Below are positions 1-36,926 of a DNA stretch of 36,926 bases, one piece after another. A program made the translations under genes and the position numbers. The DNA comes from Prevotella sp. (GTDB lineage: Bacteria; Bacteroidota; Bacteroidia; Bacteroidales; Bacteroidaceae): positions 1 through 36,926 of the forward strand of contig JAFVEE010000115.1 of NCBI GenBank assembly GCA_017478085.1, in the 5' to 3' direction. How positions within the stretch are numbered: position 1 is the stretch's first letter; each line of letters starts with the position of its first letter. Below the pieces are notes generated by a model. It saw only the letters and a program-made list of their open reading frames with translations, made no database searches and had not been told where the DNA came from.

Positions 1-888
1 CTTGGCAGCGGTCTGCCCGGTGGCATGATGGGCTCGATGATGGCCGACCTGCGCCCCATCCAGACCATGATCAACAAGCTGCGAGAGAAGAAGGGTGAGC
101 CCGTGCTCACGATGGACGATATGCTGGTGAAGCTGTTCAACGAGGTAGAGTACGTATGGCCGAAGGTAGGCTATCCCCCACTGGTCACGCCGTTCTCGCA
201 GTACACGAAGAACATCGCCCTGATGAATCTGCTCACTATGGAGCAGGGCAAGGGCCGCTATGTGATGATGGACGACGCCATCTGGGGTATGATCCTGGGC
301 AAGAGCGGCAAGGTGCCCGGCACCATTGCCCCCGAGCTCATCGAGCTGGCCGCTGCACAGAAGCGCGAGTTCACCGATGCCGATCCCCACACGCTCATTC
401 CCAACGCCCTCGAAGGCTTCAAGAAGGAGATGGACGAGAACGGCTGGGACTACGGACAGGACAACGAGGAGCTGTTCGAGCTGGCTATGCACCCCGAGCA
501 GTATCGCCCCTTCAAGAGCGGACAGGCCAAGAAGCAGTTCCTGGCCGACCTGCAGAAAGCCAAGGACGCCAAGCTGGGCGGTGCCAAGGTGAGCCCCGAA
601 GAGCTGGCCGCCCTGAAGCACGCCAAGGCCGATGCCCTGGTATGTCCCTCGGCCGGACAGATTTTCTACGAGTTCAATGGCGACGGCGAGTGCGCTCCCT
701 GCATCGAGCCGTTCATTGGTCAGAAGTACGAGGAGGGCCAGACCTTCTGCTACCTCGTCGAGAAGTGGGGCGAGATCGTTCCCATTCCCGCAGCACTGGG
801 TGGCAAGCTGGTCGACGTGCAGGCCAAGCAGGGTGCCAAGGTGCGCAAGGGCGACGTGCTCGGCTGGATTGAGCGCGAGGCTAAATAG
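1..888 (+). CDS. OadA/PycB-like carboxyltransferase, C-terminal part (5' truncated by window)
   Basis: The reading frame is open from base 1, so the N-terminal TIM-barrel carboxyltransferase domain lies outside the window. The visible part begins with a GSGLPGGMMG stretch and continues through YVWPKVGYPPLVTPFSQ and GKVPGTIAPEL, which are typical of the conserved C-terminal part of oxaloacetate decarboxylase alpha / pyruvate carboxylase subunit B. These enzymes move a carboxyl group between biotin and an oxoacid. The last 75 or so residues resemble a biotinyl-domain fold (GAKVRKGDVLGWIE at the end). At the turn where biotin is normally attached the sequence is VEKWGE (about 757-774) instead of the usual AMKM. 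The carrier lysine therefore seems lost or shifted, and a separate biotin carrier protein would be needed. The family call is firm; the exact substrate is not known. Confidence 0.85.
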   Translation, partial: LGSGLPGGMMGSMMADLRPIQTMINKLREKKGEPVLTMDDMLVKLFNEVEYVWPKVGYPPLVTPFSQYTKNIALMNLLTMEQGKGRYVMMDDAIWGMILGKSGKVPGTIAPELIELAAAQKREFTDADPHTLIPNALEGFKKEMDENGWDYGQDNEELFELAMHPEQYRPFKSGQAKKQFLADLQKAKDAKLGGAKVSPEELAALKHAKADALVCPSAGQIFYEFNGDGECAPCIEPFIGQKYEEGQTFCYLVEKWGEIVPIPAALGGKLVDVQAKQGAKVRKGDVLGWIEREAK

Positions 889-917
889 TAGTATCTCCTG
901 ACAGCAGGACAAGCAAG

Positions 918-969
918 AATTCCGTTACGTCATAATGTCTATTTTGGGTTGTGATGTAACGGAATTTTT
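918..969 (+). terminator. Hairpin after the carboxyltransferase gene
   Basis: An inverted repeat pairs AATTCCGTTACGTCAT (918-933) with GTGATGTAACGGAATT (951-966) with two non-canonical positions, and is followed by a short T run. It lies 30 nt after the stop codon, consistent with an intrinsic terminator. Confidence 0.6.
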
Positions 970-970
970 A

Positions 971-1085
971 TTGACGCTCAACGGAGCCCTCATTGACGCT
1001 CAACGGAGCCTCCATTGACGCTCAACGGAGCCCTCGTTGATGCTCAACGGAGCCCTCGTTGACGCTCAACGGAGCCTCCGTTGAG
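971..1085 (+). repeat. 22-bp tandem repeat array, five copies
   Basis: Five consecutive 22-bp units start at 971, 993, 1015, 1037 and 1059. Each begins TTGACGCTCAACGGAGCC (one has TTGATG) and ends CTCA, TCCA, CTCG, CTCG or TCCG. A partial sixth unit follows. Each junction can fold as CGTTGA-CGC-TCAACG, and the last copy forms a perfect 10-1-10 inverted repeat (CTCAACGGAG / CTCCGTTGAG, 1065-1085). The period is not a multiple of three. A degenerate array with the same period and core lies at 17308-17417. Confidence 0.9.
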
Positions 1086-1109
1086 AGAGGGTTAAAAAAT
1101 GAATGCGAA

Positions 1110-1646
1110 ATGGACTATCAGAAGATTATAGACAAGTACTACCCTGCGGGTGAGGAATTGACCGACCTGCTCTTGAAGCATAGCAGGCAGGTGGCCGATA
1201 GGTGCCTGCAAGTGGCCCGACGACACAAGGAGCTGCCGCTCGACGTGCAGTTCCTGGAAGAAGCCGCTATGCTCCACGACATAGGCATACGCTGGTGCCA
1301 CGCGCCGGGCATCCTGTGTCACGGCGAGGAACACTACATACGCCACGGGCTTATTGGCGGCCGGTTGCTGCGCGAGATGGGCTATGAACGCCATGCCCGC
1401 GTGTGCGAGCGTCATACAGGAACGGGCATCACCCGCCAGCAGATAGAGCGCCAGCAGCTGCCCCTGCCTCTGGCCGACTATACGCCCGAGACGCTCGAGG
1501 AACAGCTGGTGTGCTATGCCGACAAGTTCTATTCGAAGTCGCACCCCGACCGCGTGCTCACGGTGCTCAGTGCCGCCCAGGGTTTGGAGAAGTTTGGCCG
1601 CGAGGGGGTAGAGAAGTTCCTGGCCTGGTCGAGGATGTTTGAGTAG
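1110..1646 (+). CDS. HD-domain phosphohydrolase-like protein
   Basis: This 178-residue cytoplasmic protein has an HD-superfamily metal site: H24, H56-D57 in AAMLHDIGI, further histidines at H79 and H102 (CERHTGTG), and D138 in CYADKF. The superfamily contains metal-dependent phosphohydrolases acting on nucleotides or phosphorylated substrates; the substrate here cannot be deduced. I chose the ATG at 1110 (MDYQKIIDKY). The open frame extends upstream to 1059, but that part would translate the 22-bp repeat array and looks non-coding. The gene is converging with the thioesterase gene, 17 nt away. Confidence 0.8.
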   Translation: MDYQKIIDKYYPAGEELTDLLLKHSRQVADRCLQVARRHKELPLDVQFLEEAAMLHDIGIRWCHAPGILCHGEEHYIRHGLIGGRLLREMGYERHARVCERHTGTGITRQQIERQQLPLPLADYTPETLEEQLVCYADKFYSKSHPDRVLTVLSAAQGLEKFGREGVEKFLAWSRMFE

Positions 1647-1663
1647 GGTAGGGAGGCAGCCCG

Positions 1664-2077
1664 CTACATAAGCCCCTCAACGGGCAAGGAGGCCTGCTTG
1701 CGATAGGCCAGCCCCGTGACCACGCAGCATAGCTCGCCCTGCTGGTTGCTGATGCGCACGTCGACGTAGGGGATGCGGTGGTGCGGGTGCACCTCGACGG
1801 CCTCGGCCGTGAGCGTATCGCCTAAGCGGGCACTTTGCAGGAAAACAATGTTGTTCTCGATGCCGAAAGTCAGTTGGCCCCGACTGTTCATCACGGCAGC
1901 CAGGGCTATGTCGGCCAGTGTGAAGTAGGCCCCACCCTGGCACACGCCTCCGGCGTTCAGGTGTTCCTTGGTTACAATCATCGTGGCGCGGGCATAGCCG
2001 TCGCTAATCTCCTGTAGCTCACATCCTGCCTGGGCTGCAAAGCGGTCGTTGGCCGCAAGATAATCCTTGAGTGTCAT
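1664..2077 (-). CDS. PaaI-family hotdog-fold thioesterase
   Basis: This 137-residue protein is the usual length for a single hotdog domain. The segment HLNAGGVCQGGAYFTLADIA (residues 39-58) matches the PaaI/YbgC-type active-site helix, with N41 near its start and the likely catalytic acid D56. Members hydrolyse acyl-CoA thioesters, often of phenylacetyl or other aromatic acyl groups; the substrate here is unknown. It has its own promoter in the divergent region shared with the restriction-modification gene and does not look co-transcribed with any neighbour. Confidence 0.88.
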   Translation of the reverse strand: MTLKDYLAANDRFAAQAGCELQEISDGYARATMIVTKEHLNAGGVCQGGAYFTLADIALAAVMNSRGQLTFGIENNIVFLQSARLGDTLTAEAVEVHPHHRIPYVDVRISNQQGELCCVVTGLAYRKQASLPVEGLM

Positions 2078-2124
2078 CTGTTGTCTTTTTGAAAGTTTAG
2101 TTTTTTATTCGCACATTCTTTCTG

Positions 2125-2156
2125 CAAAAGTAGCGAATAAAACCAAAATTCGCAAA
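2125..2156 (-). promoter_or_regulatory. Bacteroidota-type promoter for the thioesterase gene
   Basis: On the minus strand TTTG (2153-2156) is followed after exactly 20 nt by TACTTTTG (2125-2132), matching the -33/-7 consensus TTTG / TAnnTTTG. The -7 box lies about 50 nt upstream of the start codon. Confidence 0.75.
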
Positions 2157-2172
2157 TAAAAAGCACATAATC

Positions 2173-2195
2173 TTGAATTTTTATTTGTATCTTTG
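2173..2195 (+). promoter_or_regulatory. Promoter for the MmeI-like gene
   Basis: TATCTTTG at 2188-2195 matches the -7 consensus TAnnTTTG and lies 32 nt before the ATG at 2228. The upstream TTG at 2173-2175 is too close to be a normal -33 element, so only the -7 box is well supported. Confidence 0.6.
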
Positions 2196-2227
2196 CACCG
2201 CCATTTGGTATCAAAAGCATTAAATAA

Positions 2228-5146
2228 ATGTACACAGAGAAGCAACAGGCAGCAGCGGCACAGAAGTTTGCCGAGAAGTGGCAGGGTAAGGGTTACGAAA
2301 AAGGCGACTCGCAGATATTTTGGGCAGAGTTGCTGACTGAGGTGTATGGCATCGAGAACCCTTCAACGTTCCTGCGCTTTGAGGAGCAGGTGAAGGTGGA
2401 CAAGACCAACTTCATTGATGTGCATCTGCACCAGACGAAGGTTATTATTGAGCAGAAATCACTGGGCAGGGACTTACGTGCACCCATCCGCCAGAGCGAC
2501 GGTTCCCTGCTGACACCCTTCCAGCAGGCCAAACGATATAATGCCGAACTGCCCTACAGCGAGAGGGCCAGGTGGATAGTGACCTGCAACTTCTCTGAGT
2601 TTCTGGTCTATGATATGGAACAACCCAATGGCGAGCCAGAACTGATTCGCCTGGAAGACCTTGGGCGGGAATACTATCGGCTGCAATTCCTTGTCAGTCA
2701 GAAGAGCGAACATTTGTCGAAAGAGATGCAGGTGTCAATGAAGGCGGGCGAGATTGTAGGCAAACTTTACGACGAATTGCTGAAGCAGTACATTGACCCA
2801 ACGAACCCTCATTCCCTGAAGTCGCTCAACGTGCTCTGTGTGCGCCTGGTGTTTTGTCTTTATGCGGAGGATGCGGGTATCTTCGGGCGGCGTGATATGT
2901 TCCACGACTTCCTCGCGGGCTACCCGACAGACGAACTGCGCGATGCACTAATAAGGCTGTTCAAGGTTATGGATACACCAGTGGAGCAGCGTGACCCGTA
3001 TTTGCGCGATGACTTGTTGGCTTTCCCCTATACCAATGGCGGCCTGTTTGCCGACGAACAGATTGAGATACCACGCATGACGGACACTATAAGGCAGTTG
3101 TTGCTACAAAACGCGAGCCTCGATTTCGACTGGAGTGAGATTTCGCCCACCATCTTTGGTGCAGTCTTTGAATCGACGCTGAATCCTGAGACCCGCCGCC
3201 GTGGAGGCATGCACTATACCAGCATTGAGAACATCCATAAGGTCATAGACCCGCTGTTCCTGAACGACCTGCGCCGTGAGTTCGACACCATTCTGGAAGA
3301 GAAAGTTGAACGGCAGCGTAACCGCAGGCTCGACGATTTCCAGCAGAAGCTGGCATCGCTCACATTCTTAGACCCTGCATGTGGCAGTGGCAACTTCCTG
3401 ACAGAGACCTACCTGTCATTACGGCGGTTGGAGAACGATGTCATACGCGAGCGATACCATGGACAGACGATGATGGGTGCTTTCGTCAATCCCGTCAAGG
3501 TCAGTATTGGCCAGTTCTATGGCATTGAGATCAACGACTTTGCCGTGACCGTGGCCACTACGGCCCTCTGGATTAGCGAAGCCCAGATGCTGGCCGAGAC
3601 CGAGCGCATCATCAACCAGAACATCGACTTCCTGCCGCTGAAGTCTTACGCAAACATTCGAGAGGGCAATGCCCTCCGCATGGATTGGGATGTGATAGAA
3701 TTGTCTTCTGACATTCCAACAATATATGCTAAGAACGCATACGTTATTTTCGATGAGGAAGCAGTGATGGCCAGCGAACCAGTGGCAGGTTATGGAGACA
3801 TAAACCTTGTGGCTACAGATATAAAGCGTGGGCCCAAGCCCAGTACAAAATACAAGGTGAGTTATGACTACATTATCGGCAATCCACCCTTTGTAGGTGC
3901 ACGCCAGATGTCAGAAAGGCAGAAGAACGACATTGTCAGCATTTTCGGGGGAAAATGGCGCAATGTGGGTAATATGGACTATGTTTGCTGCTGGTATAAG
4001 AAAGCGGCAGACTTGATGAGGCAGAACCGTGGCTGCCTGGCAGCCTTCGTATCAACCAACAGCATCTGCCAGGGAGAACAGTTGACCTCGCTTTGGGAAA
4101 AGTTGTTCGATGATGGTCTGCGCATCAGTTTTGCCTATCGCACCTTCCGATGGGATAGTGAGGCCAGCCAGAAAGCCCATGTCCATTGCGTCATCGTAGG
4201 CTTTGGCTACAAGGACACAAAGCCGAAGCTGCTCTATGACAATGGGCTTAGCAAGCAGGTGGGCCACATTAACGCCTACCTGACCGATGCCCCCGACGTG
4301 TTCATAGCCAGGCGCAATAGTCCGCTATGCAATGTTTCACCTATGGTATATGGCAGCTTTGCGCTCGACGATGGCAACTACACCATCAGCAAGGCCGAGT
4401 ATGACGAACTGCTGAAGGTAGAACCCAGTGTAGGGCAGTTCCTGCGGCCTTTCATTGGTGCACAGGAGATGCTCCACTCCATAGAGCGTTATTGTGTGTG
4501 GCTGAAAGATGTGCCTCTTTCGTCGTATGCCCACAACAATATTGTGCGTCAAAAGATTGAGCGTGTGCAGCAGTGGCGGGCTGCCAGTAGCCGCAAGAAC
4601 ACGGCTATGCTGGCAGATACACCCATGCTCTTTGCGGAAATCCGTCAACCAGATAGTCAATATCTGGCTGTGCCTACAGTTTGTTCCGAGAAGCGCCGCT
4701 ATATTCCAATGATGTATCTCTCGCCCGAAGTCATTGCGAGCAACCAACTGTACGTTGTTCCTAATGCCACACTCTATCACTTCGGTGTGATGCAGTCGAA
4801 TGTTCACATGGCATGGATGCGCGTGGTGGCTGGCAGGCTGAAAAGCGACTATCGCTATTCCAACAGTGTGGTCTACAACAATTTTCCGTGGCCGCAACCT
4901 ACAGAACAGCAACGTCAGCGCATAGAACAGACAGCCCAATTGATACTTAGTGCCCGTGCAAAGAACGCTGGTTCAACATTGGCCGACCTCTATGACCCAG
5001 TATTAATGCCGCCAGAACTTCGCAAGGCGCATCAGCAAAACGACCGCGCTGTGATGGAAGCCTACGGTTTCTCGGTTAAGAACGATTTCACGGAAAGCCT
5101 TTGTGTGGCAGAATTGTTCAAGATGTATCAGGAATGGGCGAAATAA
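2228..5146 (+). CDS. MmeI-like single-chain restriction-modification enzyme (type IIG/IIL)
   Basis: This 972-residue protein combines nuclease, methyltransferase and target-recognition regions in one chain. Near the N-terminus D64, E75 and K77 (FIDVHL...IIEQKS) form a PD-(D/E)xK-like D-x10-ExK motif, and the following LTPFQQAKRYN stretch is typical of MmeI relatives. SAM-binding motif I is DPACGSGNF (382-390) and the amino-methyltransferase motif IV is NPPF (552-555), implying N6-adenine methylation. The C-terminus (NNFPWPQP, then TLADLYDPVLMPPELRKAH) is also characteristic of the family. No separate restriction or specificity gene lies next to it, as expected for a self-contained enzyme. The frame is intact. 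DISARM DrmMI is a related alternative, but no DISARM partners are present. The recognition sequence cannot be read from the gene. Confidence 0.88.
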   Translation: MYTEKQQAAAAQKFAEKWQGKGYEKGDSQIFWAELLTEVYGIENPSTFLRFEEQVKVDKTNFIDVHLHQTKVIIEQKSLGRDLRAPIRQSDGSLLTPFQQAKRYNAELPYSERARWIVTCNFSEFLVYDMEQPNGEPELIRLEDLGREYYRLQFLVSQKSEHLSKEMQVSMKAGEIVGKLYDELLKQYIDPTNPHSLKSLNVLCVRLVFCLYAEDAGIFGRRDMFHDFLAGYPTDELRDALIRLFKVMDTPVEQRDPYLRDDLLAFPYTNGGLFADEQIEIPRMTDTIRQLLLQNASLDFDWSEISPTIFGAVFESTLNPETRRRGGMHYTSIENIHKVIDPLFLNDLRREFDTILEEKVERQRNRRLDDFQQKLASLTFLDPACGSGNFLTETYLSLRRLENDVIRERYHGQTMMGAFVNPVKVSIGQFYGIEINDFAVTVATTALWISEAQMLAETERIINQNIDFLPLKSYANIREGNALRMDWDVIELSSDIPTIYAKNAYVIFDEEAVMASEPVAGYGDINLVATDIKRGPKPSTKYKVSYDYIIGNPPFVGARQMSERQKNDIVSIFGGKWRNVGNMDYVCCWYKKAADLMRQNRGCLAAFVSTNSICQGEQLTSLWEKLFDDGLRISFAYRTFRWDSEASQKAHVHCVIVGFGYKDTKPKLLYDNGLSKQVGHINAYLTDAPDVFIARRNSPLCNVSPMVYGSFALDDGNYTISKAEYDELLKVEPSVGQFLRPFIGAQEMLHSIERYCVWLKDVPLSSYAHNNIVRQKIERVQQWRAASSRKNTAMLADTPMLFAEIRQPDSQYLAVPTVCSEKRRYIPMMYLSPEVIASNQLYVVPNATLYHFGVMQSNVHMAWMRVVAGRLKSDYRYSNSVVYNNFPWPQPTEQQRQRIEQTAQLILSARAKNAGSTLADLYDPVLMPPELRKAHQQNDRAVMEAYGFSVKNDFTESLCVAELFKMYQEWAK

Positions 5147-5189
5147 CAATGCCCCTCTGTTGCCTGTAGCAATTTTTTGCGTTAAATTA

Positions 5190-5230
5190 TTGGAAACAGA
5201 ACATTATTCCATATTTTTGGTGTAATTTTG
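5190..5230 (+). promoter_or_regulatory. Overlapping promoters at the lptD-like start
   Basis: There are two -7-like boxes: TATTTTTG (5212-5219, with TTG at 5190-5192, 19 nt upstream) and TAATTTTG (5223-5230). The first would give a leader of about 10 nt before the GTG at 5236. The second would start transcription almost at the GTG itself. Confidence 0.55.
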
Positions 5231-5235
5231 CACGC

Positions 5236-8200
5236 GTGAAACAGAAAACAGGCATTATATTGCTGCTTTCGGCCCTCGCTCTGGTATGGGCTTGCACACC
5301 TTCGTCACTCTTCCGTGGCAATGCCGGCGGGAATAGTGACGAGGGCTTGTCTGTTGCCACCCCTGCGGCCAGCGGGAGTGGGGAAGGCGTTCGCGAGGCG
5401 AGGGCAGGCCTCTCGCAGCCCGAGAGCAGCCTTGACTCGCTCGTGGCGAAGGCCGACACCGTGGCGCGGCTGGCCGCTGACTCGCTGAGGAATATGGCCG
5501 CTGACTCGCTGAGGCACGTGGCCGCAGACTCGCTGAGGGCCGACTCGGTTCCAGCCGTCGACCCGCTGGCCACCGTGCCCGAACTGGCCGACACGATGAA
5601 GATGGACTCGCTGCAGCGCGCCATCTGGCGCCACAACAAGGCCATCGACGACTCCTTGCGCTTAGACTCGCTGAACCGCGAGAAGAAGAACGGCATAGAT
5701 GCGCCCGTAGAGTTCTCGGCCAACGACTCGCTTATCTACGAGGCTGGCACGGGTATGGCCCACCTGTACGGCGCATCGCACGTGAAGTATCAGGACATGG
5801 ACCTGAAGAGCGACAAGATCTACATGTGTCTCGACTCCTCGCTGGTGCATGCCACGGGCAGCATCGACTCGGCCACCCACGCCAAGATAGGCGCTCCGGT
5901 GTTCAAGATGGGCAGCGATACCTACGAGAGCGACACTATGGCCTTCAACTTCAAGACGAAGAAGGGCCTCATACAGCAGGTCTACACCGAGCAGGAAGAC
6001 GGCTTCCTGACCAGCGAGCTGTCGAAGCGTGGTGCCAACGGCGAGCTGTACCTGCAGCACGGCAAGTACACCACCTGCGACGAGCCTCATCCCGACTTCT
6101 ATCTGGCCCTGTCGCGTGCCAAGGTGCGCCCGGGCAAGGACGTGGTGTTCGGCCCGGCCTATATGGTGGTGTGCGACGTGCCTATCCCGCTGGCCATACC
6201 CTACGGCTTCTTCCCCTTCACCAAGAGCTACTCCAGCGGCTTCATCATGCCCACCTACGGCGACGAGACCGAGCGCGGCTTCTACCTGCGCGACGGCGGC
6301 TACTATTTCGCCATCAGCGACATTATGGACCTGAAGCTACTGGGCGAAATATACACCAAGGGCTCGTGGGGAGCGTCGCTGGCCTCGAACTACCGCAAGC
6401 GCTACCGCTACAGCGGCTCGCTGTATGCCAGCTACCAGAACACCATCAATGGCGAGAAGAACATGCCCGACTATACGAAGCAGACCAGCTTCAAGATTCA
6501 GTGGAGCCACCGCCAGGATGCCAAGGCCAACCCCTTCTCGAACCTCTCGGCCTCGGTCAACTTTGCCACCAGCAGTTACGAGCGCAACAACCTGACGTCG
6601 ATGTACAACCCACAGTCGCTCACCCAGAGCACCCGTGCATCGTCGGTGGCCTACAGCACGAACTTCTCGAGCCTGGGCCTCTCCATCAGCACGTCGATGA
6701 ACATCACGCAGAACATGCGCGACTCGTCGATTGCCATGACCTTCCCCGACCTGAACATCTCCGTGTCGCGCTTCTACCCCTTCAAACGCAAGAAGATGGT
6801 GGGCAAGGAGCGCTGGTACGAGAAGCTGTCGATGAGCTATACCGGCCACCTGACCAACAGCATCTCGACCAAGGAAGACAAGCTGCTGCACTCGAACCTG
6901 GTGAAGGACTGGAAGAACGGCATGCAGCACAGCATTCCCATCAACGGCAACTTCACCGTGCTGGGCTATCTGAACCTGAACCCCTCGGTCAACATTACCG
7001 ACCGCACCTACTTCCACCGCGAGAAGCGGTCGTGGGACGATGAGAACCAAAAGGAGCTACGCGACACCACCTACGGCTTCTACAACGTCTACAACTGGTC
7101 GCTGGCACTCTCTGCGTCGACCAAGATCTACGGCTTCTACATACCCTCGCGCAAGTTGTTCGGCAACAAGATCGACCGCATTCGCCACGTGGTCACCCCG
7201 AAGGTAACGCTTTCGTATGCGCCCGACTTTAGCGCCTCGCGCTATGGCTACTACCAGACCTACCAGAAGACCGATGCCAACGGCAACGTGAGCCTGGTGG
7301 AGTACTCGCCCTACGAGGGGCAGCAGTACTCACCTCCCGGCAGGGGCAAGACGGGAAGCGTATCGTTCGACCTGTCGAACAATGTGGAAATGAAGTTCCG
7401 CGACTCGAACGACTCGATCAGGAAGGTGAGCCTCATTGACGAGCTGGGGCTCAGAATGTCGTACAACATGGCGGCCGACATACGCCCGTGGTCGAACCTG
7501 AACACCACACTGCGACTGAAGCTGACGAAGAGCTACACGCTGAACCTGAACGCCGAGTTTGCCAGCTATGTCTATGAGGCTGACTCGGTGGGGGCCACGC
7601 CCAGGGTGAGCGAGCACACCACCTACTGGCAGAAAGGCCAGATAGGCCGCTTCCAGGGCATGTCGCAGAACCTGTCCTACACCATCGACAACTCGAAGGT
7701 GGCCAACCTCTTCAAGTGGCTGCGCGGCGAGAAGGTCGACAAGAAGGGCAAAGGGCGCGGCAGCAAGGGCGATGATGACGATGATGATGACGACGACCTG
7801 GACACCAACATAGACAAGGACCTGGAGGCTGGCAAGCACGGCGCCGAGCGCAAGACGGGCGGCACCAAGGCCGATACCGACGAGGACGGCTACATGGCCT
7901 TCAGCCTGCCCTGGTCTATCAGCTTCGGCTACGGCATCACGATGCGCGAGGACACCGATGTGAAGAAGTTCAACTACGACCGCATGCGCTATCCCTACAA
8001 GTTCACCCAGTCGCTCAATATGAGTGGCAACCTGCGCATCAGCGACGGCTGGAACATCAGCTTCTCCAGCGGCTACGACTTCGAGAACAAGAAAATATCG
8101 ATGACCACGGCCTCGCTCTCGCGCGACCTGCACTGCTTCAATATGTCGTGCTCGGTGGTCCTCTCGCCCTATACCAGCTATAACTTCTCGTTCCGCTGCA

Positions 8201-8274
8201 ACGCCTCGACGCTGGCCGATGCGCTGAAATACGACAAGCAGAGCAGCTATTCGAATGCCGTGAAATGGTACTAA
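5236..8274 (+). CDS. lptD: LptD-like outer-membrane LPS assembly protein
   Basis: This 1012-residue protein resembles the divergent Bacteroidota LptD (OstA). It has a periplasmic beta-jellyroll region (from about residue 155: NDSLIYEAGTGMAHLYG, then SDKIYM), then the conserved YGFFPF / SSGFIMPTYG segment and a long beta-barrel ending in aromatic-rich strands. In the Lpt system LptD with LptE inserts lipopolysaccharide into the outer leaflet. The likely start is GTG 5236, because it is followed by a signal peptide (ILLLSALALVWAC) and no ATG precedes it. The cysteine could be a lipidation site, but VWAC is a poor lipobox. There is an ADSLR repeat near residue 80 and nine consecutive Asp codons (846-854) in a predicted loop. 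The symbol is given by family; LptE is not in view. Confidence 0.82.
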   Translation: MKQKTGIILLLSALALVWACTPSSLFRGNAGGNSDEGLSVATPAASGSGEGVREARAGLSQPESSLDSLVAKADTVARLAADSLRNMAADSLRHVAADSLRADSVPAVDPLATVPELADTMKMDSLQRAIWRHNKAIDDSLRLDSLNREKKNGIDAPVEFSANDSLIYEAGTGMAHLYGASHVKYQDMDLKSDKIYMCLDSSLVHATGSIDSATHAKIGAPVFKMGSDTYESDTMAFNFKTKKGLIQQVYTEQEDGFLTSELSKRGANGELYLQHGKYTTCDEPHPDFYLALSRAKVRPGKDVVFGPAYMVVCDVPIPLAIPYGFFPFTKSYSSGFIMPTYGDETERGFYLRDGGYYFAISDIMDLKLLGEIYTKGSWGASLASNYRKRYRYSGSLYASYQNTINGEKNMPDYTKQTSFKIQWSHRQDAKANPFSNLSASVNFATSSYERNNLTSMYNPQSLTQSTRASSVAYSTNFSSLGLSISTSMNITQNMRDSSIAMTFPDLNISVSRFYPFKRKKMVGKERWYEKLSMSYTGHLTNSISTKEDKLLHSNLVKDWKNGMQHSIPINGNFTVLGYLNLNPSVNITDRTYFHREKRSWDDENQKELRDTTYGFYNVYNWSLALSASTKIYGFYIPSRKLFGNKIDRIRHVVTPKVTLSYAPDFSASRYGYYQTYQKTDANGNVSLVEYSPYEGQQYSPPGRGKTGSVSFDLSNNVEMKFRDSNDSIRKVSLIDELGLRMSYNMAADIRPWSNLNTTLRLKLTKSYTLNLNAEFASYVYEADSVGATPRVSEHTTYWQKGQIGRFQGMSQNLSYTIDNSKVANLFKWLRGEKVDKKGKGRGSKGDDDDDDDDDLDTNIDKDLEAGKHGAERKTGGTKADTDEDGYMAFSLPWSISFGYGITMREDTDVKKFNYDRMRYPYKFTQSLNMSGNLRISDGWNISFSSGYDFENKKISMTTASLSRDLHCFNMSCSVVLSPYTSYNFSFRCNASTLADALKYDKQSSYSNAVKWY
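5473..5540 (+). repeat. 24-bp in-frame tandem repeat inside lptD
   Basis: Units of 24 bp starting at 5473, 5497 and 5521 (the third partial) encode AADSLRNM, AADSLRHV and AADSLRAD. They form an Asp/Ser/Leu-rich linker between the signal peptide and the jellyroll domain. Copy number could vary without a frameshift. Confidence 0.85.
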
Positions 8275-8467
8275 GCGGCCTGCGGCCTAACGAATAGTGA
8301 ATAGTGAAAAGTGAATAGTATGGGCGAGTAAACTTAAATTGCAAAGTAGAAAAAAATGAAGAACAAAAAGACAGAATATCTGATGTGGCGCTGCCGGTGG
8401 TTGTCGGTGGCGATGGCTGCACTGTTCACTCTTCACTGTTCACTGTTCGTTAGCCCCGCAGGGGCGC
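8272..8467. repeat. Inverted repeat arms flanking the sensor gene start
   Basis: The left arm (8272-8319) holds GAATAGT/GTGAATAGT-type units preceded by a small CGGCCTGCGGCC palindrome. The right arm (8421-8467) is its reverse complement over about 33 nt with four differences, and ends in its own CCCCGCAGGGG palindrome. The right arm lies inside the coding sequence and encodes part of the signal peptide (LFTLHCSLFVSPAG) of the downstream gene. The left arm covers the stop codon of lptD. Confidence 0.8.
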
Positions 8468-11112
8468 AGCCGCATTGTGTCGTGCGTACCTTTAATATAC
8501 GCGACGGCCTGGCGGCCAACTTCATCTCGGCTCTGGGCCAGTCGCCCGACGGGCTGATGTGGGCCTCAACGTGGAACGGCCTCTGCTGTTTCGACGGCTA
8601 CAGGTTCAACACCTATCGCGGGCGCTTCGGCTCCGACGAGGAGCTCACCTCCAACCGTATCATACAGATGAAGCCCAACGGCCAGGGCGACGTGTGGTGC
8701 GTCACCTACGACCGCAGCCTCTATCTCTACGACACCCATCAGGGCCGCTTCGTCAGCGTGAGCAACGTGGTCAGCGAGCGGTTCAACATGCGCTTGCAGC
8801 CGCGCGACATCTTCGTGCTGCCCAGTGGCCATACCTGGGTGGTGTGTGCCCAGGGACTGAAGGCTGCCCTGCGCATCGACGACAGCCGTGCCACCGATGT
8901 AGAGGGGGTAGAGCTGTTCTGGTTCGACAACTACGGGCTGAAGGTAGACAATGTGCTGAAGGTCGAGGGCGACTCGGCCGGGCGCGAGTGGGTGCTCACC
9001 GATGGCGGCGTGATCGAGGCGAAGAGCCGGATGGTCATACCCGAGCGCTATGACTACTTCAGCCAGGTGGGCGAGAAGATATTCCTGGCATCGCAGAAAG
9101 GGCAGATAGCCTGGTGGAAGGACGGCATGGACAAGCCTGCCGTGCTGAAGGTGGCTGCCGACGTGTCGGCCATCAACAGCATGAGCGTGATGCCGGGCGG
9201 GCAGCAGTTGGCCCTGGCTACCAATCGGGGCGTGCTGCTTGTCGACGCGCCGACTGGCAAGAGCGAGCTCGTTTCCGTGCAATGTCCCGGTCAGCCCGAT
9301 GAGGAGGTCACCCAGCTGTACGTCGACACGCAGAAGCGGTTGTGGTGCTTCAACCAGACGTTGGGCGTGGTGCTCGTCGACGCTGATGGCCGTGCTACCC
9401 ATCTGGTCGCCCCGCCTGCAGGCCTGTTCGAAGGCGTGATGACGGGCAAGCCCCTGTGGCTGCAAGACAAGTTCGGCACCGTGTGGCTGGTGCCCACGGG
9501 CGGCCCCTTCTGTTACTATAGCGAGAAAGACCATGTGCTGGTGCCCCGCGAGCTGCGGGCTGCGGGCTACGAGCTGACCAATATTCCCAACATCTGGTAC
9601 CACTGTGTCGACAGCCAGAAGAACCTCTGGCTCAGCTCCATGCACGACATCTCGGTGGTCAACTTCCAGTATCACTCGCTCAACCACATCCCTTCGCTGC
9701 CCAATGAGGAAACGCGCTCGGTCATGGTAGACCGTGAGGGCCGCCTGTGGACGGGCAACAGCACAGGCCGCCTGATGGTCTACGACCGCGACGACCGCCT
9801 GCTGGGCTACGTAGGCCCCGATGGGCGCATGCAGGCCGAACCAACGAAGTTTACCAATAAGATCTATGCCATCTACCAAGACCGCAAGGGCCGTATGTGG
9901 GTGGGCGGCAAGGCTTCGGGCCTCTATCTCATCGATGGTCCGAGCGTAAGGCACTTCATGCCCGACACGGCCAACGTCTATGCCTTGGCCCATGCCGACG
10001 TCTACGATATTGATGAGGACGAGAACGGGCACATCTGGGTGGGCACCTACGAGGGTGGCCTGAACCTGATCGACGAGCAGGCCGACGGCAGCATCCGCTT
10101 CATCACCATCAACAATAGCTTCCGCAACTACAACCGGCAGGAGAACAACAAGGTGCGCCGCATCACCCACGACGGCCGGGGCACCATTTTCCTCTCCACC
10201 ACGTCGGGCCTGGTCACCTTCTCGTCGAAGTTCAGCGATCCAGCCGACATAGAGTTCCACAGCACCATCCACATTCAGGGCGACACCACCTCGCTCATGG
10301 CGGGCGACGTGCTGCAGACCTGCATCACGCGCAGTGGCCGCATCTTTGTGGCCACGATGGGTGGCGGCATTCAGGAACTCGACACCCGCGACCTGCTTCG
10401 CGACCGCATCCCCCTGCACGCCGTGCCCCAGTTCAATGCCAACGAGGGCAATGTGCTCTCGATGATCGAGGATGCCGACAGCTGCCTGTGGATTGTGCGC
10501 GAGACCATCGTCGACCGCTTCAGCCTGCGCGAGGGCACCATCATGCCCCTTGGCCCCAATGTGCTGGGCGACCATGTGGAGTTCTCCGAGTCGAAGCCCC
10601 TCTTCGATGCTGAAGGCAAGCGCATCGTGCTGGGCGTGATGAGCGGCTACGTCACCTTTGTGCCCCGGCAGCTGCCCAGGAACTCGTTCGTGCCCAAGAT
10701 CCTCTTCACCAACCTTCGCTATCAGGGGCAGGAGGCGGTGCTCCCCATCCTCAACAAGGAGCTGATAACCCTCCCCGGCAGTCAGCGCAGCGTTACCATC
10801 AGCTTTTCGGCCCTCGACTATAACCTGAACTACCAGTTGCGCTATGCCTACAAGCTGGAAGGATTCGACGACGACTGGACCTATCTGGACGGCGGTGCCC
10901 ACCATGCCACGTTCCACGATCTGCCTTCGGGCCACTACCGTCTGTTGGTGCGCAGCACGAACAGCGATGGCGAGTGGGTCGAGAACGAGACGGCGCTCAA
11001 CATCGACGTTGAGGCCACCTTGTGGGGCACGCTGCGGTTGTTCCTGCTCTTGGCTCTGGTGGCCGCCGCCGTGGGTGTAGGCTTCCTGATGGGAAGGAAA
11101 AAACGGTCATAA
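8356..11112 (+). CDS. Two-component-type sensor (Reg_prop propeller + Y_Y_Y) without kinase domain
   Basis: This 918-residue exported protein starts with a signal peptide ending near SPAGAQ. It then carries repeated blade motifs of the type DGLMWASTWNGLCCFDG, GRLWTGNSTGRLMVYD and GHIWVGTYEGGLNLID, typical of the two seven-bladed propellers in hybrid two-component sensors (HTCS). A Y_Y_Y domain follows (LRYAYKLEGFDDDWTYL, near residue 830). A single transmembrane helix near the C-terminus ends in the tail GRKKRS. HTCS proteins normally continue with a histidine kinase and response regulator, and related proteins carry a LuxR helix-turn-helix; neither is present here or in another frame before the next gene. 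It could act as a ligand-binding partner for a separate regulator. HTCS usually sense oligosaccharides, but no polysaccharide-utilisation locus adjoins it. Confidence 0.85.
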   Translation: MKNKKTEYLMWRCRWLSVAMAALFTLHCSLFVSPAGAQPHCVVRTFNIRDGLAANFISALGQSPDGLMWASTWNGLCCFDGYRFNTYRGRFGSDEELTSNRIIQMKPNGQGDVWCVTYDRSLYLYDTHQGRFVSVSNVVSERFNMRLQPRDIFVLPSGHTWVVCAQGLKAALRIDDSRATDVEGVELFWFDNYGLKVDNVLKVEGDSAGREWVLTDGGVIEAKSRMVIPERYDYFSQVGEKIFLASQKGQIAWWKDGMDKPAVLKVAADVSAINSMSVMPGGQQLALATNRGVLLVDAPTGKSELVSVQCPGQPDEEVTQLYVDTQKRLWCFNQTLGVVLVDADGRATHLVAPPAGLFEGVMTGKPLWLQDKFGTVWLVPTGGPFCYYSEKDHVLVPRELRAAGYELTNIPNIWYHCVDSQKNLWLSSMHDISVVNFQYHSLNHIPSLPNEETRSVMVDREGRLWTGNSTGRLMVYDRDDRLLGYVGPDGRMQAEPTKFTNKIYAIYQDRKGRMWVGGKASGLYLIDGPSVRHFMPDTANVYALAHADVYDIDEDENGHIWVGTYEGGLNLIDEQADGSIRFITINNSFRNYNRQENNKVRRITHDGRGTIFLSTTSGLVTFSSKFSDPADIEFHSTIHIQGDTTSLMAGDVLQTCITRSGRIFVATMGGGIQELDTRDLLRDRIPLHAVPQFNANEGNVLSMIEDADSCLWIVRETIVDRFSLREGTIMPLGPNVLGDHVEFSESKPLFDAEGKRIVLGVMSGYVTFVPRQLPRNSFVPKILFTNLRYQGQEAVLPILNKELITLPGSQRSVTISFSALDYNLNYQLRYAYKLEGFDDDWTYLDGGAHHATFHDLPSGHYRLLVRSTNSDGEWVENETALNIDVEATLWGTLRLFLLLALVAAAVGVGFLMGRKKRS

Positions 11113-11148
11113 CATTAAAAAATTGTCTATATAAAAAATAAGAACAGT

Positions 11149-12039
11149 ATGAAAAGTATCAAAGTTACCCTGTTAGCGGTGGTCGCTGTGCTGATGGCCA
11201 GCTGTGGAACCACCTCTACGGTGCCCATCACGGGGCGCACCCAGCGACTGCTCGTCACCGACGAAGAGGTGCTGAGCCTCTCGAACCAGCAGTATCAGCA
11301 GTATATGCAGACGGCCAAGGCTTCGACCAACGCCACCAACACCGCCTTGGTGAAGCAGGTGGGGCAGCGGTTGGCCAACGCCGTGATCTCGTATCTGAAC
11401 AGCAACGGCCTGAGTGCCGACACGAAGAACTACAGTTGGGAGTTCAACCTGGTGCAGGATCAGCAGGTCAATGCCTTCTGCATGCCTGGCGGTAAGATCG
11501 TGGTCTACGAGGGGCTGCTGCCCGTCACCCAGAACGAGGCCTCGCTGGCCATCGTGCTGGGCCACGAGATAGCCCACGCTGTGGCCAAGCACTCGGCCGA
11601 GCGACTGAGCAATGAGTACAAGAACCAGTATGGCACGGCCATCCTGAGCTCGGTGCTGGGCAACTCCCACCTGAGTGAGGCCACGCAGCAGCTCATAGCC
11701 CTGGGCCAGTCGCTGGGCTCACAGCTCTGGACATCGGGCTTCTCGCGCAAGCAGGAGAGCGAGGCCGACCACATGGGCTTGATCTTCGCCGCCATGGCTG
11801 GCTACGACCCCCAGGTGGCCACTGCCTTCTGGCAGCGCATGGCCGCACAGAGCAGCGGCTCGGGCGGCCTGTTCAGCGACCACCCCAGCGATGCCGACCG
11901 CATCAAGAACATCCAAGGCTGGATGCCCGAGGCCCTGAAGTACTACAAGCCCGTGACCACCACGACCACTACCACGAAGAAAACTACTACCACAAAGAAA
12001 ACCACCACTACAAAGAAGACCACCACGAAGAAAAAGTAG
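11149..12039 (+). CDS. M48-family zinc metallopeptidase lipoprotein
   Basis: This 296-residue protein has a lipoprotein signal peptide with lipobox MASC (Cys19), so it is probably periplasmic and membrane-anchored. The zinc motif HEIAH is at residues 139-143, with the third ligand probably E203 in QESEADHMG, as in M48 LoiP/BepA-like proteases that degrade misfolded outer-membrane proteins. The domain ends with the usual SDHPSDADRI segment. The C-terminal 30 or so residues are an unusual low-complexity tail of Thr runs and Lys pairs. It sits 36 nt after the sensor gene and may share its transcript. Together with lptD nearby, an envelope quality-control role is plausible but inferred. Confidence 0.9.
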   Translation: MKSIKVTLLAVVAVLMASCGTTSTVPITGRTQRLLVTDEEVLSLSNQQYQQYMQTAKASTNATNTALVKQVGQRLANAVISYLNSNGLSADTKNYSWEFNLVQDQQVNAFCMPGGKIVVYEGLLPVTQNEASLAIVLGHEIAHAVAKHSAERLSNEYKNQYGTAILSSVLGNSHLSEATQQLIALGQSLGSQLWTSGFSRKQESEADHMGLIFAAMAGYDPQVATAFWQRMAAQSSGSGGLFSDHPSDADRIKNIQGWMPEALKYYKPVTTTTTTTKKTTTTKKTTTTKKTTTKKK

Positions 12040-12061
12040 TCTTCCCTCTCCCCCTCTTCGT

Positions 12062-12110
12062 AACAAACACAGCCTGCGATTGACCAAAGATTAATCGCAG
12101 GCTGTGTTGT
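12062..12110. terminator. Bidirectional terminator hairpin, copy 1
   Basis: A perfect 16-bp stem pairs 12066-12081 with 12093-12108 around an 11-nt loop. It lies between the convergent M48 gene (plus) and the metallopeptidase gene (minus), so it can serve both. It is almost identical to the hairpin at 13875-13920. Confidence 0.85.
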
Positions 12111-12142
12111 TCTATGATGCTCTTTAGGATTATCTTGAAGAA

Positions 12143-13255
12143 CTACAATTTGAACATATCTTTTTGTTCTGGTTCAAGAACATTCTCATAAAATTCATTG
12201 AGGAAAGAGTTAATCAGTGGGTCTCTGTCTTCAAGGAGAACTGAATAATCCAAGAAATGCATGTCATAATAAATCCAGTTATAAAGATTGTTTTCTGTAT
12301 CTGTAAAATCTTTAATTATCTCCATACATTCATCTCTTGACATTGTGTAGGATACGTTCTTACGCATGCGGTGATATTTGAGTTTGTTAAATAGAAGCCG
12401 ACGAGCCGCCCGTTGTCTGATTCTGTAGTCACTCATCTCCTCCCGCATCAGCGTTGGCGTTACCTCTTCCCAATCGTCATTAAGGCGGACTGTTACCAGA
12501 GTTGTCCTCAAAAAACCGAAGGCTTTCCTTTTCATTTCCCCTATTATGTGAATACCCTTGGATGGCAGAATCTCTTCTATGTAGTTGGTAGAAATGAACA
12601 TACGTATTATCTGTTGGAAGATTTGTTCCAGTTTCAGCTTTGACAAGTCACATTCCTTCAATCTACCAGACATCACCTCCATGGCGAACCAGTCGCATGA
12701 AAGTTCTTCCATCAGAATCTTGTCATTTAGCACCTTGTCTACTATGTAACCCGAAATTCTTCCTTTCAATCCATTGTGTCGTGTGGAAACCACGAAGTCA
12801 TATATCGCCTGTTTTGTGTTATCGAGAAAGATAGGATTCTTTCCAAAGATATAATGCCCATACTCATGAGCGAGCATAGCTTCTGCCTGAAAATCTAGAT
12901 AGAAATCTACCTTGTCCGTAATACTAAGATAATCGAAAGTCAGACCTCTATTTGCCTCTTTCAAGGCATCCAACACTATACGTGCATTATACCAATTTCC
13001 TGTTTCAATATGCAGATTTGCCATTAGGTATAGAAACAGACGCTTATGTATCTTCTCTGGGTCATACTTATATGCAGTAAATAGGGACAAGATTGTGTTC
13101 ATACGTTTGCTGAACACAATCTTTTCCCCCTTGTCTACATAAGGAAACAGATTCTTTCCTTCAAAGTCAAGAATGCAATCCTCGTTATATTTGTCATTTA
13201 GATAATTGAGGAGGTCACGCAATCCTTCGTAATCAACAGCTCTAAATGTTGCCAT
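12143..13255 (-). CDS. HExxH metallopeptidase-like protein of unknown family
   Basis: This 370-residue protein, apparently cytoplasmic, has no signal peptide. The motif HEYGH (residues 130-134) sits in MLAHEYGHYIFG. About 50 residues later EELSCDWFA provides a candidate third zinc ligand (E184, with D188 four residues on), a layout shared by M48 and ImmA/IrrE-like gluzincins. The N-terminal 120 residues and the C-terminal 180 residues match nothing I recognise. The gene starts 13 nt after a small 127-residue gene on the same strand, and the two probably form one transcript. Base composition is AT-rich, unlike the flanking core genes, which points to transfer. The peptidase motif is clear; the substrate and role are unknown. 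Confidence 0.7.
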   Translation of the reverse strand: MATFRAVDYEGLRDLLNYLNDKYNEDCILDFEGKNLFPYVDKGEKIVFSKRMNTILSLFTAYKYDPEKIHKRLFLYLMANLHIETGNWYNARIVLDALKEANRGLTFDYLSITDKVDFYLDFQAEAMLAHEYGHYIFGKNPIFLDNTKQAIYDFVVSTRHNGLKGRISGYIVDKVLNDKILMEELSCDWFAMEVMSGRLKECDLSKLKLEQIFQQIIRMFISTNYIEEILPSKGIHIIGEMKRKAFGFLRTTLVTVRLNDDWEEVTPTLMREEMSDYRIRQRAARRLLFNKLKYHRMRKNVSYTMSRDECMEIIKDFTDTENNLYNWIYYDMHFLDYSVLLEDRDPLINSFLNEFYENVLEPEQKDMFKL

Positions 13256-13268
13256 AAGAAGGAAGTAA

Positions 13269-13652
13269 TCACGATTTGTTGTCAGAATTTACGCCAAGTA
13301 TTATTTTAATGGCCTGGTTTATAGTAACTTTCTGCTTGAGATTATTTGATGAAATGCTAACAAAGAATTTCGACCCGAGCCATTTTTCTAAAGAAATAAG
13401 AGCGGAAAGGATTGTTATGGCACTTGATGTACAAGATATGATCTCCATTCCTGTAAAGTTTGCGGTATCTCTATGTAGCAGAAGGCCTGACTCGTTCTCA
13501 AGCTTTGATTTTTGCGATTCGGTCAAAAATGACGCATCAAAATCAAATGTTGCCATCTTGTTTTTCAGATCTTCTTCTGAGAGACCTGCTTCTGCAAGAT
13601 AGTCATTTAGGGATTTTCTTCCCACAAGAATTTTCTTTAGTTTGTCTATCAT
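13269..13652 (-). CDS. Small protein paired with the metallopeptidase
   Basis: This 127-residue protein has a charged, probably helical N-terminal half, followed by a hydrophobic or amphipathic helix ending SALISLEKWLGSK. The C-terminus is a short beta-like segment (FFVSISS...QKVTINQAI). The helix-then-WL-then-two-strand pattern is reminiscent of effector-associated constant components (EACC1-like) that accompany peptidases in predicted bacterial conflict systems. That is a visual resemblance only. The gene precedes the metallopeptidase gene by 13 nt and has the same AT-rich composition, so the two are likely a functional pair. Confidence 0.6.
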   Translation of the reverse strand: MIDKLKKILVGRKSLNDYLAEAGLSEEDLKNKMATFDFDASFLTESQKSKLENESGLLLHRDTANFTGMEIISCTSSAITILSALISLEKWLGSKFFVSISSNNLKQKVTINQAIKIILGVNSDNKS

Positions 13653-13758
13653 TACTTTTAGTCTTTTATTTTAGTCTGATTGTGCTTCTGTTTGACACAG
13701 GCAATGCTGACTGCAATGAGAATGCGTAACGTCATCTTCGTTGTCACATAGTCATTTG

Positions 13759-13766
13759 CAAAAGTA
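13759..13766 (-). promoter_or_regulatory. Possible -7 box for the peptidase cassette
   Basis: TACTTTTG on the minus strand matches the Bacteroidota -7 element and lies about 107 nt upstream of the small gene. No good TTTG occurs 20 nt further up, so this is tentative. The rest of 13653-13875 is AT-rich and holds no other signal that I can support. Confidence 0.4.
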
Positions 13767-13874
13767 GACAAAAATATTCAAATAAATACCGTTCCTCCTC
13801 CAAAACGGTGTGGTATACCGTTCATTTAACAAAGTTTAATCCGGAAAGATGCCGTCTTCACCCTTCCCATTCTT

Positions 13875-13920
13875 AACAAAAACAGCCTGCGATTGACCAA
13901 GGATTAATCGCAGGCTGTGC
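13875..13920 (-). terminator. Terminator hairpin, copy 2
   Basis: A 13-bp stem pairs 13882-13894 with 13906-13918 around an 11-nt loop. It differs from copy 1 (12062-12110) at only a few positions, and the flanking TCTTC...AACAAA sequence is also similar. It lies 29 nt beyond the stop codon of the DUF4153-like gene and probably terminates that operon. Confidence 0.8.
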
Positions 13921-13948
13921 TTTGTAATATGCCACTCATGCGCTTCGG

Positions 13949-15205
13949 CTATTTTGTGTAGACCTTAATCTGGTAGTATTCTTCCATATAGTTCACACGG
14001 TTGCTCCAGTCTTCCCGTTCTGCATTTGTCATCTTGGATATTCCCTTTTCTTTTTTCTCGCGAATGTCCTTTAAAATATAGTCTCGGGCAATCGAATTGT
14101 AGTTGATGGGAAAAACCGAGGTCAGTAAGAATATGGCACAGAAGGAAATAGGAATCCAGTTGATGCGACGAAGCTTTGTGAAAAACATCACACAGCATGC
14201 CACATAGAACCAAGCATTGAGTGTGGCAAGATACAAGCGTGTGGCTGTAATGCCGTAGTCATAGATTCTTCGCCAGATGCCAATTGACATCAAAATCAGC
14301 AGTGGCATAACCAGTAGGGGCAACCAGCGCATGAACCATCCCGAAGTCGGCTTGATGCCCTCCCGGTTGATGAAGAACAGATAGAACTCTATCAAGAAGT
14401 AGAACCCCATCATCACTGCAATGAGCGATGCAACTCCCCCATTGGGCAGTTCCCACGCGAGGGCTATATGGCACTCATAGCAGTAAAGAATGCAGATATA
14501 GCACGTTGCCAGGGGAACGATCAGCATTCTCATCATAGCCTGAACGAACGGGTCCAGCTTGATGGCTCTGTTCGTTAATCTCTTCCCCTTGAATATGCGC
14601 GACAAGAAAAGAAGCATAGGCAATACGATTTGGAAGAAGATAATGATCGAGTAGTAATCTTTTCGGGAGGCAACGATGTCGAAGAACAAAGGAAAAGATA
14701 TATTGACAAGTATGCATAATATCAGCGTGGGGAAAAATCCTGTATAGGGTGCAATGATAGCCTGCTTTGCCAGATGTAATCCAAAATTGACGGCAGGAAT
14801 ATCATCAGTCTCTCCCGTGAAAGGCAGGAAGACGCATGCAACGAGCAAGCTTAGCATAATTGATAAATGTGCCGTTACAAGTCCTTCGCCGACGAACCCT
14901 CTATCCAGCCAAATCAGGGCCAGTGCCAGCAGGAGGACTTGCCCTGCTATGTGTTGCCACAAGTGCCTGTGGCCAGTCCTTTCATCCCATATCTTCATTG
15001 CGAACGACAAGACTGCCCCTTCCATGAAATAGGCCAGAAGGTCAGTGCTTGCAGAAGAAGCCAGCAGCTGAGGGTGCCATACCGTCACCAGTGCAAAGAT
15101 GGCAAACAGCAAAGTAAAGAAAACGGTCAGCGGAAAGCGCCTCGCAGTTCTCATGATGCAGTCTCTGACTGCCATCGGGTTAATACTTTTCCCTCTCGTC
15201 ATCAT
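13949..15205 (-). CDS. DUF4153-like polytopic membrane protein
   Basis: This 418-residue protein has around eleven hydrophobic segments spread from residue 25 to 370, then a soluble C-terminal tail (YILKDIREKKEKG...) rich in charge. The layout, including the paired Trp/Tyr-rich helices and a tail starting near INYNSIARDYI, resembles the DUF4153 family common in Bacteroidales, whose function is not established. Two adjacent Met codons open the frame; the first is used here. It is the last gene of a minus-strand cluster (50 nt after the 199-residue gene) and is followed by a terminator hairpin. Confidence 0.65.
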   Translation of the reverse strand: MMTRGKSINPMAVRDCIMRTARRFPLTVFFTLLFAIFALVTVWHPQLLASSASTDLLAYFMEGAVLSFAMKIWDERTGHRHLWQHIAGQVLLLALALIWLDRGFVGEGLVTAHLSIMLSLLVACVFLPFTGETDDIPAVNFGLHLAKQAIIAPYTGFFPTLILCILVNISFPLFFDIVASRKDYYSIIIFFQIVLPMLLFLSRIFKGKRLTNRAIKLDPFVQAMMRMLIVPLATCYICILYCYECHIALAWELPNGGVASLIAVMMGFYFLIEFYLFFINREGIKPTSGWFMRWLPLLVMPLLILMSIGIWRRIYDYGITATRLYLATLNAWFYVACCVMFFTKLRRINWIPISFCAIFLLTSVFPINYNSIARDYILKDIREKKEKGISKMTNAEREDWSNRVNYMEEYYQIKVYTK

Positions 15206-15255
15206 ATTCTCCCTTAGTTCGTGTCGGGCGCAACTTCTAAATGTCTAAAGTCACT

Positions 15256-15855
15256 TTATTCCATACTTTTACAAAGCCACTCCAGATAGTAGGCTATGCT
15301 TCTCAGCACCATCATTTCGCACGACACTTCAGTGTGATGCAGCAGCTCGCGCTGAAACAGCATGACGTCGGCTTCATTACTTTGGGTAATCAACTCCCAA
15401 AGTGTTATTTCCTCAGCTTTCTCCTGTAGGCGCACAAGAATTGCCTCGTCTTCAGTCTGGCTGTTGATGACAGCAACATTTCGCCTTCCGTATTGGCGTA
15501 GACTATCTGCGACATAGTCAACGATGCTTGTCTTTTCCTCTTCTGAGGATTGAGCAACAACACTTTTTATACGTTCCATAATCCTCGAAGTCAAGTCCGG
15601 CTCGTAGAGCAATTTGTCCAGCTGGGCTTTGACATCGGCCTCAATCAAAGCCTTCAGACTTATGCTGATGTCCTTGTGTAGTTTGTTCGGGTTTTCTGAT
15701 ACCTTTGTTTGGAAATAGCCCTCGTCTATGTTGTTGATCATTCGGCGGGCAAGACGGCAGGGAGAGCCTTCGCTCTCCACCACCATCTCAATAATTTCCT
15801 TCACCAGCATCTGGCCCTTTTCATTTTGTTTCGTTGGTTCCTTCTTCTGCATCAT
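15256..15855 (-). CDS. Hypothetical soluble helical protein
   Basis: I do not recognise this 199-residue protein. It is charged, predicted mostly helical, and has no signal peptide or transmembrane segment. The N-terminal part (MLVKEIIEMVVESEGSPCRL) could be the true start (ATG at 15810) instead of the upstream ATG at 15855. The longer form overlaps the preceding membrane-protein gene by 35 nt; the shorter one would start 10 nt after it. Tight packing suggests translational coupling with the flanking membrane proteins, so a cytoplasmic partner role is possible. Confidence 0.6.
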   Translation of the reverse strand: MMQKKEPTKQNEKGQMLVKEIIEMVVESEGSPCRLARRMINNIDEGYFQTKVSENPNKLHKDISISLKALIEADVKAQLDKLLYEPDLTSRIMERIKSVVAQSSEEEKTSIVDYVADSLRQYGRRNVAVINSQTEDEAILVRLQEKAEEITLWELITQSNEADVMLFQRELLHHTEVSCEMMVLRSIAYYLEWLCKSME

Positions 15856-16411
15856 TCTTATTTTCTATCTGTAGTTTGTTTTCTTTCTCCTGTTGATTAC
15901 TCCGCTTCGTTGTCCTTATTTCTTTGAACCATAGCCTTAGTTTGTAGAGACCCACAATGGCAAAAACAATGAATATGACGAACAATGAACCCATAATGGC
16001 AGTCAGGAAGAACAGCCTGACGTTCTGCCTGTTCTCCAGTTCCTTGAACTTCACGTGGAATTGTAGTCCGTTCTGCTTTATCAACTCTATTTTGTCCTGG
16101 TCGGTAAATTGTATGCTGCTCATCGTCTTTAAGTCCGGTTCTGGATACATATCCGTAAACTCCGTTGCACCTACGTAGTCTATCGTCAATGTCAGCGAGT
16201 CAAGTAGATAGGTATTTATGTGTAAATCCACGTATTGTTGCGAGATGTCCCATAAAGCCCACCATGTAGAATTTGACTCAGTCGGTACGTTAAACCATTT
16301 AGCATACGGTGATGTGATTATTGTGTTCAAAATACCTATAGTTAAAAGCGCAAATTCGGCTTCCATAAATAGGGCGTGCTTTTTTTTCTTTCTCCTTAAC
16401 CATATTTTCAT
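15821..16411 (-). CDS. Membrane protein ORF, probably the 3' part of a frameshifted gene
   Basis: This 196-residue frame has an extracytoplasmic-type region (residues 25-125) and a strong transmembrane helix near the C-terminus (LFFLTAIMGSLFVIFIVFAI), followed by a basic then acidic cytoplasmic tail. As read from ATG 16411 it begins MKIWLRRKKKKHALF. Its N-terminus overlaps the preceding ORF by 113 nt, and the overlap contains a run of eight A residues (16380-16387 on the complement). Removing one A would fuse the two ORFs into one protein with a transmembrane helix at each end of a periplasmic loop. The family is unrecognised. Confidence 0.55.
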   Translation of the reverse strand: MKIWLRRKKKKHALFMEAEFALLTIGILNTIITSPYAKWFNVPTESNSTWWALWDISQQYVDLHINTYLLDSLTLTIDYVGATEFTDMYPEPDLKTMSSIQFTDQDKIELIKQNGLQFHVKFKELENRQNVRLFFLTAIMGSLFVIFIVFAIVGLYKLRLWFKEIRTTKRSNQQEKENKLQIENKNDAEEGTNETK

Positions 16412-16652
16412 CAGTTACCATTGGTAAGAATAAAAGGAAATCTGCGCAATTTGTCATCTTTTCATAAGTCTCTGTGCTTGCAGAGGATACATTGTAATCG
16501 TATACAGGAACTTTGTTCAACTTTACATATAGGAACAAGCACAATCCAAACAGTGCAACCAGACACACAATTTCATAGACAGACTCGATGGGAAAGTCTT
16601 TAGGTTCAGGAAAAAGATGCCACTTGAACCATTTTTTCTTTTGTTTACTCAT
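16299..16652 (-). CDS. Membrane protein ORF, probably the 5' part of the same gene
   Basis: This 117-residue frame starts with a basic aromatic N-terminus (MSKQKKKWFKWHLFPEP) and has one transmembrane helix (VYEIVCLVALFGLCLFLYVKL). After the A8 run its last 20 or so residues (PIYGSRICAFNYRYFEH...) lack any coherent character and look like an out-of-frame tail. It is the first gene of the accessory operon, 81 nt downstream of the U run that ends the structured RNA at 16733-17000. It may be a separate small protein, but fusion with the next ORF is the better explanation. Confidence 0.55.
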   Translation of the reverse strand: MSKQKKKWFKWHLFPEPKDFPIESVYEIVCLVALFGLCLFLYVKLNKVPVYDYNVSSASTETYEKMTNCADFLLFLPMVTDENMVKEKEKKARPIYGSRICAFNYRYFEHNNHITVC

Positions 16653-16732
16653 AATAAGTTCAAATACATAGCCTCCTAAACACCCCAGATTCAGCTCGTT
16701 AATCTATAGTTCTTCGGTTTTCCTTAGCATAC

Positions 16733-17000
16733 AAAAAAGGCGTAGGTGTCTGTTTCTTTGCCCATCCTGGGAACACAGGCTCTCGCATTGCCCAACCCAC
16801 ACAGGATAGACAACGCAGTTAGCCCACGCCAGTACGTTATATGAGCTATACACAAACGTACTACGTAGACGCCTCGGTTGTCATCTGCCTGCTGTGGGTT
16901 TGGAATTTGCGAGATTCGTGTTCCACAACGACAGACGTTCGAAAACGTCTTTCTCATATAGTAAGACCGCCCACTACCCACAGGTGGGTTGACTGAGCGA
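16733..17000 (-). ncRNA. Highly structured RNA of about 270 nt, class unknown (ncRNA or leader)
   Basis: Behind a strong promoter the minus strand forms nested complementary segments. GGAACAC (16770-16776) pairs with GTGTTCC (16918-16924), TCTCGCA (16781-16787) with TGCGAGA (16908-16914), AACCCACACAGG (16794-16805) with CCTGCTGTGGGTT (16888-16900, one bulge), GACAAC (16809-16814) with GTTGTC (16877-16882), and AGTACGTT (16831-16838) with AACGTACT (16855-16862). A separate 7-bp hairpin with a TTCG loop lies at 16933-16950. The transcript would end in six U residues (16733-16738). The long rod is reminiscent of 6S RNA, but I cannot assign a family. It could also be the 5' leader of the membrane operon starting at 16652. 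The 94-codon frame here is not protein-like. Confidence 0.6.
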
Positions 17001-17005
17001 TGCTG

Positions 17006-17037
17006 CAAAATTACGAAGAATTATTTGAAACACCAAA
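17006..17037 (-). promoter_or_regulatory. Strong promoter for the structured RNA
   Basis: On the minus strand TTTG (17034-17037) is followed after 20 nt by TAATTTTG (17006-17013), an exact match to the Bacteroidota consensus. Transcription would begin near 17000. The stretch from 17038 to about 17245 beyond it holds no feature that I can support. Confidence 0.8.
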
Positions 17038-17307
17038 CGATTTTGGCATTAATTTTTCCTGTTTGTAGATAGGTTGATGTATAGAGAAAAGATTGAAGGT
17101 CTTGGCAAAGCCTGTTTTGTCCTAAAAGTCGGTTTTGGGGAGATTCGCTTTTCGAAAATCAAGACAAATGAAAATGATGAAAGAGAACGGGAAACGGGGG
17201 CTTGGTGACGGGTTGCAGGGGGAAATGGGCTACCTGGAGATGCAATGGATGCTCGATTGCAAGCCGAGGAAGGCTCTTTGGCAGTCTGGTTGATGCTGAA
17301 TCGGGGT

Positions 17308-17417
17308 GCGAAACAGGCTGTATTGAACTGCAATGAAGGCTCCGTTATGATGCGAAGAAGGCTCCGTGACGCTGCGAATGAGGCTCCTTTGCGGTGCGAG
17401 AATGTCTTTGTTCGGAG
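17308..17417 (+). repeat. Degenerate 22-bp tandem repeat array
   Basis: Units starting at 17308, 17330, 17352, 17374 and 17396 share the pattern TGCGAAnnAGGCTCCnTnnn. The second (TGCAATGAAGGCTCCGTTAT...) is very close to the reverse complement of the unit at 971-1085 (GCGTCAATGAGGGCTCCGTT...). The period is again exactly 22 bp. The array lies in the 0.9-kb gene-free stretch between the structured RNA and aat. Confidence 0.7.
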
Positions 17418-17493
17418 TAATTTGTTGATAATCAGTAAGATAGAATAGTGCTACTGAGAATTGAAAATTCCAGTCCGAAGTTGGGCTAGCTGA

Positions 17494-17529
17494 CTGCGGC
17501 GCGATTCTCAGCTGAGAAGCGTGCCGCAG
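17494..17529. repeat. 36-bp near-perfect palindrome downstream of aat
   Basis: The half-sites CTGCGGCGCGATTCTCAG and CTGAGAAGCGTGCCGCAG match as inverted copies at 16 of 18 positions with no spacer. It lies 51 nt past the aat stop. No T run follows on the minus strand. Part of it (GCCGCAGAAAT) can alternatively pair with ATTTCTGCCGC about 20 nt away. It may be a terminator for the seven-gene operon or a protein-binding site. Confidence 0.5.
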
Positions 17530-17579
17530 AAATTGTTCTGTTTGTCCATTTCTGCCGCTGTATAGCCCCTGCGTAAGGT

Positions 17580-18224
17580 CTAATGCTGTGATATGATGCG
17601 CATGTACTCTTCGTAGCTGATGTAGCGGCCGCCCATAGACTTTAGGTGGGCGGTCTCCAGTTGGCAGTCGATCAGTGTGCCTCCCAACTGCTGGAACATT
17701 GTGGCGAGGAAGATGAGTGCCAGCTTCGAACCGCTGGGCACGAGCGAGAACATACTCTCGCCGAAAAAAGCCTTGCCGATGTTCACACCATAGAGGCCGC
17801 CCACCAGTCGGCCCTCTTCCCACACCTCGACACTGGCGGCGAAGCCCTGCCGGTGCAGCTCGGTGTAGGCGGCGATGATGTCTTGGCCCAGCCACGCCCC
17901 GTCCTCCTCGATGCGCAGTCGGCTGCACTCGTGGATGACGGCCTCGAAGTCCTTGTTGATGGTTACCTCGTACTTGTTCTTGCGAATGAGCGTTCGCATG
18001 GAGTGGGAGATGTGGATCTCGTCGGGGAAGATGACGAACCGCTGGTGGGGGCAGTACCACACGGGCTGGTCGTTGTCGCGAAACGAGTACCAGGGGAAGA
18101 TGCCGTGCTGGTAGGCCAGCAGCAGGCGGTCTACGCTCAGGTCGCCACCCACGGCCAGACAGCCGTCTTCGTCGGCCAGGGTGGGGTCGGGGAACCATAG
18201 TTCGTTATCGAGTTGATAGATCAT
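17580..18224 (-). CDS. aat: Leucyl/phenylalanyl-tRNA-protein transferase
   Basis: This 214-residue protein matches the usual length of the family. It carries the family segments WFPDP near the N-terminus, GGDLS, GIFPWYS, the central GAWLGQDIIAAYTELHRQGFA, the GGLYGV/FFGESMFS region and C-terminal GGTLIDCQLETAHLKSMGG. The enzyme moves Leu or Phe from aminoacyl-tRNA to proteins with an N-terminal Lys or Arg, creating an N-degron in the cytoplasm. It is the last gene of the operon and its start overlaps the clpA stop by 20 nt, so translation is probably coupled to ClpA, which degrades its products via ClpS. Confidence 0.95.
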   Translation of the reverse strand: MIYQLDNELWFPDPTLADEDGCLAVGGDLSVDRLLLAYQHGIFPWYSFRDNDQPVWYCPHQRFVIFPDEIHISHSMRTLIRKNKYEVTINKDFEAVIHECSRLRIEEDGAWLGQDIIAAYTELHRQGFAASVEVWEEGRLVGGLYGVNIGKAFFGESMFSLVPSGSKLALIFLATMFQQLGGTLIDCQLETAHLKSMGGRYISYEEYMRIISQH

Positions 18225-20394
18225 AGTCAGTGATGGTGATGAGGCCTCCTTCTTTCAGACGGCCAAACAGAATTTCACGGGTGAGCAGGGGCTTCAGCCG
18301 CTGGGCGATGACGCGGTCCATCTCGCGGGCACCATATTCGCGGGTGAAGCCCTCCTTGAGTAGCAGTTCGAAGGCCTCGTCGGTCAGCTGTAGCTCCACG
18401 TGCCTGACCTGTAGCTTCTGCTGTAGCTCGCCCAGCTTCTTCTTCAGGATGAGCGTGGCCATGGGCTTGTCCATATCGCGGAACACCACCGTGCCGCTCA
18501 GTCGGTTCAGGAACTCGGGCTTGAAGGTCTTCTTCACCTGCCGGAGCATCGCCTCGCCCTTCGACACGGTGCCGCTGAAGCCTACCGAAGCCTGTCCGGC
18601 ATATTGTGCCCCGGCGTTCGAGGTCATAATCAGAATGACGTTGCGGAAGTCGGCCTTGCGCCCCTTGTTGTCGGTCAGCCGGGCATAGTCCATTACCTGC
18701 AGCAGAATATTGTAGATGTCCTGGTGGGCCTTCTCGATCTCGTCGAGCAGCAGCACGCAGTTGGGCGTCTTGCGGATGGCATCGGTGAGCAGACCGCCAT
18801 CCTCGTAGCCCACATAGCCCGCAGGCGAGCCGATGAGCTTGGCCACCGTGTGCTTCTCGGTGTATTCGCTCATATCGAAGCGCACCAGCTCGATGCCCAG
18901 TTGGCGGGCCAGCACCCGCGCCACCTCGGTCTTGCCCACGCCCGTGGGCCCCACGAAGAGCAGCGAGGCCAGCGGCTTGTCGTCGTCGGTCAGTCCGGCC
19001 TTCGACATCAGCACGGCCTCGGTGACCTGGCGTATGGCCTCGTCCTGACCGTAGATCATCTGTGAGAGCGAGGCGCTGAGCTGCGATAGCCGCTCCGTGT
19101 CGTCCTCCTTCACCGCCATGGCGTCCACCTTGCAGGTCTTGGCCAGGATGTCGGTGATGAGGGCCGGAGTAACAACTTTTATTTGTTGGGAACACTCCAG
19201 TGCAGCCCCGGCCTCGTCGATGAGGTCGATGGCCTTATCGGGCAGGAAGCGGTCGCTGATGTGCTTGGCACTGGCGGTGACGGCCAGCTCCAGGGCTGCA
19301 TCCTCGTAGACCACGCCGTGATACTCCTCGTACTTGGGGCGCAGCTGTTTCAGGATGTGGATGGTCTCTTCGACCGACGGCTCCAGGATGTCAATCTGCT
19401 GAAAACGGCGCACCAGTCCCTTCGACCGCGAGAAGTATTTGTTGTATTCCTCGTAGGTGGTGGAGCCAATGAAGCGAATGTCGCCACTCTCCAAGTAAGG
19501 CTTCAGCATGTTAGAGGCATCCATCGAACTCTCGCCGATGGCACCGGCCCCTACCAGGTTGTGAATCTCATCGATGTAGACGATGTTGGCCTTGCTCTCG
19601 CTGCTGATGCCCTCCATAATCTGCTTCAGGCGGTTCTCGAAGTCGCCCCGGTACTGTGTGCCTGCCAGCAGCGTGCCCAGATCCAGCTGGTAGATGCGGC
19701 TGTTCTTCAGCCGTTTGGGCACGCGGTGCTCGGCAATGCGTCGGGCCAGCCCCCACACCAGCGCCGTCTTGCCCACGCCCGGCTCGCCCACATGCAGCGG
19801 GTTGTTCTTCTCGCGCCGGCACAGCACCTGGATGGTGCGCTCCAGCTCCTTCTCGCGACCAATGAGCGGGTTGCGGTCGGTCAGATGGTCGTTCATACAC
19901 ACGACCAGCTTGCGCCATGCTGCATCGGGGTCGCTGACAGAAGAGCTGCTGTCGGCTGCCTCGTAGGCTGTGATCAGACAGCTCATGAAATCGGGGTTGT
20001 GGTTGCCCAGCGTGCGGCGCAGCAGATAGGAGGCGAACGACTCGTTCAGCCGCATCATGCTCTGCACCAGATGGGGTACGTCGAGCTGTTGGCCGTTCGA
20101 GTTGGCCACCTGATTGCATGCATAGTCAATCAGTTGGCTTAGCTGTACCGATGTTTCAGGATCCTCATTCACGCCAATGGGCAAGTGCTCCTGCCGGGCC
20201 AGGAATGTCTCCAGCTCCCGGCGCGTTTCTTCGATATTGAATCCAAAGTCTACGAGCACCGAGAGGAATTCGAACTGCCCCAGCAAGGCAAGTAGCAGAT
20301 GCTCGGGGGTGATGAACTCGTGGCGGTAGTGCTCGCACAGGTCTACCGAGTCGTTGTAGGCCTGGTTTACTTGTGGTGTGTTGTGTATCTCCAT
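18205..20394 (-). CDS. clpA: ATP-dependent Clp protease ATPase subunit ClpA
   Basis: This 729-residue protein has an N-terminal Clp_N repeat domain (about 1-140, with [12 protein letters not shown]) and two AAA+ modules. D1 has Walker A GEPGVGKT (203-210) and Walker [10 protein letters not shown]2 has Walker A GPTGVGKT and Walker [11 protein letters not shown]. There is no ClpB-type coiled-coil M-domain between them, which separates it from ClpB. A VGF tripeptide in QASVGFSG sits where the ClpP-binding loop is expected. With ClpP, encoded elsewhere, it unfolds and degrades proteins delivered by ClpS. The gene lies 12 nt after clpS and overlaps aat. Confidence 0.95.
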
Positions 20395-20406
20395 TTTCCC
20401 TTTCCT

Positions 20407-20715
20407 CTATTCTTCTTCTGGCTCCAGGTCCAATCGCAGCGGGTAGCCTTCTTCACGGGCCATGCAGGTGGCCTTGCGCACCTTCGATGCCGCCACGTCG
20501 TAGCTGTAGATGCCCACCACGGCCTTGTCGCTATGGTGTACGGCCAGCATGAGAGCCTCGGCCTCGGTCTCGCTCTTGAAGAAAACGTTGGTCAAGACCT
20601 TCACCACGAACTCCATCGTGGTGAAGTCGTCGTTGTAGATGATTACCTTGTAGCGTCGTGGCTCGCGCAGGTTGGTGCGCTGTCGTTCGCGGGTGGCTGA
20701 TTTTTCTTTCGGCAT
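20407..20715 (-). CDS. clpS: ClpS N-degron adaptor
   Basis: This 102-residue protein carries the ClpS signature YKVIIYNDDFTTMEFVVKVL and the following cytoplasmic fold (VHHSDKAVVGIYSYDVAASKV). ClpS recognises N-terminal Leu, Phe, Tyr or Trp and hands such proteins to ClpA. The unstructured N-terminal stretch (about 20 residues, basic) is typical and is threaded into ClpA. The start codon is 1 nt from the stop of the reductase gene and clpA follows 12 nt later, so it belongs to the same transcript as both. Confidence 0.95.
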   Translation of the reverse strand: MPKEKSATRERQRTNLREPRRYKVIIYNDDFTTMEFVVKVLTNVFFKSETEAEALMLAVHHSDKAVVGIYSYDVAASKVRKATCMAREEGYPLRLDLEPEEE

Positions 20716-20716
20716 G

Positions 20717-22123
20717 CTATACGGTCTCTTTGTCCTGTTTCAGTTGTTCTATGAAGGCGTCGATCTTGTGCAGCTCCCTGTGTATGCGTATGTTCTGCGG
20801 GCAGTGGGGCTCGCACTGGCCACAGCCTATGCAGTGGTCGGGCTGGCGGTCGCGGGGCACGGCACGGTCCAGGCTGATGAGGTACTTGCGGCGGTTCTCG
20901 CGGTACTTCGGGTCGCCCATCACGTGGGGCAGCGTGCCCTCGTTCTTACATTTATTATAATGTACGAAGATGCCGGGTATGTCGATGCCGTAGGGGCAGG
21001 GCATACAGTACTTGCAGTCGTTGCAGGGTATGGTCTCAACGCCCACAATCTTCTGGGCAATCTCGGTGTCGAGATAGCGCATCTCTTCTTCATTGAGCGG
21101 TTGCAACGGGCAGTAGCTGAGCAGGTTATCCTTCAGGTGCTCCATATAGGTCATGCCGCTGAGCACGGTGAGCACCCCTTCGGGCGTGCCGGCATAGCGG
21201 AAGGCCCACGAGGCCACGCTGCGCTGCGCATCGCGCTGCTTCAGTTCGGTGGCAATGTATTGCGGCACATTGGCCAGGCGGCCACCTAAGAGCGGTTCCA
21301 TAATGACGGCGGGGATGCCCCGCTTCAGCAGTTCTTCATACAGGTAGCTGGCATCGGTGTTGCGCGGGTTGATCTCGTTGGCATAGTTCCAGTCCAAGTA
21401 GTTCAGCTCAATTTGCACGAAGTCCCAGTGGTACTCGTCGTTGTGCTCCAGCAGGTAGTCGAACACCGCGATGTCGCCATGGTAGGAGAAGCCCAGGTTG
21501 CGAATGCGCCCAGCCTCGCGCTCCTTCATCAGGTAGTCCAGCAGACCATTGTCTAAGTAGCGCCCTTGCAGACTTTGCATGCCGCCCATGCCTATGCCGT
21601 GCAGCAGGTAGTAGTCTATATAGTCCACCTGTAGCTCCTTCATCGAGTTGTGGTACATCTCGATGCTGGCCTCGCGGCTCCAGGTGCCCTCGTTGAAGTT
21701 CGACAGCTTCGTGGCCACGAAGTACTCGCTGCGCTTGTGGCGGCTCAGGGCGATGCCGGTGCAGCGCTCAGACAGGCCCTGGCAGTAGGCGGGACTGGTA
21801 TCGAAGTAGTTCACGCCATGCTCAATGGCGTAGTCTACCTGACGGTTCACCATCTCCTGGTCTATCTCGTCGTTGCTCTCACGGGCAGCATTGCCACTCA
21901 CGGTGGGCAGGCGCATCATGCCGTAGCCCAGCAGCGACACCTTTTCGCCCGTCTTCGGGTGGGTGCGGTAAGTCATCTGCCCCGTGGGCGGTTCGGTCTG
22001 CTTCTTGTACTCCTCTATGGCGGCATTGTCTTTCTTGTTCAGACAGCCAGCCAGGCCGATGGCGGCGGTGCCAGCTCCCAGGTATTTCAGGAACTTGCGG
22101 CGTGATATTTCATTCTTCTTCAT
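20717..22123 (-). CDS. Tat-exported Fe/S aldo/keto reductase lipoprotein
   Basis: This 468-residue protein begins with a twin-arginine signal (ISRRKFLKYLG) and a good lipobox LAGC (Cys27), so it is probably a Tat-exported lipoprotein. The aldo/keto reductase barrel follows: GYGMMRLP, then the tetrad residues in NYFDTSPAY (Asp, Tyr), FVATKL (Lys) and YLLHG (His). The C-terminal part adds cysteine clusters CNDCKYCMPCPYGIDIP and CIGCGQCEPHCPQNI, implying one or two 4Fe-4S clusters. The start is the ATG at 22123; the open frame runs further upstream but that part overlaps the neighbouring gene out of frame. Encoded 8 nt after the Fe/S membrane protein and close to tatAC, it may receive electrons in the periplasm. 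The substrate is unknown. Confidence 0.88.
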   Translation of the reverse strand: MKKNEISRRKFLKYLGAGTAAIGLAGCLNKKDNAAIEEYKKQTEPPTGQMTYRTHPKTGEKVSLLGYGMMRLPTVSGNAARESNDEIDQEMVNRQVDYAIEHGVNYFDTSPAYCQGLSERCTGIALSRHKRSEYFVATKLSNFNEGTWSREASIEMYHNSMKELQVDYIDYYLLHGIGMGGMQSLQGRYLDNGLLDYLMKEREAGRIRNLGFSYHGDIAVFDYLLEHNDEYHWDFVQIELNYLDWNYANEINPRNTDASYLYEELLKRGIPAVIMEPLLGGRLANVPQYIATELKQRDAQRSVASWAFRYAGTPEGVLTVLSGMTYMEHLKDNLLSYCPLQPLNEEEMRYLDTEIAQKIVGVETIPCNDCKYCMPCPYGIDIPGIFVHYNKCKNEGTLPHVMGDPKYRENRRKYLISLDRAVPRDRQPDHCIGCGQCEPHCPQNIRIHRELHKIDAFIEQLKQDKETV

Positions 22124-22131
22124 GGGGCTTC

Positions 22132-23619
22132 TTAGATTGTTTTGTGTACTTCGTGACCTTCTACGATGATGGCCGAGAACGGGCGGGCCGGGCAAATATA
22201 TTCGCAGGCACCGCAGCCTATGCAGTGGCTCTCGTTGATGGCGGGGATAGAGGGCGAGAGGTTGTCGTCCTCGTCGAGCGGCACCATCTCGATGGCTTCG
22301 GCAGGGCAGTGGCGGGCGCAGTTGCCGCACTCCACGCCGTCGCTCACCGCCACGCAGTTCTTCTGCAGGAACACGGCGTGGCCTATCTGTATGCTCGACT
22401 TCTCGATCTCGTCGAGCGGTCTGATGGCACCGGCAGGGCATACGTCGGAACAGCGGGTGCACTCCGGGCGGCAGTAGCCCCGCTCGTAGCTCATCACGGG
22501 CTGCATCAGGTGCATCAGGTCGGTAGAGGGTCGCAGCACCTGGTTGGGACATTCCGACACGCAGAGCAGGCAGCCCGTGCAGTGCTGGGCCATGTTCTTT
22601 GCTGAGAGCGAGCCCGGCGGCGTGAGGGGCGTCAGGCGTTCTGGCTGCTGCTTGGCTTCGATGGGGGCCAGGCCGCCGTCAACCTTCTTGGCTTCCTCGG
22701 CCATTGCAGCCGTCGTGGCCATGGCGGTGGCCAGGAGGAACGAGCGGCGTGTGGGGTCGGCGGGGCTATCAGCCGATGTGGGCCCATTCTGCCTGTTCGC
22801 ACTGCCAGCTCCATACTTCAGCGCCCCGAACTTGCAGCTCTGCAGGCAGTCGCCGCACACCACGCAGCGGCTGTAGTCCACGCGGTGGTTCTTATAGTCT
22901 ATGCAGGCAGCCTTGCAGTTCTTCGAGCAAAGCGAGCAGTTGCGGCACTTATCGCTGTCGAAGCGAACTTTCAGCCACGAGAAGCGGGCCAGCAGCGACA
23001 GCGCCGTGCCCACCGGGCAGATGGTGTTGCAGTAGGTGCGTCCACCGCGCCAGGCCAGCACGAAGAGTATGATCACCGTAAGGATGGCAATGATGAGCAC
23101 GGGCATGGACTTCAGCCACACGTCGACCGTGTAGAAGGCATAGCTGTCTACCGACTCGGCAAACGAGGCCAGGATGTTGTTGCCCACCTTCCACACCGGT
23201 TGCAGCAACATCGTGGCGATGCGGCCAAAGGCAGAGTAGGGGGCCAGCAGCTGTGCCAGTGAACTTACTACGCCACCCAGTAAGGCGGCAATGAAGACGA
23301 CGAGCACGGGGTAGCGCAGCCATTTCTTCTCGGGCGAGAAGCTGTAGCGGTTCTTCTTGGCTTTCCTGCCCCAGAGGGCAAAGATGTCCTGGAGCACGCC
23401 CAGCGGGCAGATGACCGAGCAATAGATGCGCCCGAAGACGAGCGTCAGCACGGCGAGCCCCACGATCACCACCACGTTGAGGGCCAGCACGGCCTCAAGT
23501 GCCTGCACCTTGGCCATGAAGCCCAGCCAGTGGTGCAGCGTTCCCGTGAAGTCGAGGAACAGCAGCGTGAGTCCGGTGAAGAACACTGCTGCCAGTGCAA
23601 TTCTGATTTTCTTTAGCAT
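22132..23619 (-). CDS. Membrane-bound polyferredoxin with internal Tat motif
   Basis: This 495-residue protein has NapH/CcoG-like transmembrane helices with paired CSVICPLG (67-74) and CNTICPVG (197-204) motifs. Cytoplasmic-type ferredoxin clusters follow (CRNCSLCSKNC, 225-235; CVVCGDCLQSC, 252-262). At 289-303 lies PTRRSFLLATAMATT, a twin-arginine signal-like segment in the middle of the chain. The C-terminal domain then has four more cysteine clusters (CTGCLLCVSEC, CTRCSDVC, CGNCARHC, CIGCGACEYIC). The architecture suggests an electron conduit whose C-terminal Fe/S domain is moved across the membrane by Tat, toward the exported reductase encoded next. It starts 9 nt after tatC. The redox partner and direction are inferred. 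Confidence 0.85.
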   Translation of the reverse strand: MLKKIRIALAAVFFTGLTLLFLDFTGTLHHWLGFMAKVQALEAVLALNVVVIVGLAVLTLVFGRIYCSVICPLGVLQDIFALWGRKAKKNRYSFSPEKKWLRYPVLVVFIAALLGGVVSSLAQLLAPYSAFGRIATMLLQPVWKVGNNILASFAESVDSYAFYTVDVWLKSMPVLIIAILTVIILFVLAWRGGRTYCNTICPVGTALSLLARFSWLKVRFDSDKCRNCSLCSKNCKAACIDYKNHRVDYSRCVVCGDCLQSCKFGALKYGAGSANRQNGPTSADSPADPTRRSFLLATAMATTAAMAEEAKKVDGGLAPIEAKQQPERLTPLTPPGSLSAKNMAQHCTGCLLCVSECPNQVLRPSTDLMHLMQPVMSYERGYCRPECTRCSDVCPAGAIRPLDEIEKSSIQIGHAVFLQKNCVAVSDGVECGNCARHCPAEAIEMVPLDEDDNLSPSIPAINESHCIGCGACEYICPARPFSAIIVEGHEVHKTI

Positions 23620-23628
23620 ATTTCTGTC

Positions 23629-24375
23629 TTAGGTATTTGTTAGTTTCACAATCCAGATGCTCACCTCGTAAAGTAGCCAGATGGGCAACGCCACGACCAG
23701 GAGCGTAAACACATCGGTGGTCGGCGTGATGATGGCCGAGACGATGAGGATGGCCACGATGGCGTGGCGACGGTATTCTGTCATGAGGCGGCTGTTGATG
23801 AGGCCCATCTTACCCAGAATGGCGCACACCACGGGCAGTTCGAACACCACACCCATGACGAAGCTCATGCCGATGAGCGTGTCGACGTAAGACAGAAGGG
23901 TGAGCATGTTGTCGACATCGGGGCTCACCTGATAGGTGCCCAGAAAACGCACCGTGAGCGGAAAAATAAGAAAATAGTCGACAGCTGTGCCCAGAATGAA
24001 CATCAGGTAGGCCGAGCCTACCATCTTGGTGGCCGCCCGCCGCTCGTTCTGATAGAGCCCCGGCGACACGAATCGGAACAGTTGGTAGAGTACGTAGGGC
24101 GATGCCAGCAGCAGTCCGGCATAGAGCGCCACCCGCATGTGGGTCATAAACTGCTCGGTGAGCCCCGTGTTCATCAGGTGCAGCGCGAACCCCTCGTCGA
24201 TGCCCAGCAGCCTGTAGCTCACGAAGTCGCTGCTGCGCGGGGCCAGCACCACGGCAAAGAGCCAGTCTTTCAGCAAGAAGGCTGCCGCCGCCGCCACAAC
24301 CACGACCACGAGCGAGCGTATGATGCACGAGCGCAGTTCGTCCAGATGCTCCCAGAACGTCAGCTGTTCGCTCAT
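23629..24375 (-). CDS. tatC: Sec-independent protein translocase TatC
   Basis: This 248-residue inner-membrane protein has six predicted transmembrane helices and the family's N-terminal signature FWEHLDELR, which binds twin-arginine signals, plus the conserved [13 protein letters not shown] loop and the SAIITPTTD segment near the C-terminus. It forms the receptor of the Tat system for folded proteins. The start codon overlaps the tatA stop as ATGA, and the next gene starts 9 nt after it. Two probable Tat clients follow in the same operon. Confidence 0.96.
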
Positions 24376-24542
24376 TCTTTCTTTTCCTCTTTCGGAGTGT
24401 CTTCTATCTCTTTCATCCCCTCCTTGAAGCTCCTCACGCCCTTGCCCAGGCCGTTCATCAGTTCAGGAATCTTCTTGCCGCCGAAGAGCAGCAGCACAAT
24501 GAGTGCTATGACAAGCACTTCCTGCATACCAAGTCCAAACAT
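24372..24542 (-). CDS. tatA: Sec-independent translocase component TatA
   Basis: This protein of 56 residues has one N-terminal transmembrane helix ([20 protein letters not shown]), the hinge FGGKKIPEL and a short amphipathic helix ([18 protein letters not shown]). It forms the Tat translocation pore. I chose ATG 24542 (MFGLGMQEV), because the upstream in-frame extension starts with basic residues that would not suit TatA. It is the first gene of the seven-gene unit, and its stop overlaps tatC. TatB is absent, as usual in Bacteroidota. Confidence 0.95.
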
Positions 24543-24566
24543 AGTTCTTTTTTTGTTTTTAGGCTG

Positions 24567-24598
24567 CAAACTTACGCATTTTTTCCCGATTTTGCAAG
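24567..24598 (-). promoter_or_regulatory. Promoter of the tat-clp-aat operon
   Basis: On the minus strand CTTG (24595-24598) is followed after 20 nt by TAAGTTTG (24567-24574), matching the -7 consensus. It is the only promoter I see before the seven-gene unit. It lies back to back with the GH43 promoter, with only 16 nt between the two -33 elements. Confidence 0.7.
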
Positions 24599-24614
24599 TA
24601 ATTGTGACGAATTG

Positions 24615-24646
24615 TTTGCGTAAATCAGCTTTTATGCGTATTTTTG
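24615..24646 (+). promoter_or_regulatory. Promoter of the GH43 gene
   Basis: TTTG (24615-24618) is followed after 20 nt by TATTTTTG (24639-24646), an exact consensus match. The start site would be near 24652, which excludes the TTG at 24644 as a start codon and leaves a leader of about 22 nt before ATG 24674. Confidence 0.78.
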
Positions 24647-24673
24647 CACCATAAAACCAAAAAGAAAAGGACT

Positions 24674-26785
24674 ATGAAGAAAATGCGAACAGTAACCGCT
24701 GCCCTTGCCTTGCTGGCAGCAGCCTCTGTAGGAACGGTGCAGGCCCAGACGGCCTCATGGACTGCCGATAATGGCAACGGCACGTTTACCAACCCCCTGT
24801 TCTACGACGAGTTCAGCGATCCCGACATTCTGCGGGTGGGCGACGACTACTATCTGGCCGGTACTACGATGCACACCGTGCCGGGACTGGTCATCCTGCA
24901 CTCGAAGGATCTGGTGAACTGGGAGAATATTTCCTATTGCTTCGACCGCTTCGATTTCGACGACCCAGCCTTCTCGCTCAGCGGGCCCAGTGGCAAGAAC
25001 CGTGGCGAGGTCTATGGAGAAGGCATCTGGGCCCCCGCCATTCGCTATGCCAATGGCCAGTTCTATGTGTTCTCGAATGTGAACGGCAAGGGGCTGCAGT
25101 GCTACACCAGCAAGGATATTCGCGGCCCCTGGCAGCACCATAACATGCAGGGACGCATCTACGACCTCAGCGTGCTCTTCGACGACGATGGTAAGATCTA
25201 TGCCATTCATGGCTATGGCGAAGTGCACTGCACCGAGCTGAAGCCCGATATGTCGGGCCCCATCGACGAGACCGACCGCATCATCATTCCCAATGGAAGT
25301 GCCGTGGGCGAGGGGCATCATATGTACAAGATCAATGGCATGTACTACCTCATTTCTACCGACTACCGGCCCAACGGGCGTACCCTCTGTTCGCGCTCTA
25401 AAAGCATCTGGGGGCCCTACGAGACCTGCGTGATTACTGCCGATGAGACCTTCGGCTATCACCCGGCTCCCCTTACCCAGTGGAGGGGACGCATCGTGCC
25501 CGACGGCTCAAGGTTCAATATTCCTCAGCCTGACGTGAATGCCACTGCCTGTACGAACATTCACCAGGGTGGCATCGTGGAAGACCAGAGCGGGCAGTGG
25601 TGGGCTTTGCTGATGATGGACTTCCACTCCATAGGGCGCACCGTGACGCTGGCTCCTATTACCTGGAAAGATGGTTGGCCTTTCCTGGGACTGGAAGGCA
25701 ATCTGGGCCGGGCTCCCCGCACTTGGTTCAAGCCTCGCATTGCCGCGGCCGATACTACGATTCCGCATGCTCCTTACAACCGCAACGAGAACTTCGACCA
25801 GAAAGTGTTGGGCCGGGTGTGGCAGTGGAACCACAATCCTAACGACAAGATGTGGAGCCTGAAGAACGGCAGACTGCGCCTGCAGACCATGCCCGCCGAC
25901 CAGCTTATGTGGGCACGTAACTCGCTGACCCAGCGCGTCATAGGCCCGTCTTCCATCACAACCGTTGAACTCTACACAAAGGGATTGAAGGACGGTGATG
26001 TGTGTGGTCTGGGCAACATCAACATACCCTGTTCCTGGATAGGCATCGTGAAGCAGGGCAAGGAGCTCACCCTGCGCTGGTTCTGGCAGGGCGACAACGA
26101 CACCATCGACACGCCCGTTACGTTGCCCCAGCAGAAGATATGGCTGCGCATGTGTGGCGACTACGATAACGACAAGGCCGAGTATGCCTATTCTGTCGAC
26201 GGCGAGCACTTCCAGACCATTGGCCGCGAGATGCGCCTCAGCTATCAGCTCTGCACCTTCCAGGGCTCGCGCCATGCGCTCTTCGCCTTCAACAAGAATG
26301 GCCAGAATGGCGGCTATGCCGAGTTCGACAATTTCACGGTGCTGGAGCCCGGTGCCGACCGTTCGAAGAACATTCCCTATGGCAAGACCTTCCGCATCAT
26401 CAACCTGGCCACCAACCGGCCCATGCACGCTATGCCCCACGGCCTGATGTATGATATTGACGAAAAGAACAATTCGAAGGAGACCCACTTCCGCCTCATC
26501 GACAAGGGCCAGGGGCAGGTGGCCCTGCAGTGCGAGGATGGTCGCTATGTGTGGGTATCGGGGCAAGGACTGCCGGGCGATGTCCGCCTGACTACCGATG
26601 CCAGTAAGGCCGAGGTGTTCCTTTGGCAGGACTACCTTGACCGCGAGTTTATGCTTATGTCCATGCGCACGCATCTTTATATAGGAAAGAGCCCCACCAC
26701 GGGCAGTCCCTATTCAATGGACTTCAAGGGCAGCGACCCGGCACGCCGTAATGGCGCCGTGATGCGCTGGGAAGAGGTAAAATAG
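24674..26785 (+). CDS. Secreted GH43-family glycoside hydrolase
   Basis: This 703-residue protein has a Sec signal peptide ending near VQAQ. The five-bladed propeller catalytic domain carries the GH43 residues: the base Asp49 in FSDPDILRV, the pKa-modulating Asp164 in IYDLSVLF and the acid Glu213 in VGEGHHMY, plus GIWAPAIRY. GH43 enzymes release xylose or arabinose from plant polysaccharides. A beta-sandwich follows (about 350-560), then a C-terminal domain (about 570-703, RIINLATNRPMHAM...) that looks like a beta-trefoil or fascin-type carbohydrate-binding fold. The ATG at 24674 fits both the promoter and the signal peptide. No SusCD pair adjoins it, so it is an orphan enzyme. The exact subfamily and linkage are not assignable here. 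Confidence 0.88.
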   Translation: MKKMRTVTAALALLAAASVGTVQAQTASWTADNGNGTFTNPLFYDEFSDPDILRVGDDYYLAGTTMHTVPGLVILHSKDLVNWENISYCFDRFDFDDPAFSLSGPSGKNRGEVYGEGIWAPAIRYANGQFYVFSNVNGKGLQCYTSKDIRGPWQHHNMQGRIYDLSVLFDDDGKIYAIHGYGEVHCTELKPDMSGPIDETDRIIIPNGSAVGEGHHMYKINGMYYLISTDYRPNGRTLCSRSKSIWGPYETCVITADETFGYHPAPLTQWRGRIVPDGSRFNIPQPDVNATACTNIHQGGIVEDQSGQWWALLMMDFHSIGRTVTLAPITWKDGWPFLGLEGNLGRAPRTWFKPRIAAADTTIPHAPYNRNENFDQKVLGRVWQWNHNPNDKMWSLKNGRLRLQTMPADQLMWARNSLTQRVIGPSSITTVELYTKGLKDGDVCGLGNINIPCSWIGIVKQGKELTLRWFWQGDNDTIDTPVTLPQQKIWLRMCGDYDNDKAEYAYSVDGEHFQTIGREMRLSYQLCTFQGSRHALFAFNKNGQNGGYAEFDNFTVLEPGADRSKNIPYGKTFRIINLATNRPMHAMPHGLMYDIDEKNNSKETHFRLIDKGQGQVALQCEDGRYVWVSGQGLPGDVRLTTDASKAEVFLWQDYLDREFMLMSMRTHLYIGKSPTTGSPYSMDFKGSDPARRNGAVMRWEEVK

Positions 26786-26802
26786 GGCAAAACCAGCATA
26801 AT

Positions 26803-26851
26803 ACCAAACTTTTTTCGCATTAAAATGATAAAATGCGTAAAAAAGTTTGGT
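26803..26851. repeat. Inverted repeat overlapping the next promoter
   Basis: ACCAAACTTTTTTCGCAT (26803-26820) and ATGCGTAAAAAAGTTTGGT (26833-26851) are inverted copies with a single bulge and a 12-nt loop. They follow the GH43 stop by 17 nt, so they may act as a terminator. The right arm contains the -33 TTTG (26846-26849) of the following promoter, so it could also be an operator. Confidence 0.7.
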
Positions 26852-26877
26852 GTTTTGGAATAATATTCCTATATTTG
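26846..26877 (+). promoter_or_regulatory. Promoter of the envelope cluster
   Basis: TTTG (26846-26849) is followed after 20 nt by TATATTTG (26870-26877), an exact consensus. It lies 22 nt upstream of the small secreted protein gene and probably serves the following genes as well. Confidence 0.78.
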
Positions 26878-26899
26878 CACCAAATATTTAAAAACAAGA

Positions 26900-27229
26900 A
26901 TGCTTATGCAGAAAAAAATACTTATATTCTCGACCGTAGCACTGATGATGCTGAGCGCCAACTCCATGGCTGCACCTATGATGATGGAAATGGAGATGGG
27001 CATAGCCGAGCAGGTGGAGACGGAGAGAGGCATTTCCATCAATGTAGACGGGAACAGCGTCAGGGTGTCGGGCGCTCAGGGCATGACGCTCGAAGTGGTG
27101 TCGCTCACGGGTCGCCATGTGGCCAGCTATAAGATTGAAAGTCCCGCACAGCTCGTAGAACTTAACATACCCAAGGGTTGCTATATACTGAAGGTAGGAA
27201 AAATTGTCAGGAAAATAACTATTCGCTGA
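26900..27229 (+). CDS. Small exported protein made of a type IX sorting-tail-like domain
   Basis: This 109-residue protein has a signal peptide (KKILIFSTVALMMLSANSMA), a Met/Glu-rich linker and one beta-domain. The domain pattern, VRVSGAQGMTLEVVSLTGR then LNIPKGCYILKVGKIV, resembles the C-terminal sorting domains (Por_Secre_tail) of type IX-secreted Bacteroidota proteins, where the GxY(I/V)xKV strand is typical. Normally this domain ends a large cargo; here it stands nearly alone. The start could be ATG 26900 or 26906. The 3' end overlaps the likely start of the transpeptidase gene by 52 nt. Confidence 0.68.
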   Translation: MLMQKKILIFSTVALMMLSANSMAAPMMMEMEMGIAEQVETERGISINVDGNSVRVSGAQGMTLEVVSLTGRHVASYKIESPAQLVELNIPKGCYILKVGKIVRKITIR

Positions 27230-28785
27230 TAGTTGTTCTCTTCGCGGCTATAGTCGGTACACTGTGTATGTTCTCCTGTGATATGGAGAATGGTAGGCAG
27301 AAGTCCAGACTAACCATCGATTCGTTTGCAGATTTGCAAACACCTGAATATGCTCTAATCGCTCAGAATGTAAATGAGTGCTTGGGGCATATTCTTTCTT
27401 CTGATCGCGACTCAACGACGGCCGACCATCTTTTGCGTAGCTACTACAAGGGTGGGGGAGCCTTTGTGTGGGTCGACAGGATGGGGCTGAGCGAACGTGC
27501 CGACACGCTGCTGGCCTATCTGCAAGACCATGCCACGCAGCAGGGATTTTCTGCCGAGGCCTTTCGTCTGCGCCAGATTGGCCAGCTGATGCAGGACATG
27601 CGCCAGGAGAGCAGTGGCGATGGCAAGACCAGTCGCAGCCAGCAGGCGGCCCAGGTAGAGTACTTGCTTTCGAAGGCTTTCCTGCGTTATGCCCACGGTC
27701 AGCGCTATGGCTTTGCCGATCCCTATCGACTCTTCAACAAGCTGGACATTCGCGAGCAGGACACCGCTCGCAAGATTACGGTGTACAGCCGGCTGTTCGA
27801 TGTCGATGTGGAGCAGCCGCCTCGTCATTATGTGGCCGAAGCCTTGCGCCATGTGCAGGCCGACAGCGTGGGCGAGTACTTGCGCTCTGTGGAACCACGC
27901 GATAGCATCTACAGGCGCTTCGTGGCCGAACTGGCAACCACTCACGATGCCAATCGCCGCCAGCTGTTGCTCACGAATATGGAGCGTCGCCGATGGCGCA
28001 CACGCCACCCCGACCATCAGCGTGGCAAGTATGTCCTGGTGAATGTGGCCGCCCAGCATCTGTGGGCCGTTGCCCCCGACAGCATCTTCAATATGCGGGT
28101 GGTGTGCGGGGCTCGCAGAACCAAGACACCCCTGCTCACCAGTGCCATCAACCTGATACAGGTGAACCCAGAATGGATCATCCCCATGAGCATTATCCGC
28201 AACGAGGTGGCACGCCATGCTGGCGATTCGGCCTATTTCGCCCGTCACAACTATTATATAACAGACCGCAGCAGCGGCCAGCGGCTTTCGCCTGCGAGTG
28301 TTTCGGCAGGTGCGTTGGCCAGTGGCAAGTATAGGGTGTCGCAGCAAGGTGGTCCGGGCAACTCGCTGGGGCGCATCGTGTTCCGCTTCCCCAATGAGTT
28401 CTCCGTTTATTTGCACGACACGTCCAACCCTGGAGCCTTCAATTATGCCAGCCGTTCGCTTTCGCATGGATGTGTGCGTGTGCACCGGCCTTTCGACCTG
28501 GCCCGTTTCATGCTGACCGATCCCGACGAGTGGATGCTCGACCGGCTGCGCATCTCAATGGGCCTGCGTCCAGAGGGCGAGCAAGGTCTCAAGTATATGG
28601 AGCAGCATGCCGACGAGCCTGCTCCTCACCGTCTCGTCAATTCCATCTCAGTGAAGCCTAACGTGCCCGTATTCATTACCTATTATACCATTTACCCCGA
28701 CCCCGAGACTGGCAAACTGGTGGCGTGGCCCGACCCCTATGGCTACGATGCCGTGGTGCAGAAAGCCATTAAACCATTCATCTGA
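27178..28785 (+). CDS. L,D-transpeptidase (YkuD domain, YcbB/LdtD-like)
   Basis: This protein of up to 535 residues has an N-terminal hydrophobic segment (LIVVLFAAIVGTLCMFSC) acting as a signal anchor or lipoprotein signal, a helical domain and a C-terminal YkuD domain. The catalytic motif SHGCVRVH is at 429-436 (Cys432). Preceding segments (NPEWIIPMSI, LGRIVFRFPN, YLHDTSNPGAF) are as in YcbB/LdtD. These periplasmic enzymes make 3-3 cross-links in peptidoglycan. The start is uncertain: the only start-type codon that keeps the hydrophobic segment is TTG 27178, which overlaps the upstream gene by 52 nt; ATG 27268 would remove it. It is followed after 22 nt by the sigma factor gene. Confidence 0.88.
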   Translation: MLYTEGRKNCQENNYSLIVVLFAAIVGTLCMFSCDMENGRQKSRLTIDSFADLQTPEYALIAQNVNECLGHILSSDRDSTTADHLLRSYYKGGGAFVWVDRMGLSERADTLLAYLQDHATQQGFSAEAFRLRQIGQLMQDMRQESSGDGKTSRSQQAAQVEYLLSKAFLRYAHGQRYGFADPYRLFNKLDIREQDTARKITVYSRLFDVDVEQPPRHYVAEALRHVQADSVGEYLRSVEPRDSIYRRFVAELATTHDANRRQLLLTNMERRRWRTRHPDHQRGKYVLVNVAAQHLWAVAPDSIFNMRVVCGARRTKTPLLTSAINLIQVNPEWIIPMSIIRNEVARHAGDSAYFARHNYYITDRSSGQRLSPASVSAGALASGKYRVSQQGGPGNSLGRIVFRFPNEFSVYLHDTSNPGAFNYASRSLSHGCVRVHRPFDLARFMLTDPDEWMLDRLRISMGLRPEGEQGLKYMEQHADEPAPHRLVNSISVKPNVPVFITYYTIYPDPETGKLVAWPDPYGYDAVVQKAIKPFI

Positions 28786-28807
28786 TTGTTCGTCTTCAAT
28801 ATTGAGT

Positions 28808-29362
28808 ATGGCTTCACCAATCGATCATCAGGAACTCATCAAAATGCTCTCCGACGAGAAGACGCGCCGGAAGGGCTTCGAGTTGTTGGTGCGCGAATAC
28901 AGTGAGCAGCTCTACTGGCAGATACGCCGCATAGTGCTGGTGCACGAAGATGCCGACGATGTGTTGCAGAACTCGTTGATCAAGGCCTGGAATGGGCTTG
29001 ACAACTTCCATGGCGACTCGAAGATCATCACCTGGCTGTCGCGCATTGCCATCAACGAGAGTCTCGACTTCATGCGTCGTCAGAAGAATGCCCCTATGCT
29101 CAGTACCGACGATGTCGATACGGGCATTGCCAACCAGCTGATGGCCGACGATTACTTCGATGGCGACCAGACCGAGGCCCAGTTGCAGGAGGCCATTGCG
29201 AAGCTGCCCGATGTTCAGCGCACTGTGTTCACTCTGCGCTATTACGACGAGATGAAGTATAGCGACATTAGCCGCATCACTGGCACGTCGGAAGGAGCGC
29301 TGAAGGCTTCTTACCACATCGCCGTGAAAAAGATAAGCGAATTTTTCCGACAACATGATTAA
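28808..29362 (+). CDS. ECF-type RNA polymerase sigma factor
   Basis: This 184-residue protein has region 2 (FELLVREYSEQLYWQIRRIV, EDADDVLQNSLIKAW, ITWLSRIAINESLDFMRR) and region 4 (LPDVQRTVFTLRYYDEMKYSDISRITGTSEGALKASYHIAVKKI), with no region 1 or 3, as in ECF sigma factors. It directs transcription of a specific regulon. I chose ATG 28808 (MASPIDHQEL), since the longer frame overlaps the transpeptidase gene and adds an unstructured Cys/Ser-rich stretch. A membrane protein of anti-sigma type follows after 51 nt, so it is probably held inactive until an envelope signal is sensed. Confidence 0.9.
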   Translation: MASPIDHQELIKMLSDEKTRRKGFELLVREYSEQLYWQIRRIVLVHEDADDVLQNSLIKAWNGLDNFHGDSKIITWLSRIAINESLDFMRRQKNAPMLSTDDVDTGIANQLMADDYFDGDQTEAQLQEAIAKLPDVQRTVFTLRYYDEMKYSDISRITGTSEGALKASYHIAVKKISEFFRQHD

Positions 29363-29413
29363 ACTTTCAAAAAACATACACGTCTAATCTACAAGAAAAG
29401 CAAAACAAAAAAG

Positions 29414-29776
29414 ATGAAGGAAGAAGAATATCTGAAAAACCGAATGGGCAGAGAGAACCCCTTCCGGGTGCCGGAGGGTTACTTCGACAGCCTCACCGCC
29501 AGGGTGATGAGCAGCCTTCCTGAAAGCGAGTCCAAGGTGGTGCCCATCAGGCGTTCGCTTACAAGCAGGCTGAGGCCTTTGCTCTATATGGCAGCCAGCT
29601 TGTTCATCGCCATTGCGGGCTTCACCATCTACAAGCTGGCGCCTGAACCCGATGGCAGGCAGGGGCAGGCTGTGGTGGCGCAGGAGTCGGCCAGTCAGCG
29701 TGACTATTTCGAGGAAGCCGCCGATTATGCGATGGTCGACAATATAGAGATTTACGCCTGCCTGACGACTGAGTAG
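29414..29776 (+). CDS. Short single-span membrane protein, probable anti-sigma factor
   Basis: This 120-residue protein has a cytoplasmic N-terminal part (KNRMGRENPFRVPEGYFDSL), one transmembrane helix (LLYMAASLFIAIAGFTIYKL) and a short acidic periplasmic tail. The NPFRVPEGYFD motif recurs in small proteins encoded right after ECF sigma factors in Bacteroidales. It does not show the zinc-binding HxxxCxxC motif of classical ZAS anti-sigma factors, so sigma binding is inferred from position and topology. Confidence 0.7.
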   Translation: MKEEEYLKNRMGRENPFRVPEGYFDSLTARVMSSLPESESKVVPIRRSLTSRLRPLLYMAASLFIAIAGFTIYKLAPEPDGRQGQAVVAQESASQRDYFEEAADYAMVDNIEIYACLTTE

Positions 29777-29807
29777 CTCAAGAAGAGGAACAAAAAGGAT
29801 TTTTAGT

Positions 29808-30254
29808 ATGATGAAAAAAGGATTGTATTCGATAGTATTTCTTTGGGCCATAGCTCTTTCTGTATTTGCCCAGCACGACAAGTCGGGGCAGAAGTTCTCA
29901 CCCGAGCAGTTCGATGCTGAGCTGAAGCAGTTCATCATTCAGGAGGCTGCCCTCACCCAGCAAGAGTCGGCCAAGTTCTTCCCCGTTTACCAGGAGATGC
30001 AGGGAAAGTTGCGTGCTGTGTATGGTCGCCAGCGCCAGTTGGGGCAGGTAAAGCCCGCTGACGAGAAGGGCTGCACCAAGATCATACAGGAGCGCGATAA
30101 CTTGGATGTGGAACTGAAGCGCATTCAGCAGAGCTATCACAACAGGTTTCTCGATCTTCTTCCGGCTTCCAAGGTCTACGATGTGATCAAGGCCGAAGAA
30201 AGGTTCCACCGCCGTAAGTTCAAGCAGTGGAGCCATACCCCCAAGAAGCAGTAG
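29808..30254 (+). CDS. Spy/CpxP-like periplasmic protein
   Basis: This 148-residue protein has a signal peptide ending at VFAQ and is otherwise helical and charged. The segment EAALTQQESAKFFPVYQEMQ and the later LLPASKVYDVIKAEERFHRR correspond to the two LTxxQ-like repeats of Spy/CpxP family chaperones and stress sensors. It lies 31 nt after the anti-sigma candidate and probably shares its transcript. In the model it would buffer misfolded periplasmic proteins or feed information to the anti-sigma factor; this is inference. Confidence 0.75.
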   Translation: MMKKGLYSIVFLWAIALSVFAQHDKSGQKFSPEQFDAELKQFIIQEAALTQQESAKFFPVYQEMQGKLRAVYGRQRQLGQVKPADEKGCTKIIQERDNLDVELKRIQQSYHNRFLDLLPASKVYDVIKAEERFHRRKFKQWSHTPKKQ

Positions 30255-30264
30255 CCGTCCTCTT

Positions 30265-30294
30265 GGGGGGACAGAATCTCCCTCCCCGTTTTTT
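30265..30294 (+). terminator. Probable terminator between convergent genes
   Basis: A G-run (30265-30270) can pair imperfectly with TCCCTCCCC downstream, and six T residues follow (30289-30294). The T run overlaps the stop codon of the converging beta-barrel gene. Confidence 0.5.
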
Positions 30295-33112
30295 ACATTT
30301 TGGGTTTTTGCGTGATCTTGTATTGCATAGTGAGCATCACATAGCGTGGAATGCAGTTGTTCCAGGTTTCGGTGCGTCCCTGTGCATTCACGTTATATTG
30401 CGTGCTGCTCAGCTGGTGAAGCAGGTCGAAGACTTGCAGCTTGCAGGTGAGCTTTCCTTTCATGAGCGTGCGGGTCAGCTGTGCGTTCCACACCAGGTGG
30501 TTGTCGTTCATCAGTTCGCTGTAGTAGCCCCGGCGTGAGAACATGCGCAGGTCGGTGGCCACGCCCACCTTCATCCAGGGAATTGTGTAGTTGAAGGTTG
30601 CGCCATAGTCTAAGTCGAAGGCGCTGATGCGCTGGAAGTTCTGACGGTCGCCGGTAGAGCTCCGCCAGGTAATGTTGCCGCTCAGTGTGGCGGTTAGCTC
30701 GTCCTTTTGATATTGCAGTTGCAGGCGGTTGTGCAGCGTCCAGTTGTTTACCTTAGAAAGTACTTGCTCTGCTTGTTGTAGCATAGTTTCGACATACTGC
30801 ACATTGAAGTCCACGCTGCGGTCGTAGCCTACGTCGCCATCCTCTGTGAAGAGCAGATGGCGTTTCTTGTCCAAGGGGAAGGTATAGGTGGCCCCGAAGT
30901 CGGTACCCCAGTTGCCATCTACATTATCGTTCATAAAGCTGTAGGCGCCCGTCGTCGTGTCGTAGATAGTGCGTGTGCCCCACTTGTCTTGTTCTATGCG
31001 CAGGTTGGCCCACAGGCTCAGGGTGCGCTTCAGCGAATCGACGTTGTGGGTGAATCGTGTGCGCAGATTGTGCGTCTTTCGATTGCGCAGGTTGGGATTG
31101 TTCACCCGGTAGACCAGTGGGTTGGTAGTGTTGTCGACAGGCATCAGGCTGGCCAGTTCCGGTCTACCTACTCTGAAGTTGTATGACAGCATCTTGAAGC
31201 CCTCCTTCCATTGGTAGAAGTAGACGCTGGGTTGGAAGGCATTCGACGTGCGCCGTGCAATGGTGTCGAGCGTGCCGTCTTCATAGTGCAGCCGTTCTGC
31301 CGCGTGCTCGTAAGGCAGGTTAATGCCCAGTATGTAGTTGTCGTTCTGCTTGTCTATGGTGATGCCCCCTTGGTAGGTTCGCGTCAGCAATTGGTTGTCG
31401 TTGCTATTGTCCGTGTCAATCACGGCGAGCAGCGAGTCGCGTGTCGATGGCAGCCAGCCTAACTCGTTCGGACGCATAGGGCCCAGCCAGTCCAGCCGGT
31501 AGTTGCTGTTATGGTTGCTCTGCCATGCCTGGGTATAGGTGAAGCCCGTCCGTATGCTCCACCTGTCGGGAAGTGCAAAGTGGTAGGTGGTCCGTGCCTG
31601 CCACTCATAGCTGTTCGAGTGCGTATCAGCATAGCGGTCGCGCAGGTCGTTTGTGCCGCTTGTGGCATAGTAGGTGTTCTGTCTGCTGAAGCCGTCACTG
31701 GGATCAGTGCGACTGAAGGAACCGTCGACTGCGGCATCGATCATATCGCCCCATGGCAGTTTCTGGTAGTACGATAAGCTTGCATTGCCCGATAGCGAGC
31801 GATACTTGTTCAGTCCTTCGTTCTGAGTGCGGTTGGTTATAAAGTCGCGGTAGGTCGAGTCCTGGCTGGCCGTTGTGCGCTTGCCATCGGCATAGTCGAA
31901 CCCTACTTGCGAGTAGAGGGTGAAGGGCTTGTGTAGCGTGAAGTCATTGCTCACGTGGAAGCGAAAGTCCTTCTGCCTGCTTTCCGACCAGGCCCCACGG
32001 AAGATGCTGCCACCGGTGGCAAAGGTCTCCGACGTGGTGCGCGACGCATTGCTGGCATCGTTCCACTCCACACTCACGCTTCCCTCTTCCTCAAAGCGCT
32101 TGTCGGCATCCTCGGTCTGGAAGTCCATTCCAGCCTGCTTCGTGGTGCGCAGTCCTTGTGGCATGTTGCTGGGCCTCCACTCGCCCTCACCGCCAGGCTT
32201 GCGGTTCTCGTTCACGTTGTTCAGGTTGCCATACACGGTGTAGCGCGAGTGGTCGGTGTAGTACAGGCCAAACAGGCGGGCCATATAGCGGTCCTCAGTG
32301 CCGATGCCCGCTTCCACGTTGCCCATATAGCCACGGTTGTACTCGCGCTTCAGGTTCACGTCCATCACGTAGTCTTTCTTCTCAATGTCGCGTCTTGCCA
32401 GTTCGCTCTGCTTCGTGCTTTTGTGAAACACCTTGATGTTTTGCACGGTGTAGTAGGGCAGGTTGTCGAGCATCACCTGGTTCTTGCCTTTGAAGAAGTC
32501 CTTGCCATTCAGCGTCAAGTAGTCCACCTTCTGGCCATTGATGTAGATGTCGCCGTTCTGCTTCAGCTCGGCTCCCGGCATCTGTCTGATCAGTCCGTCG
32601 AGCATCGAGCCTTCGGGCATGTTGAAGGCCGAGGCGTTATAGACGATGGTGTCGCCCCGGTAGGCAATCTTCACTTTCGTTCCCTTGACCACTACGCCGC
32701 CCAGTGAGTCTTCACGCCAGATGTCGTCGTCCTGCATCTTTTTCTTCATCAGCAGGCGGGGCAGTTCGAAAGAGCGGTTGCGTGCCAGGTACTTCAGTTC
32801 GTAGTCCAGGTAGGTGTCTTCGTAGTTCGCGCACGTACCTTTTATAATTATCTTCTGGGGCTTGGCAGGCACGCTGAACTGATAGTATGAGCTGGTGCCC
32901 CAGGTCCAGCAGGTCATCGTGTCAATCACGGTCGAGTCCTGCTTCATCAGGGTGACGTGTGCTTTCAGTTTGGCTTTCGTAAATGAGTCGTACACCTCGC
33001 CGTAAAGCCGCACCGTTCGTTCCTTCTTCGGCTTCACCTGGGTGGTGTCTTGCTGGGCAAAAACATTCATGGCCATCAGCAAGCCAATGGCCATGAAAAA
33101 CATTTGTTTCAT
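30293..33112 (-). CDS. Outer-membrane beta-barrel protein, TonB-receptor-like
   Basis: This 939-residue protein has a signal peptide ending at VFAQ. It starts with a carboxypeptidase-regulatory-like beta domain (VRLYGEVYDSFTKAKLKAHVTL, about 33-100), then a plug-like part (MLDGLIRQMPGAELKQNGDIYINGQKVDYLTLNGKDFF condensed; about 165-210). A long barrel rich in aromatic strands follows to the C-terminus. This is the outer-membrane beta-barrel/TonB-dependent-receptor-like group of Bacteroidota. No SusD partner is present, so glycan uptake is not implied. The substrate or function is unknown. It lies 12 nt after the sugar kinase gene on the same strand, so the two are probably co-transcribed. Confidence 0.8.
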   Translation of the reverse strand: MKQMFFMAIGLLMAMNVFAQQDTTQVKPKKERTVRLYGEVYDSFTKAKLKAHVTLMKQDSTVIDTMTCWTWGTSSYYQFSVPAKPQKIIIKGTCANYEDTYLDYELKYLARNRSFELPRLLMKKKMQDDDIWREDSLGGVVVKGTKVKIAYRGDTIVYNASAFNMPEGSMLDGLIRQMPGAELKQNGDIYINGQKVDYLTLNGKDFFKGKNQVMLDNLPYYTVQNIKVFHKSTKQSELARRDIEKKDYVMDVNLKREYNRGYMGNVEAGIGTEDRYMARLFGLYYTDHSRYTVYGNLNNVNENRKPGGEGEWRPSNMPQGLRTTKQAGMDFQTEDADKRFEEEGSVSVEWNDASNASRTTSETFATGGSIFRGAWSESRQKDFRFHVSNDFTLHKPFTLYSQVGFDYADGKRTTASQDSTYRDFITNRTQNEGLNKYRSLSGNASLSYYQKLPWGDMIDAAVDGSFSRTDPSDGFSRQNTYYATSGTNDLRDRYADTHSNSYEWQARTTYHFALPDRWSIRTGFTYTQAWQSNHNSNYRLDWLGPMRPNELGWLPSTRDSLLAVIDTDNSNDNQLLTRTYQGGITIDKQNDNYILGINLPYEHAAERLHYEDGTLDTIARRTSNAFQPSVYFYQWKEGFKMLSYNFRVGRPELASLMPVDNTTNPLVYRVNNPNLRNRKTHNLRTRFTHNVDSLKRTLSLWANLRIEQDKWGTRTIYDTTTGAYSFMNDNVDGNWGTDFGATYTFPLDKKRHLLFTEDGDVGYDRSVDFNVQYVETMLQQAEQVLSKVNNWTLHNRLQLQYQKDELTATLSGNITWRSSTGDRQNFQRISAFDLDYGATFNYTIPWMKVGVATDLRMFSRRGYYSELMNDNHLVWNAQLTRTLMKGKLTCKLQVFDLLHQLSSTQYNVNAQGRTETWNNCIPRYVMLTMQYKITQKPKM

Positions 33113-33124
33113 CCTGTCTTAATG

Positions 33125-34183
33125 CTAAATAGTAGTCTTGAATAGCGAATGCTCGTTGTGCCTTCGCATCACTACGTCCATGATTTCATCGTCGGTCGAG
33201 AGGTTGAAGTCGCCTGGTATGCTGTTCTTCAGCACAGCCGCTGCCAGCGAGTAGTCCAGTTGCAGCTGCTCATCGTCAGGGAAAGCTTGCAGGGCGTGCA
33301 GGAAGGCGGCCAGGAAGGCGTCGCCCACACCCATGGGGTCTACGATGCCTGGTGCGTCAATGACGCGCGTCTTCAGCAGTCGCCCGTCGCTCCATAGCAG
33401 GGCCGTAAGCGTATGGTGGCTCGACGATATCTGGTTGCGCATGCCCATCAGCCACTTTCGGCAACGCGGGAAGCGACGGTGAATCTCGTCGAACCACACG
33501 CGGTAGGGCTCGGGATCCAGCTCGAAGCTGTCGTCAAGGGCGTCGAAGAGTGGGGCCGTGCGCTGGGTAATGAACTCAAACTCGATCACATCGCCAAACA
33601 TCACGTCGCAGCGCTCCAGCATGCGGCTGAGCGTCTCGCGGGCATCGGCACCATACTTCCACAGGTTCTTGCGGTAGTTAATGTCGTAGGAGATGGTGAT
33701 GCCCATCTCGTCGGCAATGTCGAGGGCTTCAAACGTGGCATCGGCAGCATTCTGCGAGATGGCCGCCGTGATGCCCGATGCCTGAAACACCGATGCGCCC
33801 TTCAGAATGTCGCGCCAGGGTATCATGCCAGGCTTCAGGTCGTAGTAGGCCGAGTTGTCGCGGTCGTATATCACCTTGGTGTTGCGCATGCCGGCCGATG
33901 GCTCGAAGTAGTAGGTGCCAATGCGCTGGCCGCCATAGAGCACGCGGCTCACGTTGACACCCAGCTGAGCCAGGCACATGGCTCCCGCATGCCCCACCGG
34001 GGTGTCAGGCAGTCGGGTAATATACTCTACCTCGTCGCCCAGCGTGGCCAGCGACACGGCCACATTGGCCTCGCTGCCGCCATACTTGCTGGTGAAGATG
34101 TCGCCTTGTGTCAGTCTAAGGTGGTCGGGCTTCGAGAATCGAAGCAGCAACTCGCCGAAAGTCACTATCTTTCCTTTTTTCAT
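33125..34183 (-). CDS. kdgK: PfkB-family sugar kinase, probably 2-dehydro-3-deoxygluconokinase
   Basis: This 352-residue protein is a ribokinase/PfkB-fold kinase. It has the N-terminal substrate segment (GELLLRFSKPDHLRL, YGGSEANVAVSLATLG, residues 11-49) and the C-terminal signature DPMGVGDAFLAAFLHAL with catalytic base Asp288. The opening FGELLLRFSKP and the FEPSAGMRNTKVIYDRDNSA stretch resemble KDG kinases, which phosphorylate 2-keto-3-deoxygluconate in uronate breakdown. Other sugars cannot be ruled out because no other pathway gene is in view. It is the first gene of a two-gene unit with the beta-barrel protein. Confidence 0.82.
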   Translation of the reverse strand: MKKGKIVTFGELLLRFSKPDHLRLTQGDIFTSKYGGSEANVAVSLATLGDEVEYITRLPDTPVGHAGAMCLAQLGVNVSRVLYGGQRIGTYYFEPSAGMRNTKVIYDRDNSAYYDLKPGMIPWRDILKGASVFQASGITAAISQNAADATFEALDIADEMGITISYDINYRKNLWKYGADARETLSRMLERCDVMFGDVIEFEFITQRTAPLFDALDDSFELDPEPYRVWFDEIHRRFPRCRKWLMGMRNQISSSHHTLTALLWSDGRLLKTRVIDAPGIVDPMGVGDAFLAAFLHALQAFPDDEQLQLDYSLAAAVLKNSIPGDFNLSTDDEIMDVVMRRHNEHSLFKTTI

Positions 34184-34217
34184 TGATTTTAGCTTCTGTT
34201 TCGTCTAATTTCGGGTG

Positions 34218-34225
34218 CAAAGGTA
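34218..34225 (-). promoter_or_regulatory. -7 box for kdgK
   Basis: TACCTTTG on the minus strand, 35 nt upstream of the kdgK start, matches the -7 consensus. There is no TTTG 20 nt further up. Confidence 0.6.
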
Positions 34226-34343
34226 CGAAAGAGTTGGGAGTTAAAAGCCTGGAGTTGCGAGTTTTTTTTGATTATTTTGACAAAAAAAGTTAAATCACGA
34301 TAAATAACTACTAACACCGAGCCTCTAACTCCCAACTTTTTTG

Positions 34344-34351
34344 TACCTTTG
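34344..34351 (+). promoter_or_regulatory. -7 box for rplU-rpmA
   Basis: TACCTTTG at 34344-34351 matches the -7 consensus and is the mirror image of the kdgK box. Transcription from about 34357 would give a leader of about 90 nt. Confidence 0.65.
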
Positions 34352-34357
34352 CAGCCC

Positions 34358-34447
34358 GAGTAGAGTCCGTTGGGGCTGGGTGAAGTGCGCACGAACGTGT
34401 GCCGCCTCGCGGAAAAAACCCTAAAAATACATTATTAACAAAACGCA
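34358..34447 (+). promoter_or_regulatory. rplU 5' leader with hairpin
   Basis: The leader has GC-rich stretches in an otherwise AT-rich area, including GTGCGCAC-GAAC-GTGTGC (34385-34402), which can form a stem with one G-U pair. Ribosomal protein leaders often carry autoregulatory structures; whether this one does is not shown by the sequence alone. Confidence 0.35.
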
Positions 34448-34765
34448 ATGTACGCAATTGTAGAAATTCAGGGTCAGCAGTTCAAGGCCGAAGAGGGCAA
34501 GAAGCTCTTTGTGCACCACATCAAGGACGTGGAGGCAGGCAAGACTGTTGAATTTGACAAAGTGCTGCTCGTAGATGCCGACGGCACGGTCAAGGTAGGC
34601 GCACCCACCGTAGAAGGTGCAAAGGTAGTAGTAGAGGTAGTGAACCCGCTGGTGAAGGGCGACAAGGTCATCGTCTTCAAGATGAAGCGTCGCAAGGACT
34701 CTCGCAAGCGCAACGGTCATCGTGAGCAGTTCACTCAGGTAGAAGTTAAACAAGTAATCGCTTAA
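34448..34765 (+). CDS. rplU: 50S ribosomal protein L21
   Basis: This 105-residue protein starts [20 protein letters not shown] and includes the family's central VEFDKVLLV and [11 protein letters not shown] segments and the basic [15 protein letters not shown] region that binds 23S rRNA. L21 is part of the large ribosomal subunit. It is followed after 15 nt by rpmA, the usual pairing. An AGGAGG-like sequence between the two genes is unusual for this order and may reinforce L27 initiation. Confidence 0.97.
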
Positions 34766-34780
34766 AGGAGGAACAACATT

Positions 34781-35044
34781 ATGGCACATAAAAAAGGTGT
34801 AGGTAGTTCTAAGAACGGCCGCGAGAGTGCAGCCCAGCGACTTGGCGTGAAAATCTGGGGTGGCCAGAAGGTTCAGGCTGGCAACATCATCGTTCGCCAG
34901 CGTGGCACCAAGCACAACCCTGGCAATGGCGTAGCTATTGGCAAGGACGATACGCTCTATGCCCTCATTGATGGCACCGTGAATTTCCACAAGGGAAAGC
35001 GCGACAAGAGCGTCGTCTCGGTTATTCCTAACGCTGAGGCCTAA
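34781..35044 (+). CDS. rpmA: 50S ribosomal protein L27
   Basis: This 87-residue protein starts [20 protein letters not shown], the L27 signature that reaches the peptidyl-transferase centre, and continues with LGVKIWGGQ and [18 protein letters not shown]. It lacks the short cleavable N-terminal extension found in Firmicutes. It shares the rplU transcript, which ends at the hairpin at 35094-35120. Confidence 0.97.
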
Positions 35045-35093
35045 AAACACTTACAAACAAACACAACTTACTTCCAAACAAACAACAGAATGT

Positions 35094-35134
35094 CCCCAAC
35101 CTTCACCCCGAAGGTTGGGGCTTCTGCTTTTTTT
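35094..35134 (+). terminator. Terminator after rpmA
   Basis: A perfect 11-bp stem pairs CCCCAACCTTC (35094-35104) with GAAGGTTGGGG (35110-35120) around a 5-nt loop. A run of seven T residues follows shortly after. Confidence 0.9.
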
Positions 35135-35144
35135 ACGCTGAAAG

Positions 35145-35176
35145 TTTGGTCATTTTCGCAAATTAATGTACCTTTG
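35145..35176 (+). promoter_or_regulatory. Promoter of serS
   Basis: TTTG (35145-35148) is followed after 20 nt by TACCTTTG (35169-35176), an exact consensus. The leader of about 45 nt contains a short AAATAGT-type tandem repeat (around 35190-35216). Confidence 0.8.
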
Positions 35177-35228
35177 CACTTCAAAAGGCAAATAGTAAAT
35201 AGTAAATCGTTAAATAGAAAAAGAACCG

Positions 35229-36548
35229 ATGCTTACACTGAAACTTATCACAGAGGAAACCGACCGCGTGATTCGTGGTCTTGAGAAGAAACACTTCAAG
35301 GGTGCCCGCGAGGCTATCGACCAGGTGCTGGCCGTCGACAAGAAGCGCCGCGAGGCCCAGCAGCAGTTAGACAAGAACCTGAACGAGCAGAAGCAGCAGT
35401 CGGGCCAGATTGGCCGCCTGATGAAGGAGGGCAAGCGCGACGAGGCCGAGGCCATCAAGCAGGGCGTTGCCAAGCTGAAGGAAGATTCGAAGCAGCTGGA
35501 GCAGATGATGAACGAGGCCCAGGAAGAGATGGTTCGCCTGCTCTGCCAGATCCCCAACATACCCTACGACGAGGTGCCCGAAGGTGCTGCCGCCGAAGAC
35601 AACCGCGTGGTGAAGAGCAACCTGAAGGAGTGCACGGCCAGCGACACCGTGGGCAACTGGGACGTGAACCCCACGCTGGGCATTGAGAATCCGCTGCCCC
35701 ACTGGGAGCTGGCCAAGAAGTACAATCTCATCGACTTCGACCTGGGCGTTAAGATCACCGGTGCCGGCTTCCCGGTCTATATTGGCAAGGGTGCCCGCCT
35801 GCAGCGTGCGCTCATCAATTTCTTCCTCGATGAGGCCCGCCAAAGTGGATACACGGAGATTATGCCTCCCACCGTGGTCAATGCAGCCTCTGGCTATGGC
35901 ACGGGCCAGTTGCCCGACAAGGAGGGACAGATGTATCATTGCGAGGTCGACGACTTCTACCTCATCCCCACTGCCGAGGTGCCTGTGACCAATATCTACC
36001 GCGATGTCATTCTCGACGAGAAGGAACTGCCCATCAAGAACTGCGCCTACACCGAGTGCTTCCGTCGCGAGGCTGGCTCCTATGGTAAGGATGTGCGTGG
36101 CCTGAACCGTCTGCACGAGTTCTCCAAGATCGAGATTGTGCGCATCGACAAGCCCGAACACTCCAAGGAGAGCCACAAGGAGATGCTGGAGCATGTAGAG
36201 GGACTGCTCAAGGAACTCGAGCTGCCATACCGCATCCTGTTGCTCTGTGGTGGCGACCAGTCGTTCACCAGCAGCATCTGCTACGACTTCGAGGTCTATA
36301 GCGAGGCCCAGGGCCGTTGGCTCGAAGTGTCGTCGGTCAGTAACTTCGACACCTATCAGGCCAATCGCTTGAAGTGCCGCTACCGCCCTGAGGGCAGCAA
36401 GAAGCCTGAGCTCTGCCACACGCTCAACGGTTCGGCCCTGGCTCTGCCCCGCATCGTAGCCGCCTTGCTCGAGAACAACCAGACCCCCGAAGGCATTCGC
36501 ATTCCCAAGGCACTGCAGCCCTACACAGGCTTCGATATCATTGACTAA
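35229..36548 (+). CDS. serS: Seryl-tRNA synthetase
   Basis: This 439-residue protein has the N-terminal long helical arm (about 30-110, EAQQQLDKNLNEQKQQ and similar heptads) that binds the tRNA-Ser variable arm. The class II catalytic core follows, with motif 2 in CFRREAGSYGKDVRGLNRLHEF-type sequence and motif 3 in NGSALALPRIVAALLENNQ. It charges tRNA-Ser and tRNA-Sec in the cytoplasm. Length and motifs are normal. It is transcribed alone from its own promoter and is followed by a bidirectional hairpin. Confidence 0.97.
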   Translation: MLTLKLITEETDRVIRGLEKKHFKGAREAIDQVLAVDKKRREAQQQLDKNLNEQKQQSGQIGRLMKEGKRDEAEAIKQGVAKLKEDSKQLEQMMNEAQEEMVRLLCQIPNIPYDEVPEGAAAEDNRVVKSNLKECTASDTVGNWDVNPTLGIENPLPHWELAKKYNLIDFDLGVKITGAGFPVYIGKGARLQRALINFFLDEARQSGYTEIMPPTVVNAASGYGTGQLPDKEGQMYHCEVDDFYLIPTAEVPVTNIYRDVILDEKELPIKNCAYTECFRREAGSYGKDVRGLNRLHEFSKIEIVRIDKPEHSKESHKEMLEHVEGLLKELELPYRILLLCGGDQSFTSSICYDFEVYSEAQGRWLEVSSVSNFDTYQANRLKCRYRPEGSKKPELCHTLNGSALALPRIVAALLENNQTPEGIRIPKALQPYTGFDIID

Positions 36549-36569
36549 CGATAACACCGCCCTATAACG

Positions 36570-36614
36570 ACAGCGAGACGCGCTTCTTCTGAGTGAGGAA
36601 GCGCGTCTCGCTGT
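36570..36614. terminator. Bidirectional terminator after serS
   Basis: A perfect 17-bp stem pairs ACAGCGAGACGCGCTTC (36570-36586) with GAAGCGCGTCTCGCTGT (36598-36614) around an 11-nt loop. It sits between serS and a converging minus-strand gene. Confidence 0.85.
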
Positions 36615-36637
36615 TTATCGTGTATTCGTTTCTGGGG

Positions 36638-36926
36638 TCAGGTCACCACTCGGTAGCCGGTTCCCGTGAACACCAGCGCCGGGGGGCCGTCGAGGCCCCT
36701 CAGGTGCAGCTTTTCGAAGTTGGGGTAGGGCGTGTAGTCTCTGGGGAAGCGCTCTTGGTGCGCCTCGATGTGCCCGTTCCACGATACGGGTATGGTGCTG
36801 TACTGCTTCTTCCCGCAGGCCAGCACCTTGTCGTTCCAGTAGCCGAAGATGGTGAACACCCGGTAGCCTCCGTCCTTCACGATCAGCTTGTTGCGGATGA
36901 TGGCGATGTGCTGGTTGTAGAGCACC
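36638..36926 (-). CDS. Unidentified protein, C-terminal part (truncated by window)
   Basis: The frame is open to the last base of the window, so the N-terminal part is missing. The 96 or so visible residues include VFTIFGYWNDKVLACGKKQY, HQERFPRDYTPYPNF and end GPPALVFTGTGYRVVT. Strands with aromatic residues suggest a beta-rich domain, but I do not recognise the family. Its stop is 24 nt from the serS terminator hairpin. Confidence 0.5.
   Translation of the reverse strand, partial: VLYNQHIAIIRNKLIVKDGGYRVFTIFGYWNDKVLACGKKQYSTIPVSWNGHIEAHQERFPRDYTPYPNFEKLHLRGLDGPPALVFTGTGYRVVT

Follow-up and report, generated by a model that had tools for sequence, protein, structure and literature searches.

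The window, i.e., the whole analyzed stretch of 36,926 nt, carries on its minus strand, from 17037 to 16652, a promoter, a folded RNA of about 270 nt between the promoter and a run of six U's (U6), a terminator-like helix immediately before U6, a conserved hairpin, and the ATG of an operon. The features are as follows.

17006..17037, minus strand: promoter, with TTTG at 17037-17034 (-33), N20, and TAATTTTG at 17013-17006 (-7)
16966..17001, minus strand: P0, the 5'-terminal hairpin (17001-16984 with 16981-16966; RNAalifold, nine near copies)
16949..16965, minus strand: P1 5' strand CTTACTATATGAGAAAG, with its partner at 16739-16723, through and beyond the U run
16934..16949, minus strand: PH hairpin GACGTT-TTCG-AACGTC, with the UUCG loop of the window's subclass
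16885..16934, minus strand: 5' domain (P2, P3 5' strand, PA hairpin, P4 5' strand)
16934-16924 with 16896-16885, minus strand: P2, in the 5' domain
16924-16915 (5' strand) and 16777-16770 (3' strand), minus strand: P3, inter-domain helix
16914-16908, minus strand: PA hairpin, loop K1 TCTCGCA, in the 5' domain
16900-16892 (5' strand) and 16803-16794 (3' strand), minus strand: P4, inter-domain helix
16825..16867, minus strand: Pv, a variable hairpin between the two domains, differing in length among copies in the alignments
16739..16830, minus strand: 3' domain (T helix, c:d stem, P4 3' strand, hpB, P3 3' strand; model R1)
16830-16823 with 16746-16739, minus strand: T helix, GGCGTGGG with CCTACGCC, closing the 3' domain
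16814-16802 with 16769-16756, minus strand: c:d stem, in the 3' domain
16793-16777, minus strand: hpB hairpin, loop K2 TGCGAGA, in the 3' domain
16745..16751, minus strand: seed AGACACC, sharing 2 nt with the T 3' strand and complementary to GGTGTTT at 16684-16678
16733..16738, minus strand: U6, directly 3' of T, terminator-like, also within the P1 3' strand
16670..16696, minus strand: downstream hairpin AGCTGAATCTGGGGTGTTTAGGAGGCT, with the anti-seed; the start codon follows after 17 nt
12143..16652, minus strand: downstream genes of 117, 196, 199, 418, 127, and 370 aa, of unknown function, partly membrane proteins

The promoter is perfect, as originally predicted, and of the Bacteroidales type, with a spacer of exactly 20 nt between TTTG and TAATTTTG; transcription is expected to start near 17000. 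The pattern TTTG-N19..21-TAnnTTTG occurs five times in the window against 0.10 expected. The fold of 17010-16700 (minus strand) has an energy of -120.1 kcal/mol (z -5.18), and none of 100 shuffled sequences is equally stable. The predicted UUCG-capped hairpin and U6 are both present, and the operon start, said to lie 81 nt after the U run, is the ATG at 16652. On its own strand, the RNA is crossed by a single ORF of at least 60 aa (94 aa, TTG start). This ORF is not credible, because the near copies described below differ by indels of one or two bases and by changes that keep the base pairs; a translated gene over the RNA was thus rejected, in agreement with the original prediction.

The proteins of the operon had no match over a cut-off in Pfam or NCBIfam; the 418-aa product shows weak DUF4153 similarity. 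The last protein of the gene run (370 aa; 12143-13255, minus strand) has an AHEYGHY motif and is presumably metalloprotease-like. A peptidase-like ORF at 11149-12039 (plus strand), with a HEIAH motif and a C-terminal Thr/Lys repeat tail, we take to be M48-like.

A BLASTN search with the window segment gave matches in 16 of 60 genomes, its own included. Nine near-full-length copies, counting that of the window, can be aligned over the promoter and the RNA up to and including the U run; for eight of them the alignment goes on through the hairpin before the start codon to about 16670, the exception being locus L017, where this hairpin is absent. Hence U6 exists where the original prediction placed the end of the RNA, but as the 3' end of the conserved element it is refuted. 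Distant copies keep the architecture and little of the sequence. The covariance model of the 3' domain (R1) found copies in 28 of the 60 genomes of the relatives search, up to ten per genome and six in the window's own genome, and in 21 of 198 genomes of the order, from 15 families (both counts include the own genome). A strict pattern matched in 96 of 200 same-genus genomes, some of them by chance, against three genomes for the reversed control; in named genomes it matched at least 118 stretches. Among the 80 titles listed for the latter, 76 are Bacteroidales or Bacteroidetes taxa (listed taxa include Bacteroides, Paraprevotella, Muribaculaceae, Paludibacteraceae, Parabacteroides, Alistipes, and Xylanibacter), three are Clostridia-type metagenome bins, and one is Sphingomonas. 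A phylum-wide spread was rejected: 21 of 296 genomes fit a loose pattern, and, the own genome aside, these stretches, judged by eye, have no conserved core.

The pattern was also found in three viral contigs, and related DNA occurs in two unannotated phage records and three plasmids of Phocaeicola/Bacteroides; the copy at L284 lies on a plasmid of Phocaeicola dorei CL06T03C03. Genuine-looking copies at loci L166, L217, and L231 lie on contigs binned as Clostridium, Clostridia, and Lachnospiraceae; misbinned contigs or transfer are candidate readings.

None of the 4227 models of Rfam release 15 matched the window at the gathering score, and at E<=10 the window copy gave just two weak chance matches to unrelated families. 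Thirty further family loci had nothing over the element at gathering, the sole match being a tRNA outside it (L010), and six of these thirty had nothing over it at E up to 1. The option of an unlisted Bacteroidales RNA, for which the original prediction had proposed this search, therefore stands. Searches of the open-access literature, covering listings and article passages (among them passages of PMC7160235, PMC8040213, PMC7366714, PMC12632263, and PMC10994844), listed no description of the element; an unnamed earlier prediction is possible.

The copies come in subclasses, that of the window comprising 24 of 116 non-redundant copies. This subclass has a UNCG loop in PH, as do 18 of 100 non-redundant copies from the other subclasses; in most other copies the loop differs. 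Two short forms (L011:1480-1680 and L015, G018:C248:4510-4569, minus strand) keep the promoter, P0, P1, the seed, and the downstream hairpin, while the two central domains and T are missing or shrunk to a mini-stem. They are a natural deletion experiment. As a common variant such deletion forms were rejected, since their pattern was seen in one of 200 genomes (the L015 copy), L011 being added by BLAST.

For nine close copies, RNAalifold predicts a rod, with changes on both sides in 21 of 99 pairs; for 36 diverse copies, it yields the helix T, the stem c:d, and the hairpins PH and hpB. In the main covariation test, complementarity within each copy was compared with that of partner-shuffled copies, with unbiased anchors and 300 shuffles. 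Of 221 records, eight had been dropped before this test, the earlier run, and the loop test described below, through a list of 24 locus names excluded by hand as duplicates or chance matches, and 187 of 213 were usable (24 had no loop anchor and two no U run), giving the 116 non-redundant copies; a separate list of 15 locus names removed four records. Family-wide, the strongest covariation is seen for P3 (z 50.3) and P4 (40.0), followed by PA (15.7), c:d (14.6), P2 (13.4), the pairing of the seed with the downstream loop (12.3), and the outer part of P1 (5.3), in each case with no shuffle as good; the inner part of P1 is mostly paired and hardly varies. Within the 24 copies of the window's subclass, P3 (z 12.9), P4 (11.4), PA (4.4), and outer P1 (3.2) are retained, c:d has z 3.3 with 13 of 300 shuffles as good, the seed pairing is weak (z 1.6; 16 of 300), and P2 shows no covariation (z -1.5; 287 of 300). 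The strands of P2 and c:d hardly vary in this subclass, which limits its value as a test of these two helices.

An earlier run on 144 copies, with the loop anchor chosen by complementarity and thus favoring the loop-pairing row, gave similar z values, with P5 at 5.7. It contained no copy of the window's subclass, because the U-run search had missed it. In this set, the rod pairings b:c (z 2.1) and a:d (z -1.0) are outdone by their competitors P2 (14.1) and c:d (12.5), P2 being unsupported in the window's subclass, and the former two were rejected as family-wide helices. The nested rod of the original prediction is the minimum-energy model; among its helices P3 and P4 are strongly supported, but b:c and a:d show little or no covariation family-wide in a set that lacks the window's subclass.

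In 181 of 186 copies, the loop of PA is a perfect 7-nt complement of that of hpB, and six matching variants occur (e.g., CUUCGCA/UGCGAAG, UCUCGCA/UGCGAGA, and UCUGGCA/UGCCAGA). The match within a copy averages 6.96 of 7, against 5.88 after shuffling (0 of 500 as good); the pattern and anchor (TGC:GCA) fix three of these positions and the anchor restricts the letters at the other four, for which the shuffle is a fair control. In copies found by the 3' domain alone (52 non-redundant of 59), the strands of P4 (z 18.8), P3 (20.3), and the hpB loop (14.3) match their own 5' side, with 0 of 200 shuffles as good in each case. Since the search patterns fix GCGTGGGC and GGCAATGC, T was tested on copies found by the covariance model: in 59 distinct rows, changes on both sides occur in six of eight pairs of T and in ten of 11 of c:d, and cells with two-sided changes number 117 against 30.4 +/- 6.9 when shuffled and at most 21 when slid, R1 being built mostly from pattern-found copies and its alignment leaning to its structure. 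Covariation, whose absence would have refuted the original prediction, is thus found among near copies, family-wide, and in model-found copies. From these helices we infer two four-way junctions (P2, P3, c:d, P4; and P3, PA, P4, hpB) that would share P3 and P4, with the PA and hpB loops paired. Loop and junction sequences are highly constrained. P2 and P4 overlap by some bases in the window copy, so that there the two cannot both be complete at once.

The 8 nt following T contain on average 6.2 T, and at least four in every one of 61 model-found copies, although the longest U run is just 2-3 in 12 of these. T with its U's looks like an intrinsic terminator; the U's could also be kept only as the partner of the A-rich P1 strand. 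The family has a conserved helix directly before a U run in the stretch from promoter to gene, the arrangement expected of an intrinsic-terminator attenuator leader. The outer part of P1 and the pairing of the seed with the downstream loop both require sequence past the U run, and the latter overlaps T (by 2 nt in the window copy). Conservation of these pairings across the U run suggests that the read-through RNA is under selection as well.

The family is placed like a cis leader. Among 81 copies (of 157) with enough flank, a same-strand ORF of at least 100 aa starts within 150 nt of the U run in 64, compared with 16 of 81 in the mirror orientation and 276 of 735 random same-strand windows; the median distance from the U run to the ORF is 70 nt. 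The TAnnTTTG box is found 5' of the RNA in 54 of 59 copies, against 12 of 59 for a control window on the downstream side, and in the 80 nt past the U run in two of 154, with no obvious second promoter there. An ORF by the criterion used is absent from 22 of 221 matched sequences, some of which are contig ends or chance matches. The two options of the original prediction, an unlisted RNA and the leader of the operon, therefore hold in combination.

First genes were scanned for 150 of 187 copies, cut at 330 aa, 37 having been dropped by hand as short, duplicate, or doubtful. They match 86 Pfam families; among the 25 of these listed are LRR_5/BspA (18 genes), NusG (8), LytTR (5), and FHA (3), and among the 25 listed of 36 PADLOC families are BrxP, SspB, DndC, and AbiH, with one or two matches each. 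Among first genes with 150 aa or more, 96 of 135 have a signal-like N-terminus by a hydrophobicity rule, compared with 281 of 692 other ORFs of the loci. In these gut and rumen Bacteroidales, first genes are diverse (surface, capsule, defence, and unknown functions; some are short) and, by this rule, enriched in secreted or surface proteins. Two first genes match PAPS reductase and two match DndC models in the Pfam scan.

On balance, we lean toward assigning the window segment to a family of large leader RNAs, outside Rfam, that would act in cis and most likely as transcription attenuators. Comparative sequence shows the family, its helices, T followed by U's, the family-wide pairing of the T 3' strand with the hairpin, and the place before same-strand genes. 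Each copy would bring its own promoter and end, in T and the U run, about 70 nt before the first gene. Its two hairpin domains would be joined by P3, P4, and the 7-bp loop-loop pairing, and T with the U's would form an intrinsic terminator stopping many transcripts, to give the RNA of about 270 nt. Some factor or ligand acting on the folded domains would let RNA polymerase pass the terminator. In the longer transcript made in this way, P1 would close over the U run and the 3' strand of T could bind the downstream hairpin, an interaction that may tune translation as well. Transcription attenuation, possibly coupled to translation, is favored because T lies directly before the U's and pairings are conserved across the U run. 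The weak U runs, P1 as a possible cause of the U's, the weak seed pairing in the window's subclass, and the short forms devoid of T count against it. The observation of the original prediction is confirmed and its interpretation supported in part.

The same pairings would also fit a riboswitch-like leader acting on translation, in which a ligand or protein binds the domains, the seed:hairpin pairing switches translation, and the U run is a partner of P1 only. The family-wide covariation of the seed with a loop close before the start codon, the span of P1 across the U run, and the constrained loops and junctions agree with this reading; however, at least four T's in the 8 nt after T in 61 of 61 copies are needless for control of translation, and 86 Pfam families over 150 first genes give no hint of one metabolite, which makes it rather unlikely. 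An independent small RNA that is terminated and works in trans via its seed or loops, only incidentally near a gene, would account for the own promoter and the terminator-like end. It is improbable, given that seed and anti-seed covary inside the same locus, that position and strand are biased, and that a -7 box is so rare in the gap before the gene. The long, rod-like minimum-energy fold recalls the suggestion of a 6S-like RNA. The 6S model (RF00013) had no match at E 10 in the window segment nor anywhere in the own genome, which is 77% complete, so that the model may also be blind to the 6S RNA of this group; a 6S or other Rfam RNA missed by the models is nevertheless highly improbable in view of the two chance matches up to E 10, the 30 further loci unmatched at gathering, and six copies in one genome, and the 6S suggestion was dropped.

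A further candidate is processive antitermination or recruitment of a NusG paralogue as in LoaP or UpxY systems, where the RNA or a bound factor would modify RNA polymerase and thereby allow it to transcribe long accessory operons. Eight of 150 first genes match the NusG family (the first gene of the window copy does not), and three NusG-like genes lie directly behind RNA matches (G015:C160, G015:C37, and G034:C47). According to the available text of PMC7819879, UpxY proteins act on the 5' leaders of Bacteroides fragilis capsule operons, preventing premature termination there, and LoaP binds a UNCG-loop hairpin of its leaders in that of PMC12691694. For some members of the family, an input of the NusG type is attractive on these grounds, PH being UNCG in the window's subclass and 18 of 100 others. 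PH loops differ in most other copies, however, and some first genes are short. Of 20 other NusG-like genes picked, one has an RNA match upstream at E<0.1 and 19 have no clear match; genome G027 has ten copies and no NusG match, G008 five and none, and G007 seven and one. UpxY is therefore unlikely as a general partner; the evidence for this is weak, because even the housekeeping NusG was not found in the incomplete genomes G027 and G008. We regard this reading as unlikely, if somewhat less so than a stand-alone small RNA. The one upstream match, L354:539-637 (minus strand; G000:C150 of the own genome), is a divergent member (32 bits) ahead of a UpxY-like NusG paralogue, with T changed to GCGUGAGC/GUUCACGC.

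Gut and rumen communities are dominated by Bacteroidales, whose surface and defence genes vary heavily. It is possible, and we suggest it tentatively, that one ornate RNA module, in which P3, P4, and a kissing loop would hold two four-way junctions together, spread among Bacteroidales to as many as ten sites per genome and puts surface-antigen, capsule, defence, and signalling operons under one RNA-read signal or one mechanism modifying RNA polymerase, as a regulon defined by RNA architecture. If true, a leader RNA shared by such loci would provide a common layer of control. The covariation of P3 and P4 and the loop match in 181 of 186 copies make the element a good target for structure work and for a search for a new ligand or factor.

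Purine and cobalamin riboswitches make loop-loop tertiary contacts in a folded 5' leader and switch near a terminator or start codon. The family shares the loop-loop contact in such a leader and differs by two inferred four-way junctions, the lack of an Rfam match, and genes unrelated to one metabolite. The UpxY-controlled capsule leaders of B. fragilis, as far as described in the available text of PMC7819879 and PMC12632263, come from the same taxonomic order and have a long leader between promoter and gene with premature termination, and upxY-type genes are among the first genes here; most copies of the family, however, precede other genes, and 19 of the 20 NusG-like upstream regions have no clear match. 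In the LoaP-dependent dfn/mln leaders of Bacillus velezensis, too, a long operon is preceded by an intrinsic terminator and a hairpin with a UNCG loop, but the available text of PMC12691694 describes a single small hairpin, whereas here the fold has two domains and PH is UNCG in part of the family. GOLLD, ROOL, and OLE, reported as homo-oligomers in the available part of PMC12286853, are also large, elaborate bacterial RNAs, while the present RNA has about 270 nt, is multicopy, and lies directly before genes. Candidate structured RNAs of human microbiomes, among them HMP2_1881 (108 bp, mostly Bacteroidetes, expressed; available text of PMC8040213), were compared by description only, and overlap with the family is possible.

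Several further observations concern the sequence behind individual copies. Short proteins rich in Cys, whose leader resembles 'ELQSRREFFK[KR]AAK', recur 3' of copies (L032, L096, L197, L211, L217, L272, and L279); to us they look like modified-peptide precursors. Copies on two IMG/VR contigs (L282 and L283) and at L191 precede related genes, marked by 'MYKI[ST]WD..GGVLLHS'. Some contigs end soon after a copy (G196:C80, G196:C217, G165:C42, G192:C67, G034:C47, and G096:C88), which might reflect downstream genes that are repetitive or assemble poorly.
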